A DNA stretch of 64,000 nucleotides from Corynebacterium pseudogenitalium (GTDB lineage: Bacteria > Actinomycetota > Actinomycetes > Mycobacteriales > Mycobacteriaceae): positions 2,325,604 through 2,389,603 of the forward strand of contig NZ_CP072934.1 of NCBI RefSeq assembly GCF_024453815.1, written 5' to 3'. Every line of letters starts with the position of its first letter. Position 1 is the first letter of the stretch. The notes beneath the pieces were generated by a model. It saw nothing but the letters and a program-made list of their open reading frames with translations, was not told where the DNA came from and did no database searches. Of the stretch, positions 1-64,000 are shown one piece after another. The position numbers and the translations under genes were made by a program.

Positions 1-1436
1 GACATCGACTGCGTATCGACGCCATCAAGGAGAATCTGACCCGAGTCGATGTCGTAGAAGCGCATCAACAGGTTGACCAGGGTGGTTTTGCCGGCGCCGG
101 TCGGCCCGACGATGGCGACCTTCTGGCCCGGCTGCACCTCCAGGTTGAGGTCCTGGATGAGGGGAGTGTCGGTGTAGGAGAAGTGGACGTCGATAAATTG
201 GACGTGCCCGGAGGCGCGCTTCGGGCTGGTGTGTGACTCGCGGGGTTCCTCGGGGGCGTCGAGGAACTCGAAGACGCGCTCGGCGGACGCGACGCCGCTT
301 TGCACCATCTGAGCCATACCGCCGAGCTCCCCGAGCGGCTGGTTGAACTGACGCGAGTACTGGATGAACGCCGTCGCCGCGCCGAGCGTGAGCGAACCGT
401 TGGCGACCTTCAGACCGCCGAAAACCGCGATGAGGACGTAGGACAGGTAGGAGATGAACTGCATGATCGGCATCATGAGCCCGGAGAGGAACTGCGCGGA
501 GGCGGAGGCGGTGTAGAGGTCGTGATTGCGGGCGTCGAAAATTTCTTGGGAGGCGTCCTGGCGGCCGAAGAGCGTGATCACCTCGTGGCCCGAGAACGAC
601 TCCTCGATGTGCCCGTTGAGCTGGCCCGTTGCGCGCCACTGCTGCTTGAAGTGACGCTGCGACCGCTTGCCGATCACCCCAACCACCAGGCCCGTGAGCG
701 GAATCGAGACGAGGGCAAGCAGGGTGAGCTGCCACGACACCGTAAACATCATCGCCATGATGCCCAGCACCATCAACACCGACTGCAACGCCTGCGACAG
801 CGCCTCCTGCAACGTCTGCTGCACATTATCGACGTCGTTCGTGGTACGCGACAGGATATCGCCGCGCTGGCCGCGGTCGAAGTAGCTCAGCGGCACCCGG
901 TTCAGCTTCGCCTCCACCTGGGCGCGCAGGCGGTAAATCTCGCGCATGACCATGCGGTTGAGCAGGAAACCCTGCAGCCACATCAGCAGGCTGGCGCCGA
1001 GGTAGAGCGCCAACACCGCCAGGATCAGCGTGCCGAGGCGCGAGAAATCGACGCCCACACCAGGGGTCGCATCCATCCCGGACAGCATGTCCGCGAAGGT
1101 GTCCTGGCCGCCCGCGCGCAACCCCTCAATCACCTGCTCCTGGGTCGCGCCGGCGGGCAAGTGGGCGCCGATCGCGCCCGAAAAGATGACGTCCATGGCG
1201 TGGCCCATCACGCGCGGGGCGTACACATTCAGCCCGACGGATACGCACACCAGCGCCACCACCAGGGCAAACATCGCTTTGTGCGGGGCCAGCAGACCGA
1301 CCAGCCGCTTCGCGGACGGCCAGAAGTTCTTCGCGGAGCGCGGGGCGCCGCCGAAGTGGCCGTCCATGGAGCCCTCGAGCTTCTGGATTTCCTCGTCGGT
1401 CAACTCGACGTGGTCTTTGGCTTGGTTGTTGGCCAT
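1..1436 (-). CDS. ABC exporter subunit, membrane domain fused to ATPase (partial, cut by window edge)
   Basis: Half-transporter with an N-terminal six-helix exporter domain followed by an ATPase domain; 478 residues are visible and the C-terminus runs off the left edge. The Walker A motif GPTGAGKTT lies near the visible end, so the signature motif and Walker B are not in view. The intracellular-loop stretch SYFDRGQRGDILSRTTNDVD is typical of multidrug/lipid exporters. The start ATG overlaps the stop of the upstream exporter gene by one base (TAATG), so the two are translationally coupled and probably form a heterodimer. The partner has a degenerate catalytic site, which suggests this subunit carries the active one. 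The substrate cannot be read from sequence. Confidence 0.93.
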   Translation of the reverse strand, partial: MANNQAKDHVELTDEEIQKLEGSMDGHFGGAPRSAKNFWPSAKRLVGLLAPHKAMFALVVALVCVSVGLNVYAPRVMGHAMDVIFSGAIGAHLPAGATQEQVIEGLRAGGQDTFADMLSGMDATPGVGVDFSRLGTLILAVLALYLGASLLMWLQGFLLNRMVMREIYRLRAQVEAKLNRVPLSYFDRGQRGDILSRTTNDVDNVQQTLQEALSQALQSVLMVLGIMAMMFTVSWQLTLLALVSIPLTGLVVGVIGKRSQRHFKQQWRATGQLNGHIEESFSGHEVITLFGRQDASQEIFDARNHDLYTASASAQFLSGLMMPIMQFISYLSYVLIAVFGGLKVANGSLTLGAATAFIQYSRQFNQPLGELGGMAQMVQSGVASAERVFEFLDAPEEPRESHTSPKRASGHVQFIDVHFSYTDTPLIQDLNLEVQPGQKVAIVGPTGAGKTTLVNLLMRFYDIDSGQILLDGVDTQSM

Positions 1437-3163
1437 TATTTTGCCTCCACAGTCTGCTGGGACCGGACAATTTCCTGATACGTCGGCGAGGACTGCAGCA
1501 GCTCATCGTGGGTGCCGCGGGCAACGATACGGCCGGCGTCGAGGACCAGGATCTGGTCCGCGTTCTGAATCGAGCTGACACGCTGCGCCACCACGATCAC
1601 TGTCGCGTCGGCGACGTGCTCGGCCAGCGCCTTGCGCAGCCGCGCGTCCGTGGTCATGTCGAGGGCGGAGAAAGAGTCGTCGAAGAGGAGGACGCCACGC
1701 TGCTCCACGATCGCGCGCGCAATGCACAGGCGCTCGCGCTGCCCGCCGGACACGTTCGTGCCGCCCTGCGAAATCGGCATCTCGAGGTCATCCACGAAGG
1801 TGGCCTGCGCAATCTCGAGCGCCCGCCACAGCTGCTCATCCGTCGCATCCTGGCTGGCCACACGCAAATTCGACGCCACCGTCCCCGAGAACAAATACGG
1901 TTTCTGCGGCACCATCGCCACCGCATCCACCAGCTGCCCACGGCGTAACGACGCCACATCCCGACCACCAAGCAGCACCCGACCGCCCGTCGGCGCGTAG
2001 AGGCGCGGAATCAACCCCAACAACGTCGACTTACCCGAACCCGTCGAGCCGATAATCGCGGTCGTTTCGCCAGGGTTGGCTTCGAAGGAGATGCCGTCCA
2101 GCACCGGTTCCTCCGCGCCCGGGTACGTGAAGGTCACGTCCTCGAAGGTGACGGTGCTGTTTGTCAGGGCGTCGGGGTCGGAGGGGGCGTCGACAAGCGG
2201 TTCGGTCAGCGACGGCTCGTGCTTCAGCACCTCCGTGATACGGGTGGCGCACACCAGGGCACGCGGGAGCATCATCGCCATGAACGCGCCCATCATCACC
2301 GCGGCGAGGATTTGTAGGAGGTACTGCAGGAACGCCGTCAACGACCCGACCTGCACCTCACCCGCGTCCACACGGTGGCCGCCGAACCAGAGGACCGCCG
2401 CCGTCGCCAAGTTCAGGATGAGCATGATCACCGGGAACATCATCACAAACAAATTGCCGATCCGCAGACTCAACCGCGTGAGGTCGGCGTTGGCGGCGTC
2501 GAAACGCTCGGACTCGAACTCCTCCCGCGTAAACGCGCGGACCACGCGCACGCCCGCGATCTGCTCGCGGAGCACGCCATTAATATGGTCAATCTTCGAC
2601 TGCATCGAGCGGAACAACGGAAGAAGGAGGCCGATCAGCGCCGCCACAACCACCGCCAACACGACTACGGAGACGGCGACCAGCCAGCTCATCCCCGGAT
2701 CCTCCCGAACCGCCATGACCACGCCGCCGACCATCATGATCGGCACCGCCACCATAAAGTTCAAGAACATCAAGAACACCTGCTGGACCTGCTGCACGTC
2801 ATTCGTCCCGCGCGTAATCAGCGTCGCCGAGCCGAAGTGCGACATATCCTCCGCCGAGAACCGCGACACCCGACCAAACACTTCCTCGCGGATATCGCGG
2901 CCCGTGCCCATCGCGGCCCTCGACCCGAACCAGACGGCCGCACACGCCGCGATCACCTGTACAAACGCCACAGCAAGCATCACGCCGCCGGTACGCCAGA
3001 TGAAGGGGACGTCACCTTGGGAGACGCCTTCGTCGATAATTTTTGCGTTCAGGCTGGGCAGGTAGAGCGTCGCCGCAGTCGTGATTGCCTGCAGCAACAC
3101 CACCGCGAGCATCGCGCCGCGGTACGGGCGCGCGTGCCTGCTGAGGAGCCTTAGAAGGTCCAT
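1436..3163 (-). CDS. ABC exporter subunit with degenerate ATPase site
   Basis: 575-residue half-transporter: six membrane helices in the first ~310 residues, then an ATPase domain with Walker A STGSGKST, signature NVSGGQ and Walker B LLFDD followed by SFSALD. The catalytic glutamate that normally follows Walker B is aspartate, the hallmark of the inactive site in heterodimeric exporters of the TM287/288 and BmrCD type. The start at 3163 is chosen because AAGGAC precedes it at good spacing and because MDLLRLL opens the membrane domain; longer readings upstream show no homology-like sequence. It is first in a two-gene minus-strand operon with the gene ending at the window edge. A possible -10 (TACAAT) lies at 3201-3206. 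Confidence 0.93.
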   Translation of the reverse strand: MDLLRLLSRHARPYRGAMLAVVLLQAITTAATLYLPSLNAKIIDEGVSQGDVPFIWRTGGVMLAVAFVQVIAACAAVWFGSRAAMGTGRDIREEVFGRVSRFSAEDMSHFGSATLITRGTNDVQQVQQVFLMFLNFMVAVPIMMVGGVVMAVREDPGMSWLVAVSVVVLAVVVAALIGLLLPLFRSMQSKIDHINGVLREQIAGVRVVRAFTREEFESERFDAANADLTRLSLRIGNLFVMMFPVIMLILNLATAAVLWFGGHRVDAGEVQVGSLTAFLQYLLQILAAVMMGAFMAMMLPRALVCATRITEVLKHEPSLTEPLVDAPSDPDALTNSTVTFEDVTFTYPGAEEPVLDGISFEANPGETTAIIGSTGSGKSTLLGLIPRLYAPTGGRVLLGGRDVASLRRGQLVDAVAMVPQKPYLFSGTVASNLRVASQDATDEQLWRALEIAQATFVDDLEMPISQGGTNVSGGQRERLCIARAIVEQRGVLLFDDSFSALDMTTDARLRKALAEHVADATVIVVAQRVSSIQNADQILVLDAGRIVARGTHDELLQSSPTYQEIVRSQQTVEAK

Positions 3164-3477
3164 GAACGGTCCTTTTCTGATTGTGGACGTGGAAAGTTTG
3201 ATTGTAGGCGTCGTTTTTGGAGGGGGACAGGTAGTGATGATGAGTTTGCTCGAGATTTTGTGAACAGAATTGCGTTTTTGCTTGCGCCCCGCTTTTCGCT
3301 TTCCGACGCCCACTTCGCCCCCACCGCGCCAACCGGGTACCATGGAACGCGGTCAGTCACCATTGCCTGTCACATTGCTAGTCTCTCTAGCCTCTGATGA
3401 CAGCAACAGCGTGACGACCTCCTTTCGGGTCTGGTGGGGCCCGAACCTAAAGGGCCTGGTGGGGCCCATGGTAGGGC

Positions 3478-3514
3478 AGCCCGCGCGGTACTACGGTACG
3501 GCGCGGGCTGTTTT
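3478..3514 (+). terminator. Orphan terminator/attenuator-like hairpin
   Basis: Nine-base-pair stem AGCCCGCGC/GCGCGGGCT with an inner GTAC/GTAC pairing, followed by GTTTT. It is preceded by two direct copies of CTGGTGGGGCCC at 3431-3442 and 3456-3467, also able to pair. No gene follows for over 700 bases on this strand, so it looks like a leader or terminator separated from its gene. Confidence 0.5.
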
Positions 3515-3592
3515 GGTTGGGGGGTTGGTTTGCTGACTGCTGACTTTTGACGGCTTCCCCGGTCTGGCAGTCTGGTTGTCTGGTCCGCCCTA

Positions 3593-3730
3593 GAATTGTT
3601 CCCCGGACCTGCAAGTCTCGGGAACTTTCTTCATGGACATGCGTCGCCACCTGGGGAAACTAGAGTGTTAGTCGACGGGAGTGGGCCTAAAACCCAAAAT
3701 GGTTCCCGGGCGCAGAACTGAACTTTTTTG
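3593..3730 (+). repeat. 134-bp dispersed repeat with inverted ends, copy A
   Basis: Shares long identical blocks with 15175-15307 (inverted) and 16381-16514 (same orientation), including CATGCGTCGCCACCTG, GTCGACGGGA and GGTTCCCGGGCGC. Intact copies have inverted ends GAAAAGTTCCC/GGGAACTTTTTC and a hairpin at each end; this copy has decayed ends (GAATTGTTCCCC and GAACTGAACTTTTTT). It has no coding capacity, so it is MITE-like. Confidence 0.75.
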
Positions 3731-3755
3731 TTGGGTCGCGAAGCGGTGGTTCGCG

Positions 3756-3784
3756 TTGGATATGACACGGAAAGGCCATATACT
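3756..3784 (+). promoter_or_regulatory. Promoter of candidate small RNA
   Basis: TTGGAT, 17 bases, TATACT: a good housekeeping-type promoter. No protein gene starts downstream within 2 kb on this strand; an intrinsic terminator follows about 45 bases after the -10. Confidence 0.55.
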
Positions 3785-3790
3785 GGGACA

Positions 3791-3859
3791 AGTGAAACGG
3801 GAAAACGCCCGTACAATACAGGTCACGGGCCCTCACTTTCGTGAGGGCCCGCCCTTTTT
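3791..3859 (+). ncRNA. Candidate small structured RNA
   Basis: About 70 bases between a good promoter and a strong intrinsic terminator. The 5' part can form a hairpin ACGGG/CCCGT. The 3' end is a ten-base-pair stem GGGCCCTCAC/GTGAGGGCCC with a TTTC loop (3827-3850), followed by GCCCTTTTTG. There is no plausible ribosome-binding site with a short reading frame. The position between repeat copy A and the distal end of the CRISPR array is notable, but no function can be inferred. Start estimated from the -10. Confidence 0.5.
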
Positions 3860-4128
3860 GTTGGGGTGGCCGGGTCATGGCCGGATATTCTCGGGAGTAT
3901 CGATCAGGGTCGACCTGCAACAAACGAATTCGATCCGAGGAGAGGCCGTCGGTCGCTCGTGGCCAATTAGGCAGCGGGGCCCTCCTTCGATGAGGCGTGC
4001 TGGCTGAATTCTCACAACAAATGGCTTGCTACGGCAGAAAATGTATGAATCCTATAACTGCCAAAAGAGCAAGCGACCGCACCAGCACGGGGAACACCCT
4101 TGAAAACGTATTGCGTTGAGGTTCAACA

Positions 4129-4268
4129 AGCTCATACCCCGCAAGCACATGGAACGCTAAAGGTCTCACGGTTCTGATCGCGCCAATTAGCCAGAACCGC
4201 GACGTACCTCGTCACAATGTCTCAGAAAAGAACACACTATGTGGCTCCCCCACCCGCTCGGGGTGCAC
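4129..4268 (-). repeat. Decayed CRISPR repeats beyond the distal end of the array
   Basis: Two eroded repeat-like segments. 4243-4268 keeps GGCTC, a CCCC/GGGG stem and a terminal GCAC, and lies 59 bases from the first intact repeat. 4129-4156 keeps GCTCAT and CCCCGCAAGC. They are best read as old, degraded repeats at the trailer end. Confidence 0.4.
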
Positions 4269-4301
4269 GGCACGCCAGGCATCCCGATCCAAACCGTGCT
4301 G

Positions 4302-5793
4302 GGCTCATCCCCGCAGGCGCGGGGAAGACGGAAACTTAAGCCCTACCGCCCATCAGACCAGAGGCTCATCCCCGCAGGCGCGGGGAGGATATTTGGGCCC
4401 GCCCACTCGATACCGGCGAGGGCGGCTCATCCCCGCAGGCGCGGGGAGGACCGCACCTGGTACCAGTTCGGGGCGGGGTTGATGGGCTCATCCCCGCAGG
4501 CGCGGGGAGGACTCTGCTGTTGGGTATGCGTCAATTCCGGTGACGGGCTCATCCCCGCGAGCGCGGGGAGGACGGAGTCGGTGACTCCACAGTGGTTGGC
4601 GCATTGGGCTCATCCCCGCGAGCGCGGGGAGGACTCGACCACGACCTACGAGAAGCCCTTCGAATCGGGCTCATCCCCGCGAGCGCGGGGAGGACACCAT
4701 CATTGACCACAACGCCGCCCAGGGTGTGGGCTCATCCCCGCGAGCGCGGGGAGGACGGGGTATGTGATGCATTTTGCGCGGGGGTTTTGGGCTCATCCCC
4801 GCGAGCGCGGGGAGGACTCGAGTTCCTTACTCATTGATTAGCTCCTTTGCGGCTCATCCCCGCGAGCGCGGGGAGGACTAGAGCGTCTTGAGTGGGTTGA
4901 GTTCGCGGTGGGGCTCATCCCCGCGAGCGCGGGGAGGACTTGGATACGTCAAGCATCTGCGCCGAAGACGCGGGCTCATCCCCGCGAGCGCGGGGAGGAC
5001 CTTGCCTTACACCTAGTATTCTATGTTACTAGGGGCTCATCCCCGCGAGCGCGGGGAGGACGCGGTGTCATTACGCACAAGGCGGACAACGCCGGGCTCA
5101 TCCCCGCGAGCGCGGGGAGGACTTGGAGCATCTAATCGCGCAGAATGATGTGCTGGGCTCATCCCCGCGAGCGCGGGGAGGACTTAGGCAAGATGTTCGC
5201 GTGGACTGGTGACCCGGGCTCATCCCCGCGAGCGCGGGGAGGACTCGACGCCGAAGTTGATGCGGCCTTCTTCGGTGGGCTCATCCCCGCGAGCGCGGGG
5301 AGGACGATGATACGCCAATCGTGCGTCAGACCTACATGGGCTCATCCCCGCGAGCGCGGGGAGGACTGGAAGTACGGCGCGGGCTGCTTCACGTGCTTGG
5401 GCTCATCCCCGCGAGCGCGGGGAGGACGACACCTGGCGCGGGGTGGAGTTCCTGCGTTGGGGCTCATCCCCGCGAGCGCGGGGAGGACTTTTTGCGCATT
5501 CAATGAACGCCTCCAAATCGGGGCTCATCCCCGCGAGCGCGGGGAGGACGTTCGTGTTGTACAGCTCTGCTTGGTAGCGGGGGGCTCATCCCCGCGAGCG
5601 CGGGGAGGACTGCGGTTTTGACTCGTTTTCCCTGTTGGTACCGGGCTCATCCCCGCGAGCGCGGGGAGGACAAAAGGCCCGCGTGGGGGATTTGATTCAT
5701 GTTGGGCTCATCCCCGCGAGCGCGGGGAGGACAAAAGGCCCGCGTGGGGGATTTGATTCATGTTGGGCTCATCCCCGCGAGCGCGGGGAGGAC
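4302..5793 (-). CRISPR. Type I-E CRISPR array, 25 repeats and 24 spacers
   Basis: Repeats of 28 bases occur at an exact 61-base period from 4302 to 5766, with 33-base spacers; the core is CCCCGCGAGCGCGGGG. In 22 of 25 repeats the flanking plus-strand base is G, so a 29-base repeat ending in C in the transcribed direction is equally valid. The reverse complement ends in GGGGATGAGCC, the usual I-E 3' end, so the array is read leftward. This agrees with an AT-rich leader and a leftward promoter at the right end, and with variant repeats at the left: the four at 4302-4512 read GCAGGCGC, and the first two also differ at the end. Spacers 5672-5704 and 5733-5765 are identical. Confidence 0.98.
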
Positions 5794-5852
5794 ACTTGCT
5801 GAGCTGCAAGTTTTGGAGCCTGTACCGCATTCTACATACGACTTGCTCTCGA

Positions 5853-5929
5853 AACATAGCCCCGCAAACGCGGGGATTATTATCAGCCCCAAATTTACAA
5901 GGGCTCATCCCTGCTTCCGCGGGGCTAAT
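5853..5929 (-). ncRNA. Candidate crRNA-like regulatory guide (CreR/CreA-type)
   Basis: Read leftward: a degenerate repeat (5929-5902) that keeps the crRNA 5'-handle bases GATGAGCC; a spacer-like stretch of about 20 bases starting TTGTAAATTTGGG; then a second degenerate repeat (5880-5853) with an intact CCCCGC/GCGGGG stem for Cas6e. The first 13 bases match 5989-6001 except at position 6. The target has AAC as PAM and overlaps the cas3 -35 box. crRNA-like RNAs that guide repression of cas genes or toxin genes through partial seed pairing are described for several type I systems; assigning this one is inference. It sits at the leader end, where decayed old repeats are not expected. Confidence 0.6.
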
Positions 5930-5933
5930 TTCA

Positions 5934-5962
5934 AATCTAATACCGCTGGAAACAACGTCCAA
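5934..5962 (-). promoter_or_regulatory. Leftward promoter for the guide-like RNA and array
   Basis: On the minus strand: TTGGAC (5962-5957), 17 bases, TAGATT (5939-5934). The predicted start is about seven bases further, at the first base of the degenerate repeat ending at 5929, so the transcript would begin with the guide-like unit and run through the leader into the array. Confidence 0.6.
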
Positions 5963-6008
5963 ACACGACATTCGGCATTGTAATTAACTTGTACATTTGG
6001 GTTACGGG

Positions 6009-6037
6009 TTGCACCGATGTGAAAAGACTGTTATAAC
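6009..6037 (+). promoter_or_regulatory. cas operon promoter
   Basis: TTGCAC (6009-6014), 17 bases, TATAAC (6032-6037), giving a start near 6044 and a leader of about 24 bases before the cas3 ATG. The -35 lies within the 32-base protospacer that would begin at 5989. Confidence 0.6.
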
Positions 6038-6067
6038 TTGAAGCAACATCGACAAAAGGATTTAAAC

Positions 6068-8854
6068 ATGAGGCCCGGACACGAACTGCCAGAAAGCACG
6101 CTCGAGACAGCTCAGCTGTTCGAAAAGTGGGTTTCGCAGCGCTCCCCGCAGGCGCAGTCACTTTGGGCTAAGTCCGGCGATGACACTGGTCATCTTTCAG
6201 TCCCCCAGCATCTCGTAGATGCAGCATGTTCCGCAGCTGCGGTGTTCGATGTGTGGGTCGCCGATAACATCAAACGCGAGATCGCGGGGCATCTAGGCAT
6301 CACCGTCGAGGAGCTCCGCACTTTTTATATTTGGCTCGCTGGCACCCACGACGTGGGAAAAATTACGCGTGCTTTCCAGACCCAGCTTCAAGATCGAGCC
6401 GGGTACGAGCATATCATCAATTCCATTGTCGATACTGGCCTTGACCTCGAAAAAGATGAACTTCCGAAGATGCCGCACGGCAGGAGTTCGGGAGTCATCC
6501 TGAGGCGCTGGCTGGAAGCACAAGGCATGCCGCGAACGATGGCTACATGGGTTGGGTCGATAGGGGACGCTCACCACGGAGTGGCGTCGACAGGCGACGA
6601 GAAGTCGGCTATTGAGGCTGTCCTCGAGGAGTACCCAGCGGCATGGCTAGGCGTTCAAGACGAAATTGTGAGCGCAATGACGACGACGCTGCACGCGCAA
6701 CCGGTCCTAGACAAAATCGGAAAGATCGAGGACCCCGAGGCAGGGGTTGCGCAGTTCCTGACTGGCTTGGTGGTCATTGCGGACTGGATAGCGTCGAATG
6801 CTGAGGCGTTTCCGATGGTCGTCGATAAAGGACAGGTCGAGAGGCTGCGGTCGGGGATGGCGCAGACCGACCTCACGGCTCCATGGCACCCAGCTAAACC
6901 GATCAGCGACATCGACGAGCTGTATCGAGCATCATTTGCCTGGCCCCAACACTTCAATGCGCGCAACGTGCAACGCGCACTCGCTGAAGCTGCCCGGCGC
7001 GCAACCCGGCCCACGCTGTTTATCCTTGAGGCGGAGACTGGCGTCGGTAAGACTGAGGCGGCGCTTGCCGCAGCACACATCATCGCTGATCAGACTGGCG
7101 CACAGGGCATCTACTTTGCGGCCCCCACTATGGCCACTGCGAACGGGCTACTGGAGCGAACCATCGACTGGGCGCGCAACACCTCAGGCGTTGGCGCTGT
7201 CACGTCGCTGTACCTCGCGCACTCCAAAAACCAGCTGTCACGGGCAGCAATGAGTCTGCCGCGCGGAATCGCCGAAGACGAAACGTCGAACCGCGGTGAT
7301 GTGATCGCGAGCAGCTGGATGCGGGGGAGACGTCGCGGCCTCCTCTCCAATATTGTCGTTGGCACTATTGACCAAGTCTTAATGATGTCGCTCATGCAAC
7401 GCTTTTCGATGCTGCGTCACGCCGCGCTAGCAGGAAAGGTCATCATTTTCGACGAGGTTCATGCCTATGACGCCTACACTTCCGAATACCTCGAAACCAC
7501 ACTTGAGTGGCTTGCGTACTACGGCGCGAGCGTCATTATGATGTCTGCGACGCTGCCAGCCCAGCGACGGGCCTCGCTCGTCGAAGCGTACACCGGGGTG
7601 GCTCCCGAGGAAGCACCACACGGCTACCCGCTGATTACGGTCGCCGATGAGTCTGCGACGACGTACATCACGCCACCCCCAAATCCAACCAACATGGTGG
7701 CCACCATCGAGCACATCGACGACTCACTCGACACTCTTCGAGGCACGCTCGACAACCTGCTTATCGACGGCGGCTGCGCCCTTATCATCTGCAACACCAT
7801 TGCCCGCGCCCAAGATGCGTACCGGGAGCTCAAAACCCAGTACGCGGATGACATCGAACTGCACCATGCCGGCTTCATCGCCTGGGAACGATCCCAAAAG
7901 GAAGACGAGCTCCGGGAACAACTCGGCCCGCACGCGCGGCGCGGCGCAGGTCGCCCATACCGCAAAGTTGTTGTTGCAACCCAGGTCGCCGAGCAGAGTC
8001 TGGATATCGACGCCGACGTACTGATCACCGACATCGCGCCGATGGACCTGGCAGTACAACGCGCTGGCCGACTACAGCGTCACAGCCGCCCGGTTGATGA
8101 CCGTCCACCTCAACTACAGGATCCGAAGATCTTTATTCGCGGCGTGCTCTCGCCCCTGCCGACTCCTGAATTCGACGGTGGTGCGAAGGCTATTTATGAC
8201 CCCCAGATTCTTCTTTCCACCCTGCTCCATCTGCCCACGACGTTCCATCGGCCAGACGACATCGAAGAACTCGTCCAGTCAACATATGACCTGGACACGA
8301 CCGTAGTGCCCGACGAGATGCAGCAAATCTGGGATGAAGCCGCTGGAGTAAGCCAACTAAGGCAGCATAACGCGCGAGAACGCTCGAAGTCTTTCCGGAC
8401 TCCATCCCCGTTCTGCTCGACTCGACTCAATGAATTCTTCAAGGACAGTAAGGCCGTGCTGAACCTGGACAGGGAAGAAGCCGGCGCCGCGCAGGTTCGC
8501 GACGCGGAGCCCACTGTCGAAGTGATACCCATCATCGAGACTGACTACGGGTACCGGCTATGGGGCGTCGATAAGGAAGTACTTGCCGACGCCGAGCCTG
8601 ACTATCAGACGGCATTCCAACTCGCATCAAGCACTGTGCGACTCCCGGCGCGCCTGACGCGATACGAGAGCGACTTCAACATCGTCATGGATGCGCTCGA
8701 GGAAAATACCCCTGTCACCTGGAGTAAGCACTACCTACTCAACGGCCAACTCGCACTTCCCCTCGACGAGGACGGCGAAACAAGGATCGGCCGATTCCTC
8801 GTTCGCTACAGCAGCGAGCTCGGAATCGAAGTCTCGTTCGAAAGGGGTGAGTAG
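6068..8854 (+). CDS. cas3: CRISPR-associated helicase/nuclease Cas3
   Basis: 928-residue effector nuclease of the type I-E system, recruited by DNA-bound Cascade to nick and degrade the target. The N-terminal HD domain shows GTHDVGKI (H94, D95). The helicase domains carry Walker A EAETGVGKTEAA near residue 325, DEVH near 461 and SAT in MMSATLP near 494. RNA-helicase-like motif VI (QRAGRLQRH) is also present. The ATG at 6068 is chosen because AAAAGGA lies 7 bases upstream; a longer TTG reading at 6038 would start at the -10 of the promoter. It is the first gene of the cas operon. Fifty-eight bases separate it from casA, so casA may have extra initiation control. Confidence 0.97.
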   Translation: MRPGHELPESTLETAQLFEKWVSQRSPQAQSLWAKSGDDTGHLSVPQHLVDAACSAAAVFDVWVADNIKREIAGHLGITVEELRTFYIWLAGTHDVGKITRAFQTQLQDRAGYEHIINSIVDTGLDLEKDELPKMPHGRSSGVILRRWLEAQGMPRTMATWVGSIGDAHHGVASTGDEKSAIEAVLEEYPAAWLGVQDEIVSAMTTTLHAQPVLDKIGKIEDPEAGVAQFLTGLVVIADWIASNAEAFPMVVDKGQVERLRSGMAQTDLTAPWHPAKPISDIDELYRASFAWPQHFNARNVQRALAEAARRATRPTLFILEAETGVGKTEAALAAAHIIADQTGAQGIYFAAPTMATANGLLERTIDWARNTSGVGAVTSLYLAHSKNQLSRAAMSLPRGIAEDETSNRGDVIASSWMRGRRRGLLSNIVVGTIDQVLMMSLMQRFSMLRHAALAGKVIIFDEVHAYDAYTSEYLETTLEWLAYYGASVIMMSATLPAQRRASLVEAYTGVAPEEAPHGYPLITVADESATTYITPPPNPTNMVATIEHIDDSLDTLRGTLDNLLIDGGCALIICNTIARAQDAYRELKTQYADDIELHHAGFIAWERSQKEDELREQLGPHARRGAGRPYRKVVVATQVAEQSLDIDADVLITDIAPMDLAVQRAGRLQRHSRPVDDRPPQLQDPKIFIRGVLSPLPTPEFDGGAKAIYDPQILLSTLLHLPTTFHRPDDIEELVQSTYDLDTTVVPDEMQQIWDEAAGVSQLRQHNARERSKSFRTPSPFCSTRLNEFFKDSKAVLNLDREEAGAAQVRDAEPTVEVIPIIETDYGYRLWGVDKEVLADAEPDYQTAFQLASSTVRLPARLTRYESDFNIVMDALEENTPVTWSKHYLLNGQLALPLDEDGETRIGRFLVRYSSELGIEVSFERGE

Positions 8855-8918
8855 TGGTGTCCCCTCCACCGCTACGCTGTAGTCATACGCACAACAATGA
8901 GAGAAAGGAGTGATGAAC

Positions 8919-10616
8919 GTGACATTCAACCTCGTACATGAACCGTGGATCTGCACCACAACGACTGACGGCGACAAAGTCCTCAGCTTGCAGCAAATTT
9001 TCGACGGCACCGAGCAGCCACTCAGCGTCGTTGGCGACTCACCGACACAGGACTACGCGGTGCTCCGAGTGCTGCTTGCCATTTACTGGCGAGCGCACCA
9101 CCATCACCTCAAGAGTTCAGTACCCACCGGCCGACGAAGCCGAGGTTTCCGCTGGGAGTCGTGGTTCCAGGAACAGCGCAACCAGGCGAGACAGCACCAG
9201 CGCGATGACATCGTTCTTGCTTATCTGAAAGAATACGAACACCGCTTCAATCTGATCGACGATGAAGTGCCGTTCATGCAGGTCGCAAACCTGCATACCA
9301 GCAAGAATTCAAACTCACCCATCTCGCGGATTCTCCCAGACGCCGAAGCAGATTTCTTCACCATGCGCACCGGCGCAGGGCGCGCCTCCATTTCGTTCCC
9401 GGAGGCAGCCAGGTGGCTGATCCACCAGCACGCCTACGATTACTCCGGTATCAAATCTGGCGCTGCAGATGACCCGCGCGCCTCAGGTGGCAAAGGCTAC
9501 CCGATCGGGACCGGGTGGGCTGGCATGACCGGCGGAACGGTCGTACGCGGCGACACACTGCAAGAAACACTGGTGCTCAATACGGTAAAGGAAGCAGTAG
9601 ACCCGACGGCCACCGGAGATTTACCGGCCTGGGAACGCGACCCCGATACCGCTAACCAGCGATTGTTCGACCCCAGTGCGCCCAAGGAAGGCGTGATGCC
9701 GAACGGCCCTGCTGACTTGGCAACCTGGCAAACCCGACGCATCCGGCTCTTCCCAGAGGGAGACCGCGTCACCAGAGTGCTCGTCTGCAATGGTGACCGC
9801 ATCCCAGACGCAGGAAAGAATGTTTTCGGCGACCCGATGACGCCATACCGGTACAGCCCGAATCAGAGTAAGAAAGACCTCACCGCGTACTACCCGAAGC
9901 CATACGATTCAGAGCGCACCGTGTGGAACTCGATCGATGCACTCCTTGTCAGCGAAAATGACGCCGGGTTTGGCGGAAAGAACCTGGCCCCGATCAAACC
10001 CGCAACACTCGCAAATCTGGCGGAGATTGCCGACGTGACCGGGGAGCAAGAACTGCTCGACATCGCCATTGTCTCCATGGCTTACGGCCCTCAGAGTTCT
10101 TCTGTCGGCACCGTGATCAGCGGCGAAATCGGGCTGCCCCTCTATCTGCTGCAGAACAATGAGTATTCCACCACCGACCGGCAACGTGTCCGCGCGGCCG
10201 CCCAGGCGGTGCGCGATACAGCGGTTTGCCTCGGCTGGTTTGAAGGACAACTCGCGGTCGCGGCAGGCGGAGAGTACAGCTTCGGCACCAAGTCGGTGGA
10301 CCGACTCTACGCCCTTCTCGAACCCGAGTTCATGACGTGGCTCCGGAATCTCAACATCGACGACGTAGCCTCCGAGTGCGTGCGCTGGCAGGAACTCGTC
10401 CGGGATAGCGCACTCGAGCTTGCAGCGGAACTCGTCCGAGGAGCAGGACCCAAAGCCATGATCGGCCGCCTCGATAGCACTGAAGACGGCAAAGGCCGTG
10501 TGATCAACGCCGGATCCATCCATAACCAGCTGCTTCGGAAGCTGCGCGACGCCCTTCCGCTTCTTGCCCAGCGAAACGCCGACCGCACATCACAACAGGG
10601 AGAAAACCATGACTAA
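8919..10616 (+). CDS. casA: Cascade large subunit Cse1 (Cas8e)
   Basis: 565-residue large subunit of type I-E Cascade; the family recognises the PAM and helps recruit Cas3. The N-terminus TFNLVHEPWI is the family signature. GTG at 8919 is preferred: GAAAGGAG at 8903-8910 is eight bases away, whereas ATG 8913 and GTG 8910 lie too close to it. Residues near 170-200 (ASGGKGYPIGTGWAG) match the glycine-rich segment seen in the family. The stop overlaps the casB start by eight bases. Confidence 0.95.
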   Translation: MTFNLVHEPWICTTTTDGDKVLSLQQIFDGTEQPLSVVGDSPTQDYAVLRVLLAIYWRAHHHHLKSSVPTGRRSRGFRWESWFQEQRNQARQHQRDDIVLAYLKEYEHRFNLIDDEVPFMQVANLHTSKNSNSPISRILPDAEADFFTMRTGAGRASISFPEAARWLIHQHAYDYSGIKSGAADDPRASGGKGYPIGTGWAGMTGGTVVRGDTLQETLVLNTVKEAVDPTATGDLPAWERDPDTANQRLFDPSAPKEGVMPNGPADLATWQTRRIRLFPEGDRVTRVLVCNGDRIPDAGKNVFGDPMTPYRYSPNQSKKDLTAYYPKPYDSERTVWNSIDALLVSENDAGFGGKNLAPIKPATLANLAEIADVTGEQELLDIAIVSMAYGPQSSSVGTVISGEIGLPLYLLQNNEYSTTDRQRVRAAAQAVRDTAVCLGWFEGQLAVAAGGEYSFGTKSVDRLYALLEPEFMTWLRNLNIDDVASECVRWQELVRDSALELAAELVRGAGPKAMIGRLDSTEDGKGRVINAGSIHNQLLRKLRDALPLLAQRNADRTSQQGENHD

Positions 10617-11238
10617 ACCCACCCTCCGCGCCGCAGTAGGGGCAACGGCGACGCGGCTACAGAACCACTACCTAGAGCAAGCCCATACCGCTCTAGGAGC
10701 TAGCGCCCGCGGATCGCTTGCCGACCTGCGCAAATATGCCTCAATAGGATTGGAGCATAACCCGCTCGCACTCCAAGACGTGCTCATGCTGCTGCAACCG
10801 GAACTCAGTGATCAAGAACTGGGAAAGTCTGACAAGCCCTCCCCAAGCGAGTACGCAGCGTTCTACGCACTCGCCCTGTTCGGGGTCCACATGCAAAGTG
10901 CACGCACACCGGCGCACAAGCAGGGAGATTCGTTCGCACTCGCATGTGGTCAGCTCTACAGAAAAACTGAGTCCAACTCAATAAAGCAGCGGTTCGACGC
11001 GATGCAGGTTGCTCTGGATTTCCCATCACGGATCACCCATCTACGTTCACTCGTCAGCCTGCTTCGCTCGCAAGACTTGCCGTTTGATTACGGGCAATTC
11101 GCCGGGGATCTCCGATCGCTCCAAAACCCAAAGTACCGGGACGGCGTTTTGCTGCGGTGGGGTAGAGACTTCGCCATCGGAACACTCCGGCCCTCTGCCC
11201 AGGCAGAAGCACAAGAACTCGACAACGCAATCCGCTAA
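10609..11238 (+). CDS. casB: Cascade small subunit Cse2
   Basis: 209-residue, mostly helical protein in the casB position; Cse2 dimers stabilise the R-loop along the non-target strand. The ATG at 10609 lies inside the last codons of casA with GGGAGA upstream, so translation is coupled. Similarity to the family is weak, as usual for Cse2 (LADLRKYA, FALYALALFGVH-type helices), but gene order leaves little doubt. Confidence 0.9.
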   Translation: MTKPTLRAAVGATATRLQNHYLEQAHTALGASARGSLADLRKYASIGLEHNPLALQDVLMLLQPELSDQELGKSDKPSPSEYAAFYALALFGVHMQSARTPAHKQGDSFALACGQLYRKTESNSIKQRFDAMQVALDFPSRITHLRSLVSLLRSQDLPFDYGQFAGDLRSLQNPKYRDGVLLRWGRDFAIGTLRPSAQAEAQELDNAIR

Positions 11239-11262
11239 CTTCTACTTTTCGAAAGGACAATC

Positions 11263-12393
11263 ATGTCTCTCATCATCGATATCCACGCACTTCAGACAGT
11301 CCCGCCTTCACTCATCAACCGCGACGATACCGGCGCCCCTAAGACAGCCGTGTTCGGCGGCGTCCCACGTCAGCGCGTCTCCTCCCAGTCCTGGAAGCGC
11401 GCAATCCGCAAGTACTTCGCCGAGCACTTCGATCCAGAATCCATCGGTGACCGCTCCAAGCGCCTTCCAGAAAAGATCGCGAAGCAGCTCGCCAAAGTTG
11501 CCGGCATCTCCGATGAAGACGCCATCAAGCGCACGGAGCAGCTCTTCAACGCTGTAAAGATCAAGACCGTCGTAGAGAAGCCAAAGAAGGGCGACGACAC
11601 CGAACACAACCCATGGCCACAAACCACCTACCTGATCTTCCTCAGCCCACAGCAAATCGATCGCGCTGTCCGCGAGCTTGCTGAGCGCGACGGTCAGAAG
11701 TTCACTAAGGCCGAAGCGACTGCCATTTTGGATACCAACCACAGCGTGGACATGTCTATGTTCGGTCGAATGGTTGCTGACGACGCATCCTTCAATGTCG
11801 ACGCAGCAGTCCAGGTAGCGCACGCCATCGGCGTGCACGCATCCGCGCCCGAATTCGACTTCTACACCGCCGTCGACGACCTTGCCGAAGAAGGCGAAGA
11901 AACTGGTGCAGGGATGCTCGGCACCGTACAGATGATGTCCTCCAGCCTCTACCGCTACGCCACCATCAACGTCGACGGGCTCAAGAAAAACCTCGAGTCC
12001 GCCGACGCCACGATTAAGGCTGTTGAGCAGTTCATCGAGGCATTCGTCGCGTCCATGCCAACCGGCAAGATCAATACCTTCGCCAACCAGACGCTCCCCG
12101 AGCTCGTCTACGTCACCGTCCGCGATACCCGCCCAGTCTCCCTCGTCACTGCTTTTGAAGACGCGGTGACTGCAACCGAGCAACTCGACCGCCGCCACGT
12201 AGCAGCAGCACGTCTTGCCGACGAGGCACGCGCAATTCAGGACACCTACGGCTTCGTCCCCACCAGCCAGTACGTCCTCGGTCTCGGCGATATTGCCGCG
12301 CCATTCGACGGCCTCGCAGAGCGCGTAACACTGAAGGAGCTGGGCGAACGCGTCGCAGCCGACGTTGCCACCGCACTAGGTGATGACGCATGA
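11263..12393 (+). CDS. casC: Cascade backbone subunit Cas7e (Cse4)
   Basis: 376-residue backbone protein; six copies bind the spacer part of the crRNA. Family motifs include the N-terminal IDIHALQTVPPSLINRDDTG, VPRQRVSSQSWKRA and the glycine-rich GMLGTVQMMSSSLYRYATIN. A good ribosome-binding site (GAAAGGAC) precedes the ATG after a 24-base gap from casB. The stop overlaps the start of casD by four bases (ATGA). The thumb of each Cas7 flips out every sixth guide base, which matters for the guide-like RNA upstream of cas3. Confidence 0.96.
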   Translation: MSLIIDIHALQTVPPSLINRDDTGAPKTAVFGGVPRQRVSSQSWKRAIRKYFAEHFDPESIGDRSKRLPEKIAKQLAKVAGISDEDAIKRTEQLFNAVKIKTVVEKPKKGDDTEHNPWPQTTYLIFLSPQQIDRAVRELAERDGQKFTKAEATAILDTNHSVDMSMFGRMVADDASFNVDAAVQVAHAIGVHASAPEFDFYTAVDDLAEEGEETGAGMLGTVQMMSSSLYRYATINVDGLKKNLESADATIKAVEQFIEAFVASMPTGKINTFANQTLPELVYVTVRDTRPVSLVTAFEDAVTATEQLDRRHVAAARLADEARAIQDTYGFVPTSQYVLGLGDIAAPFDGLAERVTLKELGERVAADVATALGDDA

Positions 12394-13112
12394 GTTCCTC
12401 CCTACTCCTCCTACTGAAAGGGCCCCTACAGTCATGGGGTGATGAGTCTCGGCACAAAATACGTGCTACTGCGCTCACACCGACGAAATCGGGCATCATC
12501 GGCCTCATCGCTGCAGCGCAGGGGCGTCGACGAACGGACCCAGTCGAAGACCTCACTCGCCTCCGGCTCGGAGTGCGCGTTGACCAATCAGGCAGCCTAC
12601 TGCGTGACTACCAGACGGCCCAGCCCTGGCTTACCGACCCGAACGCATCCGCGGAGCTCATCACCCGATACTTCCTCAGCGACGCTGCGTTCGTAGTAGC
12701 CGTCGAATCGGACGACCGCGCACTGCTAGAGGGCATCGCGGAAGCACTACGCGCTCCCGCATTCCCACTCTTCATGGGCCGAAGGTCATGCCCAGTCCAC
12801 CCAGGGCTAGTGATCGGCATCGTCGACACCGACGCGGAAACTGCGCTGCGCGAGCATCCGACATGGTACGCAACAGCCCAACACAAGCGCGAAGCGCCAA
12901 AACACGTCAACTTGGCACTCTACCGGGATGCGGACGAGGAAGAACAAGGCGGAGTCCGGCGACAGGACGTGCCCATAAGCTTCGACCCGCAGCACCGACG
13001 CTACGGGTGGCGTGACGTTCTGCGCGTAGAGGACGTCGCTATCGATAATCCGGATGGAACTGAATCGCTGGTGGACAGTGACGTTTTCTTCGAAACGGTG
13101 ATCAAGGCATGA
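12390..13112 (+). CDS. casD: Cascade subunit Cas5e
   Basis: 240-residue RAMP protein that caps the crRNA 5' handle in type I-E Cascade. The N-terminus SSLLLLLKGPLQSWGDESR is characteristic, as are LIAAAQGRRRTDP and FPLFMGRRSCP. The start overlaps casC and the stop overlaps cas6e, each by ATGA, so all three are translationally coupled. Confidence 0.96.
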   Translation: MSSSLLLLLKGPLQSWGDESRHKIRATALTPTKSGIIGLIAAAQGRRRTDPVEDLTRLRLGVRVDQSGSLLRDYQTAQPWLTDPNASAELITRYFLSDAAFVVAVESDDRALLEGIAEALRAPAFPLFMGRRSCPVHPGLVIGIVDTDAETALREHPTWYATAQHKREAPKHVNLALYRDADEEEQGGVRRQDVPISFDPQHRRYGWRDVLRVEDVAIDNPDGTESLVDSDVFFETVIKA

Positions 13113-13819
13113 GCAATACATTCACAAGGATCCTCATTAACCCTGCCCGACGCCAAGGCAGGAGACTGCTCACCGACTCCCAAGCGATGCACGCCGCCGT
13201 ACGCAGTGCGTTCCCGCCGGATCTCGATGAGACTGCAGGCCGGGTGCTGTGGCGCGTCGATAGCCACGAGCACACCCACGTGCTCTACATTGTGGGGCCC
13301 GAAAAACCGACCGCTGACTCCATCGTGGAACAGGCAGGGTGGGATACCCGGCCGGCGAAGATCGCCGACTACAACCGCTTCCTCGACAGCATCATGAAAG
13401 GGCAGCGCTGGCGGTTCGAACTTGTCGCCAACCCAACGTATAGCGAGTTTCAGCAGGGTAAACGAGGCAAAGTCAAGGCGCACGTTTCCCCGCGTCACCA
13501 GCTGGCTTGGCTGCGTAAAAAGTCACTCGCGCATGGGTTTGCGCTCGCACCAGGACTCGATGACGAGGTCAGCGACGAAGAGCGCGCACGCTGGGATGCG
13601 TTTGAAGCACCGACAGTCATCCAAAGCTGGACCGACGTGTTCCACCGGAAGAAAGCCGACGGTACCAAAGGCAGGCCCGTCCGGATTGCCAAGGCCCGCT
13701 TTTCCGGAGTCCTGGAAGTCACTGACGTCGAAGCTTTTCGACGCACCCTCACCCAAGGCATCGGACGTGGTCGCGGCTACGGTTGTGGCCTCCTGACGCT
13801 GGCCGATCCCACCAAATAG
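13109..13819 (+). CDS. cas6e: crRNA-processing endonuclease Cas6e (Cse3)
   Basis: 236-residue RAMP endonuclease that cuts the repeat hairpin and stays bound to the 3' stem in Cascade. The C-terminus has the glycine-rich loop GIGRGRGYGCGLLTL. An N-terminal Tyr/His pair cannot be fixed without alignment, but HEHTHVLYIVG is in the expected region. It lies between casD (four-base overlap) and cas1. Its substrates here should include the array repeats and possibly the two degenerate repeats at 5853-5929, both of which keep a CCCCGC-type stem or part of it. Confidence 0.95.
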   Translation: MSNTFTRILINPARRQGRRLLTDSQAMHAAVRSAFPPDLDETAGRVLWRVDSHEHTHVLYIVGPEKPTADSIVEQAGWDTRPAKIADYNRFLDSIMKGQRWRFELVANPTYSEFQQGKRGKVKAHVSPRHQLAWLRKKSLAHGFALAPGLDDEVSDEERARWDAFEAPTVIQSWTDVFHRKKADGTKGRPVRIAKARFSGVLEVTDVEAFRRTLTQGIGRGRGYGCGLLTLADPTK

Positions 13820-13827
13820 GTGCTGAG

Positions 13828-14766
13828 ATGCCAACGCCTCATGAACTGCCGATCACTCGCCGTGCACTCGCGCGAATGAGTGATCGGCTGTCCTTCCTTT
13901 ACGCGGAACGGTGCGTGGTCAACCGTGACGGCAACGCGTTGACGATCACCGACCAACGCGGCACCGCACACGTCCCCGCGACACAACTTGCGGTGCTCCT
14001 GCTCGGCCCCGGAACCCGGATCACCTACGCCGCGATGGCACTCCTCGGCGACGCAGGCACCAGCACAGTTTGGGTCGGCGAGCGCGGTGTCCGGTACTAC
14101 GCCTCCGGCCGCCCACCCGCGAAGTCATCGCGGATGGCGCTGCTCCAAGCGGAAGTCGTAACGCACCAGCGCAAACGGCTTGACTGCGCCCGGAAAATGT
14201 ACAGCCTCAGATTCCCGGGAGAGGACGTGTCCACTCTCACCATGGCGCAGCTGCGCGGCAGGGAAGGCTCCCGCATGAAACGTGTCTACGCCGCCGAAGC
14301 CGAACGAACCGGCGTGTACTGGGACCGACGAAGCTACGACCCGCACGACTTCGACTCCGGCACACCCATCAACCAAGCGCTCACTGCGGCAAGCGCAGCG
14401 CTCTACGGCATTGCTCACGCAGTCATTGCCGGGCTTGGGTTCGTTCCCGCACTCGGAGTTGTCCACACCGGAACAGACCGCGCGTTCGTCTACGACATCG
14501 CCGACCTGTACAAAGCCGAGATCGCCATCCCCGCCGCGTTCGACGCAGTAGCTGAAGCGAAAGGGAAACCGCATATCGAGGTGCGACGGAAGGTGCGCGA
14601 CGCTGTCGTCGAAAAGCGACTGATGCAGCGCATGGTCAAAGACCTCCAATACGTCATGGACGTACCCGAAGAAGAACTCTACAGCGATGTCGAACTGATG
14701 CTGTGGAGCGAATTGGAAGTCATCTCTGCAGGCGTCAACTGGGCAGAGGAAGAGGCACTGCAATGA
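13828..14766 (+). CDS. cas1: CRISPR integrase Cas1
   Basis: 312-residue type I-E Cas1 (MPTPHELPITRRALARMSDR), the catalytic subunit of the Cas1-Cas2 spacer integrase. The metal-binding region HTGTDRAFVYDIADLYK is intact, and a glutamate lies in RSYDPHDFDS..NQALTAASAALYG. The ATG at 13828 follows TGCTGAG after cas6e. Its stop overlaps the cas2 start (ATGA). The duplicated leader-proximal spacer suggests recent array change. Confidence 0.97.
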   Translation: MPTPHELPITRRALARMSDRLSFLYAERCVVNRDGNALTITDQRGTAHVPATQLAVLLLGPGTRITYAAMALLGDAGTSTVWVGERGVRYYASGRPPAKSSRMALLQAEVVTHQRKRLDCARKMYSLRFPGEDVSTLTMAQLRGREGSRMKRVYAAEAERTGVYWDRRSYDPHDFDSGTPINQALTAASAALYGIAHAVIAGLGFVPALGVVHTGTDRAFVYDIADLYKAEIAIPAAFDAVAEAKGKPHIEVRRKVRDAVVEKRLMQRMVKDLQYVMDVPEEELYSDVELMLWSELEVISAGVNWAEEEALQ

Positions 14767-15119
14767 TGGTGCTCATCGTCACCGCATGCCCGGCGGGCCT
14801 GCGCGGCGACCTGACAAAGTGGCTCATGGAACTCAGCCCAGGTGTCTTCGTGGGCACCCCATCAGCTCGCATCCGAGACCTACTCTGGGACCGCACCATC
14901 GAGCTCTGCAAAGACGGCAGGGCACTGCTCGTCTACAGCTCAAATAACGAGCAAGGCATGGAGTTCCGCGAGCACCGGCACGCCTGGAAACCGACAGACT
15001 TCGACGGCATTACGCTCATGATGCGCGAGAACGCGCGAGCACCAAAACGGCGCACCGGGTGGAGCAAGGCACGACGGCAGCGCATCGCATACGAGCGAGA
15101 CAGGCGGACTTCGTCTTAG
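14763..15119 (+). CDS. cas2: CRISPR integrase subunit Cas2 (type I-E)
   Basis: 118-residue ferredoxin-fold protein of the I-E Cas2 family: N-terminal VLIVTACPAGLRGDLTKWL, then GVFVGTPSARIRDLLW. It bridges two Cas1 dimers during spacer capture. The C-terminal tail past residue 95 is basic. It overlaps cas1 by four bases and is the last gene of the operon. Repeat copy B begins 55 bases downstream. Confidence 0.95.
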   Translation: MMVLIVTACPAGLRGDLTKWLMELSPGVFVGTPSARIRDLLWDRTIELCKDGRALLVYSSNNEQGMEFREHRHAWKPTDFDGITLMMRENARAPKRRTGWSKARRQRIAYERDRRTSS

Positions 15120-15174
15120 GTCGTGGCCACGGACGGGGAGATTGACATGCCTGGGTGGTCGAAAGGGTAGGCCT

Positions 15175-15307
15175 GAAATAGTTCCCGCGTCCGGGAACTA
15201 TTTTGGGTTTGGGCCGATTCCGGTCGACCAACACTTACGTTTCCCCAGTTCGCGACGACTGTCCACGAAGAAAGGTCCCCGGTTTCAAAAAACGTTGGGA
15301 ACTTTCT
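15175..15307 (-). repeat. 134-bp dispersed repeat, copy B (inverted relative to A and C)
   Basis: The reverse complement aligns end to end with 16381-16514. It keeps both terminal hairpins (AGTTCCCGCGTCCGGGAACT at the left) and the inner CTTTCTTCGTGGACA and GGTCGAC blocks. It lies just after cas2, so A and B form an inverted pair around the CRISPR-Cas locus. The rest of the 15120-15398 gap shows nothing else. Confidence 0.8.
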
Positions 15308-15398
15308 CGGCGGGCGACGGGTGGCGGGCGAGGCTAGGGGCGTCGAAAAATAATAAGCACTGAGGGAGCCGAACACGCCGTTTTTACGTCTAAACGGT

Positions 15399-16403
15399 AT
15401 GAACACTCTCTACAACGGCATGACCATCGACCTCGACACGCCCCTGATCCACCAAAAACAGCGAACACCAAACCATGCATACCAGCAGGTCAGCGTGCGT
15501 CGCTACCTACAAAACGAACACTGCCTGCAACCATGGCAAGTCCAAAACAATGCGCGCTACCACCCCAAAAACGTCAGGTATCACGCCCCGGCAGCAGTCC
15601 GTGCAATCGCACACGCGGTAGAACAACCCGGCAGCATCATCGCCGGATTCTCGGCACTCGCGCTCTACGGCTTGCCCTATCTCGTCGAAGGCGCTGACAC
15701 CACCCTGGTGACCACCTCCGGCCACACCAGCGTAGCCGGGGCCTGCCGTCCGACAATCCGCCGATCGCGGATCTCACTTGCAACATGGACCGTCACCCAC
15801 CGAGGTGTATCACTGCAAGCGGTCACACCACTCACCGCCGTAATACAGGCACTTGTGCAGGTCAAACGTGGTGAGCACCTGTGGAGAACCGTCACTGTAG
15901 AGGGGCTGGCCCCCGAAGAGGTCAGAGGTATCCAACTAGTTGACTGTGTGCGACGTTTTTGGGGCATCACACCCAGCAGCATCGCCAAGGCAGCTAGGCA
16001 CAAAATTGACGCCACATGGCTGCACAAGGTGCTACGACACAGCAGCGTATTGGCGGACTCACCAAAAGAAACTGAAATGCGCCTGCTGGTTGCCGCCCTG
16101 GCCAACCGGTACGGCTGCACGGTCGAAGAACAAGTGCCGCTGAGGGTCGGTGACCAGCTTGTCACAGTGTTTGACCTTGCCATTCCCGAGTTGAAGATTG
16201 CCGTCATGTACGACGGCGCACATCACTCCGATTACCAACAGCGGAATAAGGACTCCTCCATCACCTTAAAGATGATTCGGCAAGGTTGGACACCGGCGCG
16301 GTGCTCGGCAGCCACAATGTTTGAGTGCCTCACCTTGATCGAAGAGCTGATGCAGGAAGGCCGGGTTCGTGTGCAGACCAGAAAAGTTCCCAACGGATTT
16401 TGA
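15399..16403 (+). CDS. DUF559-like protein with degenerate VSR-type nuclease fold
   Basis: 334 residues. The C-terminal third (VTVFDLAIPELKIAVMYDGAHH...DSSITLKMIRQGW) matches the DUF559/VSR-endonuclease-like fold common in actinobacteria, but the glutamate that usually precedes YDG is methionine, so nuclease activity is doubtful. The central part resembles AbiEi-like or transcription-regulator-fused members (GFSALALYGLPYLVEGADTTLVT). The last codons and stop lie inside repeat copy C, so the repeat supplies the C-terminus (KVPNGF). It stands alone between two inverted repeat copies. Function unknown. Confidence 0.8.
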   Translation: MNTLYNGMTIDLDTPLIHQKQRTPNHAYQQVSVRRYLQNEHCLQPWQVQNNARYHPKNVRYHAPAAVRAIAHAVEQPGSIIAGFSALALYGLPYLVEGADTTLVTTSGHTSVAGACRPTIRRSRISLATWTVTHRGVSLQAVTPLTAVIQALVQVKRGEHLWRTVTVEGLAPEEVRGIQLVDCVRRFWGITPSSIAKAARHKIDATWLHKVLRHSSVLADSPKETEMRLLVAALANRYGCTVEEQVPLRVGDQLVTVFDLAIPELKIAVMYDGAHHSDYQQRNKDSSITLKMIRQGWTPARCSAATMFECLTLIEELMQEGRVRVQTRKVPNGF

Positions 16404-16514
16404 ATAACGGGAACTTTCTTCGTGGACATGCGTCGCCACCTGCGGAAACACGAGTGCCGGTCGACGGGAACGGGCCTGAAAGCCGAAATCGTTCCCGGGC
16501 GCGGGAACTTTTTC
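16381..16514 (+). repeat. 134-bp dispersed repeat, copy C (most intact)
   Basis: Inverted ends GAAAAGTTCCC (16381-16391) and GGGAACTTTTTC (16503-16514). There is a left hairpin AAAGTTCCC/GGGAACTTT (16383-16417) and a right hairpin GTTCCCGGGCGCGGGAAC. The left end overlaps the 3' end of the DUF559-like gene, and its hairpin may terminate that transcript. No target-site duplication could be made out. Confidence 0.8.
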
Positions 16515-16555
16515 GGAGGGGCAAGGCGGGGCGGAGCTGGGGACGTGGCAGGGCC

Positions 16556-18178
16556 CTACGCCCCGGCCTTGGCCGCCCTACGCACCTGCAACGCGCCGAC
16601 GAACCCGAGGGCCAGGAAGGCGGTGGCGGCGAGGAGGGACCAGCGGGCGGCGTCGGCCATGCCCTCGCTGAGGGCCTGCACAACGACTGCGGTTTGGTCG
16701 CCGAATGCGCTGGCTGTGCCCTCCATGCGGAGTTGGGTGATGGCGGAGCCGGCGGATTGGCGGGTGGTGGAGGAGGTGGCGTCGGCAAGGGGGCCGGTGA
16801 TGCCGGCGGCCGTGAGGGTCTTGGGGAGGGTGATGGCGAGGGCCATCGAGAAGACGGAGCCGGAGACCGCGGTGCCCAGGGCTGAGCCGACTTGGCGGAC
16901 GGTGCTTTGGGTGGCGGAGCCCTGGCCGGAGCGCTGTACCGGAATATCCCGGAGCACGGTGCCGGTGAGCTGCGCCGATGCCAAGCCCAGGCCGAGGCCG
17001 TAGAGGGTGAGTGGGGCGGCGATGAGCCAGCCGCTGGTGTCGGCGCCCATGATAAGGGCGAGGATGACGACGCCCACAACCTCGAGGGCGAGGCCGATCA
17101 GGACGGTGCCCGGCGCGCCGAAGCGGGCGGCGACGTGGCGGGCGGCCGCGCCGGAGAGGAACGCGCCGACGGCCATCGCGGCCAGGACCAGGCCGGCGGA
17201 CATGACGGACAGGCCCAGCGCATTAATAAGGTAGAGCGGCAAGATGAAGATGATGGCGAACTCGCCGATGGCGACGGCTCCGGCGGTGATGTTGCCCCAG
17301 GAGAAGGTGGAGTAGGAGAACAGACCCAAGTCGAGGAGCGCGGAGCGTTCCACGCGTTTGCGGTGCTGCTCCCAGCGGATGAAGAGGAAGAAGGCCACGG
17401 CGGAGATCGCAAGTGCCACGGGGACGGGGGAGACCGGGGCGGTGGTGGGCCAGGTCCAGCCGAACACGGTCAGGGGCTCCTTGGGGGTCCACCAGCCAAG
17501 GTCGGGTGCCTCGATGATGGCGAAGACGAGGGTGCCGAACGCGATGGCGCTGAGCTGGGCGCCGTCGACATCGATGCCGGGGAGCTTGTCGGGGCTGCGG
17601 GTCTCGCGGACGGTGAGCACCGCGCCGATGGCGACGATCACGCCGATTGGCACGTTGACCAGGAAGATCCAGTGCCAGGACACCCACTGCGTCAGCGCAC
17701 CGCCGGCCAGGGGACCGACCGCGGCCGCGCCTGAGATCACGGCGCCCCACACGCCGAAGGCGGCAGCGCGGTACTTGCCGCGGAAGACCGCGTTTACCGT
17801 CGAAAGGGTTGACGGCATGATGAGGGCAGCACCGACGGCTTGCACTGCACGGGCGGAAATGAGGGTCGAGGCGGACGTCGAAAAGCCGGCGAGGACGCTG
17901 CCCGCGACGAACACCCCGAGGCCCGCGAGGAAGGCGCGCTTGCGGCCCCACGAATCCGCAATCTTGCCCGTGGACAGCAACAACGCGGCGAGCAACACCG
18001 CGTACAGGCTGTTCACCCACTGTGCCTGGGTGAGGTCCAGGCCGAGGTCAGTAATTATCGACGGCAACGCCACGCCAACGATCGTGCCGTCGAGAACGAT
18101 GACCCCGAGCCCCACCGAGAGGACGGCGAGGCTGATCCAATCGCGGCGCGTTGGCGTGGTGACCTCTACTTCGCTCAT
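16556..18178 (-). CDS. MFS multidrug exporter, DHA2 (14-helix) family
   Basis: 540 residues with about 14 hydrophobic segments. It carries the DHA2 motifs LDGTIVGVALPSI in helix 1, GKIADSWGRKRAF between helices 2 and 3, and GPLAGGALTQWVSWHWIFLVNVP at helix 5. Proton-driven export of hydrophobic drugs or dyes is the family role. ATG 18178 is preferred; GTG 18181 overlaps the stop of the upstream DUF2871 gene. The two genes form one minus-strand unit whose promoter region holds operator-like palindromes, so induction through a repressor is plausible, though no regulator gene is adjacent. Confidence 0.93.
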   Translation of the reverse strand: MSEVEVTTPTRRDWISLAVLSVGLGVIVLDGTIVGVALPSIITDLGLDLTQAQWVNSLYAVLLAALLLSTGKIADSWGRKRAFLAGLGVFVAGSVLAGFSTSASTLISARAVQAVGAALIMPSTLSTVNAVFRGKYRAAAFGVWGAVISGAAAVGPLAGGALTQWVSWHWIFLVNVPIGVIVAIGAVLTVRETRSPDKLPGIDVDGAQLSAIAFGTLVFAIIEAPDLGWWTPKEPLTVFGWTWPTTAPVSPVPVALAISAVAFFLFIRWEQHRKRVERSALLDLGLFSYSTFSWGNITAGAVAIGEFAIIFILPLYLINALGLSVMSAGLVLAAMAVGAFLSGAAARHVAARFGAPGTVLIGLALEVVGVVILALIMGADTSGWLIAAPLTLYGLGLGLASAQLTGTVLRDIPVQRSGQGSATQSTVRQVGSALGTAVSGSVFSMALAITLPKTLTAAGITGPLADATSSTTRQSAGSAITQLRMEGTASAFGDQTAVVVQALSEGMADAARWSLLAATAFLALGFVGALQVRRAAKAGA

Positions 18179-18180
18179 CA

Positions 18181-18615
18181 CTAGCGCCTTACTGATTCTG
18201 GCTCAACAGACTTGAGCGCGCGACCGAGCGCCGCCATGAACAGGCCCAACGCAATCGTGATCGCGATGTGGCCCAAGCCCGCGATACCCGCGATCATCGC
18301 CGTGGACTCCTTGCCCTGCACAGTGAGGATGCCGTGCCAGACCATCATGCCCGAGGTCATGAGCACGCCGACGTTGTACACCCAGAAGAACCACGTGAAC
18401 AGCTTGCCGGACCGCGAAACCTGGAACAGCTTCTCCAACACCAAGAAGATCAACGACATGACGAACCCGAGCACCAACAAGTGCGTGTGCGTCACACCAA
18501 GCTGCGTGAACTGGCCCTCCGGGAAATCATTCGCGCGGGTGAACTCGCGGTAGAACAACCCCGCGCCCAACCCAAGCACCAAGTACAACACTGCTGCCCT
18601 GTACAACTTCTGCAC
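18181..18615 (-). CDS. DUF2871 membrane protein
   Basis: 144 residues with four to five hydrophobic segments (AAVLYLVLGLGAGLFYREF, THLLVLGFVMSLIFLVLE, FFWVYNVGVLMTSGMMVWHG). It matches the DUF2871 family of small actinobacterial membrane proteins, whose histidines (THTH, WHG, GLGH) hint at heme or metal binding. The GTG at 18615 is chosen because AAGGAG lies eight bases upstream. The downstream MFS exporter begins at its stop codon, so the two are co-translated. Confidence 0.8.
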   Translation of the reverse strand: MQKLYRAAVLYLVLGLGAGLFYREFTRANDFPEGQFTQLGVTHTHLLVLGFVMSLIFLVLEKLFQVSRSGKLFTWFFWVYNVGVLMTSGMMVWHGILTVQGKESTAMIAGIAGLGHIAITIALGLFMAALGRALKSVEPESVRR

Positions 18616-18656
18616 CTTGCACACTCCTTCTACAACCGCCAACACGGGCGGGAAAT

Positions 18657-18739
18657 CCATTGACACCATCAATGGTGCTGGAGCGGACGCAGAAAGTAAT
18701 CGCGCAGCAGGTTGAACATTGCGTCAACCGAACGGTTGA
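18657..18739. promoter_or_regulatory. Operator-like palindromes upstream of DUF2871-MFS
   Basis: Two perfect inverted repeats: CCATTGA, 5 bases, TCAATGG (18657-18675), and TCAACCG-AA-CGGTTGA (18724-18739). A further GGTTGA half-site lies at 18710-18715. Their size fits binding by TetR- or MarR-type repressors. The protease gene ends at 18746, so the promoter of the DUF2871 operon must lie here. Confidence 0.55.
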
Positions 18740-18745
18740 GTGGGG

Positions 18746-19729
18746 TTAGCGCTTGAGCCCATCCACGAACCGCGCGATCATGGGCTCGCCCAGCAGGTAC
18801 GCGGCGTAGAGACTCAGCCCTGCGATGCCGATCACGATCGACAGCGTGAGCCCAAGGACCATGTCCTCCTGCTGCCGACTCAGGGGTTCCCCGGCCTTGA
18901 TCTTCGAGGACAACACCTCAAACTCGTTGGCCACTCGCTTCATCCAGGGCTGGCCGGGTGGGCGCGTCCTGGTTTCCGGGGCGAGGAGGCCAGGGGCGTC
19001 GTCGTGAATCCCGCACGACTCGGGCTGCGTGCGCGTGTAGGTGGGAACTTCCGTGCTGGCACGGCAGGACTTCGCGGTTACGGAGGTGAGTTTCCACTCG
19101 TACCAGGGCTTACCCTGCGGAGTTTCGGTACTGCTGGTCTGCGAGATCACGCCAACGAATGAGAGGGGGTTGCCGGAGTCATCGACGAGCCAGGCGGGCC
19201 CGCCCGAGTCGCCCTGGATGAAGGTCTCGTCGGCCTCGACTTTGATCACGCCGTCGCCCGCGCCCTGGATATGCCCGCACACAACCTTGCGTTGCTTCAC
19301 TGAGTTCGCGCACACTTCCATGTCGGCTTCGAGGGAGTCGTAATCGGCAATTGCATCGCCCGAAAACAGGTTCTGGCCTGCGATGATATCCTCGTACAGT
19401 CGCACGGCCATGACGTCGTCGTTTTTGAAGCGGGCGTCGATAAGCCCGGCGCGAGTGCTGTAGCCCACCGCTTGACTCTTCTTGTACAGGATCTCTCCCG
19501 CGTCCTGTGAGAAGCAGTGGCGCGCGACGTACGCAGTTTTCGACGCCGCGTCGACATAGCCGACCTGGCACTTCGTGATGCCCACCTCAACAACATCACC
19601 CTGGTTCACCACGACGCCGGCGGTGTAGCGCACGGAACTGAGGTCCGCAGCAGCGTTGGGAGCGGCGGCGCCCGCTAGCGCCAGCGTTACTGCTAGCGCT
19701 GCAGCTCCGAGTTTAGTTGCGCGTCGCAC
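18746..19729 (-). CDS. Secreted trypsin-like S1 serine protease, membrane-anchored
   Basis: 327 residues. A signal peptide covers the first ~27 residues (ending PNAAA). The protease domain has H71 in VARHC, an aspartate near 98-105 (DARFKNDD) and the nucleophile S175 in GDSGGP; the cysteines in VARHC and elsewhere suggest disulfides. A single helix near the C-terminus (LSIVIGIAGLSLYAAYLLG) follows a linker, so the enzyme is likely held at the outer face of the membrane. It is transcribed alone. The 70 bases upstream reach a parS site at 19800. Confidence 0.92.
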   Translation of the reverse strand: MRRATKLGAAALAVTLALAGAAAPNAAADLSSVRYTAGVVVNQGDVVEVGITKCQVGYVDAASKTAYVARHCFSQDAGEILYKKSQAVGYSTRAGLIDARFKNDDVMAVRLYEDIIAGQNLFSGDAIADYDSLEADMEVCANSVKQRKVVCGHIQGAGDGVIKVEADETFIQGDSGGPAWLVDDSGNPLSFVGVISQTSSTETPQGKPWYEWKLTSVTAKSCRASTEVPTYTRTQPESCGIHDDAPGLLAPETRTRPPGQPWMKRVANEFEVLSSKIKAGEPLSRQQEDMVLGLTLSIVIGIAGLSLYAAYLLGEPMIARFVDGLKR

Positions 19730-19799
19730 CTGCGCTCCTTTTGGGTGAAAAACAACATAGTTAAAGACATCTTAGTCTAGTCCACCGCCCCGTTTCCCA

Positions 19800-19815
19800 T
19801 GTTTCACGTGAAACA
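19800..19815. other. parS centromere site 1
   Basis: TGTTTCACGTGAAACA, an exact match to the bacterial ParB-binding consensus. It is intergenic, between the S1 protease and malic enzyme genes. The cognate parAB genes lie at 58615-60575. Confidence 0.9.
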
Positions 19816-19893
19816 CACCGGGGTTAACCCATAGACCCGGGCGCACCACAGCTGTACTATGGGGTCAATCTTTAGGATGACGAAAGGGAAATC

Positions 19894-21033
19894 ATGCAGG
19901 GACAGCCAACAACCGAGGAAATCTTCGCAGCTCACGAGGGCGGCAAGCTCTCCATCCAATCGCGGATGGAGGTGAACACCATGCGGGATCTCGCCATCTG
20001 CTACACGCCGGGGGTAGCGGAAGTGTGCGAGGCGATCGCGCAGGACCCCGCCCAGGCACGCCGCTACACGGGGGCAGGGAACACCGTCGCCGTCATCACC
20101 GACGGCACCGCGGTCCTCGGGCTCGGGGACATCGGCCCCCAAGCATCGCTGCCCGTCATGGAAGGCAAAGCCCAACTCTTCCAGCAGTTCGCTGGACTGA
20201 ACTCCTTTCCGATCGTCCTCGACACCCAGGACGTCGACGAAATCGTCGACACCGTCGTGCGAATCGCGCCCTCCTTCGCGGCCATCAACCTCGAAGACAT
20301 CGCCGCGCCACGCTGCTTCGACATCGAACGCCGCCTCGACGAACGCCTCAACATCCCCGTCATGCACGACGACCAGCACGGCACCGCCGTCGTTATCTAT
20401 GCGGCACTACGCAACGCCGCGCGCGTCCTCGGCCGCACCCTCGCCGACCTGCGCGTTGTCATCTCCGGCGCCGGCGCCGCGGGCATCGCATGCGTCGACA
20501 TGCTGCTCCACGCCGGCATCCGCGACATCATCGTCCTCGACTCCCAAGGCCCTATCCACGCTGACCGCGTCGGCCTCACCCCCATCAAACAGTCCCTCGC
20601 CGCGCGCACCAACCCCCGCAATATCCACACCACCGTCGACGACGCCCTCAGCGACGCCGACACCTTCATCGGCCTCTCGCGCGGCCACATCACCGAGGAG
20701 CAAGTCCTCCTCATGTCTGAGGCACCGATCTTGTTCTCGCTGGCCAACCCCACTCCGGAAATCGATCCGGAAGTCGCGCGGCGGCACGGAGGGGTCGTCG
20801 CAACGGGGCGCTCGGACATGCCCAACCAGATCAACAACGTCCTCGCGTTCCCCGGCATCTTCCGCGGCGCCATCGACGCCGGCGCCACCCACATCACCCG
20901 CCCCATGCTGCTCGCCGCCTCCGAAGCCATCGCCTCACTTATCGACGCCCCCACCGCCCACAACATCGTCCCCCAAGCACTCGACCCCCGCGTGGCACCG
21001 GCCGTCGCCAAGGCGGTGGCGGACGCCGTGTAA
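19894..21033 (+). CDS. malE: NAD(P)-dependent malic enzyme
   Basis: 379-residue short-form malic enzyme: oxidative decarboxylation of malate to pyruvate and CO2, linking the TCA cycle to pyruvate. It carries YTPGVAEVC, GDIGPQASLPVMEGK, the metal-binding NLEDI and HDDQHGTA, and a Rossmann motif GAGAAG. The C-terminal phosphotransacetylase-like domain of long forms is absent, as in C. glutamicum, where the gene is called malE (not the maltose-binding protein). GAAAGGG precedes the ATG. The symbol rests on family knowledge. Confidence 0.95.
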   Translation: MQGQPTTEEIFAAHEGGKLSIQSRMEVNTMRDLAICYTPGVAEVCEAIAQDPAQARRYTGAGNTVAVITDGTAVLGLGDIGPQASLPVMEGKAQLFQQFAGLNSFPIVLDTQDVDEIVDTVVRIAPSFAAINLEDIAAPRCFDIERRLDERLNIPVMHDDQHGTAVVIYAALRNAARVLGRTLADLRVVISGAGAAGIACVDMLLHAGIRDIIVLDSQGPIHADRVGLTPIKQSLAARTNPRNIHTTVDDALSDADTFIGLSRGHITEEQVLLMSEAPILFSLANPTPEIDPEVARRHGGVVATGRSDMPNQINNVLAFPGIFRGAIDAGATHITRPMLLAASEAIASLIDAPTAHNIVPQALDPRVAPAVAKAVADAV

Positions 21034-21065
21034 CAGAACAGGTAGCAGGGGGCGATAGTCGCAGT

Positions 21066-21827
21066 ATGAAGAACACTGCACTTGCTAGCGGCGCCGCAAT
21101 TGCCATCGCCGCATCCACGCTCATCGCCCCACAAGCCACCGCTGCCACCGCTGCCACCCAAGTCGCCAGCGGCACCTTCACCTGGCCAATCAAGCAGTCC
21201 CTCCTGCAGGAACTGAACAAGAACGCCAACCTGGTGACCGATGCCGGCGTCTACGCCAAGGACCAAGCCGTCTTCGACCCGAACGCCAACCTGGTCACCT
21301 TCCCCCTCGACGTCGCCGACACCCGCCTCGACGCCAACGGCAACGGCGTCCTCCACTTCGACGGCGAACTGAAACTGCACGGCACCGTCGCCCCCAAGGT
21401 CGACATCGACGACATCAAAATCACTATCACCGGCACCAACGCCACCATCACCGGCGACATCGAATCCGGAACGGTCATCGAACGCGAACACAACGACGTG
21501 GTCCTGGGCACCTTCCAACTCGACAACGCCATCGACCCATCGCAGCCCAACTTTGCCGCCAAGGCCCGCCCTGTCACCTACGGCATCGGCATCACGCCAC
21601 TCGGCCTCAAAGCCGGCGAGACTCCATCCGACGCCAAGGCCGACCTCAACCTGACCTTCGGCAAGGCCGACCTGAGCTCCCGCCTCGACATCGACACCGA
21701 GGACAAGCTCAAAGCCGCAGGCATCGCCCTCGGCGTCCTGGCGGCTCTCGGTGCCATCGTGGCCGTCGTAGCAGGGCCACTGAAGGACCTACTGCCGTTC
21801 GACCTACCCGCGAAGCTGCCGTTCTAA
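21066..21827 (+). CDS. Secreted HtaA-domain-like surface protein
   Basis: 253 residues with a signal peptide (cut after about residue 26, ATA), an HtaA-like domain (TFTWPIKQSLLQEL..., then LHFDGELKLHG...IDDIKITITGTNATITGDI) and a C-terminal helix followed by DLPAKLPF. HtaA domains in corynebacteria bind heme at the cell surface; whether the heme-ligand Tyr/His are kept here needs alignment. It lies 32 bases after malE with no clear terminator, so it may share that transcript. Its C-terminus resembles that of the small secreted proteins at 43.7-45.2 kb. Confidence 0.75.
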   Translation: MKNTALASGAAIAIAASTLIAPQATAATAATQVASGTFTWPIKQSLLQELNKNANLVTDAGVYAKDQAVFDPNANLVTFPLDVADTRLDANGNGVLHFDGELKLHGTVAPKVDIDDIKITITGTNATITGDIESGTVIEREHNDVVLGTFQLDNAIDPSQPNFAAKARPVTYGIGITPLGLKAGETPSDAKADLNLTFGKADLSSRLDIDTEDKLKAAGIALGVLAALGAIVAVVAGPLKDLLPFDLPAKLPF

Positions 21828-22543
21828 AACAGCGGTTCACCCACCGGGTGCATCTCACCGCCACCCTGCAACGGCCACGGGAAGAACCCAACGTGGCCGT
21901 AAAACAGGGTCAGGCCGAGGAACACCCACATCATGCCGATGATGAACGTCACCGGCACAAACACCTTCCGGGCAACCGGGCTGGTCAGCACGAACGGGGA
22001 AAGCAACGCCGAAAGCCCCGTACCCACATACAAGGTAAACACCATAAACGGCTCAAGCATCGAGCCCGCCAACAAACGCGCAATCGGCTCAACCTCTGGT
22101 GGACGCCACTGACCAAAATGCATCCCGGCGATACCAAACATGATCAGGCCAAACCCACCGACCGCAGCCACATACAGAATCGGGCGGAGCGTAGCCACCC
22201 AGTCCAAATCACGAATACCGCGGTCAGCACGATCCTCTGCGCGAAGCACGGCAACACCAACGATAAGTGTCATCACACCATAAAATGCGGCCGGTTCACC
22301 AAACGTCACATTATCGACCGCACAACAGAACACACCCTCGATCTGTTCCAGCGGCCACGTGAGCATCATATGCACACCCGTCATCCCGAGAAACGCACCG
22401 AGGAACACGAACGCCCAGCCAAACCCAGACACTGAGCGGTCTCCGGCTTTCTGCAACGCACGCATGAACAGCGGCACCATCAGCATAATTACACCGACGA
22501 CCAGTCCCATCGTCGTGTTGTACGTGATACCTTGCATCAACAT
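21824..22543 (-). CDS. DUF981 membrane protein
   Basis: 239 residues with about seven hydrophobic helices and conserved MHFGQW and TLFYGHVGFFPWPLQ, matching the DUF981 family. Function unknown. GGAG lies eight bases upstream of the ATG. It follows a 78-residue membrane protein with a four-base gap, as one operon. The 3' end overlaps the convergent HtaA-like gene by four bases. Confidence 0.82.
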   Translation of the reverse strand: MLMQGITYNTTMGLVVGVIMLMVPLFMRALQKAGDRSVSGFGWAFVFLGAFLGMTGVHMMLTWPLEQIEGVFCCAVDNVTFGEPAAFYGVMTLIVGVAVLRAEDRADRGIRDLDWVATLRPILYVAAVGGFGLIMFGIAGMHFGQWRPPEVEPIARLLAGSMLEPFMVFTLYVGTGLSALLSPFVLTSPVARKVFVPVTFIIGMMWVFLGLTLFYGHVGFFPWPLQGGGEMHPVGEPLF

Positions 22544-22547
22544 GGCC

Positions 22548-22784
22548 CTAGCTCCTCTCCGCCAACAAGTACTGACGAATCGTCATCAACGCAATCATCG
22601 AGCAAAAGGCAATCGTCCACGTCAGCGCCCCAAGGTCCTCACCCTTCACGCCGCCCATGACCCAGAAAAACAGCCCACCGACGACCACAAAGATCGTCAA
22701 TAGCACCCAACTCGCCGTGAGAAGTTTCGACGCCCACCCCTGCGTCTGATCATCAACCGGCACCAGCTCTTTGCCTACATGCAT
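22548..22784 (-). CDS. Small two-helix membrane protein
   Basis: 78 residues: a polar N-terminus then two hydrophobic helices (WVLLTIFVVVGGLFFWVMG and TIAFCSMIALMTIRQYLLA). ATG 22784 is preferred over an upstream TTG because AGGA lies five bases away. It is first gene of a two-gene operon with the DUF981 gene. No recognised family. Confidence 0.65.
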   Translation of the reverse strand: MHVGKELVPVDDQTQGWASKLLTASWVLLTIFVVVGGLFFWVMGGVKGEDLGALTWTIAFCSMIALMTIRQYLLAERS

Positions 22785-22810
22785 AGTTGTCCTACTTTCA
22801 CTCAAGAACT

Positions 22811-22853
22811 GCAGTACGCACGTACTGCTAAAAATGAGGATACCCTAATTATG
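22811..22853. promoter_or_regulatory. Operator palindrome and DtxR-like site upstream of the DUF981 operon
   Basis: Perfect palindrome GCAGTACG-CA-CGTACTGC (22811-22828), then GAGGATACCCTAATTA (22836-22851), which keeps the AGGnTAnCCTAA core of iron-responsive DtxR boxes (about 11 of 19 consensus positions). Both lie upstream of the minus-strand operon. Confidence 0.4.
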
Positions 22854-22891
22854 GCGTTTACCTTGGAATATTTGCCTCTTTTCCCGCGGGC

Positions 22892-22919
22892 TTTACAAGG
22901 GAGAAAATTTGGCTATAAT
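22892..22919 (+). promoter_or_regulatory. Strong promoter-like sequence without an obvious gene
   Basis: TTTACA, 16 bases, TATAAT. It points right into 700 bases of noncoding DNA (palindromic repeats) before the lipoprotein gene at 23625. It could drive a noncoding RNA or a long 5' leader. Nothing else is seen in 22920-23060. Confidence 0.4.
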
Positions 22920-23060
22920 AATTGTCGAGCCTCCTGCCCACGGATTCCCCCCGAGTCCGGTTGAGCACTCAACACCCCCCCATTTTCGAGTGCGAGAGCG
23001 CAGGGGGTTCACTCTTTGCGTTTTTATGTTTGAGGCCCTTGCAGGCAGGCCCCGGCCCCG

Positions 23061-23541
23061 CACCAAATTCCTGGATTTTCCCTAGGTGGGAAGTGGCGTT
23101 GGCAAAAGCCCAGGTCGGGGGTCGGCCAGGTGGGAATGTGGTGCGTACACAGAGGCCTCAGTGCCAAGAGACGCATGTTTGAATTCCGGCCTCCACATTT
23201 CCGCAGTTCATAAATGTGCTAGAGGTTATCGGTTGCGTTGTTTGGCACTGGCACGCCGAGATACGACACCAAATTCCTGGATTTTGGGAAGCGGCGTTGA
23301 CAAAAGCCCAGGTCGGGGGTCGGCCAGGTGGGAATGTGGTGCGTACACAGAGGCCTCAGTGCCAAGAGACGCATGTTTGAATTCCGGCCTCCACATTTCC
23401 GCAGTTCATAAATGTGCTAGATGTTATAGGTTGCGTCTTCTGGCACTGGCACGCCGAGATACGACACCAAATTCCTGGATTTTGGGAAGTGGCGTCGATA
23501 AAAGCTTAGGTCGTTGAACCTGCGTGAGGGAATTTGGTGCG
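23061..23541 (+). repeat. Composite palindromic repeat, three end-elements in tandem
   Basis: Three ~80-base elements with inverted ends CACCAAATTCC/GGAATNTGGTGCG at 23061-23145, 23267-23343 and 23465-23541. They are separated by two nearly identical ~120-base segments that carry their own inverted pair (GTGCCAAGAGACGC ... TTGGCACTGGC). The period is 206 then 198 bases, the extra bases being an insertion in the first element. The same architecture recurs at 55722-55994. Noncoding. Confidence 0.75.
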
Positions 23542-23624
23542 CGGGGAGGGGCGGGTTCGGGCATCGGGGTGTCGGTGGGTACACTGCTGGCGTAATCGCA
23601 ACCCCTAAGAAGGAGTCTTTTCCT

Positions 23625-24719
23625 ATGCGTCACCACGCCGTAGCCGCAACGTTGTTGACCGCAACACTGCTGGTCACCGGGTGCACCGCCGAAAACTCAG
23701 CAGAAAACACAGCCGAAAACACAGCCGAGCAGACGACCCAAACAACCCAGGAGGACACGACCCGCCTGCTCACGGACATCGACGGCACAGACGTGCGGGT
23801 GCCGAAGCAGGTGACCCGGTTGGCGGACACGTGGGACGTGAATAACCAGTTCGTGCTGATGCTTGGTGGCGGGGACACCCTGGTGGCCACCACTGAGGAA
23901 GCGAAGCAGCTGCCGTGGCTGACGAAGATCTACCCGCACGTGACTGAGTTGCCGACGCCGGCCTCCGGGACGCGCCTCAACGTCGAAGAGCTGAAGGAAA
24001 TCAACCCAGAAATGCTCCTGACCTCCTCGAAGGAACAGGTCGAGGCGGCACGTGCGCAGGGGATCCCGGCGGCGAGGGTCGACTTTGATGACTTTGAGCA
24101 GCTGATGAAGTCCGTGCGCATTACGGCGAACGCGCTGGGCACCGAGGAGGCCGACCAGAAGGCGACCGAGTACGTGACCTACATGGAGCGCAACCTGAAG
24201 ATGGTCGCGGACCGCCTGGGCGGCATGCCGGGGGAGAAGAAGCCGAAGGTGCTGCACATCGTTGGCGGGGAGGACGTCACGCAGGCGGACGGGCCGGACT
24301 CGCTGGTAGGGGAGTGGATTGCAGCGACGGGGGCTCGCAATGTGATCGAGGAGGTTGTGGACGTCACGACCGTCACCCCGCAAGACATTGTCGACGCCGC
24401 TCCGGACTTCATCATCGTGGGCGGTACGGAGGCGCAGCTGGGCGTCGATAAGCTGGTGAATGATCCTGCACTGGCGAACGTGCCTGCGGTGAAGCAGGGC
24501 AACGTGGTGAAGAACCCGGTGGGGACGTCGAACTGGGGCCGCTACTCGGCGGAGGAGGCGCTGCAGCTGCTGTGGGCCGCGAAGCTGTTCCACACTGAGA
24601 AGTTTGAGGACGTCGACCTGGTTGCTGAGACGCAGCAGTTCTACAAGACGTTCTACGACTACGAGCTGAGCACCGAGGACGCGCAGCGGATCCTGGACGG
24701 CGAGGGACCGGCGGCTTAA
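23625..24719 (+). CDS. ABC substrate-binding lipoprotein, FecB/BtuF type
   Basis: 364 residues. The lipoprotein signal has LLVTGC with Cys near position 20, followed by a short repeated linker rich in AEN and TTQ. The rest is a helical-backbone binding fold of PF01497 (siderophore, heme or cobalamin class): DVRVPKQVTRLADTW, LNVEELKEINPEMLLTS, VKQGNVV. No permease or ATPase gene is adjacent, so it is an orphan binding protein. AAGGAG precedes the ATG. The ligand cannot be told from sequence. Confidence 0.85.
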   Translation: MRHHAVAATLLTATLLVTGCTAENSAENTAENTAEQTTQTTQEDTTRLLTDIDGTDVRVPKQVTRLADTWDVNNQFVLMLGGGDTLVATTEEAKQLPWLTKIYPHVTELPTPASGTRLNVEELKEINPEMLLTSSKEQVEAARAQGIPAARVDFDDFEQLMKSVRITANALGTEEADQKATEYVTYMERNLKMVADRLGGMPGEKKPKVLHIVGGEDVTQADGPDSLVGEWIAATGARNVIEEVVDVTTVTPQDIVDAAPDFIIVGGTEAQLGVDKLVNDPALANVPAVKQGNVVKNPVGTSNWGRYSAEEALQLLWAAKLFHTEKFEDVDLVAETQQFYKTFYDYELSTEDAQRILDGEGPAA

Positions 24720-24745
24720 AAAAATTCTAAGAAGGCAAAGAAAAA

Positions 24746-24773
24746 CCCGGCACCTCGTGTTCTAGGTGCCGGG
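24746..24773 (+). terminator. Terminator after the binding lipoprotein
   Basis: Ten-base-pair stem CCCGGCACCT/AGGTGCCGGG with an eight-base loop, 26 bases after the stop codon, followed by TCTCTGCTTC. The 343 bases from here to the next gene hold palindromes CCCCGTACGGGG (24970-24981) and ACTCGC-GACATA-GCGAGT (25011-25028). Confidence 0.75.
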
Positions 24774-25061
24774 TCTCTGCTTCGAATTTCTCTACTTGGG
24801 ACTATACGGAACCAGCTGCGAAAAGGGGAATACCCGTAAGAAAATCGGCCTAAACTTTAAAGACAGGGGACAACGAAGGTTTCTTAACTTTCTCTTAATT
24901 TCGCGCTGACCTTGGGGTATTCCAAATAGAAAAAAGTTTGAAAAACGGGGACACGTCACGCAGTTCAGCCCCGTACGGGGGGAGGATGTAACGGGGGTAG
25001 CGGGAGTGTGACTCGCGACATAGCGAGTATGGGCTTGTGATTCTAGATGGTAGGTTAAGGG

Positions 25062-25071
25062 AGTACCTTAT
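25062..25071. promoter_or_regulatory. Shared motif upstream of the sugar ABC genes (two copies)
   Basis: AGTACCTTAT occurs at 25062-25071, before the ATPase gene, and at 27531-27540, before the binding-protein gene. It may be a -10 element or a regulator site common to the two transcription units. Confidence 0.35.
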
Positions 25072-25116
25072 CCCCACTACGGAACGTTCGGCACGTACCT
25101 GCCGATGGAGGACCAC

Positions 25117-26241
<1,125 letters not shown>

Positions 26242-26250
26242 GGACACACA

Positions 26251-27480
26251 TTGCGCGAGAAACTCAGCGTTGTCTCGCCCGTCTACGCACCGACGTTGCT
26301 GAAAATGCCGTGGGCGCAGCCACTCGAGGACTGGTCCTCCGACCTCCTCGCGGCGCTGCCCCGCGGCATTTCGCGCCACACGGTGCGCCTCATCGAGGCT
26401 GACGGGCTGGTCTTCGCAGTCAAGGAAATCGGCGGGGAAGTCGCCTACCACGAGTACAACATGCTCCGGAGGCTTCAAGAGCTCGACGCCCCCTGCGTCG
26501 TCCCCGTGGCCGTCATCACGCACCGCGTCGACGAAAACGGCGAGGAACTCACCCCCTGCCTGGTCACGGAGCACCTGCGGTTCTCACTCCCGTACCGCGA
26601 CGTGTTCTCCCGCGACATCACCGTCGACACCATCAACAAGCTGGTGCGCGCCCTGGCGGTGCTGCTGGTGCGCCTGCACCTGCTCCACTTCTACTGGGGC
26701 GACGTCTCCCTGTCCAACACCCTGTTCCGGCGCGACGCCGACCAGTTCTCCGCCTACCTCGTCGACGCCGAAACCGGCGAATTCCACGACCCCATCTCCG
26801 ACGGTCGACGCCTCTACGACGTCGACGTCGCCCGCGTCAATATCATTGGCGAGATGATGGACCTGCAGGCAGGCGGCTACCTCAGCGAGGACGTCGACGT
26901 CATCACCCTTGGCAACGACATCGCCTCCACCTACAACGAACTGTGGGACCTGATGACAGGGGAGCTCATCGTCGAAGGTGACGCGTTCGGGGCGATCGCT
27001 GGGCGCGTCGCAAAGATTAATGAGCTGGGCTTCGACGTCGGCGAAGTCGAGATCGAACACGACGGGGAAGACACCTACCGGGTGATCATCGAGCCCGCCG
27101 TGTTCTCCACAGGCTTCTACCAGAAAAAACTGCTGCGGCTCACCGGGCTGGAGGTGCAGGACCGGCAGGCGCAGCGCCTCCTCGGCGAGATGGAGGTGTA
27201 CCGCGCCGTGCGCTACGGCGGCAAACTCCCCCTCGAAGCCGTCGCGCACCGCTGGATGGTAAAGAACTACGAACCCATCGTGGAACTCATCCCGCCGCAG
27301 CTGCGCGAGAAGCTCGAACCCGCGCAGATTTTCCACGAAATCCTGGATCACCGCTGGTTCATGAGCCAAAACGACCAACGCTACGTCACCTTGGCCGAGG
27401 CGGCGCAGTCCTATTTCGATCATGTGCTGCCGGGGCATCCGGACGAAGCAATCGTCTATAAATTACCCCCGGAGATGTGA
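26251..27480 (+). CDS. DUF4032 protein with kinase-like fold
   Basis: 409 residues. The N-terminal 260 read as a kinase-like domain: K58 in FAVKEI, E68 in YHEY, catalytic-loop-like WGDVSLSN (D151, N156) and a metal-binding-like D172 in LVDAE. The C-terminal part is the DUF4032 region. Start TTG at 26251 with AAGGA seven bases upstream. It is the second gene, nine bases after the ATPase, so probably co-expressed with the importer. A role in phosphorylating the imported sugar or a regulator is possible but only inference. Confidence 0.8.
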   Translation: MREKLSVVSPVYAPTLLKMPWAQPLEDWSSDLLAALPRGISRHTVRLIEADGLVFAVKEIGGEVAYHEYNMLRRLQELDAPCVVPVAVITHRVDENGEELTPCLVTEHLRFSLPYRDVFSRDITVDTINKLVRALAVLLVRLHLLHFYWGDVSLSNTLFRRDADQFSAYLVDAETGEFHDPISDGRRLYDVDVARVNIIGEMMDLQAGGYLSEDVDVITLGNDIASTYNELWDLMTGELIVEGDAFGAIAGRVAKINELGFDVGEVEIEHDGEDTYRVIIEPAVFSTGFYQKKLLRLTGLEVQDRQAQRLLGEMEVYRAVRYGGKLPLEAVAHRWMVKNYEPIVELIPPQLREKLEPAQIFHEILDHRWFMSQNDQRYVTLAEAAQSYFDHVLPGHPDEAIVYKLPPEM

Positions 27481-27604
27481 CGCGGGCCATAATGTTTGCC
27501 GTGCTCCATAAATGGTCACTATGCTGAGGTAGTACCTTATAACGCGCCGTGAACCGCATCGGGTAACGCTGGCAAGGAGCACGGCTACACATGAAGGATG
27601 GCCC

Positions 27605-28933
27605 ATGAAGAAATTCACGCGAGCTTTTGCCTCAACCGCTGTCGCAGCACTGGCAGCATCCGCCCTCGTCGCCTGTGGCGGCGGTGGCGACACCGAAGGT
27701 CCGAACGTCTACTTCCTCAACTTCAAGCCTGAGCAGGACGCGACCTACCAAGCAATCGCCGAAGAGTACACCGCAGAAACTGGCGTCCCAGTCAAGGTCG
27801 TCACCGCGGCATCCGGCAACTACGAGCAGACCCTGCGCACCGAGGTCGGCAAGTCCGACGCTCCGACGCTCTTCCAGATGAACGGCCCAACCGGCTTCAA
27901 GACCTGGAAGGACTACACCGCAGACCTGTCCGACTTCTCCCTCGCGCAGGACCTCAACGAGGACGTCACCCCGCTCACCGCGGAAGACGGCACCGTCCGA
28001 GGCATCCCGTTCGCGGTTGAAGGCTTCGGCATCATCTACAACGAGGAAATCACTGACAAGTACTTCGCACTGCCAAACCCGGCAGTCGCCTCCATGGACG
28101 AAGTCAAGAACTTCGAATCCCTGAAGAAGCTCGCCGAAGACATGCAGGCAAAGAAGGACGAGCTCGGCATCGACGGCACCTTCGCCTCCACCTCCCTCAC
28201 CAGCGGTGAGGACTGGCGCTGGCAGACCCACCTGGCCAACGGCCCAATGCACTTCGAGTTCGAGGACCTCGGCACCACCGACGCAGAGGACGTCACCTTC
28301 AAGTACAACAAGGAGTTCAAGAACCTCTTTGACCTGTACCTGAACAACTCCACCGTCGCGCCGACCCTGGCACCGTCCAAGGCAGTGTCCGACTCCATGG
28401 CAGAGTTCGCACTCGGCCAGGCAGCCTTCGTCCAGAACGGTAACTGGGCATGGTCGCAGATCGCCGACGTGAACGGCAACGTCGTGAAGGAAGACAAGAT
28501 CAAGTTCCTCCCGATGTACATGGGCCTCCCAGATGAGGAGAAGACCGGCATCAACGTCGGCACCGAGAACTACCTCGCCATCAACGCCAAGGCTCCAGAA
28601 GAGGACCAGCAGGCCACCAAGGACTTCCTGAACTGGCTGTTCACCTCCGAGGCAGGCAAGAAGCACGTCATCGAGGACCTCGGCTTCATCGCGCCGTTCA
28701 AGAACTACACGGAGACCGACGTCCCGGCAGACCCACTGGCACGCCAGGTGCAGGAGGCAATCTCCAACACCGAGCTGACCACCCTGCCATGGGACTTCCA
28801 GTTCTTCCCATCCCAGCAGTTCAAGGATGACTTCGGCGGCAACCTCGCCCAGTACGCATCCGGCAACATGGAATGGGCAGACGTCGTCGCTAAGTTCAGC
28901 GAGGACTGGAAGGCCGAAAAGGGCTCCAACTAA
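27605..28933 (+). CDS. Sugar ABC importer binding lipoprotein
   Basis: 442 residues. The lipobox ALVAC gives Cys near 22, then a family-1 extracellular solute-binding fold (TLFQMNGPTGFKTWKDYTADLSDF, GIPFAVEGFGIIYNEE, FVQNGNWAW, GTENYLAIN). It captures an oligosaccharide or glycoside for the adjacent permeases. It has its own upstream region of 124 bases with motif AGTACCTTAT. A hairpin after the gene separates it from the permeases, which fits higher expression of the binding protein. Confidence 0.92.
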   Translation: MKKFTRAFASTAVAALAASALVACGGGGDTEGPNVYFLNFKPEQDATYQAIAEEYTAETGVPVKVVTAASGNYEQTLRTEVGKSDAPTLFQMNGPTGFKTWKDYTADLSDFSLAQDLNEDVTPLTAEDGTVRGIPFAVEGFGIIYNEEITDKYFALPNPAVASMDEVKNFESLKKLAEDMQAKKDELGIDGTFASTSLTSGEDWRWQTHLANGPMHFEFEDLGTTDAEDVTFKYNKEFKNLFDLYLNNSTVAPTLAPSKAVSDSMAEFALGQAAFVQNGNWAWSQIADVNGNVVKEDKIKFLPMYMGLPDEEKTGINVGTENYLAINAKAPEEDQQATKDFLNWLFTSEAGKKHVIEDLGFIAPFKNYTETDVPADPLARQVQEAISNTELTTLPWDFQFFPSQQFKDDFGGNLAQYASGNMEWADVVAKFSEDWKAEKGSN

Positions 28934-28956
28934 GCACTGAACATGTTGTAAACCAG

Positions 28957-28994
28957 AGCGCGGGGTGTGCGAACAGCGCACTCCGCGCTTTTTA
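28957..28994 (+). terminator. Intra-operon attenuating terminator
   Basis: Stem AGCGCGGGGTGTGC/GCGCACTCCGCGCT with a five-base loop and TTTTTATT, between binding-protein and permease genes. Likely partial termination that lowers permease expression. Confidence 0.75.
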
Positions 28995-29015
28995 TTCCCC
29001 AGATAGGCACCACAA

Positions 29016-29861
29016 ATGCAGCAATCACTGAAGAAATATTTCCCAATCTTCGTACTGCCGACGCTGCTTGCGTTCTTGATCGCCTTCCTTGCCCCATTCG
29101 TCATTGGTTTCCTGCTGTCATTCACCAGCTTCCACACCATCACCGACGCAACCTGGGTAGGAGTCGACAACTACGTCCAAGCGTTCCAAGCACGAGAAGG
29201 CTTCGTCCGAGCGTTCGGATTCACCGCCCTCGTTTCCATCGTTTCCATCATCACCGTCAACGTCTTCGCGTTTGCAATCGCTTGGACACTGACACGGAAA
29301 CTCAAAGGCACCAACTTCTTCCGTACCGTATTCTTCATGCCGAACCTCATCGGCGGCATCGTCCTCGGCTACACATGGCAGTCCATGATCAACGCCGTGC
29401 TCGCCCAATACGGCACCACGATCGTCTCCGACTGGAAGTACGGCTACCTAGGCCTGGTCATCCTCATTAACTGGCAGCTCGTCGGCTACATGATGATCAT
29501 CTACATCGCCGGCCTGCAGAACGTGCCACCAGAGCTCATCGAAGCAGCAGAACTCGACGGCGTCTCCAAGTGGGAAATGCTCCGCCACGTGACCATCCCA
29601 ATGATCATGCCGTCCATCACCATCTGCCTCTTCCTGACCCTGTCCAATACCTTCAAACTCTTCGACCAGAACCTCGCGCTCACCAACGGTGCCCCAGGCG
29701 GCGCAACCGAAATGGTCGCCCTGAACATCGTCAACACGATGTTCCTGCGCAACAACGTCGAGGGCGTCGGCCAAGCAAAGGCCGTCATCTTCGTCGTAGT
29801 GGTCGTCGTCATCGCAATGTTCCAGCTGCGCGCAACACGCAGCAAGGAAGTGGAGGCATAA
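29016..29861 (+). CDS. Sugar ABC importer permease 1 (MsmF/MalF type)
   Basis: 281 residues, six helices, with the ATPase-contact loop EAAELDGVSKWEMLRHVTIP near residue 175. It forms the channel with the next gene, which starts four bases after it. N-terminus short (PIFVLPTLLAFLIAFLAPF), as in MsmF-type permeases. Confidence 0.92.
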   Translation: MQQSLKKYFPIFVLPTLLAFLIAFLAPFVIGFLLSFTSFHTITDATWVGVDNYVQAFQAREGFVRAFGFTALVSIVSIITVNVFAFAIAWTLTRKLKGTNFFRTVFFMPNLIGGIVLGYTWQSMINAVLAQYGTTIVSDWKYGYLGLVILINWQLVGYMMIIYIAGLQNVPPELIEAAELDGVSKWEMLRHVTIPMIMPSITICLFLTLSNTFKLFDQNLALTNGAPGGATEMVALNIVNTMFLRNNVEGVGQAKAVIFVVVVVVIAMFQLRATRSKEVEA

Positions 29862-29864
29862 CCC

Positions 29865-30743
29865 ATGGCAACCAAAACAAAGGCACCCGTCACCGCCTCC
29901 GAGGCGAGCGTCAGCGGCCCAGCCAAAATACTCATCTACGCGGTGCTGGTATTCCTCACCGTGGTCTTCCTCGGCCCCATCGCGTTCATCTTCCTGAACT
30001 CCTTCAAGCAGAAGTTCGCAATCTCCAACAACCCATTCGCCATCCCACTCGGCGACATGTGGGCCGGATTCGAAAACTACATCACCGGCATCCAAGGCGA
30101 AGGCTTCGCATGGGCCATCGTGTGGTCCTTCACCATCACGATCCTCTCCGTCGCCTCCATCGTCTTCTTCTCCTCGATGACCGCCTACTACATCACCCGC
30201 GTGAAAACGTGGTGGACGTCCACGCTGTACTACCTGTTCGTGTTCTCCATGGTCATCCCGTTCCAGATGGTGATGTTCCCAACCGTCACCATCGCCGACC
30301 GCCTCGGCCTGGCCAACCCGCTCGGCATGGTGGTGCTCTACACCGGCTTCGGTGCAGGCCTATCCGTCTTCATGTTCGCCGGCTTCGTCAAGTCGATCCC
30401 GCTCGAAATTGAAGAAGCAGCAACCATCGACGGCTGCAGCCCACTGCAAACGTTCTTCCGCGTCGTCCTCCCGATGCTCAAGCCAACCGCAGTGACCGTC
30501 GCCATCCTCAACGCAATGTGGGTCTGGAACGACTACCTGCTGCCATACCTCGTCATCGGCCTGTCCACCCCATACCGCACCATCCCAGTGGTCATCCAGC
30601 AGTTCGTTGGATCCCAGGGCAACCGCGACATGGGCGCGATGATGGCAATGCTCGTGCTCGCCATCGTCCCGATCATCATCTTCTACATGTCTTCCCAGAA
30701 GCACATCGTAGAAGGTGTCGCAGCTGGCGCCGTGAAGGGATAA
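29865..30743 (+). CDS. Sugar ABC importer permease 2 (MsmG/MalG type)
   Basis: 292 residues, six helices, EAA loop EEAATIDGCSPLQTFFRVVLP near residue 185. The conserved C-terminal SSQKHIVEGVAAGAVKG is typical of MsmG-type permeases. Start four bases after permease 1; the DUF624 gene follows after nine bases. Confidence 0.92.
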   Translation: MATKTKAPVTASEASVSGPAKILIYAVLVFLTVVFLGPIAFIFLNSFKQKFAISNNPFAIPLGDMWAGFENYITGIQGEGFAWAIVWSFTITILSVASIVFFSSMTAYYITRVKTWWTSTLYYLFVFSMVIPFQMVMFPTVTIADRLGLANPLGMVVLYTGFGAGLSVFMFAGFVKSIPLEIEEAATIDGCSPLQTFFRVVLPMLKPTAVTVAILNAMWVWNDYLLPYLVIGLSTPYRTIPVVIQQFVGSQGNRDMGAMMAMLVLAIVPIIIFYMSSQKHIVEGVAAGAVKG

Positions 30744-30752
30744 CATTCTGGC

Positions 30753-31421
30753 GTGAGCCTTTTCAATCCCGATTCCCGATTTATGTCCGCCTTCACCTTG
30801 ATGGCGGACATTGTCATTGTCAACATGCTTTTCGTCCTGTCCAGCCTGCCAATCGTGACGGGCGGCATGGCGATCCGCGCCGCGAACGTCGTCACCGGTT
30901 ACATGGTCGAAGGCCGCGGCTCCCGCTACGGGCTGCACTACCTCCGCGAGTTCCGCTACGGCGGCGGCAAATTCGGCGGCGCCTCCACCCAGTGGTGGGG
31001 GATCCTCGTCGCCATCGCCCTCGGCGTCATCTACCAACAGTGGGTCATCTTCCAAGCAAGTATCGACGGCCACCTCCTCAACCTCACGCAAGGGCTCACC
31101 CTGTCCGGCATCCTCATCATCGCCGGCATCAGCGTGTGGTTCTTCGCCCTCCAGGCGCAGCTGGACCTCCAGACAACCCCAGAAGGGCAGCAAAAAGCGC
31201 CCCTGGGCGAAACCCTGGGGCGCTCCGTGATCCTCACGTTCCAGCAACTGCCACGCACCCTCGGCGCACTCCTGTGCATCGGGGCGGCGGCATCCCTGCC
31301 GCTGTGGACCTCAGTTGCCGTGTGGATCCCCGCCTATTTCTTCGCGGTGCCGGCGCTCACACTGTTTCTTGTGCAGCTGCTCGTCGCGGCACCACTCGGG
31401 CGGGGGCTCGCAAACGACTAA
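30753..31421 (+). CDS. DUF624 (YesL-family) membrane protein
   Basis: 222 residues with about five helices; N-terminal LFNPDSRFMSAFTLMADIVIVN and the stretch LSSLPIVTGGMAIRA are family-typical. DUF624 genes often accompany oligosaccharide ABC importers, as here; molecular role unknown. GTG start. The 3' end overlaps the convergent symporter gene by four bases. Confidence 0.85.
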   Translation: MSLFNPDSRFMSAFTLMADIVIVNMLFVLSSLPIVTGGMAIRAANVVTGYMVEGRGSRYGLHYLREFRYGGGKFGGASTQWWGILVAIALGVIYQQWVIFQASIDGHLLNLTQGLTLSGILIIAGISVWFFALQAQLDLQTTPEGQQKAPLGETLGRSVILTFQQLPRTLGALLCIGAAASLPLWTSVAVWIPAYFFAVPALTLFLVQLLVAAPLGRGLAND

Positions 31422-32638
31422 GCGTCCTGCGCCTGGATCTCCTTGGCGCGTTCCATATCCTGCGTGACGATCTTGCCCTTCGCGAAACGGTTCACAATCA
31501 TCGCGATCGCGCCGTCACCGGTCACGTTCGCCGCGGTACCGAAGGAGTCAACCACAATGTAAGCGGCGATCATCAGGGAGATCATCGACTCGTCGAAGCC
31601 CAGGTTCGCCTGCAGCAGGCCAACCGCGGCCATGATCGCGCCACCAGGCACGCCCGGCGCAGCAATCATCATGATGCCGAGCAGCAGCACGAAACCAACG
31701 ACGGCGCCACCGGTGATCGGCAGCTGCGCCATGAACACAATCGCCAGGGCGTAGAGCGTAATCTTCATCATCGAACCGGACAGGTGAATCGTCGCACACA
31801 ATGGCACGATGAAGCCCGCCACGTTCTCGTCCACCTTGTTCTTCAGGGTGGACTGGTAGGTGACCGGAATCGTCGCCGCGGAGGACGACGTACCCAACGC
31901 CGTGAAGTACGCCGGCAACATGTTCTTCAGCGCCGTGAACGGGTTCTGGCCCGCCACAGCACCAGCGATCAAGTACTGGCCCAGCACAATCACGATCGTC
32001 ATGCCGACCGAGAGCAGCAACACCACGCCGAACGCGGCCATCGTCGAACCGAAGTTCTCGTTCATAGCCAGGTTCAGGAACGTACCGAAAATGAACAGCG
32101 GCAGCAGCGGAATAACGAAGCTCTGGACCACCTTCATGATCACGTCACGCAGCTCGTTGAGCACCTCGTGCATCGTGCGGGACTTCACCGTGGTCATCGC
32201 GATACCAATCACGAACGCGAGCAGCAGCGCCGACATCACCTCAAACGGTGCGGGCATTTCCACCTCGAAGAACGGCGACAGACCGCCCTCGGAGGGGTCG
32301 TCGATATCTGTACGCAGCTGCGTACCAGCCAGCAAGGTTGGGTAGAGTGCTGAAGCCACACCCCAGGCGATCAGGCCGGAAATGATCGTGGATCCGTAGG
32401 CGACCCCGGCCGTGATACCCAACCACTTACCCGCGCCCTTGCCCAGGCCCGCAATTGCGGGGGCGATCAGGGAGAAGATCAGGATTGGGACGAAGAATCC
32501 CAGGAAGTTCGAGAACAGGCCATTGAACGTCACGAAGACGCGCGCGAGCCAGTCAGGAAAGAAAAAACTGCACAGAAAGCCGGCGACGATCGCCACGACA
32601 ATCCAGAAGAGCAGCGAGCTCAACACTTTCGATTTCAT
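31418..32638 (-). CDS. Sodium:dicarboxylate/glutamate symporter (DAACS family)
   Basis: 406 residues with the DAACS fold: hydrophobic helices, the serine-rich reentrant hairpin LGTSSSAATIPVTYQ, the second hairpin PGVPGGAIMAA and the substrate site AANVTGDGAIAMIVNRF. It resembles the SstT/GltT branch; the substrate may be glutamate, serine or a C4 acid. Convergent with the sugar operon, divergent from the SdpI-family gene. Confidence 0.92.
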   Translation of the reverse strand: MKSKVLSSLLFWIVVAIVAGFLCSFFFPDWLARVFVTFNGLFSNFLGFFVPILIFSLIAPAIAGLGKGAGKWLGITAGVAYGSTIISGLIAWGVASALYPTLLAGTQLRTDIDDPSEGGLSPFFEVEMPAPFEVMSALLLAFVIGIAMTTVKSRTMHEVLNELRDVIMKVVQSFVIPLLPLFIFGTFLNLAMNENFGSTMAAFGVVLLLSVGMTIVIVLGQYLIAGAVAGQNPFTALKNMLPAYFTALGTSSSAATIPVTYQSTLKNKVDENVAGFIVPLCATIHLSGSMMKITLYALAIVFMAQLPITGGAVVGFVLLLGIMMIAAPGVPGGAIMAAVGLLQANLGFDESMISLMIAAYIVVDSFGTAANVTGDGAIAMIVNRFAKGKIVTQDMERAKEIQAQDA

Positions 32639-32661
32639 TGTTGCACCTTTAATACGAGGCG

Positions 32662-33186
32662 ATGGACAGATCCACAGGCGAAAAACCTGTGATGGTTATG
32701 CTATACGGTATGTTGCTTGCACAGAGCCCTAATGGGCCATTTTCTGACACAAGTTCCATAAATACTATCATTGGGATACTCCTTATAGTATTCACTGTGG
32801 CACTTCTCATACCCGGCGTCCTCGCGACCGCCGGGAAGCTGCCCGGCAACGGTGTGATCGGGCTGCGTGTCCCGGAAGTTCGCAAGCACGAGTCCACTTG
32901 GCGCCAAGCACACCGCGTCACCGGCCCCTTCTGGGTGCTCGCCGCAGTCGCCTTCGCCATCGGCGCCGCCTTTGCATTTATTGCATACGGCTGGATGTGG
33001 ATTCTCGTCGCCGTGGCGGTCATCGCCGCACTCGTGAGCATCTCCGTCGGCGGCAACTTCGGAGCCCGCGCCGCCGCGCTTGTCGACGCCGCCCTGGACG
33101 CCTCAGACTCAGACTCCTCAGACGAGCCCGCCGTGGACCTCGGCGCGCTACGCAAGGCCGCCGGGAAGGCGGACGAACAGCAGTAG
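32662..33186 (+). CDS. SdpI-family membrane protein
   Basis: Up to 174 residues with three to four helices. NGVIGLRVPEVRKHESTWRQAHR is the SdpI/YhfL signature (N.x.G.R...t..s...W..ah). In Bacillus SdpI gives immunity to a killing peptide; here the function is unknown. The start is uncertain: ATGs at 32662, 32692, 32698 and 32710 are possible, and a TGCTATACG extended -10 at 32699-32708 favours a late one. Confidence 0.8.
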   Translation: MDRSTGEKPVMVMLYGMLLAQSPNGPFSDTSSINTIIGILLIVFTVALLIPGVLATAGKLPGNGVIGLRVPEVRKHESTWRQAHRVTGPFWVLAAVAFAIGAAFAFIAYGWMWILVAVAVIAALVSISVGGNFGARAAALVDAALDASDSDSSDEPAVDLGALRKAAGKADEQQ

Positions 33187-33200
33187 CAGTTTTATATTCA

Positions 33201-33238
33201 CGCTGTACGCAGGGAGTTTGGTGGTTCCGCGTACAGCG
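33201..33238 (+). terminator. Hairpin between SdpI gene and trp leader
   Basis: Ten-base-pair stem CGCTGTACGC/GCGTACAGCG. There is no T tract after it, so it may be a weak terminator or an operator next to the trp promoter. Confidence 0.45.
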
Positions 33239-33265
33239 TTCGCTCTCTCCGCTACCTTTACACCT

Positions 33266-33328
33266 ATGACTTTCACGACTCAGAAGAACTGGTGGTGGCT
33301 CCCGAACACGGCGAGCCGCCTCTTCTAG
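33266..33328 (+). CDS. trpL: trp operon leader peptide
   Basis: Twenty-codon frame MTFTTQKNWWWLPNTASRLF with three consecutive Trp codons at 33290-33298. Stalling at these codons when charged tRNA-Trp is scarce would change folding of the downstream RNA and prevent the terminator at 33349-33390. This is the classical attenuation arrangement known for corynebacterial trp operons. Confidence 0.93.
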   Translation: MTFTTQKNWWWLPNTASRLF

Positions 33329-33348
33329 TACGTTCTAGAGTCCCAACA

Positions 33349-33390
33349 ACGGCCCGCCGGCTTGTAACCACAAGCACCGCGGGCCGTTTG
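33349..33390 (+). terminator. trp attenuator
   Basis: Stem ACGGCCCGC/GCGGGCCGT followed by TTGCTTT, 20 bases after the leader-peptide stop and 46 before trpE. Confidence 0.88.
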
Positions 33391-33435
33391 CTTTGGCTCA
33401 CACGCCCTCGGTGTACCAACACACGAAGGACGACC

Positions 33436-34935
33436 ATGAGCACACACACCACCCGCCGCGTGAAGTACCACGCGGACGCCGCCAGCCTCTTCGCGCATCT
33501 CGGCGGCACCACGACCCGGGACACCGTCCTGCTGGAATCCGCCGACATCACCACCCGCTCCGGTATCCAATCAGTCGCGGTGCTGCGGGCCGCGGTGCGC
33601 GTCACCTGCTCGGGCAGCCACGTACACGTCGAGCCATTGACCCCCTTCGGGCGCACGGTGGCTGCTCAACTGCGGGAGCAGCTGGGGGAGTACCACGTCG
33701 GCGAGAACGTCTACGCGTTTCCGCCTGTTGCCGCTGCTGTTGTTGCGGACGAGCGCGAGCGCCTCACCGCCACCTCTACCGTCGAAGTGTTGCGTGCGCT
33801 CCGCCGCTTCGGGTTCCTCGCCGGTGGCTTCGCCTACGACTACCTCGAAACCTTCGAGGAGCTCCCGGCCGTCGCCGACGGCTCCAACACCTACCCCGAC
33901 TACCAGTTCGTCCTCGCCGAAGTGCTCCTGCGCATCGACCACCAGGCACAGACCGCGACGCTCAGCGGAGTTGGGATTGACGCGTTCGCCGAGCGTATCG
34001 ACGCCGCTTCGCCCACACCCTTACGTTCTTCGGAGGGGCCCGGCGGCACCCTGGTTGCTCGCGCCGACATCCCCGACGCGCAGTTCTGCGCCGACGTGGA
34101 GCGACTCAAGGAGCACATCTACAACGGGGACATCTACCAAGTCGTGCCCGCCCGCAGCTTCATCGCCGACTGCCCGGACGCGTTCGCCGCGTACCTCCAA
34201 CTGCGCGCGACTAATCCTTCGCCGTACATGTTTTACCAAAGGGGCGTCGATAAGCATGGTGACTCTTTCGAGCTGTTCGGCGCCTCGCCCGAGTCCAACC
34301 TGAAGTACACCAACGCCGACCGCGAGGTGCAGCTGTACCCGATCGCGGGGACGCGGCCGCGCGGGCTCGCCGAGGACGGGACGGTCGACCACGAGCTGGA
34401 CACGCGGATGGAGCTGCAGCTGCGCACCGACGCCAAAGAAGTCGCCGAGCACACCATGCTCGTGGACCTCGCGCGCAACGACGTCGCCCGCGTTGCGGAG
34501 CCCGGCACGCGGCGAGTTGCCGAGTTGCTGCAGGTAGACCGGTATTCGCGCGTCATGCACCTCGTGTCCCGGGTCACCGCGCGGCTGGCTGGGGACCTCG
34601 ACGCACTCGACGCGTACCGGGCGTGCATGAACATGGGCACGCTCACCGGGGCGCCGAAGCTGCGCGCCACTTCGCTGATCCGCTCGCTCGAGGGCGCGCG
34701 GCGCGGGTCTTACGGCGGAGCAGTCGGCTACCTGGACAGCAACGGCGACTTTGACACCTGCATCGTGATCCGTTCTGCGTACGTCACCGGCGGGAAGGCG
34801 ATCGTGCAGGCGGGCGCCGGAGTCGTGCGCGACTCCAACCCGCAGTCCGAAGCCGAGGAGACGCTGCACAAGGCGTACGCGGTACTCAACGCGATCGCGC
34901 TGGCCGCCGGCGCAGAACTGGAGGTAATCAAATGA
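33436..34935 (+). CDS. trpE: Anthranilate synthase component I
   Basis: 499 residues; converts chorismate and ammonia to anthranilate with TrpG. The N-terminal LLES stretch (VLLESADI) is the site of feedback inhibition by tryptophan. The chorismate-binding domain has EESPES-type GASPESNLKY, IAGTRPRG, DLARND and GGAVGYLDSNGDFDTCI. ATG 33436 follows GAAGGA. It is the first structural gene of the trp operon and overlaps trpG by four bases. Confidence 0.97.
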   Translation: MSTHTTRRVKYHADAASLFAHLGGTTTRDTVLLESADITTRSGIQSVAVLRAAVRVTCSGSHVHVEPLTPFGRTVAAQLREQLGEYHVGENVYAFPPVAAAVVADERERLTATSTVEVLRALRRFGFLAGGFAYDYLETFEELPAVADGSNTYPDYQFVLAEVLLRIDHQAQTATLSGVGIDAFAERIDAASPTPLRSSEGPGGTLVARADIPDAQFCADVERLKEHIYNGDIYQVVPARSFIADCPDAFAAYLQLRATNPSPYMFYQRGVDKHGDSFELFGASPESNLKYTNADREVQLYPIAGTRPRGLAEDGTVDHELDTRMELQLRTDAKEVAEHTMLVDLARNDVARVAEPGTRRVAELLQVDRYSRVMHLVSRVTARLAGDLDALDAYRACMNMGTLTGAPKLRATSLIRSLEGARRGSYGGAVGYLDSNGDFDTCIVIRSAYVTGGKAIVQAGAGVVRDSNPQSEAEETLHKAYAVLNAIALAAGAELEVIK

Positions 34936-35522
34936 TTGTGCTGCTGGATAACCAGGACTCGTTCGTTTACAACTTGGTGGACGCGCTTGCTGAGTATGAG
35001 TCAGTAGTGTTCCGTAACACCGTTGATGAGGACTCAATACTGGCGCTGGATCCTTCACTGATCGTGCTTTCACCAGGCCCTGGGTACCCGGCCGATGCCG
35101 GCTGCATGCCCGAGCTGATCCGCCGAGCGCAGGGCAGCGTGCCGATGCTCGGCATCTGCCTCGGCTACCAGGCCCTCGTGGAACACTTCGGCGGCACCGT
35201 CCAGCCCTGTGGGCCCGTCCACGGCGTCTCGGACACCATGACGCTGACGTCAGCTGGACTCGCGTCCGGACTATTCGACGGCATGACCAGCCAGCTCGGA
35301 CACCCCGGGCGCGACGTGCCGGTCGCGCGCTACCACTCGCTCGGGGCAGTGTCGCTGCCTGCAGAGATGCACGCGCTGGCCCGCACCGGGGACATCGTCA
35401 TGGCCGCCGCAACCGACGACGGCATGTCCATCGGGCTGCAGTTCCACCCCGAATCGATCCTCACACCCGCAGGCCCAACGATGCTGCGCCGGTGCGTCAA
35501 TAGGCTGAAGAAAGGAAACTAA
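34932..35522 (+). CDS. trpG: Anthranilate synthase component II (glutamine amidotransferase)
   Basis: 196 residues, class I amidotransferase supplying ammonia to TrpE. Nucleophile Cys in GICLGYQ, His-Glu pair in FHPES, oxyanion loop SPGPGYP. A separate protein, not fused to TrpD or TrpE. Overlaps trpE (ATGA) and precedes trpD by two bases. Confidence 0.96.
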   Translation: MIVLLDNQDSFVYNLVDALAEYESVVFRNTVDEDSILALDPSLIVLSPGPGYPADAGCMPELIRRAQGSVPMLGICLGYQALVEHFGGTVQPCGPVHGVSDTMTLTSAGLASGLFDGMTSQLGHPGRDVPVARYHSLGAVSLPAEMHALARTGDIVMAAATDDGMSIGLQFHPESILTPAGPTMLRRCVNRLKKGN

Positions 35523-35524
35523 CC

Positions 35525-36553
35525 ATGGCAACCGAACGATCCCTCACCATCCTCAAGCGATTCCTGGACAACCGGGAGCCGACCCTCGAGGAAGCGATCG
35601 AGGCATTCACCCCGCTCACCGTCGGCGACTACGACGACGTCCACATCGCAGCACTCCTGGCCACGATCCGCACCCGCGGCGAAACCTTCGCCGACATCGC
35701 CGGCGCGGCACGCGCGTTCCTCGCCGCGGGCCGACCGTTCCCGGTGACGGGGGAGGGGCTGATGGACACCGCCGGCACCGGCGGCGACGGCGCGAACACC
35801 ATCAACATCACCACCGCGGCGTCGCTGGTCGCCGCCGCTGGCGGAGTGCCCATGATCAAGTGCGGCAACCGGTCCGTGTCCTCCAAGTCCGGCTCCGCTG
35901 ACGTCCTCGAGGCCCTGAACATCCCACTCGACCTCGACCCCTCGCGTGCGGTGCGACAGTTCGAGTCCTCCAACTTCACCTTCCTCTTCGCACCGGCGTA
36001 CAACCCGACCATCGCGCACGTGCAGCCGGTGCGCAAGGCGCTGGGCGTGTCCACGCTGTTTAACACGATAGGGCCGCTGCTCTCACCGGCGCGGCCGGAG
36101 TACCAGATCATGGGCATCGCCAACCCGGCGCAGGGACGCGTCATCGCTGAGACGATGCGCGAGCTGGGGCGGGGGCGCGCGCTCGTCGTCCACGGCGCAG
36201 GAACCGATGAGCTGGCGGTCCACGGCGAGTCGCAGGTCTGGGAACTGGGCCGGGACGGTTCCATCACCGAGTACGTGCTTACGCCGGAGGAGCTCGGCCT
36301 CAAGCGCTGCTCGCTCGAGGACCTGCGCGGCGGCGACGGCGTGGAGAATGCCGCCGCCATCCGCGCAACCTTCGCAGGGGAGGGCCCGGAGGCGCACCGC
36401 TCGGCCGTCGCCGCCGGTGCGGGTGCCATGTTCTACCTCAACGGCACAGCGCCAACCATCGCCAACGGCGTCACCCACGCCCTCAACCTGCTTGCCGACG
36501 GCACCGTGCAAGCATGGTTGCAACGACACGAGGAGGCTGATTACAGTGCCTAA
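35525..36553 (+). CDS. trpD: Anthranilate phosphoribosyltransferase
   Basis: 342 residues; transfers phosphoribose from PRPP to anthranilate. The glycine-rich PRPP loop DTAGTGGDGANTINITTAA and KCGNRSVSSKSGSADVLEALN are intact. It overlaps trpCF by eight bases. Confidence 0.97.
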   Translation: MATERSLTILKRFLDNREPTLEEAIEAFTPLTVGDYDDVHIAALLATIRTRGETFADIAGAARAFLAAGRPFPVTGEGLMDTAGTGGDGANTINITTAASLVAAAGGVPMIKCGNRSVSSKSGSADVLEALNIPLDLDPSRAVRQFESSNFTFLFAPAYNPTIAHVQPVRKALGVSTLFNTIGPLLSPARPEYQIMGIANPAQGRVIAETMRELGRGRALVVHGAGTDELAVHGESQVWELGRDGSITEYVLTPEELGLKRCSLEDLRGGDGVENAAAIRATFAGEGPEAHRSAVAAGAGAMFYLNGTAPTIANGVTHALNLLADGTVQAWLQRHEEADYSA

Positions 36554-37967
36554 GCAATTACCCACCGTGCTCGAGGAGATCGTGGCAAGCCGACGCGGCG
36601 ATTTGGCAGCGATCCGCGAGCGTCTTGCCCACGTGGATGTCGCTGCGCTGCCGCGCTCGGAGCGCTCGCTCTACGACAACTTGAAGCGCGAGGGCACCAG
36701 CTTCATCATGGAGTGCAAGTCCTCCTCGCCGTCCCTCGGCCTGATCCGCGCCGACTACAAGCCCGGCCAAATCGCCTCGGTGTACTCGCGCTACGCCGCC
36801 GGCATCTCCGTGCTGTGCGAGCCCTCCCGCTTCGGCGGCGACTACGACCACCTGGCCACGGTCGCCTCAAGCACGCACCTGCCCGTACTCTGCAAGGACT
36901 TCATCATCGACGAGGTCCAAGTCTACGCCGCGCGCTACTTCGGCGCCGACGCTATCCTGCTCATGCTCTCGATTCTTGACGACGCCAGCTACGCCCACCT
37001 CTCCGGCCTCGCCGAGTCGCTGGGGATGGATGTGCTCACCGAAGTGATTAGCGAGGAGGAGGCCGTGCGGGCTCGCCGGCTCGGCGCGCGGATCTTCGGC
37101 GTGAACCACCGGAACCTCCACGACCTGTCGATTGACCTAACGCGCTCCGCCCGGTTGGCGCGACTCGCTCCTGCCGAAGCGGCGGTGGTGTCGGAGTCCG
37201 GCATCCGGTCCGTGGAGACTGTGCGTCAGCTCGGCGGGCACTCGGACGGGTTCCTGGTCGGGTCGCAGCTGACCGGCCAGCCGGACATCGACCTGGCCGC
37301 CCGGAAACTGGTGTACGGGCCAAACAAGGTGTGCGGGCTGACGTCGTGGAGCGCCGCCCAGGCCGCCAAGGCGGCGGGCGCGGTCTACGGCGGGCTCATC
37401 TTCGAGGAGACGAGTCCACGCAATGTTTCACGTGAAACATCGGCGGACATCATCACGCATGAGCCGGGCCTGCGGTACGTTGCGGTCTCGCGCCGGACGT
37501 CCGGGTACGGCGAACTGATCCAGCCGGGCATTCACGCGGTGCAGGTGCACGCTCCGTACCAGGGATCGCTCGAGGCCGAGCGCTCGCTGGTGGACCGGGT
37601 GCGCGCGGAGATAGGGGAGGGCGTCGAGCTCTGGAGGGCGGTCTCCATGAGTGAGTCATCCGGCGTGGAGGTTGCGCTGGGGATCAGAGGGGGCGTCGAC
37701 AAGCTGGTGCTCGACGCGCGCGACGGCGGCTCCGGCGAGACCTTCCGCTGGGCCGACATCCCGGACGAGGTGCGCGGCGACTCGCTCCTCGCCGGCGGGC
37801 TGCACCCCGACAACCTTGCGGACGCGCTCGCCGTCGGCTGCTCCGGCGTAGACCTCAACTCGGGCGTCGAATACCCTGCTCAGGCCGGGCGTAAGGACGC
37901 GGGCGCGCTGCGGCGGGCCTTCGAGATCATCGGCAACTACCACTACCCAAGGACAGAAAATGACTGA
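36546..37967 (+). CDS. trpCF: Bifunctional IGP synthase / PRA isomerase
   Basis: 473 residues with two fused TIM barrels. Residues 1-255 are indole-3-glycerol-phosphate synthase ([37 protein letters not shown]). The rest is phosphoribosylanthranilate isomerase ([26 protein letters not shown]). The GTG at 36546 follows AGGAGG by nine bases and lies within trpD. A parS site at 37424-37439 falls in the coding sequence near the start of the isomerase domain and encodes NVSRET, a hydrophilic segment that tolerates it. Confidence 0.96.
37424..37439. other. parS centromere site 2 (inside trpCF)
   Basis: Exact TGTTTCACGTGAAACA within the trpCF reading frame, read as NVSRET. ParB would be expected to load here. 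Confidence 0.9.
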
Positions 37968-39210
37968 TTACACCCACGGCGGCAGCACCATCCTGCCCGC
38001 ATACTACGGCGAATTCGGCGGGCAATTCGTCCCCGAATCGCTCCTGCCGGCGCTTGACCAGCTCGAGCGAGCGTTTGTCGACGCCCTCGCCGACGAAACC
38101 TTCATGGCCGAATACCGCGCGATGCTTCGCGACTACCTCGGCCGACCGACCCCGCTTACCGAATGTCGCAATCTGCCCCTCAACGGCGCGAACGCGCGCA
38201 TCTTCCTCAAGCGCGAGGACCTCGTGCACGGCGGCGCACACAAGACGAACCAGGTCATCGGCCAAGCACTACTGGCGAAGAAGATGGGCAAAACCCGCAT
38301 CATTGCCGAGACCGGCGCCGGCCAACACGGCACCGCCACCGCGCTCGCCTGCGCTTTACTGGGTTTGGATTGCGTCATCTACATGGGTAAGACCGACATG
38401 GCGCGGCAGGAGCCAAACGTCTACCGCATGCGGCTGATGGGTGCTGAGGTAGTGGGCGTCGACTCCGGCGCCGGCACCCTGAAAGACGCCGTCAACGAAG
38501 CACTACGCGACTGGACCGCCACCTTCCACGAGTCCCACTACCTGCTCGGCACCGCGGCCGGGCCGCACCCGTTCCCCAAGATCGTCAAGGAGTTCCACCG
38601 CGTGATCTCCGCCGAGGCGAAAGCCCAGATGCTTGAGCGTACCGGTGGGCTGCCGGACGTCGTCTGCGCCTGCGTCGGTGGCGGCTCCAACGCCATCGGG
38701 ATGTTCGCCGAGTTTATCGACGAGGAGGGCGTCGAACTCGTCGGCGTCGAACCCGGAGGAGAGGGCGTGGGCGTCGGCAAGCATGGCGCCGCGATTGCCG
38801 CCGGAACCGTCGGCATCCTGCACGGGACGCGCTCCTACCTGATGCGCGACAGCGACGGCCAGGTCGCTGAGTCTTACTCAATATCCGCCGGCCTGGACTA
38901 CCCCGCGGTTGGACCCGAGCACGCACACCTTGCCAAGACGGGCCGAGCGAAGTACGTTCCCGTCACCGACGAATCCGCCCTGCGTGCGTTCCAGTTGCTG
39001 TCACGGCACGAGGGCATCATCCCGGCGCTCGAGTCCTCGCATGCGTTGGCGTACGCGCTGCAACGCGCGGCGTCCCACCCGGCTGACGCGGAGCCCCTCA
39101 CAATCCTCGTTTCCCTTTCGGGCCGCGGCGACAAGGACGTCGCTCACGTCCGTAGAACACTCGCCGAACACCCGGAATGGGTTGAAAATGTGCGAAAGGA
39201 GACCAACTAA
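37960..39210 (+). CDS. trpB: Tryptophan synthase beta chain
   Basis: 416 residues; PLP enzyme that joins indole and serine. The PLP lysine is in GGAHKTNQ, the phosphate loop in [12 protein letters not shown], and [12 protein letters not shown] is the family signature. It overlaps trpCF by eight bases and ends one base before trpA. Confidence 0.97.
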
Positions 39211-39211
39211 C

Positions 39212-40069
39212 ATGTCCACCCCTGCAACGTCACGTTACGAAAGACTCTTCGCCTCCCTGCACGAGAGGGGAGAGGGGGCCTTCGTCCCATTCATCATGCT
39301 TTCCGACCCCAACCCCGACGACGCCCTCCAAATCATCGACGCCGCCGTCACCGCCGGAGCCGACGCCCTCGAACTCGGCGTCCCGTTCTCCGACCCCGTC
39401 GCCGACGGCCCCGCCATCCAGGCGGCACACGTGCGGGCACTCGATGGCGGAGCGACCGTCGAAAAGGCACTGGCACAAGTTCGGACGATCCGCGAGCGAT
39501 ACCCCGAGCTGCCGATCGGCATGCTGATCTACGCCAACGTCGCCTACGTGCGTGGTCTTTCCTCGTTCTACGAGGCGTTCCGAGAGGCCGGCGCGGACAG
39601 CGTGCTACTCCCGGACGTTCCGGTACGCGAATCGGCGCCGTTCAGCGAGGCTGCTCTTGCCGCGGGTGTCGACCCGATCTACATCGCCCCTGCCAAAGCC
39701 AGCCCGCAGACTTTGGAGGGCGTCGCCGCCCAGTCCCGCGGGTACATCTACGCCATCTCCCGTGACGGCGTGACCGGCGCCGACAAGGAAGCCTCCGTCG
39801 ACGGCCTTCGCGAGGTAGTGGACAACGTGCAAGCATACGGCGGCGCCCCGGTGCTGCTCGGGTTCGGGATCTCCACACCGCAGCACGTCGCGGACGCAAT
39901 CGCAGCCGGGGCAGCAGGCGCCATCACCGGCTCCGCGATCGCGAACATCGTGGCCAAATACACCGAACACTCGCACCCGAACCCCGCGCGCATTACGGAC
40001 ATCGACGCGCTGACCGCCGAGCTGTCCTCCTACGTCACGGCAATGAAACAGGCTACTATCAGGGCATGA
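39212..40069 (+). CDS. trpA: Tryptophan synthase alpha chain
   Basis: 285 residues; cleaves indole-3-glycerol phosphate to give indole to TrpB. Catalytic Glu in ALELGVPFSDP, then DGPAIQ and GFGIST. The ATG at 39212 follows AAAGGAG. Its stop overlaps the start of the Rieske gene (ATGA), so that gene is coupled to the trp operon. Confidence 0.97.
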   Translation: MSTPATSRYERLFASLHERGEGAFVPFIMLSDPNPDDALQIIDAAVTAGADALELGVPFSDPVADGPAIQAAHVRALDGGATVEKALAQVRTIRERYPELPIGMLIYANVAYVRGLSSFYEAFREAGADSVLLPDVPVRESAPFSEAALAAGVDPIYIAPAKASPQTLEGVAAQSRGYIYAISRDGVTGADKEASVDGLREVVDNVQAYGGAPVLLGFGISTPQHVADAIAAGAAGAITGSAIANIVAKYTEHSHPNPARITDIDALTAELSSYVTAMKQATIRA

Positions 40070-40431
40070 CTTGTTCACGACGCATGTTCCTCCTCGGCAC
40101 CGCCACCACCTTCGCCGGCGCGTTCCTCGCCGCCTGCGGATCTGAACCAACCGCCGAGGTAGCCAAAACCCAAGTACCGGTCGGCAGCGCCGTCATCCTC
40201 GACGGCTTCATTATCGCCCAACCGACCGCCGGTGAGTATGTCGCATACTCCCAAACCTGCCCCCACCAGGGCCAGAAGATCACCAAGGTCGATGGGGACA
40301 CTGTTCGCTGCACCGGCCACGGCTCCGTCTTCAGCATTATCGACGGCTCCGCAGTCTCCGGGCCAACGCAAAATCCACTGACCCCAGCGCAGCTGACAGA
40401 AGAGGGTGAGACGCTGAACGCGTCGATGTAA
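40066..40431 (+). CDS. Exported Rieske [2Fe-2S] lipoprotein
   Basis: 121 residues. Twin-arginine-type signal (CSRRMFLLG) with a lipobox LAAC, then a small Rieske domain whose four ligands are intact: CPH (residues ~65-67) and CTGH (~82-85). It should be a membrane-anchored electron carrier outside the cytoplasmic membrane, folded before Tat export. The partner enzyme is not visible. It overlaps trpA by four bases although it has no known role in tryptophan synthesis. Confidence 0.88.
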   Translation: MTCSRRMFLLGTATTFAGAFLAACGSEPTAEVAKTQVPVGSAVILDGFIIAQPTAGEYVAYSQTCPHQGQKITKVDGDTVRCTGHGSVFSIIDGSAVSGPTQNPLTPAQLTEEGETLNASM

Positions 40432-40484
40432 AACTGCTGCTTTCTCGGCCTGCCTGGCGTGGCCTGCGTGGCTATCATGTGTGC

Positions 40485-41459
40485 ATGCCAGGTTTTCTTC
40501 GCCGTATTGACCCCTTGCTCCTCGGCATCATCCTCGCCGCGGTACTCGCGTTCATTGCGCCCGCCCGAGGCTCGTTTGCCGAGGGCTTTTCCATTGCTGT
40601 CAAACTTGCAATCGGTCTGCTGTTTTTCCTCTATGGTGCGCGTCTTTCCACCCGCGAGGCGCTGCAAGGTTTGACGAATTGGCGCCTGCATTCGATCATC
40701 CTCGCCTTTACGTTCATCGCGTATCCTTTGATCGGCCTGGCCATGCGCCCCACAACCGCGTTCATTTCCGACTCGGTATACCAGGGGATCCTCTATCTTT
40801 GCCTGGTGCCGTCGACTGTCCAGTCCTCGGTTGCACTGACAGGCATCGCGCGTGGCAATGTGCCGGGAGCGGTGGTGGCGGCGAGCCTGTCGTCGATAGT
40901 TGGTGTCGTAGCGACGCCCGCCCTCGTTATGGTCCTGATGGGTGCCGACAGTGGCATTCATATCGATGCATCCGTGTTCCGGAATGTTGCATTACAGTTG
41001 CTCCTTCCTTTCGTGCTGGGTCAGGTCGCTCGGGCAGTGGTGCCTGGTGTTGCTGGCTTCGCTGCGCGGAAAGCTACCAAGCTTGTTGACCGCGGGTCCA
41101 TTTGGATGGTCGTGTACTCGGCGTTCTCAGCCGGTGTTGTTTCTGGCGTGTGGTCGAATGTTTCTGCGCTCGAGTTGGTCTTCCTCTCTGCGTTCGCTCT
41201 GGTTCTGGTTTGCGTCATGCTGTGGGTGACGCGGGTTGTCCCGGAGGCCTTGAGGTTCTCGAGGGCGGACACGGTAGCCATCCAGATGTGCGGGACGCAG
41301 AAGTCTTTGGCGGCGGGGCTGCCGATGGCGTCGGTTATCTTTGGCGGCGGTCAACTCGGTGTGCTGATTGTGCCGTTGATGGTCTACCATCTGATTCAGT
41401 TGATGACGTGCTCCGCGTACGTCTCGCGCCTTGCCCAAACCACAGCTTCGAAGGAATAG
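40485..41459 (+). CDS. SBF-like (bile acid:sodium symporter superfamily) transporter
   Basis: 324 residues, about ten helices, matching the SBF_like/YfeH branch (LYLCLVPSTVQSSVALTGIARGNVPGA, CGTQKSLAAGLPMA). Substrate unknown. ATG 40485 chosen over GTG 40479; no strong ribosome-binding site marks either. The stop codon is the left end of a parS-like site. Confidence 0.88.
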   Translation: MPGFLRRIDPLLLGIILAAVLAFIAPARGSFAEGFSIAVKLAIGLLFFLYGARLSTREALQGLTNWRLHSIILAFTFIAYPLIGLAMRPTTAFISDSVYQGILYLCLVPSTVQSSVALTGIARGNVPGAVVAASLSSIVGVVATPALVMVLMGADSGIHIDASVFRNVALQLLLPFVLGQVARAVVPGVAGFAARKATKLVDRGSIWMVVYSAFSAGVVSGVWSNVSALELVFLSAFALVLVCVMLWVTRVVPEALRFSRADTVAIQMCGTQKSLAAGLPMASVIFGGGQLGVLIVPLMVYHLIQLMTCSAYVSRLAQTTASKE

Positions 41460-41473
41460 TTTCACGTGAAACA
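41458..41473. other. parS centromere site 3 (15 of 16)
   Basis: AGTTTCACGTGAAACA, differing from the consensus only at the first base. It spans the SBF-gene stop and the start of the next gene. Confidence 0.8.
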
Positions 41474-41774
41474 TTACGTCCGGATTCATTACAGCGCTCC
41501 AGATCTTGGGGGAGAGCTTCTCAATATTGCCGAACTTGAGGAGCTGAACCCTCGCGAATGTACGATGGTTCGGATGATCGAGCTGGACCCGAGCGAGACC
41601 ATTACTGGCATTTATACCGACGGCAAAGTGATTGGTCAGGCGAATGAGCCGATGTCTATCGTTCCGCACCCAGACCTGTACGCACAGTTCGAGGGCATTT
41701 CTGCGACAGCCATTGCGGTAGAGGAGTTCGAGGCGCTGTGGGCTGAGGCTTGTAGTCTGCTGAGGCATGCTTAA
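41466..41774 (+). CDS. Hypothetical protein, possibly DUF6881-like
   Basis: 102 residues, acidic. The layout (N-terminal beta strand, ELEELNPRECTMVRMIEL, then an EEFEALWAEA helix) resembles DUF6881 proteins, but this is a weak call. GTG at 41466 lies inside the parS site; no clear ribosome-binding site is seen, so the start may be further in. Six bases after the SBF gene, probably same transcript. Confidence 0.6.
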   Translation: MKHYVRIHYSAPDLGGELLNIAELEELNPRECTMVRMIELDPSETITGIYTDGKVIGQANEPMSIVPHPDLYAQFEGISATAIAVEEFEALWAEACSLLRHA

Positions 41775-42991
41775 ACCTTGGGTGTGTCCCAATCCCACGT
41801 CGGTGCGGCTTCATCCGCAAACGAATCCACACCCCACCCATCCAACTCAATCTCGGCAGCATCATCGCGATACCCCACCCGACCAGGCTCACACACCCAC
41901 TGCTCACCACTTACAAACCGGAAATACAACACAGGCCCAGGCTTGACCACCCGAATAAACCCATCCGTGACCAACGAATGACACCTCGAGCACAACGGCA
42001 CCAAATTCTCCAAATCCGTGGTGCCGCCCTCGGCCCAATCCCGAATATGATGCATCTGCAAGAACCTGGTATGCCCACAGCCTGGCACCGCGCACTTATG
42101 CCCCCACATCCCTAACAACACCTGCACCTGCTTCGGGCTTGCAAGCCTGCGTTTGCGCCCAAACTTGATCACCTGCCCGTCGGCGTCATAGAGCACACCC
42201 ATCAAATCTGCATGATCTACCAGATTGGCAAGCCGTGCGGCAGGAGCGGCCATGTGATTCGGTAAAAACGCTCGCCCATCTGATGTCATATGCACCATCA
42301 CTTGTGCTGCCGGCGCCATCGTTGCATGCTTAGCGGCCCCGGTGCGCACCATGTGCACCATCCCCATCAGTGATTGCAGCATTAATCGTGCCGGTGGCAG
42401 CCCGAAGGTCGAGCGCATCATCTGCGCATCAGCCTCATCCATCGCGTTGTCGTCCGCATAGGCGTGTGCGCCTGCGCGCAGGGCTGCTTGAAAGGCCACA
42501 CCGTCGGTAGCGTTCATGCAAAACCAGCCGCGTAGGTATTGGCCGTCTTCGCGGATGGTCAGCCCGCAGTGTTCACCAGCATCCTCGGGCTGTTTGTCGG
42601 TGGGGGTTGCGCCTGCCAGGGCGTGTACGAGGCCTTGGTAGCCAGATTCGGCGGCTATTTCTACGAGTTCGTGTTGGTTTGTGTCGGTGGCGTAGTCGAG
42701 CATGTAGCGCACGCTGGTGTAGTCGATGGTTCCTTGTCGCAGCGCGTCGAGGATGGTGGGAAAGGCGGTGAGTTTGCGTGCGACGGCGGCGTATTCGTAG
42801 GCGCGGGTGCGTTTCATTTTTAACACTCTGGCAAGCCATGCCCCGGTAGAAGCGCAGCCGTAGTGCTCGGCGAGGTTGTGGGCGTCGAATTCGGCGATCG
42901 CAGTGAGTATTTCTGCGTGTGAGTATGCGAACAGGCGTGCGCTTTCTACGATGGTGTTGATGATGGTGTCGGCGTCGATGGTGGTGTGCAT
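41774..42991 (-). CDS. HNH endonuclease of the 13E12/DUF222 repeat family
   Basis: 406 residues: an N-terminal helical DUF222 region and a C-terminal HNH domain (CAVPGC, then MHHIRDWAEGGTTDLENLVPLCSRCH) with two zinc-type CxxC pairs. The family is multi-copy in corynebacteria and mycobacteria and spreads as a repetitive gene; function unclear. The downstream HNH residues are intact. Isolated, with a palindrome array starting 90 bases upstream of its start. The stop codon is at 41771-41773, next to the convergent hypothetical gene. Confidence 0.9.
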
Positions 42992-43077
42992 GGTTCCCCC
43001 TGGTGTTTTGGTTGTTGTTTAGTATACGTGTTCGAATGGTGGTGTCAAGAGGTTTATTCAAATATTTGTTGGTGGGT

Positions 43078-43444
43078 GTCCGCGCGGCGGACAGTGCGCG
43101 GGGTGCTTTGCGACGCCACTTTCGAGCACGGGTGTGTGGGTGGGTGTCCGCGCGGCGGACACCTTGATGCAATCGTTTGGGTATTGAGCTGAACTCGCTC
43201 TGTCCGCGCCGCGGAATGCTACTGGAGTCGACTAAAGCTTCGTTGGAGTCCGCGCGGCGGACTGTGCGGGAGGTTGGGTTGCAACAACGGCGAGTTGTCC
43301 GCCCCGCGGAATGCGTGCTTCGCCGATGCAATTCGCGAAGTGGTGTCCGCCCCGCGGAAAGTGAACAATACTGGGTTGCAACAACGGCGAGTTGTCCGCC
43401 CCGCGGAATATCGAAACACGCAATCACCTGTCCGCCCCGCGGAC
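43078..43444. repeat. Array of eight short palindromes
   Basis: Eight copies of GTCCGC-NNN-GCGGA(C/A) at 43078, 43146, 43202, 43248, 43297, 43345, 43394 and 43430, each 15 bases, spaced 36 to 68 bases. The centres are GCG, GCG, GCC, GCG, CCC, CCC, CCC, CCC. The units around 43297 and 43394 share a longer direct repeat, GGGTTGCAACAACGGCGAG, in front. Noncoding region between the HNH gene and a secreted protein gene. Confidence 0.8.
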
Positions 43445-43667
43445 AATCGGAGCCGTTCGACGGCCCCATGGGAGTAGCAAGTTCTCAACCCACTCTGACC
43501 TATTGGTCCGAGCCCGCGCAGGGCAGGGGAGCGCTGTTCCCAAATCACCTCTCGGAATCATTTGATCTCCGAAGTAACGCACAGGACGTTCCGATCGATG
43601 TTAGTTGCAGACATGCCAAAACTTTGGCGAGTCCCTAACTTTAACCGATCCCACAAAGGAGCTACCC

Positions 43668-44111
43668 ATGAACCGTTTTACCTCCGTAGCAGCTGCTGCA
43701 ACTCTGTCCCTGTCCCTGGTCGCTGGCCCTGCATTCGCGGCTGAGGCTCAGCCTTCCGACAAGGATGCCAAGGTTGGCTCCTCGGTTGCCTACGCGCAGT
43801 GCAAGGTCAAGGCTGAGGCCGCAGAGAAGGAAAAGGAGGCTAAGGCAAAGAAGAAGGCAGCTGAGGCACAGACTGCTGGTGACATCGCTAAGAACAAGGC
43901 TGATCAGACTCGTCAGGAGATCCGCGAGGAGCTGACCTCTTCTTCTGACGAGCTGGATTGTGTCAAGGAGCTGATCAACGACAAGGATTACAAGGCAGGC
44001 ATTCTCGGTCTCCTGATCGGCGTTCCGGCTGCGCTCGTTGCACTTCTTGGTGTCGTTGCTGCAGTCTCCGGCGTCATTCCGGGCATTCAGCTTCCAGCGC
44101 TGCCGTTCTAA
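43668..44111 (+). CDS. Small secreted, Lys/Glu-rich protein with C-terminal helix
   Basis: 147 residues. Signal peptide cut near AFA-AEA, a charged helical middle (KVKAEAAEKEKEAKAKKKAAE) likely to form a coiled coil, two cysteines (YAQC, DELDC), then a hydrophobic helix and the ending LPALPF. AAAGGAG precedes the ATG. A terminator follows. No recognised family; it shares its layout and ending with nearby secreted proteins. Confidence 0.8.
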   Translation: MNRFTSVAAAATLSLSLVAGPAFAAEAQPSDKDAKVGSSVAYAQCKVKAEAAEKEKEAKAKKKAAEAQTAGDIAKNKADQTRQEIREELTSSSDELDCVKELINDKDYKAGILGLLIGVPAALVALLGVVAAVSGVIPGIQLPALPF

Positions 44112-44136
44112 TTCACTTATCGACGCCACATTCTGA

Positions 44137-44166
44137 CCCAGCCTCTCGTATAAGGCTGGGTTTTTC
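44137..44166 (+). terminator. Terminator after the Lys/Glu-rich secreted protein
   Basis: Stem CCCAGCCT/AGGCTGGG with an eight-base loop and TTTTTC. From here to 44400 nothing coding is seen. Confidence 0.88.
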
Positions 44167-44400
44167 AATTTGATTGGCGCCTATTAATTCCCAGTCAATA
44201 GCTCGGCCCCATCAACCCGCTCATGGATCATCTCAGCCCCACACCACACTGTTGAGTGACTATAAATATAGGCACAACATCCCCTGGGGACGCTTCAGAC
44301 CTGGCAAGTAAGTGGCAGAAATTGAAGCTTCGCCCCTACCAAGACTATGGACCAGTCTAACGTATGTGACGTTATTAAACCCTGTGGCATATACGCGAAA

Positions 44401-44429
44401 GCGCCCGGCCCGAAACCCGAGCCGAGCGC
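44401..44429 (-). terminator. Terminator of the small secreted protein pair
   Basis: Minus-strand stem GCGCTCGGC/GCCGGGCGC followed by TTTCG, 14 bases past the stop of the gene at 44443. Confidence 0.65.
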
Positions 44430-44442
44430 AAAATCTTGAAAT

Positions 44443-44784
44443 CTACTTTGCGTTCAGTGCCAGAAACGCAAGACCACCAAGAGCCGCAACACCGAGCAAG
44501 GAACCCCAGATGATGTCGAAGGTGCGGCCGATAGGCCAATCCTTTTCACGGTCATTGTCGAAAGAGCTTTGCAGTGCAGCGAGACCGAACTCAGCCTCGG
44601 CGATTGCCTTCTTGGCGTCAGCTTCGTTCTCGGCAGCGCCAATCTTACCGATCTGCAGAAGGGTCAACGCTGCGACAGACGAAGTGACCTCGTCTCCGCT
44701 CGAAGTCTCCCCAGCCTGTGCCGGTACAACAGCGAGCGAGAAGGCAGTGGTGGCTGCGATGGCAGCGGTAGCGAAACGCTTCAT
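44443..44784 (-). CDS. Small secreted protein, paralogue 1
   Basis: 113 residues. Signal peptide MKRFATAAIAATTAFSLAVV is almost identical to that of the gene upstream, so the pair arose by duplication. The mature part is small and acidic, with a C-terminal helix (IIWGSLLGVAALGGLAFLAL). Good ribosome-binding site (GGAG). No family recognised. Confidence 0.75.
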   Translation of the reverse strand: MKRFATAAIAATTAFSLAVVPAQAGETSSGDEVTSSVAALTLLQIGKIGAAENEADAKKAIAEAEFGLAALQSSFDNDREKDWPIGRTFDIIWGSLLGVAALGGLAFLALNAK

Positions 44785-44804
44785 GGGAATCTCCTGAATA
44801 AATG

Positions 44805-45236
44805 TTAGAACGGAAGCTGAATGAGGCCTTGCTGAGCAGCGATGCCGCCCACCAAGGCAAGAATGGCGGCAGCAATACCGGTACCGACTAGGATGTCGTA
44901 GGTAGTCCCGAGCTTGTAGCCGTTGTTCGCGTCATTCTTATAGGACGACAAGATAATGGCATCGGACTTTTTATTGTTCTCCCCAGCCTTGGTCTTGAAT
45001 ACGCCTGCTTCGGAGGAGCCCTTGAATGGCGCTGACATGCCGATGCCCGGCTTAGCAAACTCAGCTACAGCCAGCAAAACTGCGTAACCGACTGCCTCAT
45101 CTTCAGAAACCTTCGAAGAAGAGTCATATCCAAAACCCGGAGGGGTCTTATCACCTGCGTTAACAGCACCCGCCGGAACAACAGCGAGCGAAAGGGCAGT
45201 GGTGGCTGCGATGGCAGCGGTAGCGAAACGCTTCAT
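44805..45236 (-). CDS. Small secreted protein, paralogue 2
   Basis: 143 residues. Same signal peptide as the downstream gene; the mature part differs (GFGYDSSSKVSEDEAVGYAVL). It ends with a hydrophobic helix and LIQLPF. The two genes also share the 5' region around the start (GGAGATTCCC before ATG). Probably one operon with a 20-base gap. Confidence 0.75.
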   Translation of the reverse strand: MKRFATAAIAATTALSLAVVPAGAVNAGDKTPPGFGYDSSSKVSEDEAVGYAVLLAVAEFAKPGIGMSAPFKGSSEAGVFKTKAGENNKKSDAIILSSYKNDANNGYKLGTTYDILVGTGIAAAILALVGGIAAQQGLIQLPF

Positions 45237-45328
45237 GGGAATCTCCTGAATACAGAGGGCGATATTGCCAGGCTTTTAACAACAACCGCTAATGTATCAG
45301 GCAGTTTCTAACTCAGCAACACTTCTAT

Positions 45329-45661
45329 TCACAAGACAAGGTTGACGAGCGCCACGTACAACCCCGTGCCGACCAGGATGGAGAGGGCGGGGGAGCGTCG
45401 CCAAGCGTGGAGGGCGAGCGTCACGAAGCCGACGAGCACCCCGGTCCACACGGGCTGGTCGGAGCTGGTGAAGGTGTACAGCACGAGGACGATCATGACA
45501 CCGACGGGCATGTAGAGGCGGAGGAAGTCGAGAAGGGGGCTGCCGTCTAGCCACCCGCGGAAGGCGAAGGGCAGGGCACGCAGAAGCACGGTGACCACGG
45601 CGATCGGCAAGATGACGGCCCACACCATGGGCAGATCAACGCCGGCGGGAAGTCCGTTCAT
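45329..45661 (-). CDS. azlD: Branched-chain amino acid exporter small subunit AzlD
   Basis: 110 residues, four helices (RALPFAFRGWLDGSPLLDFLRLYMPVGVMIVLVLY is partly family-typical). It works with AzlC to export branched-chain amino acids, known in C. glutamicum as BrnE. ATG 45661 overlaps the azlC stop by four bases; GGAG is eight bases upstream. Confidence 0.9.
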   Translation of the reverse strand: MNGLPAGVDLPMVWAVILPIAVVTVLLRALPFAFRGWLDGSPLLDFLRLYMPVGVMIVLVLYTFTSSDQPVWTGVLVGFVTLALHAWRRSPALSILVGTGLYVALVNLVL

Positions 45662-46371
45662 CGCTTCCACTCCAATCGCTTATCGACGCCAGGTACCCAG
45701 AACCGAACCAGCAGGACCAGGAAGTACGCGATGAGCGCTACCATCAGCATCTGTCCGGGGACGACGAAGGCTGCAACGAGCGCGATCCCAGCGGCGATGA
45801 GCACGGCGCTCATGTCGCGGGATGCCTGGAACGCCTCGTAGGCTAGGACGATGAAGAGGGCGGTGAGTGCGAAGTCCATGCCCTCGATTGTGCCGGGAAG
45901 GCGTTCGCCGGCGAGCGCGCCGACGAGACCAGACACGACCCAGAGCGCCTGGCACATCACGTGGATGGCGATGAGGCGCGGGCCGGTGTAGCGCGTGGTC
46001 TGCTGTCGGGCGCTGATGACGGCGTAGGCTTCGTCGGTTAGTGAATACATCGAATAGAGGCGGCCGAACGTCGAGCGGATCGCGTCCCGCGGGTAGGTGA
46101 GGCCGTAGAAGAGGTGTCGGAAGTTCACCATGAAACCGGTCATCGCGGCGGAGGCGGGGCCGACGCCGCCGAGTACCATCGGGATTGCGAGGAACTCGGT
46201 GGAGCCGGCGTAGATAAGCATCGAGAAGACCGGTGTCCACCACCAAGCGAACCCGGATTGCACCATGAGCAGCCCAAACGCTAGCCCGAGGGGCACAACG
46301 CCGAGCCCGACGAGCCACATGTCGCGCACTCCGAGGCCGAATTCTCGCAATGTTTCACGTGAAACATTCAT
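45658..46371 (-). CDS. azlC: Branched-chain amino acid exporter large subunit AzlC
   Basis: 237 residues, seven or more helices: VPLGLAFGLLMVQSG, YAGSTEFLAIPMVLGG, NFRHLFYGLTY. BrnF-type partner of AzlD. The first codons encode NVSRET because a parS site overlaps the start. It begins directly after the yqgE stop, so all of yqgE-azlC-azlD may be one transcript. Confidence 0.92.
   Translation of the reverse strand: MNVSRETLREFGLGVRDMWLVGLGVVPLGLAFGLLMVQSGFAWWWTPVFSMLIYAGSTEFLAIPMVLGGVGPASAAMTGFMVNFRHLFYGLTYPRDAIRSTFGRLYSMYSLTDEAYAVISARQQTTRYTGPRLIAIHVMCQALWVVSGLVGALAGERLPGTIEGMDFALTALFIVLAYEAFQASRDMSAVLIAAGIALVAAFVVPGQMLMVALIAYFLVLLVRFWVPGVDKRLEWKR
46351..46366. other. parS centromere site 4 (start of azlC)
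   Basis: Exact TGTTTCACGTGAAACA covering codons 2-7 of azlC. Confidence 0.9.
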
Positions 46372-46980
46372 CTAGTTGTCCTCGATGTCGGATGGGAAGG
46401 TGGCGAACAGGGGTAGGGGCATGGGTTGGCGGCGTAGGACGTCGGCCCACAAATCGACACTCGCGGGTGTGATGACGTCGGAGGGGAGGGCCGGGGCGAC
46501 GTACCAGTCGCCGCGTTCGATCTCCTCGTCGAGCTGACCCGCGTCCCAGGACGAGAACCCGGCGAACAGGCGGAAGCCCTCCAGCAGCCCAGTGAACTGC
46601 TCAGCCGACGCATGCATGTTCACGTGCACAAGCTTGTTCGCGAGGCGCGTCAGGGTCGGGTGCTCGGCGATGTCGACGTCGTTGCGCGTGACGCCCAGGC
46701 CAACGGCAGCGTTCGGGCTGACGGGTCCGCCGTAATACATCACCGCCGGCTCGCTGGCGAGCGACTCCCACTCGGGCAGCACGTTTACAACGGCGGCGTC
46801 GGAACGACGATTCAAGATGACGCCGAGCGTGCCCTGCTCGCCGTGCTCGATAATAAGGACAACGGACCGCGTAAACGAAGGCGCCAGCATCCCGGGTGCA
46901 GCGACGAGCAGCATACCGCTGTCGGGTTCCGTGCGCTCGAGTGACGTAAACAGGCGGTCGCCGTAGAAATACTCAGGCAT
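46372..46980 (-). CDS. yqgE: YqgE/AlgH family protein
   Basis: 202 residues with the family motifs LLVAAPGMLAPSFTRSVVLIIEH, GTLGVILNRRS, YYGGPVSP and GFSSWDAGQLDEEIERGDW. Conserved protein of unclear role. It overlaps cca by eight bases. Confidence 0.93.
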   Translation of the reverse strand: MPEYFYGDRLFTSLERTEPDSGMLLVAAPGMLAPSFTRSVVLIIEHGEQGTLGVILNRRSDAAVVNVLPEWESLASEPAVMYYGGPVSPNAAVGLGVTRNDVDIAEHPTLTRLANKLVHVNMHASAEQFTGLLEGFRLFAGFSSWDAGQLDEEIERGDWYVAPALPSDVITPASVDLWADVLRRQPMPLPLFATFPSDIEDN

Positions 46981-48469
46981 TACGTTCCTCCCACCAAGAC
47001 TTCAGCGCAGCGACGGCCTCGTCGTGCTCGAGTTCGCCGCGCTCCAGACGTAGTTCCTTCATATACTTCCAGGCCTCGCCGACCTCCGGGCCGGGCTTGA
47101 GATCCAGGATCTGCATGATTTCGTTGCCGTCCAGGTCAGGGCGGATCCGCGCGAGGTCCTCCTGCTCGGCGAGCGTCGCGATTCGCTCCTCGAGGTTCTG
47201 GTACGCACGCTGCAGGCGGCGCGCCTTGCGTGGGTTTCGCGTCGTGCAGTCGGCGCGCACGAGTTTGTTCAAGCGGCTGAGGAGGTCGCCGGCGTCGGTG
47301 ACGTAGCGACGCACCGCCGAATCGGTCCACTTGCCTTCGCCGAAACCATAGAAACGCATGTGCAGGAACACCAGTTGGCCGACATCGCTGATGACGTGCT
47401 TCGGGTACTTCAGCGCGCGGAGGCGCTTGCGCACCAGCTTCGCACCCACGACCTCGTGGTGGTGGAAGCTCACGCCACCGCCTTCCTTGAGGGCGCGGGT
47501 GGCGGGCTTGCCGACGTCGTGAAGCAGCGCAGCGAGCCGCAGCTTGAGGTCGGGGCCGTCGTCCTCGAGCTCGGTGGCCTGTCGAAGCACTGTCAGTGAG
47601 TGCGCATAGACGTCCTTGTGCTGCATGTGCTCGTCCTGCTCGAGCTGCAGCGCCGGCACCTCAGGCAGCACGAACTCGGCGATGCCGGTGCGAACCAGCA
47701 GGTCAATGCCGTCCCAGGGGGCGATGCCACACATGAGCTTGTCCAGCTCGGCTTGGATCCGCTCGACGGTGATCCGCTCAATCTCACCTGCCATGTCGCG
47801 CATCGCGTCGAAGACGCGCGGGGCAACCTCGAAGCCGAGTTGGGAGGCGAAGCGAGCAGCGCGCAGCATGCGCAGCGGGTCGTCGCGGAAGGAAATCTCG
47901 GGGGCCTGCGGGGTGTCAAGGCGGCGTTGGAGCAGGTCACTGATGCCATCCACGGGGTCGTGGAAGATTGGGCGAAGTGCGCCGTCGACCACATCGAGCT
48001 CGATGGCCATCGCGTTGCAGGCGAAGTCGCGCCGAATGAGGTCGCCGTCGAGGGTGTCGCCGAAGGTCACCTCGGGGTTGCGTGTCACGCCGTCGTACAG
48101 GTCGGAGCGGAACGTCGTGATCTCCACCTGCTGGCCCTCGCGCACGGCGGCCACCGTGCCGAACTCGATGCCGGTGTCCCAGGTCGTCTCGCCCCACTCG
48201 TCGAGAATTTCCTGCACGGTGGGGGGCAGGGCGGACGTCGTGAAGTCGAGGTCGTGCCCGAGCTTGCCAAGCATCGCGTCGCGCACGGGCCCGCCGACGA
48301 GGTAGAGGTGCTCGCCGCGCTCCACGAAGCGCTGGGCGAGGGGCGTCAGCAAGCCACTCAGCTTTTCGACGCCCTCTTCGGCCCGAACCTGCAACGCCGC
48401 GACGGCGTTCGGGTCGGAGGGGTCGGGGAGGTCGAACGGGCACCGGTGTGTTTCTTCAGTCTTTGTCAC
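46973..48469 (-). CDS. cca: CCA tRNA nucleotidyltransferase
   Basis: 498 residues; adds or repairs the 3' CCA of tRNA. The polymerase-beta-type head has LVGGPVRDAMLGK and DLDFTTSA, then RRDFACNAMAI, and an HD domain (LLHDVGKPATR...HHHEVVGA) as in actinobacterial pcnA/cca. GTG start at 48469 abuts GAGAGG; spacing is poor, so the true start may differ. It is divergent from the NUDIX gene, as in mycobacteria. Confidence 0.94.
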   Translation of the reverse strand: MTKTEETHRCPFDLPDPSDPNAVAALQVRAEEGVEKLSGLLTPLAQRFVERGEHLYLVGGPVRDAMLGKLGHDLDFTTSALPPTVQEILDEWGETTWDTGIEFGTVAAVREGQQVEITTFRSDLYDGVTRNPEVTFGDTLDGDLIRRDFACNAMAIELDVVDGALRPIFHDPVDGISDLLQRRLDTPQAPEISFRDDPLRMLRAARFASQLGFEVAPRVFDAMRDMAGEIERITVERIQAELDKLMCGIAPWDGIDLLVRTGIAEFVLPEVPALQLEQDEHMQHKDVYAHSLTVLRQATELEDDGPDLKLRLAALLHDVGKPATRALKEGGGVSFHHHEVVGAKLVRKRLRALKYPKHVISDVGQLVFLHMRFYGFGEGKWTDSAVRRYVTDAGDLLSRLNKLVRADCTTRNPRKARRLQRAYQNLEERIATLAEQEDLARIRPDLDGNEIMQILDLKPGPEVGEAWKYMKELRLERGELEHDEAVAALKSWWEERNA

Positions 48470-48543
48470 CTCTCACACGATACTTTGCTTCCCTGGTGCT
48501 GTTAAGTACCACAAAGGTGGCCAGTACGGATACCATGAATTGA

Positions 48544-49296
48544 ATGACTGAGAACACTCGGCCGAAGCCGGTTCCTCCGTCGGAGCGGAAGTCTTCGAAC
48601 TCTGGCGGGAAGGGGCGCGGGGACGGCGCTAACTCGAAGGCGGGGGGTGACTCCCCGAAGCGGCGGCGTGGCCGTCGGCGTGGTTCGCACGCCAAAAAGC
48701 GGGGGTCGCAGCAGCAGCGTCGCCGCGGGTCGAACCGGCGGGGCAGGGGGACCTCGGCACGCAAGAGGCAGCAGCGGCCGGTGGATTCGTCGCTGGAGAC
48801 CCGGAACGAGACGAGTGCGGGCGGCCTGGTGGTGTCTGGTATGGCGGAGGCTGTGGACCGGCACGACAAGGTGGACCTGTCGAAGATTTACGTCGCGCTC
48901 ATTGGGCGGCTGGACCGTCGGGGGCGTCTGTTGTGGTCGATGCCGAAGGGCCACGTGGAGGAAGGCGAGGAGCAGTGGCGCACTGCGGAGCGTGAGGTGT
49001 GGGAGGAAACCGGGATTACCGGCGAGGCCTTCAACACGCTCGGTGTGATTGATTATTGGTTCATTTCTGAGGGCGTCCGTATTCATAAGACAGTGCACCA
49101 CAACTTGTTGCGCTACGTCGACGGGGCGTTTAACGACGAAGACCCGGAAGTCACGGAAGTCGCGTGGGTGCCGATGAACCAGCTGATCGAGCGCCTGGCG
49201 TACGCGGACGAGCGCAAGCTCGCGCGGATCGCGGTGAACAGGATGCCGGACTTGGCGCGCAAGGAAGCCGCGGCCGGAAGGTTGACACCGCGATGA
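48544..49296 (+). CDS. NUDIX hydrolase with basic N-terminal tail
   Basis: 250 residues. The first ~80 are low-complexity and rich in Arg, Lys, Ser and Gly, likely disordered and nucleic-acid-binding. The NUDIX box is GHVEEGEEQWRTAEREVWEE followed by TGI, intact. It is in the position of mycobacterial mutT4. Substrate unknown (a nucleoside diphosphate derivative by family). It overlaps the next gene by four bases. Confidence 0.92.
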   Translation: MTENTRPKPVPPSERKSSNSGGKGRGDGANSKAGGDSPKRRRGRRRGSHAKKRGSQQQRRRGSNRRGRGTSARKRQQRPVDSSLETRNETSAGGLVVSGMAEAVDRHDKVDLSKIYVALIGRLDRRGRLLWSMPKGHVEEGEEQWRTAEREVWEETGITGEAFNTLGVIDYWFISEGVRIHKTVHHNLLRYVDGAFNDEDPEVTEVAWVPMNQLIERLAYADERKLARIAVNRMPDLARKEAAAGRLTPR

Positions 49297-51758
49297 GCAG
49301 CGTGCGTAGCGGAGCCGCGGCGATTGCGGTGGCGGCGCTGGGCCTGCTTCCGGTCACGGCGGGCGCCCTACCAGCGCCAACGTCGCCCGAGGACCCGGCG
49401 GTGGCGTCGCAGTGGGTGAACCCGGCAGTGCGTCCGGGGGAGGGCACCCGCGCGTCCATCACGCTTGTCGACGCCCCCTCGGCACTCAACGTCGGCGAAA
49501 TGTTTCACGTGAAACTTCGCATCCACAACGACACGGACGCGCCGCTGGCGAACCTGCGCGTGGTCCCACGGCGTGGCCCGGCCACGGGTTCCGTGCTGGA
49601 CCAGCGCGCGGCGGCGGTCGCCTCGGTGAGCGAGTACGGCCCGGTGGGGCGCGGAGTGGACGTCGATAAGGAGTTGGGCGCGGGGGAGTCGGCAGAGGTC
49701 GAGCTGGATGTTGAGCTGCCGGGCGCGGGGACGTACCCGCTGCTGTTCGAACTCAAACAGAACCTGACCACGCTGGATACTGAGCGCTTCCACATCTCGG
49801 TGCGCGGCGAGCCGTCGGAGGACCCGGCGCCGACTATGACCGCCCTGTACCCGATCACCGCACCAATTGACATTGTGCCCGGGGAAACAGGGGAGGCGCC
49901 GGAGCGCTCCCCGCTGCTGCTGAAGTCGGAGACGTTGGCGAACCAGCTCGCGCCCGGCGGGCGCCTTGAGCGGCTGCTCAGTCAGTACGAGGACGCGGTG
50001 GAGGAGCCTGGCGTCGGCTTCGCCACGTGCGTGGGGCTGGACCCGGCCCTCGTGGACACGGTCGCGCGGATGGCAGAAGGCTACCGCGTCACCACCACGC
50101 GCCCGCCGGTCGCTGAGGAGCCGAAACGGCTCCGCGACAGCTGGACCACCGACGACACCACCGCCCAGGGCGAGGTAGGCAAGGGACAAGCGGACGCGCA
50201 GGCGTGGCTGGAGCAGCTGCGCAGCGTCGCCGCGAAGGGGTGCACGGTGGCGCTGCCGTGGCAGAACGTGGACGTCAACACCCTGGCCCGCACCGGGGAC
50301 GAGTGGCTGATGCGTGAGGCGTTGGAGCGCGGCCCGTTCGTGCTCGAGCGGGAGCTCGGCACGCCGGGCACGCTCAACGCCGTCATCCCGGGCGCCGGCT
50401 ACATCACGCCGGACGCGGCCCCCGCCTTCGGCTGGGCCAACCACATCGATTCCGCTATCCCGGAGCACGGGCTGCAGGGGGAGTGGGAGGCTGCTCAGGC
50501 GGAGGAGGCGCAGACAAGCGAGGACGGGCAGGCGGCGCTCGACCGCAACGAGCTGCCGGACGCGGCGGACGTGTTCCCGGCAGCACCTGCGAACCCGGTG
50601 AAAGTGCTGGCGGCGCGAAGCAGCGTCGACCACCCGGGCCCCGGCAACGCCGCGTGGGTGGCGCCGGGGGTGATGGCGGTGCAGTTCCAGGACTCGCTGG
50701 CCTCGGTCTTAGCGACGGTCGGCTCCGCCCCCGCCACCGTCGGCTACTCGAATGACGCGCTGCGGTACCGCTACGAGATGGACTCCCAGCGGGCGCGCGC
50801 GATCAATGCGGCCTCCGCGCTCAGGCTGGCGGCGCAAGAAGCGACGCCGGAGGAGCCAGTGTTCGTGAACCCTCCGGCGGGCTGGGACGCGGACTCGGCG
50901 GCGCTGCTGCTGGGGACGGTCGCGGAGCTGGTCCGGTCCGGTGAGGTCGCGCCGATGAGTTTCGGAGACTTCCTGAACACGCCCGACCCGGCGGAGGTGC
51001 CGGCGGCGACGCGCGTGGGCACGCTGTTTCCGGATCCGACAGTGGTCTCGGACGCGGAGGTGCTGACGGCCTCCCAGCAGGCCGAGTTCACAGATGACTT
51101 AACGCAGCTGCTCGCGAACGACCCACAGGTGGCGCTGACGCGTTACGGGTTCACGCTGCCGCTGCGCCGCGATGTGCTGGCGGCCCTGAGTATGCAGGAG
51201 CGGCAGTCGCTGTCGCGGTACGACGCCGCCGTGCGCACCACGGCCGAGCGGTTGCGGGGCAGCCGCGACACGTTGCAGGCGCTGCGGGCGTCGGTGACGC
51301 TGATCCCGCCGGGCAACGTGTACACGCGGACCTCCCCGTCGAGCCCGCTGCTGATCGTGGCGCAGAACGGGATGCCGCTGCCGGTACAGACGACCATCCG
51401 GTTCCAGGCAGCGAGCGGCCCGATCACGCTGCACGTGCCAACCACGATGCGGATCCCGGCCCGCGGCTCGCAGACGGTACAGATGACGGCGGACTACCCG
51501 GAGGACCAGCGCAGTATTGACCTGCAGCTGTACCTGGCGGGTACCGACGGCAGTCCGATCTCGCAGCCGGTGAACATTTCTGTGCGCACGGCGGGCGCCG
51601 CCGTGGAGGGCTGGGCGCTGGTCACCGGGCTTGGCGTGCTGGTGGTGCTGATGCTGATGTATTCGGTGGGCCGCCGGCGCCGGGCGCGGGCAGCGCCACG
51701 CAGCCCAACAACACAGCAACGTTTGGACAATGAACACCCACCTTTGATTGGAGACTGA
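49293..51758 (+). CDS. DUF6049 exported protein (Rv3909-type)
   Basis: 821 residues. Signal peptide (first ~25), a large extracytoplasmic region beginning with an Ig-like segment (NVGEMFHVKLRIHNDTDAPLANL is partly typical), and a single C-terminal helix near residue 790 with a short basic tail. It is always next to murJ in actinobacteria, which suggests a role in cell-wall assembly; function unproven. ATG 49293 overlaps the NUDIX stop. A parS-like site at 49501 encodes FHVKL. Confidence 0.85.
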   Translation: MSSVRSGAAAIAVAALGLLPVTAGALPAPTSPEDPAVASQWVNPAVRPGEGTRASITLVDAPSALNVGEMFHVKLRIHNDTDAPLANLRVVPRRGPATGSVLDQRAAAVASVSEYGPVGRGVDVDKELGAGESAEVELDVELPGAGTYPLLFELKQNLTTLDTERFHISVRGEPSEDPAPTMTALYPITAPIDIVPGETGEAPERSPLLLKSETLANQLAPGGRLERLLSQYEDAVEEPGVGFATCVGLDPALVDTVARMAEGYRVTTTRPPVAEEPKRLRDSWTTDDTTAQGEVGKGQADAQAWLEQLRSVAAKGCTVALPWQNVDVNTLARTGDEWLMREALERGPFVLERELGTPGTLNAVIPGAGYITPDAAPAFGWANHIDSAIPEHGLQGEWEAAQAEEAQTSEDGQAALDRNELPDAADVFPAAPANPVKVLAARSSVDHPGPGNAAWVAPGVMAVQFQDSLASVLATVGSAPATVGYSNDALRYRYEMDSQRARAINAASALRLAAQEATPEEPVFVNPPAGWDADSAALLLGTVAELVRSGEVAPMSFGDFLNTPDPAEVPAATRVGTLFPDPTVVSDAEVLTASQQAEFTDDLTQLLANDPQVALTRYGFTLPLRRDVLAALSMQERQSLSRYDAAVRTTAERLRGSRDTLQALRASVTLIPPGNVYTRTSPSSPLLIVAQNGMPLPVQTTIRFQAASGPITLHVPTTMRIPARGSQTVQMTADYPEDQRSIDLQLYLAGTDGSPISQPVNISVRTAGAAVEGWALVTGLGVLVVLMLMYSVGRRRRARAAPRSPTTQQRLDNEHPPLIGD
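49501..49516. other. parS centromere site 5 (15 of 16, inside DUF6049 gene)
   Basis: TGTTTCACGTGAAACT, one mismatch at the last base, within the reading frame. Confidence 0.75.
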
Positions 51759-51759
51759 C

Positions 51760-54700
51760 GTGGTTGAGCAACCTCGGGCTGGTACGCGTGGCCGAATCGT
51801 GCCCCCTGCACCGCCGGCGCCGGTGCCCACGCCGCGAGAAAACCCAGAGCTTATCGACGCCACCGAGGCCGAGGCCCCGGACCGTTCGACGCTGACCGCG
51901 GACCCTTCGGCGGCGGTGCCGAATCCCGCCCCGGAGAGCAATTCCGTGGTGCGGGCGACGGGGTCGATGGCGATCGCGACGCTGATTTCGCGCATCACGG
52001 GCTTCATCCGCACGGTGCTGATCGGCGCCGCGTTGGGCCCGGCGGTGGCGTCGGCATTTAATACGGCGAATACGCTGCCGAACATTATTACGGAGATCGT
52101 GCTGGGGTCCGTGTTGACGGCGCTGGTGGTGCCGGTGTTGGTGCGCGCGGAGAAGGAGGACCCGGACCACGGGGAGCGCTTTATCCGCCAGCTGTTCACG
52201 CTGACGCTGACGCTCCTGACGGTGGTGACCATCATCGCAGTGGCCGCCGCGCCGCTGCTGACTCGCGTCTTCCTCGACGATGAGGGCCAGGTGAACGTCG
52301 CGCAGTCGACGTCGTTTGCGTATTTGGTATTGCCGCAGATTTTCTTCTACGGCATGTTCTCGCTGTTCATGGCGGTGCTGAATACGAAGGAGCATTTCCG
52401 GCCGGGTGCGTGGGCGCCGGTGGCGAACAACGTGGTGTCGATTGCGGTGCTGCTGGGGTACATGATGTTGCCGGGCAGTTTGAATCCCGCGGCGCCGGCG
52501 TCGATAGCGAATCCGCATGTGCTGCTGCTGGGCGTCGGCACGACGTTGGGTGTGGCGGTGCAGTGCCTGATTATGCTGCCGGCGCTGCGCAAGCTCGGCA
52601 TTAACCTGCGGCCGCTGTGGGGTATTGACGACCGCCTCAAGGTGTTCGGCGGGATGGCCCTGGCGATCGTGACTTATGTGGGGATTAGCCAGGTCGGCTA
52701 CATCGTGACCACGCGTATCGCGTCGATGGCGAGCGACGCCGCCCCGATTATTTACCAGCAGCACTGGATGCTGCTGCAGGTGCCCTACGGCATCATTGGC
52801 GTCACGTTGCTGACGGCGATCATGCCGCGCCTGTCCCGCAACGCCGCCGACGGTGATGACGCCGCGGTGGTCCGGGACTTGACGCTGGGCACGAAGCTGA
52901 CGTTCATCGCCCTGATCCCGATCATTGTCTTTATGACGGCGCTCGGCCCGGACATCGGGCACGCGCTGTTCGCCTACGGCAACTTCGACGGCGGCACGGC
53001 CCGCACGCTGGGCCTGACGGTGAGCTTCTCCGCGTTCACCCTGATCCCGTACGCCCTGGTGATGCTGCACCTGCGCGTGTTTTATGCCCGGGAGGAAGCG
53101 TGGACGCCGACGTTCATCATCGCCGGCATCACGATTACGAAGGTGGTGCTGTCGTATCTTGCACCGCTGGTTGCGGACTCGACGCAGTCCGTGGTGGTGC
53201 TGTTGGGTGCGGCGAACGGCTTCGGTTTCGTCGCCGGCGCGGTGATCGGCGCGCTGTTGCTGCGTCGTAAGTTGGGCACGCTGGAGGCCCGCTCGGTGCT
53301 GCACACATCGCTGTGGGCGACGGCCTCGGCGCTGATCGGTATCGCGGTGATGTTCCTGGTGCGCTGGCTCGTGCGCGATGTCGCGGGTATCGACGCCCCA
53401 TCCTTCCTCGGCGGCCTCATCGGCCTGCCGTCGCTGGGCTTCTTGCTTGAGGTGATGGTCCTCGGCGTGCTGTTCGTGGTGGCGACGGGCCTGGTGCTGT
53501 CGCGCTCTGGCCTGCCGGAGGTGCAGAACTTGGGCCGCGCGCTGGCCCGCATCCCGGGCATGGGCCGCTTTATCCGCCCGAACGAGGACGCCGCGATCGA
53601 GGTCGGCGAGGTGGACCTGCGGGATGTGTCGCAGCAGTTCCTGGCCGCCGATACGTTCAATGCGTCGCCGGTGCCGCCGCCGATGTCGGCTGGTGTCGTG
53701 CGTGGTCCGCGTTTGGTGCCGGGTGCGTCGGTGTCGGATGGCCGCTTCCGCCTCATCCGCGATCACGGCTCCACGACGGGCGCGCAGTTCTGGCAGGCCC
53801 GCGAGGTGTCGACGGGCCGCTCCGTGGCGCTGACGTTCGTCGATACGACGGGCATGGCCCCGATGGCTCCGGCGACGCCGCGCCAGGCCGCTATCGATGC
53901 CGCGGGTGTGTCGCGCCGCACGCGCAAGCTCGCGATGTTGCGCCACCCGGCGCTGCCGGAGAACATCGAGATCGCGTCGTATCGCACCGGCGCCCTCGTA
54001 GTCGCTGACTGGGTGGAGGGCTCCTCGGTCCGCGCGGTCGCCGAGTCAGGCCAGACGTTGCACACGGACGCGGTGGCGAACGCGCTTGCCCCGTTGGCGG
54101 GCGCGATCGCCGCGGCGCACGAGGCTGGGGTGCCGCTCGGGTTGGATAACCGCCAGCGCCTCCGTATCGACCGCGAGGGCCACGTGCGCCTCGCGTTCCC
54201 GGCCGTCTTGCCGGACGCCTCCGCCGCCGACGACGCCGACGCCTTTGCCTCCGCGCTGCAGCTGCTGACCACCAACGTCGACTCCGATGACCTCGCGGAT
54301 GTCGCCAGCACCACCCGCGCCCTCGTCGACGCCGACGCCATCGAGTCCCACGACTTCCGCGAACTCGAGCGCCAGCTCACCCGCGACGAAGCCGAGGACG
54401 CCCCCGCCGAAGCTATCGAACCCGTCGAGCCGGTCGAGGAGCAGTCTGAGGAGCCGAAGGACCTGCGCGGCGGTTTCGGATCTCGCCGTTACGGTCCGGT
54501 CACACTCGCGGTGTTGCTGTCGCTCGCGGTTGGCGCGGTGATCATCATCGCGGCGCTCACCGCGTACCTGGTCGGCTTCCTCTCCGGCGACGACACGAAC
54601 GCACCCGTCACGGTGGACTCGGTCCAGACCGGGGTAGAGGAGGTCGAGGAGGAGGTCACGGGTCTGCCCGTGTTGCTCACCCCGATGCGCGCGACCATCG

Positions 54701-55068
54701 AAGGTGCTTCCGCGCCCGAGCTTGTCGACGCCGACCGCTCCACCACCTGGACCGGCTCAGACAACGTGAGCGTCGAGCTCCGACCCGCCAAGGGCGCGAC
54801 CGCCCGCAAAGGGTTCACCCTGGAGCACGTGATCGTCGATACTCCGTCCAACGGCGACAGCTTCCGGATCTACGGCCTGCCCGCCGGCGCCTCGTGGAAC
54901 GGCGACGTCGCAGACCTGCCGCTGCTTAAGGAGGGCACGTTCCTCAACGGCGAAAACGGCATCGACGTGGAGGACTCACCGGAACTCACCGGCTTGGTCC
55001 TCAACGTCTCCGGCCAGGACATCATCCTCCGGGACGTCACCCTCATCGGGCGCACTAGCCTCCGATGA
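51760..55068 (+). CDS. murJ: Lipid II flippase MurJ fused to a pseudokinase domain
   Basis: 1102 residues. Residues ~60-590 form the 14-helix MurJ/MviN flippase (SRITGFIRTVLIGAALGP, NTANTLPNIITEIVLGSVL), which moves lipid II across the membrane. A cytoplasmic kinase-like domain follows (~640-890) in which the beta-3 lysine is missing (VALTFVD) and no HRD or DFG motif is seen, so it is a pseudokinase as in mycobacterial MviN. Then one helix (VTLAVLLSLAVGAVIIIAAL) and an external C-terminal domain. GTG 51760 follows GGAG by six bases and the previous stop by one. Confidence 0.94.
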   Translation: MVEQPRAGTRGRIVPPAPPAPVPTPRENPELIDATEAEAPDRSTLTADPSAAVPNPAPESNSVVRATGSMAIATLISRITGFIRTVLIGAALGPAVASAFNTANTLPNIITEIVLGSVLTALVVPVLVRAEKEDPDHGERFIRQLFTLTLTLLTVVTIIAVAAAPLLTRVFLDDEGQVNVAQSTSFAYLVLPQIFFYGMFSLFMAVLNTKEHFRPGAWAPVANNVVSIAVLLGYMMLPGSLNPAAPASIANPHVLLLGVGTTLGVAVQCLIMLPALRKLGINLRPLWGIDDRLKVFGGMALAIVTYVGISQVGYIVTTRIASMASDAAPIIYQQHWMLLQVPYGIIGVTLLTAIMPRLSRNAADGDDAAVVRDLTLGTKLTFIALIPIIVFMTALGPDIGHALFAYGNFDGGTARTLGLTVSFSAFTLIPYALVMLHLRVFYAREEAWTPTFIIAGITITKVVLSYLAPLVADSTQSVVVLLGAANGFGFVAGAVIGALLLRRKLGTLEARSVLHTSLWATASALIGIAVMFLVRWLVRDVAGIDAPSFLGGLIGLPSLGFLLEVMVLGVLFVVATGLVLSRSGLPEVQNLGRALARIPGMGRFIRPNEDAAIEVGEVDLRDVSQQFLAADTFNASPVPPPMSAGVVRGPRLVPGASVSDGRFRLIRDHGSTTGAQFWQAREVSTGRSVALTFVDTTGMAPMAPATPRQAAIDAAGVSRRTRKLAMLRHPALPENIEIASYRTGALVVADWVEGSSVRAVAESGQTLHTDAVANALAPLAGAIAAAHEAGVPLGLDNRQRLRIDREGHVRLAFPAVLPDASAADDADAFASALQLLTTNVDSDDLADVASTTRALVDADAIESHDFRELERQLTRDEAEDAPAEAIEPVEPVEEQSEEPKDLRGGFGSRRYGPVTLAVLLSLAVGAVIIIAALTAYLVGFLSGDDTNAPVTVDSVQTGVEEVEEEVTGLPVLLTPMRATIEGASAPELVDADRSTTWTGSDNVSVELRPAKGATARKGFTLEHVIVDTPSNGDSFRIYGLPAGASWNGDVADLPLLKEGTFLNGENGIDVEDSPELTGLVLNVSGQDIILRDVTLIGRTSLR

Positions 55069-55069
55069 T

Positions 55070-55134
55070 GTCCACCATGGTGGACAAAAAACGCTTCCTC
55101 TTCCGGCGCTGATGCATCACACTGGATGCATCAG
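55070..55134 (+). promoter_or_regulatory. Two palindromes in the sigM upstream region
   Basis: GTCCACCATGGTGGAC (55070-55085), a perfect 16-base palindrome right after the murJ stop, and CTGATGCATC/GATGCATCAG (55109-55134) just before the sigM ribosome-binding site. Either could be an operator; the second could also hide or expose the ribosome-binding site. Confidence 0.5.
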
Positions 55135-55151
55135 CAATGGGAGGGTGCATC

Positions 55152-55703
55152 ATGCGCAGAAAAACGGACCACCAACTCGTCCACGACTACATCGCAGGCG
55201 ACATCCACGCCTTCAACCTCATCGTCCGGCGCCACGAACGCAACATGCTCAGCGTCGCCCTTCGCTACTCACGCAATGAGTGCGACGCCGAAGACATCGT
55301 CCAAGACGCCCTGCTCAAGGCGTCCCGTCACCTGTATGGCTTCCGCTTCGAGTCGAAGGTGTCTACCTGGCTATACCGGCTGGTCGCCAACGCAAGCTTG
55401 GACCACCAGCGCCGACGCAAGGCCGAGTACACCGTGTCCCTCGACGACAACGATGAGCTCTCCCAGGACAAGGATCCCCGCCTGGCCCACGACCCGACCG
55501 CTCACCTCGACCGCCTTATCGCCGTCAAGGACGCGCTGCGCGTCGTACCGGAGGCGCACCGGAAGGCTGTCTTCCTCATCGATATCATGGGCATGTCCCT
55601 GCAGTCCGCCGCCGACACCTGCGGCGTCCAGCCCGGCACCATGAAGTCGCGCCGCGCCCGAGCTCGCGCCATGATGCTCGAGCACATGGAAGAGGTCTGT
55701 TAG
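55152..55703 (+). CDS. sigM: ECF RNA polymerase sigma factor SigM
   Basis: 183 residues: region 2 (YIAGDIHAFNLIVRRHERNM, DAEDIVQDALLKASRHLYGF) and region 4 (VPEAHRKAVFLIDIMGMSL...GVQPGTMKSRRARARAMM). In C. glutamicum SigM responds to disulfide stress and drives trx genes. ATG 55152 follows GGGAGGG. No anti-sigma gene follows, unlike mycobacteria; instead a repeat cluster lies between it and trxB. Confidence 0.93.
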   Translation: MRRKTDHQLVHDYIAGDIHAFNLIVRRHERNMLSVALRYSRNECDAEDIVQDALLKASRHLYGFRFESKVSTWLYRLVANASLDHQRRRKAEYTVSLDDNDELSQDKDPRLAHDPTAHLDRLIAVKDALRVVPEAHRKAVFLIDIMGMSLQSAADTCGVQPGTMKSRRARARAMMLEHMEEVC

Positions 55704-55721
55704 CTCCTCGCTGGGGACTCG

Positions 55722-55994
55722 CACCACATTCCAGGATTTTGACCATCCCCGAGGCGTTTCCCCAGGTCGCGTGCTTCGCGTGGGGGAATTTGGTGTCCAG
55801 GAAACGGGGCGAGTGACAAAAGACGCAATTCGAAAAAACGCGACCTACATACCTGCAGGTCGCAAAAGGGCTAGGCAACAAGGGGTGTGTCTTTTGGCAC
55901 TGGGTCCCATCAAGGAGACACCAAATTCCTGCTTTCCAGCAGGACGCTCGGCGTTTCCCCAGGTCGCCAACCCCTCAAGCGGGAATCTGGTGCG
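55722..55994 (+). repeat. Composite palindromic repeat, second locus
   Basis: Two end-elements, CACCACATTCC...GGAATTTGGTGTC (55722-55796) and CACCAAATTCC...GGAATCTGGTGCGC (55919-55994), 197 bases apart. They are separated by a segment with GACAAAAGACGC and TGTCTTTTGGCACTGG. Same design as 23061-23541, with more divergence. The trxB promoter lies just past it. Confidence 0.7.
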
Positions 55995-56014
55995 CATGCC
56001 AAAAGCACACGTCT

Positions 56015-56040
56015 GGAACAAACAGTAGACTGGCTACGTT
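56015..56040 (+). promoter_or_regulatory. ECF-type promoter of trxB
   Basis: GGAAC (56015-56019), 18 bases, GTT (56038-56040), the general ECF sigma pattern and compatible with SigM control of trxB, as known in C. glutamicum. Confidence 0.6.
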
Positions 56041-56076
56041 TACACCCCTGACAGAGCAAATCTACGAGGAGTTTCC

Positions 56077-57027
56077 ATGACCAACGAGGCCAGCGAACAA
56101 ACAGAACAAATTCATGACGTGATTATTGTCGGCTCGGGCCCGGCGGGGTACACGGCAGCGCTGTACGCGGCGCGTGCGGAGCTGAACCCGTTGGTGTTTG
56201 AGGGTTACGAGTACGGCGGCGAGCTGATGAACACCACTGAGGTCGAGAACTTCCCTGGCTTCAAAGATGGAGTGATGGGCCCGGATCTGATGATGCAGAT
56301 GCGCGATCAGGCGGAGAAGTTCGGCGCGCGCCTGGAGTCGGAGCTGGTGGACAAGGTTGATCTCAGCGGTGACGTGAAGAAGGTGTTCGTGGGGGATGAC
56401 GTCTACCAGGCCCGCGCGGCCATTCTCGCTACTGGTGCGGCACCGCGTCACCTGGGCATTCCGGGTGAGGCTGAGCTGACGGGTCGCGGTGTGTCCACGT
56501 GCGCGACCTGTGACGGCTTCTTCTTCAAGGATCAGCACATTGCCGTTGTCGGTGGTGGGGATTCGGCGATGGAGGAAGCGACGTTTTTGACCAAGTTTGG
56601 GTCGAAGGTCTCCATTATTCACCGTTCGGAGAACTTCCGCGCGTCGCAGATTATGTTGGAGCGCGCCCGGGCGAATGAGAAGATTGAGTTTATTACGCAT
56701 TCGGTGGTCGAAGAGGTCGTCGAAAAGGATGGCAAGGTTGGCGGCCTGAAGGTGCGCAACGTGCAGTCGGGCGAGGAGTCGGTGCTGGACGCGACGGCGT
56801 TGTTCGTGGCGATTGGGCACGATCCGCGTTCGGCGTTCCTGGAGGGCCAGGTGGCCACGGACGAGGGCGGGTACGTCCTTGTCGACGCCCCTTCGACCCG
56901 CACGAACGTGCCGGGCGTGTTTGCGTGTGGCGATTTGGTGGATAACCACTATCGTCAGGCGATTACGGCGGCTGGTTCGGGGTGCCGGGCGGCGTTGGAT
57001 GCGCAGCATTTCCTTGCGGCGCTTTAG
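56077..57027 (+). CDS. trxB: Thioredoxin reductase
   Basis: 316 residues; FAD/NADPH flavoenzyme that reduces thioredoxin. FAD motif [16 protein letters not shown], redox pair CATC (near 145) before DGFF, NADPH motif [14 protein letters not shown]-terminal [29 protein letters not shown] precedes the ATG. 30 bases to trxA, so co-transcribed. Confidence 0.97.
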
Positions 57028-57057
57028 AATAGAAAGAACTGTGTTCAAGGAGGAACG

Positions 57058-57381
57058 ATGAGTGCACCTGTTGATGTGACGAAGAATACGTTTAAGGCTG
57101 AGGTCGTTGAGGCTTCGACGCCGGTGTTGGTGGATTTTTGGGCTGAGTGGTGCGCTCCGTGCCGGAAGTTGTCGCCGACGCTGGATGAGATTGCGTCTGA
57201 GCTGGATGGCAAGGTGAAGGTCGCGAAGGTGAATGTGGATGAGGAGCGTGAGCTGGGGATGATGTTCCAGGTCATGTCGATTCCGACTGTGTTGATCTTC
57301 AAGGATGGCCAGAAGGTGGATGAGTTTGTGGGGGCGCTCCCGAAGGCGCAGATCGTCCAGAAGGTTGAGTCGTATCTGTAG
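57058..57381 (+). CDS. trxA: Thioredoxin
   Basis: 107 residues with active site WCAPC instead of the usual WCGPC, which can shift redox potential; otherwise canonical (FWAEWC, MSIPTVLIFKDG). Partner of TrxB. In the position of mycobacterial trxC. Good GGAGG site. Confidence 0.96.
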   Translation: MSAPVDVTKNTFKAEVVEASTPVLVDFWAEWCAPCRKLSPTLDEIASELDGKVKVAKVNVDEERELGMMFQVMSIPTVLIFKDGQKVDEFVGALPKAQIVQKVESYL

Positions 57382-57432
57382 GCTGTCCGTCGTAGGATGG
57401 ACTGCATTGTTGGTTTTGTAGAAAGGTGCCCA

Positions 57433-58614
57433 GTGGGTGACATTCTCCGCGTAGGTGATTCGAGTGCTCGCGTGGCCGAGGCGCGTGCGACGCTTGCGCG
57501 TTTGGGCATGTTGGAGGACTTCGATGGGGACATCGAGGACTTCAACTCGCGGCAGTTCACTCCCGACGAGATGCTTTTCGACGCCCCTTTGGCGGAGTCC
57601 GTGAAAGCATTTCAGCAGTCGCGGGGAATTATGCCGACTGGCGCTATCGATGACTTGACGTTGCGTGAGCTGCGTGAGGCGTCGTATACGTTGGGGGCGC
57701 GTGTGTTGCAGTACCAGCCGAATCAGGAGCTGGTGGGCGACGACGTGGGGCAGTTGCAGACGCAGCTGCATGAGCTGGGGTTTTATTCGGATCGTGTGGA
57801 TGGGCGGTTCGGTCCGCGCACGCACGAGGCCGTGGTGAATTACCAGCTGAACTCGGGCTTGGAAGACGATGGGGTGTGTGGCCCGGATACGTTGCACGCG
57901 TTGAGCCTGTTGGGCCGCCGGATTACGGGCGGTTCGGCGCACGCGATTCGTGAGCGTGAGCATGTGCGCGCGGCTGGCCCGCAGTTGGCGGGCAAGCGCG
58001 TGGTGATTGACCCGCATCTTGGTGGTGCGGATAAGGGCGCGCTTGTCGACGGCCCCTTCGGCCAGATCACGGAGGAGGAGATCCTGTGGGATTTGGCGCA
58101 GCGCGTGGAGGGCCGCATGATTGCGGCTGGTGTGGAGACGATTATTTCGCGTCCGCGTGGTGATAATCCGTCGTGTAAGGAGCGCGCCGATTTGGCGAAC
58201 GGCTTCGACGCCGACTTGGTGATTTCCCTGCAGTTGGACCGTTATGCCAATGAGAAGGCGAATGGTGTGGCCACGTTCTACTTCGGTTCGGAGAACGGGA
58301 CGTCGTCGATGACGGGGGAGACGCTGTCGGGCTATATTCAGCGTGAGATTGCGGCGAGGACGTCGCTACGTAATTGCTGGAATCATGCCCGGACGTGGGA
58401 GATGCTGCGGATGACGCGGATGCCGTCGGTGGAGATCGTGGCTGGGTATGTCACGAATCCGCACGATGTTGAGGTGGTGACGGATCCGCAGCAGCGTGAC
58501 GCGATCGCGGAGGCGATTGTGGTGGCGGTGAAGCGCCTGTACTTGCTGGATTCTGATGACCAGCCGACAGGCACCTACTCCTTCCAGGATTTGCTCCGCC
58601 AGGAGCACCTGTAG
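57433..58614 (+). CDS. cwlM: CwlM-type peptidoglycan amidase-like protein
   Basis: 393 residues: two PG_binding_1 repeats (residues ~5-75 and ~95-160) and an amidase_3-like domain. The zinc-ligand pattern looks broken: VIDPHLGG instead of DPGHGG, and ISLQLDRYAN where the family has SIHAN. This fits CwlM of mycobacteria, a cytoplasmic activator of MurA rather than an active hydrolase. There is no signal peptide. GTG 57433 follows GAAAGG. Its stop meets the convergent parB stop. Confidence 0.9.
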   Translation: MGDILRVGDSSARVAEARATLARLGMLEDFDGDIEDFNSRQFTPDEMLFDAPLAESVKAFQQSRGIMPTGAIDDLTLRELREASYTLGARVLQYQPNQELVGDDVGQLQTQLHELGFYSDRVDGRFGPRTHEAVVNYQLNSGLEDDGVCGPDTLHALSLLGRRITGGSAHAIREREHVRAAGPQLAGKRVVIDPHLGGADKGALVDGPFGQITEEEILWDLAQRVEGRMIAAGVETIISRPRGDNPSCKERADLANGFDADLVISLQLDRYANEKANGVATFYFGSENGTSSMTGETLSGYIQREIAARTSLRNCWNHARTWEMLRMTRMPSVEIVAGYVTNPHDVEVVTDPQQRDAIAEAIVVAVKRLYLLDSDDQPTGTYSFQDLLRQEHL

Positions 58615-59691
58615 TTAGTCGGTGCCCTGGATGAGGCCCATGATGCGCTCGAAGTCCTGACGGTCGCCGAATTCGACGACGATTTTGCCTTTCCGTTTGC
58701 CCATGGTGACGGAGACTTTGGTGTCCCATTCGTCGGCGAGTTGGTCGGCGGCCCGGGTGAGGTATTCGGGCTGGGGGACGGGTTCGCGGCGTTTCTTCTG
58801 TGGGACGCCGCCTTCGTTATTCATGAGCGTGACGGCTTCTTCGGTGGCGCGGACGCTTAAGCCCTCGGAGACGATGCGTTCGGCGAGCAGGGTCTGACCG
58901 TTGGAGGTCAGGGCGTCGCTGCCGAGCTTGAGGCCGAGCAGCGCACGGGCGTGACCTGCGGAGAGAACACCGGCGGCGACGCGGCGCTGCACCGGCACCG
59001 GGAGGCGCAGGAGGCGGATCGCGTTGGTGATCACCGGGCGGGAGCGGCCGAGTTTGTCGGCGAGTTGCTCCTGGGTGACGCCGAACTCTTCGAGAAGTTG
59101 CTGGTAGGCGGCGGCTTCTTCGAGTGGGTTGAGTTGGACGCGGTGGATGTTTTCCAGGAGGGCGTCGCGAAGCATGTCCTGGTCGGAGGTTTCGCGGACG
59201 ATGGCTGGGATGTGCTTCAGGCCGGCTTTGGAGGCGGCGCGCCAGCGGCGCTCGCCCATGATGAGCTCGAAGCCCTCTGGGGTGTCGCGGACGACGATGG
59301 GCTGCAGCAGGCCGAACTCGCGGATGGAGTGGACCAGCTCGTTAAGGTCGTCTTCGTCGAAGACCTGGCGGGGCTGCTTCGGGTTCGGGATGATCTGCCC
59401 GACCGCGATTTCCTGGTAGCGTGCGCCGACGGGCACGGGTTGCATAACGTTCTCTGGCGTGGCGCCGACGGTTGGCGCGCCCGCGACCTTGGGTCGCTTT
59501 CCGCGGGGCGGAAGCTTGTCGCCGCCACCGGAAGCACCGGAAGCTCCCGAAGCCCCGGCGGCGCCGAAGATCACGTCGGAGGCTTTGCCGCCGATGCCGC
59601 CGGTTTTGCCGGTTTTGTCGGTCGCGGCCGGTGCCTGCGGGATGAGTGCTGCTAGTCCGCGGCCGAGGCCGCCTTTACGCTCTTGTGCCAT
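58615..59691 (-). CDS. parB: Chromosome-partitioning protein ParB
   Basis: 358 residues. N-terminal [11 protein letters not shown] motif for ParA contact, a Gly/Ala/Ser-rich linker, the ParB/Srx domain with the CTP-binding GERRWRA, the helix-turn-helix ([23 protein letters not shown]) for parS, and a C-terminal dimer domain. parS copies are at 19800, 37424, 41458, 46351 and 49501. Confidence 0.97.
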
Positions 59692-59693
59692 GG

Positions 59694-60575
59694 TTATTCC
59701 TCGCCCTCGTCAAGTTGTTGGGCCACCTGGGGGCTGACTCCAATGGGCCCCGTGGTGGCGTGTGGTTGGTAGTCGCCGCGTGTTGCCAGTTCGCGGGCGG
59801 CGTCGTAGTAGGCCAGCGCTCCGCTGGAGAGTGGGTCGTAGTCGATGACGGTTTGGCCGTAGCCGGGCGCCTCGGAGACCTTCACGGAGCGCGGGATGAC
59901 GTTGCGCAGCACCACTTCGCCGAACTGGTTGCGCACTTCGCCGGCGACGTCCGCCGCGAGGCGCGTGCGGGCGTCGTACATGGTGAGCACGATCGCGGAG
60001 ATGTGCAGGTTGTGGTTGAGGTGCTCGCGGATCATGCCGATGTTGCCGAGCAGCTGGCCGACGCCCTCAAGCGCGTAGTACTCGCACTGGATGGGGATCA
60101 TGACTTCGTCGACGGCGGTCATGGCGTTGATGGTGAGCAGCCCGAGCGATGGTGGGCAGTCGATGAAGACGTAGTCGAAGTTGTGCTCCTCGAGGAAGCC
60201 GCGCCGGATGGCGTCGTGCAGCCGGTATTCGCGGCGCACCATGGACACCAGCTCGATTTCGGCGCCGGCGAGGTCGATGGTGGCGGGGATGCAGTAGAGG
60301 TTCTCGTTGTTGGCGTGCGCCTGCAGTGCTTCCTCGGGCGTTGCTTCGCCGATGAGGACTTCGTAGCTGGAGGTGGTGCCGGAGGTGTGCTCGGCACCGA
60401 GCGCGGTGGAGGCGTTGCCCTGCGGGTCCAGGTCGATGACGAGGACGCGCATGCCTTGGCGGCTCAGTGCCGACGCCATATTCACCGATGTCGTCGTCTT
60501 GCCGACGCCGCCCTTCTGGTTCGCAACGGTGAACACGCGGGTGTGCGCGGGGCGTTGCAGCGTGGCGTTGTCCAT
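59694..60575 (-). CDS. parA: Chromosome-partitioning ATPase ParA
   Basis: 293 residues. Deviant Walker A KGGVGKTT, Walker A' VIDLDPQGN, Walker [10 protein letters not shown]. Two bases before parB, thus co-transcribed. It moves the ParB-parS complex from the new pole or quarter position. Confidence 0.97.
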
Positions 60576-60595
60576 GCTGGTGGTGTTCCTTTCCG

Positions 60596-61213
60596 CTATT
60601 TCCGCACGATTCGGATGAGGGTGGTCGGCTGGTCGAGGACGTCGGCGCCAACCTGGAAAATGTTCGGCGTGATCCCCCCGGCTTTCGCAATCGCCCGCGC
60701 GTCGCGTTCTAGTTCTTCTGCAACACTAGCGCCTTTCAGCGCCAACATCGAGCCCCCGCGGCGCACCAGTGGAAGGCTCCAGCCGGCGAGCTTGCCCAGG
60801 GGCGCGACCGCGCGGGAGGTGACCACGTCGAACTGCCCGCCGGGCTGCTCCTCGGCGCGGCCGCGGACGACGGTGACGTTGTCCAATCCCAGCTCGTCTT
60901 TGACCTCGGCGAGGTACGTGGAGCGCTTCAGCAGCGGCTCGATAAGGGTGAACGAGACGTCGGGACGGGCGATGGCCAGTGGGATGCCGGGCAGCCCTGC
61001 GCCGGAGCCGATGTCAGCGACGGTGGTGGCGTCGTCAAGTGCTTCGGAGACCACCGCACAGTTGAGGATGTGCCGTTCCCACAGGCGGCTGACTTCTTTG
61101 GGGCCGATGAAGCCGCGCTCGGCGGCGGTTGTGGCGAGCGATTCGTGGTAGGCCTCGGCGAGCGGCAGGCGGTCGCCGAAGATGGTGGCGGCTGCTGTGG
61201 GTAGTGCTGACAC
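60596..61213 (-). CDS. rsmG: 16S rRNA (guanine-527-N7) methyltransferase
   Basis: 205 residues; SAM motif [15 protein letters not shown], then [15 protein letters not shown] start. Twenty bases before parA. It has its own upstream region, since a terminator stands between it and yidC. Confidence 0.95.
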
Positions 61214-61266
61214 GGCTGTGTACTCCTTTGAATTTTTAGTCTGGCATCGACTCTAGTAAAAGTAAC

Positions 61267-61292
61267 GCCCCCAGCAAACACTTGCTGGGGGC
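61267..61292 (-). terminator. Terminator between yidC and rsmG
   Basis: Minus-strand stem GCCCCCAGCA/TGCTGGGGGC with a six-base loop, then GTTACTTTTACT. It separates rpmH-rnpA-yidD-yidC from rsmG-parA-parB. Confidence 0.8.
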
Positions 61293-61305
61293 TGAAGGCA
61301 GTCAG

Positions 61306-62286
61306 CTACTTGCCTTGCTGCTTGCGCTGCTTCTTGCTGCGCTTGTCCACCTTGCGTGCACCGACAACGGGAGCGGAGGCGCGCTTGGCTTCTGCCTTGG
61401 CGCGCTCCTCGGCCTCTTCCTCGGCGTCCATCTTGGCGAAGACGATGCGGGTCTGGAAGAAGGTCCACACGTTGTTGGCCAGCATGTAGAACAGCAGGCC
61501 GATGTGCCACAGGAAGCCGGACGCGATGATCATGACCGGGAAGACCCAGAGCATCATCTTGTTCATCATCTGCATCTGCTGTTGCATCATGGCGGCGTTG
61601 TCACCGGATGGGGTGTTGACCTTGCCGGCGGCGCGGCGTGCGGCCTGACGGTTCATGGACATCCGGGCGTTGAGGTGGGTAAACGTCGCGGAGATGAGCA
61701 CGAGCGGCAGGCACACCATGATGATGTTGGCGCGGGTGAAGTCCAGGCCGGTGAACGCCGCGAAGGCGTCTTCTGGCATGGACATGTACGCGGAGAGCGG
61801 CACGCCGAAGAAGTCGGCGTCCAGGAAGGAGCGGACGTCTTCTGGGGAGAACGCGTAGTTGGCCAGGTTGCGGTTTTCTTCAACGCTCAGTCCCAGCTGG
61901 TTGGGGCCGGTGCCGGTGCGGTTGAAGGAGCGCAGCACGTGGAACAGGCCGATGAACACGGGCATCTGCGCCAGCGGGACGATGCACGAGGCGAGCGGGT
62001 TGGTGCCCATCTCCTTGTACAGCTTCTGCGTCTCTTCCGCCATTTTCTGCTGGTCGTTCTTGTACTTTTGGCGGATTTCCTGCATCTTCGGCTGCATTTC
62101 CTGCATCTTGCGCATGGACCGCATTTGGTTGACCATGGGCTTGACCAGCAGGGTTCGCAGGGTGAAGGTGAGGAAGACGATGGACAGGATCCATGACAAC
62201 GCCGAGTCTGGCGAGAGGATGAAGCCGAATACTTTGTGCCAGAACCACAGCACCCAAGAAATCGGCCAGTAGATGAAATTCAGCAC
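61306..62286 (-). CDS. yidC: Membrane protein insertase YidC
   Basis: 326 residues with five helices; the conserved cytoplasmic hairpin (MRKMQEMQPKMQEIRQKYKND) and NPLASCIVPLAQMPVFIGLF. The C-terminus is long and basic (SKKQRKQQ). GTG 62286 with GAGGAG twelve bases upstream; the start is not fully certain. The jag/khpB gene that follows yidC in mycobacteria is missing. Confidence 0.94.
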   Translation of the reverse strand: MLNFIYWPISWVLWFWHKVFGFILSPDSALSWILSIVFLTFTLRTLLVKPMVNQMRSMRKMQEMQPKMQEIRQKYKNDQQKMAEETQKLYKEMGTNPLASCIVPLAQMPVFIGLFHVLRSFNRTGTGPNQLGLSVEENRNLANYAFSPEDVRSFLDADFFGVPLSAYMSMPEDAFAAFTGLDFTRANIIMVCLPLVLISATFTHLNARMSMNRQAARRAAGKVNTPSGDNAAMMQQQMQMMNKMMLWVFPVMIIASGFLWHIGLLFYMLANNVWTFFQTRIVFAKMDAEEEAEERAKAEAKRASAPVVGARKVDKRSKKQRKQQGK

Positions 62287-62309
62287 TTTGGGGTGTTTCT
62301 CCTCGTTGG

Positions 62310-62612
62310 TTACTTGGTGGTCGTTCCTGTGGACGCGTCCGTACCGCTGCCGGGTACTGGGTCGAACCCGCCGGGGTGCCAGGGCCCACATTTGCAGATG
62401 CGGGCCACGCTGAGCAGGGTGCCTTTGATGGCACCGTGTCGCGCGACCGCTTCGAGTGCGTAGGCGCTGCACACTGGCATGAAACGACACGTCGCACCCA
62501 TCTTAAGGGGTGAGAGGTACTTTTGGTAGCAGCGTACGGCTTTCACGAGTGCCCGCGCGGCCGCGGTTGGTGGTGCGGGGATGCGTTGGCCTAGGAAGTT
62601 GTAGTACGCCAT
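62310..62612 (-). CDS. yidD: Membrane protein insertion efficiency factor YidD
   Basis: 100 residues: [38 protein letters not shown] is the family core, in several conserved blocks ([20 protein letters not shown]). It overlaps rnpA by 22 bases and precedes yidC. Confidence 0.95.
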
Positions 62613-62962
62613 TTGTCCAGGGCTTTGCGCAGCGCGGCGTCGTAGTCGTGTGCGAGTTGCGCGCTCGTGGCGGTGGCTGAGGCGGGCAGGGCTCTCACCA
62701 CGACGTCGTGGTGCAGCTCCAGCTTATCGACGCCCCCTCGCAGCACATGCCGCAGTTTCCGAGACACCGCGTGCCTGGTCACCGCGTTACCGACCTGCTT
62801 GGACACGATCAGTCCGAAGCGCGGCCCGCCGTGCAGCGCGACGGCGTCGTCGGCCCGGGAGCGGACGTGGACGATTAAAGTGCGAGACCCCGCGCGCACT
62901 CCTTTCCTCATGGTCTGCCGGAAGTCGGCAGAGGAGGAGAGTTTGTGCGGGCGGGGTAACAC
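62591..62962 (-). CDS. rnpA: Ribonuclease P protein component
   Basis: 123 residues. RNase P protein core [21 protein letters not shown]-terminal [16 protein letters not shown] start at 62962, 22 bases after rpmH. Processes tRNA 5' ends with the RNA subunit, which is not in this window. Confidence 0.94.
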
Positions 62963-62984
62963 GATGTCGCTGCGCTTCGGGCGT

Positions 62985-63122
62985 TTATGCCGTCAGGCTT
63001 GCGCGGCCCTTCTTGCGGCGCGCGGAAACGATTGCGCGGCCGGCGCGGGTGCGCATGCGGGCACGGAAGCCGTGCTTGCGTGAACGACGGCGGTTGTTTG
63101 GCTGGAAAGTCCGCTTAGACAC
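62985..63122 (-). CDS. rpmH: 50S ribosomal protein L34
   Basis: 45 residues, [20 protein letters not shown] then [20 protein letters not shown], highly conserved L34. GTG start with AAGGAG upstream. It heads the rpmH-rnpA-yidD-yidC operon. A possible -10 (TACAAT) is at 63212-63217. Confidence 0.96.
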
Positions 63123-63589
63123 GGTGGACTCCTTATAAGAGGTCACGACGGCCAGCGGGAACCCGCCGCGGTGTGCGACGCATTCCCTCCCGGGGTAGTA
63201 GCCGTCCCGGAATTGTAATGTTCAGGTTGAGATTGCCCGGCCGCGGCGCGTTGTGCGCGTTGACCTGCATGCATCACCTTCGCTGACTCGCCCTGGGTGG
63301 GCGGCCCGGTGCACTGCGTAGATGGTGCTCTCAAGCACACCGTGGGCATGTTGCTTCGCGCCCGTGGTGTGACAGACTACGCCAGACTACGCGAAAAACC
63401 GCTGGTTGTTCAAATCGACACACTGTCTTTTGCGCCGGGTGGGGCGCAGGTCCATTCGTTTACCCCCGTAATTACAAAGGTGTACTTTCGCGCAGGTGGT
63501 TGCGCATTTTCGAACACCGGGGGCCGCGCTATCACCGGCCTGACGCGCGATTACTTCCCAACACGCGTACGCAATGTTCGAGATTTCCT

Positions 63590-63920
63590 GTGAATCACAT
63601 CCGTGAAACGAGTTATCCACAGGGTTGTGGCGTGCGGGCTGTTAGACATTGCAAGCTCACACCGGGTAACAATGATAAAGCACCACAATTACACACGTTC
63701 TTTCTCCACATTGCTGTGGATAACTGTGAACAACAGGTTGAGACTTTGCGGCGTAATTTGTAATTACAGCAGGTCACAGCCGGTAAAAGTTCCGTGAAAA
63801 GTTATCCACAGGGGAGGGGGAAGGCTGTGGACAACTTGCTCACCGAAGTTATCCACAGGTGTGGACAAGTCTGTGGAAGATACTGGTGAGACGCAGGTTT
63901 TGGAATTACAAAATCTGTGA
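63590..63920. other. Chromosomal origin region (oriC) with DnaA boxes
   Basis: Four perfect DnaA boxes TTATCCACA: 63613-63621 (+), 63715-63723 (-), 63802-63810 (+) and 63849-63857 (+), plus near-matches such as TGTGGACAA. An AT-rich stretch lies around 63660-63780. It sits between rpmH and the expected dnaA, the standard oriC position in actinobacteria. 63123-63590 shows only the rpmH promoter region. Confidence 0.9.
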
Positions 63921-63986
63921 AACAGCGGTGGAATGTACGTGAAATTCCACAGTTGTGACGAACGTCACTAAATGACATGTCGGATT

Positions 63987-63995
63987 AGGAGGAGA
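63987..63995 (+). promoter_or_regulatory. Likely dnaA ribosome-binding site
   Basis: AGGAGGAG six bases before the window ends, downstream of oriC on the plus strand. dnaA should start a few bases beyond the edge. Confidence 0.5.
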
Positions 63996-64000
63996 GCGGG

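Follow-up and report, generated by a model that had tools for sequence, protein, structure and literature searches.

Between the CRISPR array and the cas operon of Corynebacterium pseudogenitalium lies a short interval with two degenerate repeats, which raises the question of what such a unit might do and on which DNA it might act. We examined it within a stretch of 64,000 nucleotides, here called the window, for which an earlier note had proposed a crRNA-like guide directing Cascade to the cas3 promoter. Our analysis suggests that the minus strand of 5852-5929 is very probably creR, a gene whose RNA, once loaded into Cascade, would bind and repress the cell's own cas operon without cutting, and would sense the load of crRNAs and anti-CRISPRs. 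The features on which this reading rests are as follows.

4301-5793, minus strand: type I-E CRISPR array with 25 repeats and 24 spacers (32 nt each); it is read leftward, divergent from the operon
5794-5851, minus strand: array leader, similar to that of the post-cas2 array in locus L103; it contains a promoter-like element, TCGTATGTAGAAT, and has a CTCAGCAAGT end
5852-5880, minus strand: psiR2, the second repeat, with a perfect Cas6e-type stem at 5860-5875 and its handle lost
5881-5900, minus strand: CreR guide, 20 nt, TTGTAAATTTGGGGCTGATA read 5900..5881
5901-5929, minus strand: psiR1, the first repeat, with a diverged stem and an intact 8-nt handle, ATGAGCCC, at 5901-5908
5860-5908, minus strand: predicted mature CreR of 49 nt, assuming Cas6e cleavage 3' of the stem in both repeats
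5934-5962, minus strand: putative creR promoter TTGGAC-N17-TAGATT, read 5962..5934
5986-5988, plus strand: PAM of the CreR target, AAC
5989-6008, plus strand: CreR target, of which 5989-6001 (TTGTACATTTGGG) is matched at 12/13 with the mismatch at position 6
6009-6037, plus strand: putative cas3 promoter TTGCAC-N17-TATAAC, with the -35 box at 6009-6014 and the -10 box at 6032-6037
6068-8854, plus strand: cas3, with its ATG at 6068
8910-15119, plus strand: cas8e, cse2, cas7, cas5, cas6e, cas1 and cas2

The type I-E operon is complete from cas3 to cas2 on the plus strand, and its Cas3 is 100% identical to that of Corynebacterium sp. NML98-0116. The interval between array and operon holds, on the minus strand, a mini-CRISPR consisting of repeat, guide and repeat, the coordinates of which were checked base by base. 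The first repeat, psiR1 (5929..5901, ATTAGCCCCGCGGAAGCAGGGATGAGCCC), is identical to the leader-proximal array repeat at 21/29 positions and carries a C.A mismatch at pair 4 of its stem next to the intact handle, while psiR2 (5880..5852, ATAATCCCCGCGTTTGCGGGGCTATGTTT) is identical at 18/29 and forms a perfect CCCCGC/GCGGGG stem. The two degenerate repeats around a spacer-like segment described earlier, with handle kept in the first and stem in the second, were found as described. This is the anatomy of a crRNA-like gene as known from CreR, i.e., a spacer analogue between repeat analogues with handle and stem, one pair of the psiR1 stem being mismatched. An ordinary array unit looks different: here the repeats have diverged to 21/29 and 18/29, and the guide has 20 nt versus 32 nt in 24/24 array spacers. 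The unit had also been placed in the CRISPR leader, a position that we have to correct, as it sits just upstream of the array leader.

The letters of the proposed creR promoter are present, but a consensus promoter scan of 5740-6120 called no promoter, neither for creR nor for cas3, and we therefore refer to both as putative. The predicted creR start would fall a few nucleotides before psiR1. Judging from type I-E processing, the mature CreR would comprise ~49 nt and read AUGAGCCC-UUGUAAAUUUGGGGCUGAUA-...-GCGGGG; cutting by Cas6e at psiR1 is not certain because the stem of this repeat carries the mismatch. An Rfam search of 5700-6100 gave no match up to E = 1. When the minus strand of 5852-5929 is folded as naked RNA, the repeats base-pair with one another in a single long hairpin (-40.7 kcal/mol, z -5.3), a structure that could form at the expense of the Cas6e stems.

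Comparison of the guide with the DNA upstream of cas3 confirmed base by base the pairing claimed by the earlier note, i.e., 12/13 at 5989-6001 with the single mismatch at position 6. The AAC that it had read before the target is likewise present at 5986-5988 and agrees with the published Corynebacterium I-E PAM 'AC', as given in the excerpt of PMC8482600 (Table 1). The guide thus has the partial complementarity, beside a valid PAM, to the promoter region of its cognate cas operon that is characteristic of CreR. Since the guide has 20 nt, the 32-base protospacer assumed previously, and said to overlap the cas3 -35 box, is too long; the 20-nt protospacer at 5989-6008 abuts the box without covering it. 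In the related CreA RNAs the seed comprises positions 1-5 and 7-11, and changes at position 6 or 12 are tolerated, according to PMC8501985. A full 10/10 match of this seed on either strand arose in 26 of 20,000 Markov-1 shuffles of 5909-6127, and in 3 of 20,000 when an AA- PAM was included. The combined pattern of PAM and seed, AANTTGTANATTTGNG, occurs exactly once in the 2.39-Mb genome, namely at the cas3 site. A search of the same genome for a second target returned no other exact match and two places with one mismatch, one of them lacking an AA- PAM.

We then surveyed 201 genomes of the genus, evenly drawn from a larger group, among which 78 carried a Cas3 at E <= 1e-50. Upstream DNA was taken from 76 of these (the partial hits G051 and G086 were left out), and three loci came from a scan of genome contigs. 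Four records that duplicate another locus were dropped to give 75 distinct cas3 loci: L002, L012 and L031, which are the same as L032, L033 and L003, respectively, across the 1400 nt compared, and L001 from the window genome, which equals L032 over 303 nt upstream of cas3 and has a different array. A guide/target pair was present in 58 of the 75 loci, the mini-CRISPR lying on the minus strand in 43 and on the plus strand in 15. By Cas3 relationship, pairs occurred in 43/55 loci with 43% or more Cas3 identity to the window and in 15/20 of the group at 33-38%. No pair was found in 17/75 loci, including L069, where the gap between cas3 and cas8e lies off the contig.

We also employed a target-blind test in which the guide was set by the first GATGAGCC-like minus-strand handle upstream of cas3 and the target was ignored. 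Such a handle was present in 41/75 loci. The guides defined in this way matched their own promoter with 10/10 seed positions in 27/41 loci and with 9-10/10 in 35/41, compared to 2/1564 and 38/1564, respectively, for swapped pairings between loci with unlike guides. L008, L020, L035 and L044 took a chance handle nearer to cas3 and stand as misses in this test; they were corrected by hand for all later counts, and the 58-locus count adds loci with other repeat forms or the opposite strand. Two of the 43 minus-strand pairs, L005 and L039, match at only 8/10 seed positions. Despite wide differences in guide sequence among species, every guide fits the cas promoter region of its own locus. In 14 loci from other Actinomycetota (with only ~220 nt upstream in view for L094) we found one convincing pair, L086 from another actinobacterial family, where a plus-strand mini-CRISPR has its site behind AAT and matches at 16/20 with mismatches at positions 6, 10, 12 and 20. 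The other 9-of-10 matches in these loci outside the genus looked like chance.

To describe the pairing position by position, we took one member per guide cluster. Over the resulting 46 clusters, matches at positions 1-10 numbered 46, 45, 44, 46, 43, 16, 46, 46, 43 and 43, and those at positions 11-20 numbered 39, 13, 41, 31, 25, 23, 14, 11, 13 and 12. Seed positions contributed in part to the choice of the pairs, so that selection itself accounts for some of the seed counts; positions 6 and 12-20 played no role in it, and the A at PAM position -2 entered the selection of the 15 plus-strand pairs as well. Matching at positions 6, 12 and 17-20 is no different from the 25% expected by chance. A search free of any PAM filter gave AAC in 19, AAG in 2 and AAT in 1 of 22 clusters. 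The seed rule taken from CreA, with 1-5 and 7-11 paired and 6 and 12 free, holds in the Corynebacterium pairs, and the R-loop-like profile is the footprint that one would expect of Cascade. In the E. coli I-E system, more than 18 bp are needed for interference and priming and far fewer for binding, as stated in PMC5904413, and the drop to chance at position 17 fits this requirement.

Guide and target also change together. Between similar loci, 18 of 22 changes in the seed (position 13 included) were mirrored in the target, the pairs overlapping and not being independent, whereas 0/9 changes at positions 6 or 12 and 2/17 at position 14 or beyond were compensated; 43 minus-strand and 5/15 plus-strand loci entered this comparison. 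A clear case is the sister strain NML130628 (92% Cas3 identity), in which guide positions 5, 7 and 8 have changed along with the same three letters of the target; position 6 differs without matching, and the surrounding region is 91% identical overall. The earlier note had suggested looking in relatives for covariation of guide and promoter, and it is indeed there, both in NML130628 and in the comparison of own (35/41) with swapped (38/1564) pairings. Its central proposal, a crRNA-like guide aimed at the cas3 promoter, thus gains support from covariation and PAM agreement.

Of the 42 minus-strand loci measured, 25 have guides of 19-20 nt and 17 have guides of 31-32 nt. A Cas6e-type psiR2 stem is present in 42/43 loci of the first orientation (it is absent in L056), and the psiR1 stem is more variable than the psiR2 stem. 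In 11 minus-strand loci the mini-CRISPR is followed by the array; in six solo loci inspected (L103-L108) the array comes immediately behind cas2, and ~9 kb separate it from the mini-CRISPR, which stays at cas3. We considered a terminator function of the psiR2 T-run, kept only where no array follows, and dropped it, as the T counts of 31 solo and 11 array-adjacent loci did not differ (p = 0.41). In L042 and L044 the target lies ~290-330 nt before the cas3 match and thus farther away than elsewhere, perhaps due to another reading frame ahead of cas3. The second Cas3 group, set apart by identity and not by a tree, employs plus-strand mini-CRISPRs with handles such as ATGTTCC, ATGATCC and ATGACCC. 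Nine of its loci have the target upstream of cas3, on one strand or the other, and L059, L061, L062, L066, L070 and L073, for which gene positions were checked, have it between cas3 and cas8e. Within the cas3-cas8e gap of the genomes of L070 and L073 (gap regions L130 and L133), both mini-CRISPR and target lie inside the gap, the same place as that of the CreTA-like module of Citrobacter rodentium in the excerpt of PMC12055562. Upstream of cas3 in L061, two tandem copies of the second repeat follow the guide, as if a unit had been gained.

The window genome and NML98-0116, which belong to the same species, share an identical 303-nt stretch upstream of cas3, and only 6 of the 19 window-strain spacers compared recur among the 36 compared of NML98-0116. 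The array therefore is or was active, and within the species it turns over while the regulator stays. The two newest spacers of the window array (5672-5703 and 5733-5764) are identical, which suggests duplication of a unit or double acquisition. Among 14 records from a phage search, one is a tentative protospacer: spacer 9 (5245-5276) matches the terminase gene of Corynebacterium phage CL31 (L140) at 28/32 positions behind AAC, counted from the printed sequence, with a BLAST E of 0.5 and 3/4 mismatches at positions 7-9. A plasmid search with the array yielded 90 records at 60-80% identity among the matches listed and was not used, and a scan of viral contigs for close relatives of Cas8e returned none. 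As judged by eye, the leaders of the window (5794-5851), L103, L105 and L107 all contain, ~45 nt ahead of the first repeat, an element like TCGTATGTA or TTGAnnnTAnAnT and close with a motif like CTnnTCAnnAAGt; the former may be the array promoter and the latter a leader-anchoring motif. CreR and array are both read leftward, and we considered a single transcription unit. Because the leader, by eye, resembles those of post-cas2 arrays and contains a promoter-like element, we set this idea aside; the array probably has its own promoter, which is likelier than co-transcription with CreR, although read-through may occur.

From these observations we infer transcription, processing, loading, repression and sensing as follows. 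The creR transcript would be cut by Cas6e in the two degenerate repeats, giving a crRNA-like product in which handle and 3' stem are normal and the guide is shortened to 20 nt. Cascade loaded with this RNA would recognise the AAC at 5986-5988, open ~13 bp at 5989-6001 and, sitting just upstream of the cas3 -35 box, hinder RNA polymerase, so that transcription from cas3 and cas8e through cas2 would be lowered. The pairing, and here even the whole guide, would be too short to trigger Cas3, and the chromosome would therefore stay uncut. Other systems offer precedents: in a type I-B system of Haloarcula, repression by a 24-bp spacer came without interference (PMC10989794), and type I-F Cascade assembles with 14-nt spacers (PMC7296934). 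In E. coli, off-target binding of Cascade at short matches left the expression of nearby genes unchanged (section 9 in the excerpt of PMC5904413), and a short R-loop must therefore be well placed or strong enough. Immune crRNAs and anti-CRISPRs would leave less Cascade loaded with CreR, and expression of the cas genes is therefore expected to increase with an ample supply of crRNAs or a block of Cascade; this relief is modelled on that described in the CreR reviews PMC12737573, PMC12948488 and PMC13131331.

How do other explanations fare against these data? Degenerate repeats (21/29 and 18/29) adjoining an array might simply be its decayed end, with worn-out leader-proximal repeats around an old self-derived spacer of no present role. 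We regard this as very improbable, given that guides and targets covary between species, that a mini-CRISPR is retained at cas3 even in loci with the array in another place, and that neutral decay would not spare positions 1-5, 7-11 and 13 and yet release 6 and 12. The same exemption of positions 6 and 12 speaks against guide and target being two DNA sites of a protein regulator of divergent promoters, even though the copies do form an inverted repeat flanking the divergent promoter region in the window and other minus-strand loci. Moreover, the sequences vary freely from one species to another, a repeat handle precedes the guide copy and AAC, AAT or AAG the target copy in 46/46 clusters (partly by selection), and the copies stand in direct orientation in L059, L060, L063, L064 and L066, which leaves a protein-read repeat with hardly any probability.

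The anatomy of the RNA would equally suit a CreA antitoxin that represses a small toxin in a CreTA module, and a type I-E CreTA-like module is reported between cas3 and casA of Citrobacter rodentium in PMC12055562. The gene after the target promoter is cas3, however, the ATG of which at 6068 lies 30 nt past the putative -10 box and leaves little room for a toxin, and in four relatives (L059, L061, L062 and L066) the target is in the cas3-cas8e gap instead; the chance that the window encodes such an antitoxin thus appears very small. Finally, CreR might activate or merely mark the promoter, e.g., by affecting the divergent creR promoter, and not repress cas3 at all. The position of the target upstream of the putative -35 box and the varying distance between target and gene among loci would allow for this, yet the known CreR and CreA cases repress, according to excerpts of PMC12737573 and PMC8501985, and we consider activation or marking unlikely.

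For the genus as a whole, it seems reasonably likely that type I-E CRISPR systems of Corynebacterium as a rule repress themselves, with repeated re-aiming and with the pairing held at ~13-16 bp by evolution. The repeated re-aiming may reflect either repeated origins of mini-CRISPRs or rearrangements of one gene. If this holds true, the pairing lies below the more than 18 bp that E. coli needs, and the genus would therefore be a natural read-out of the R-loop length with which Cascade represses without cutting, its dozens of guide/target pairs indicating which base pairs are needed in nature for such binding. The comparisons also constitute strong sequence evidence that, in much of a genus that comprises commensals, opportunists and industrial bacteria, a CRISPR effector serves to repress itself. 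We predict that array load and anti-CRISPR proteins influence cas expression in Corynebacterium species, a point of relevance to those who use or measure the native CRISPR systems of these species.

Among known systems, the mini-CRISPR is best filed as a candidate CreR (cas-regulating RNA). The original CreR report is said to have appeared in Cell Host & Microbe in 2023. The novelty implied by the earlier note does not hold, as CreR has been published for type I-E and also for type I-B and V-A systems, going by excerpts of the reviews PMC13131331 and PMC12737573. The literature searched contained no paper on CreR in Corynebacterium among the matches listed, and no description of its frequency and repeated re-aiming in this genus, the original CreR report, which may cover the genus, aside. 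Common to CreR and the Corynebacterium loci are a crRNA-like RNA, partial complementarity to a cas promoter and the lack of a toxin, type I-E included. The differences are the guides of 19-20 nt (25/42 measured loci) or 31-32 nt (17/42) and, in the window, the placement of creR between array leader and cas3.

Cas9 autorepression through tracr-L follows a similar logic, in that an effector represses its own expression, and differs in its machinery and guide, which are unrelated to Cascade. Self-repression of SpyCas9 is mentioned in PMC13131331. CreA of Haloarcula and relatives shares with the Corynebacterium RNAs a pair of degenerate repeats, the stem of psiR1 having diverged further than that of psiR2 (as the excerpt of PMC9458426 has it for CreA), and the seed of positions 1-5 and 7-11 with 6 and 12 free. 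In the window, psiR1 keeps its handle and psiR2 has lost it. While the anatomy of the RNA is thus CreA-like, the promoter targeted in the window leads into cas3 and not into a toxin: the RNA repressed by CreA is that of a toxin, whereas the Corynebacterium guides are aimed at cas3 or, in some relatives, at a site before cas8e.
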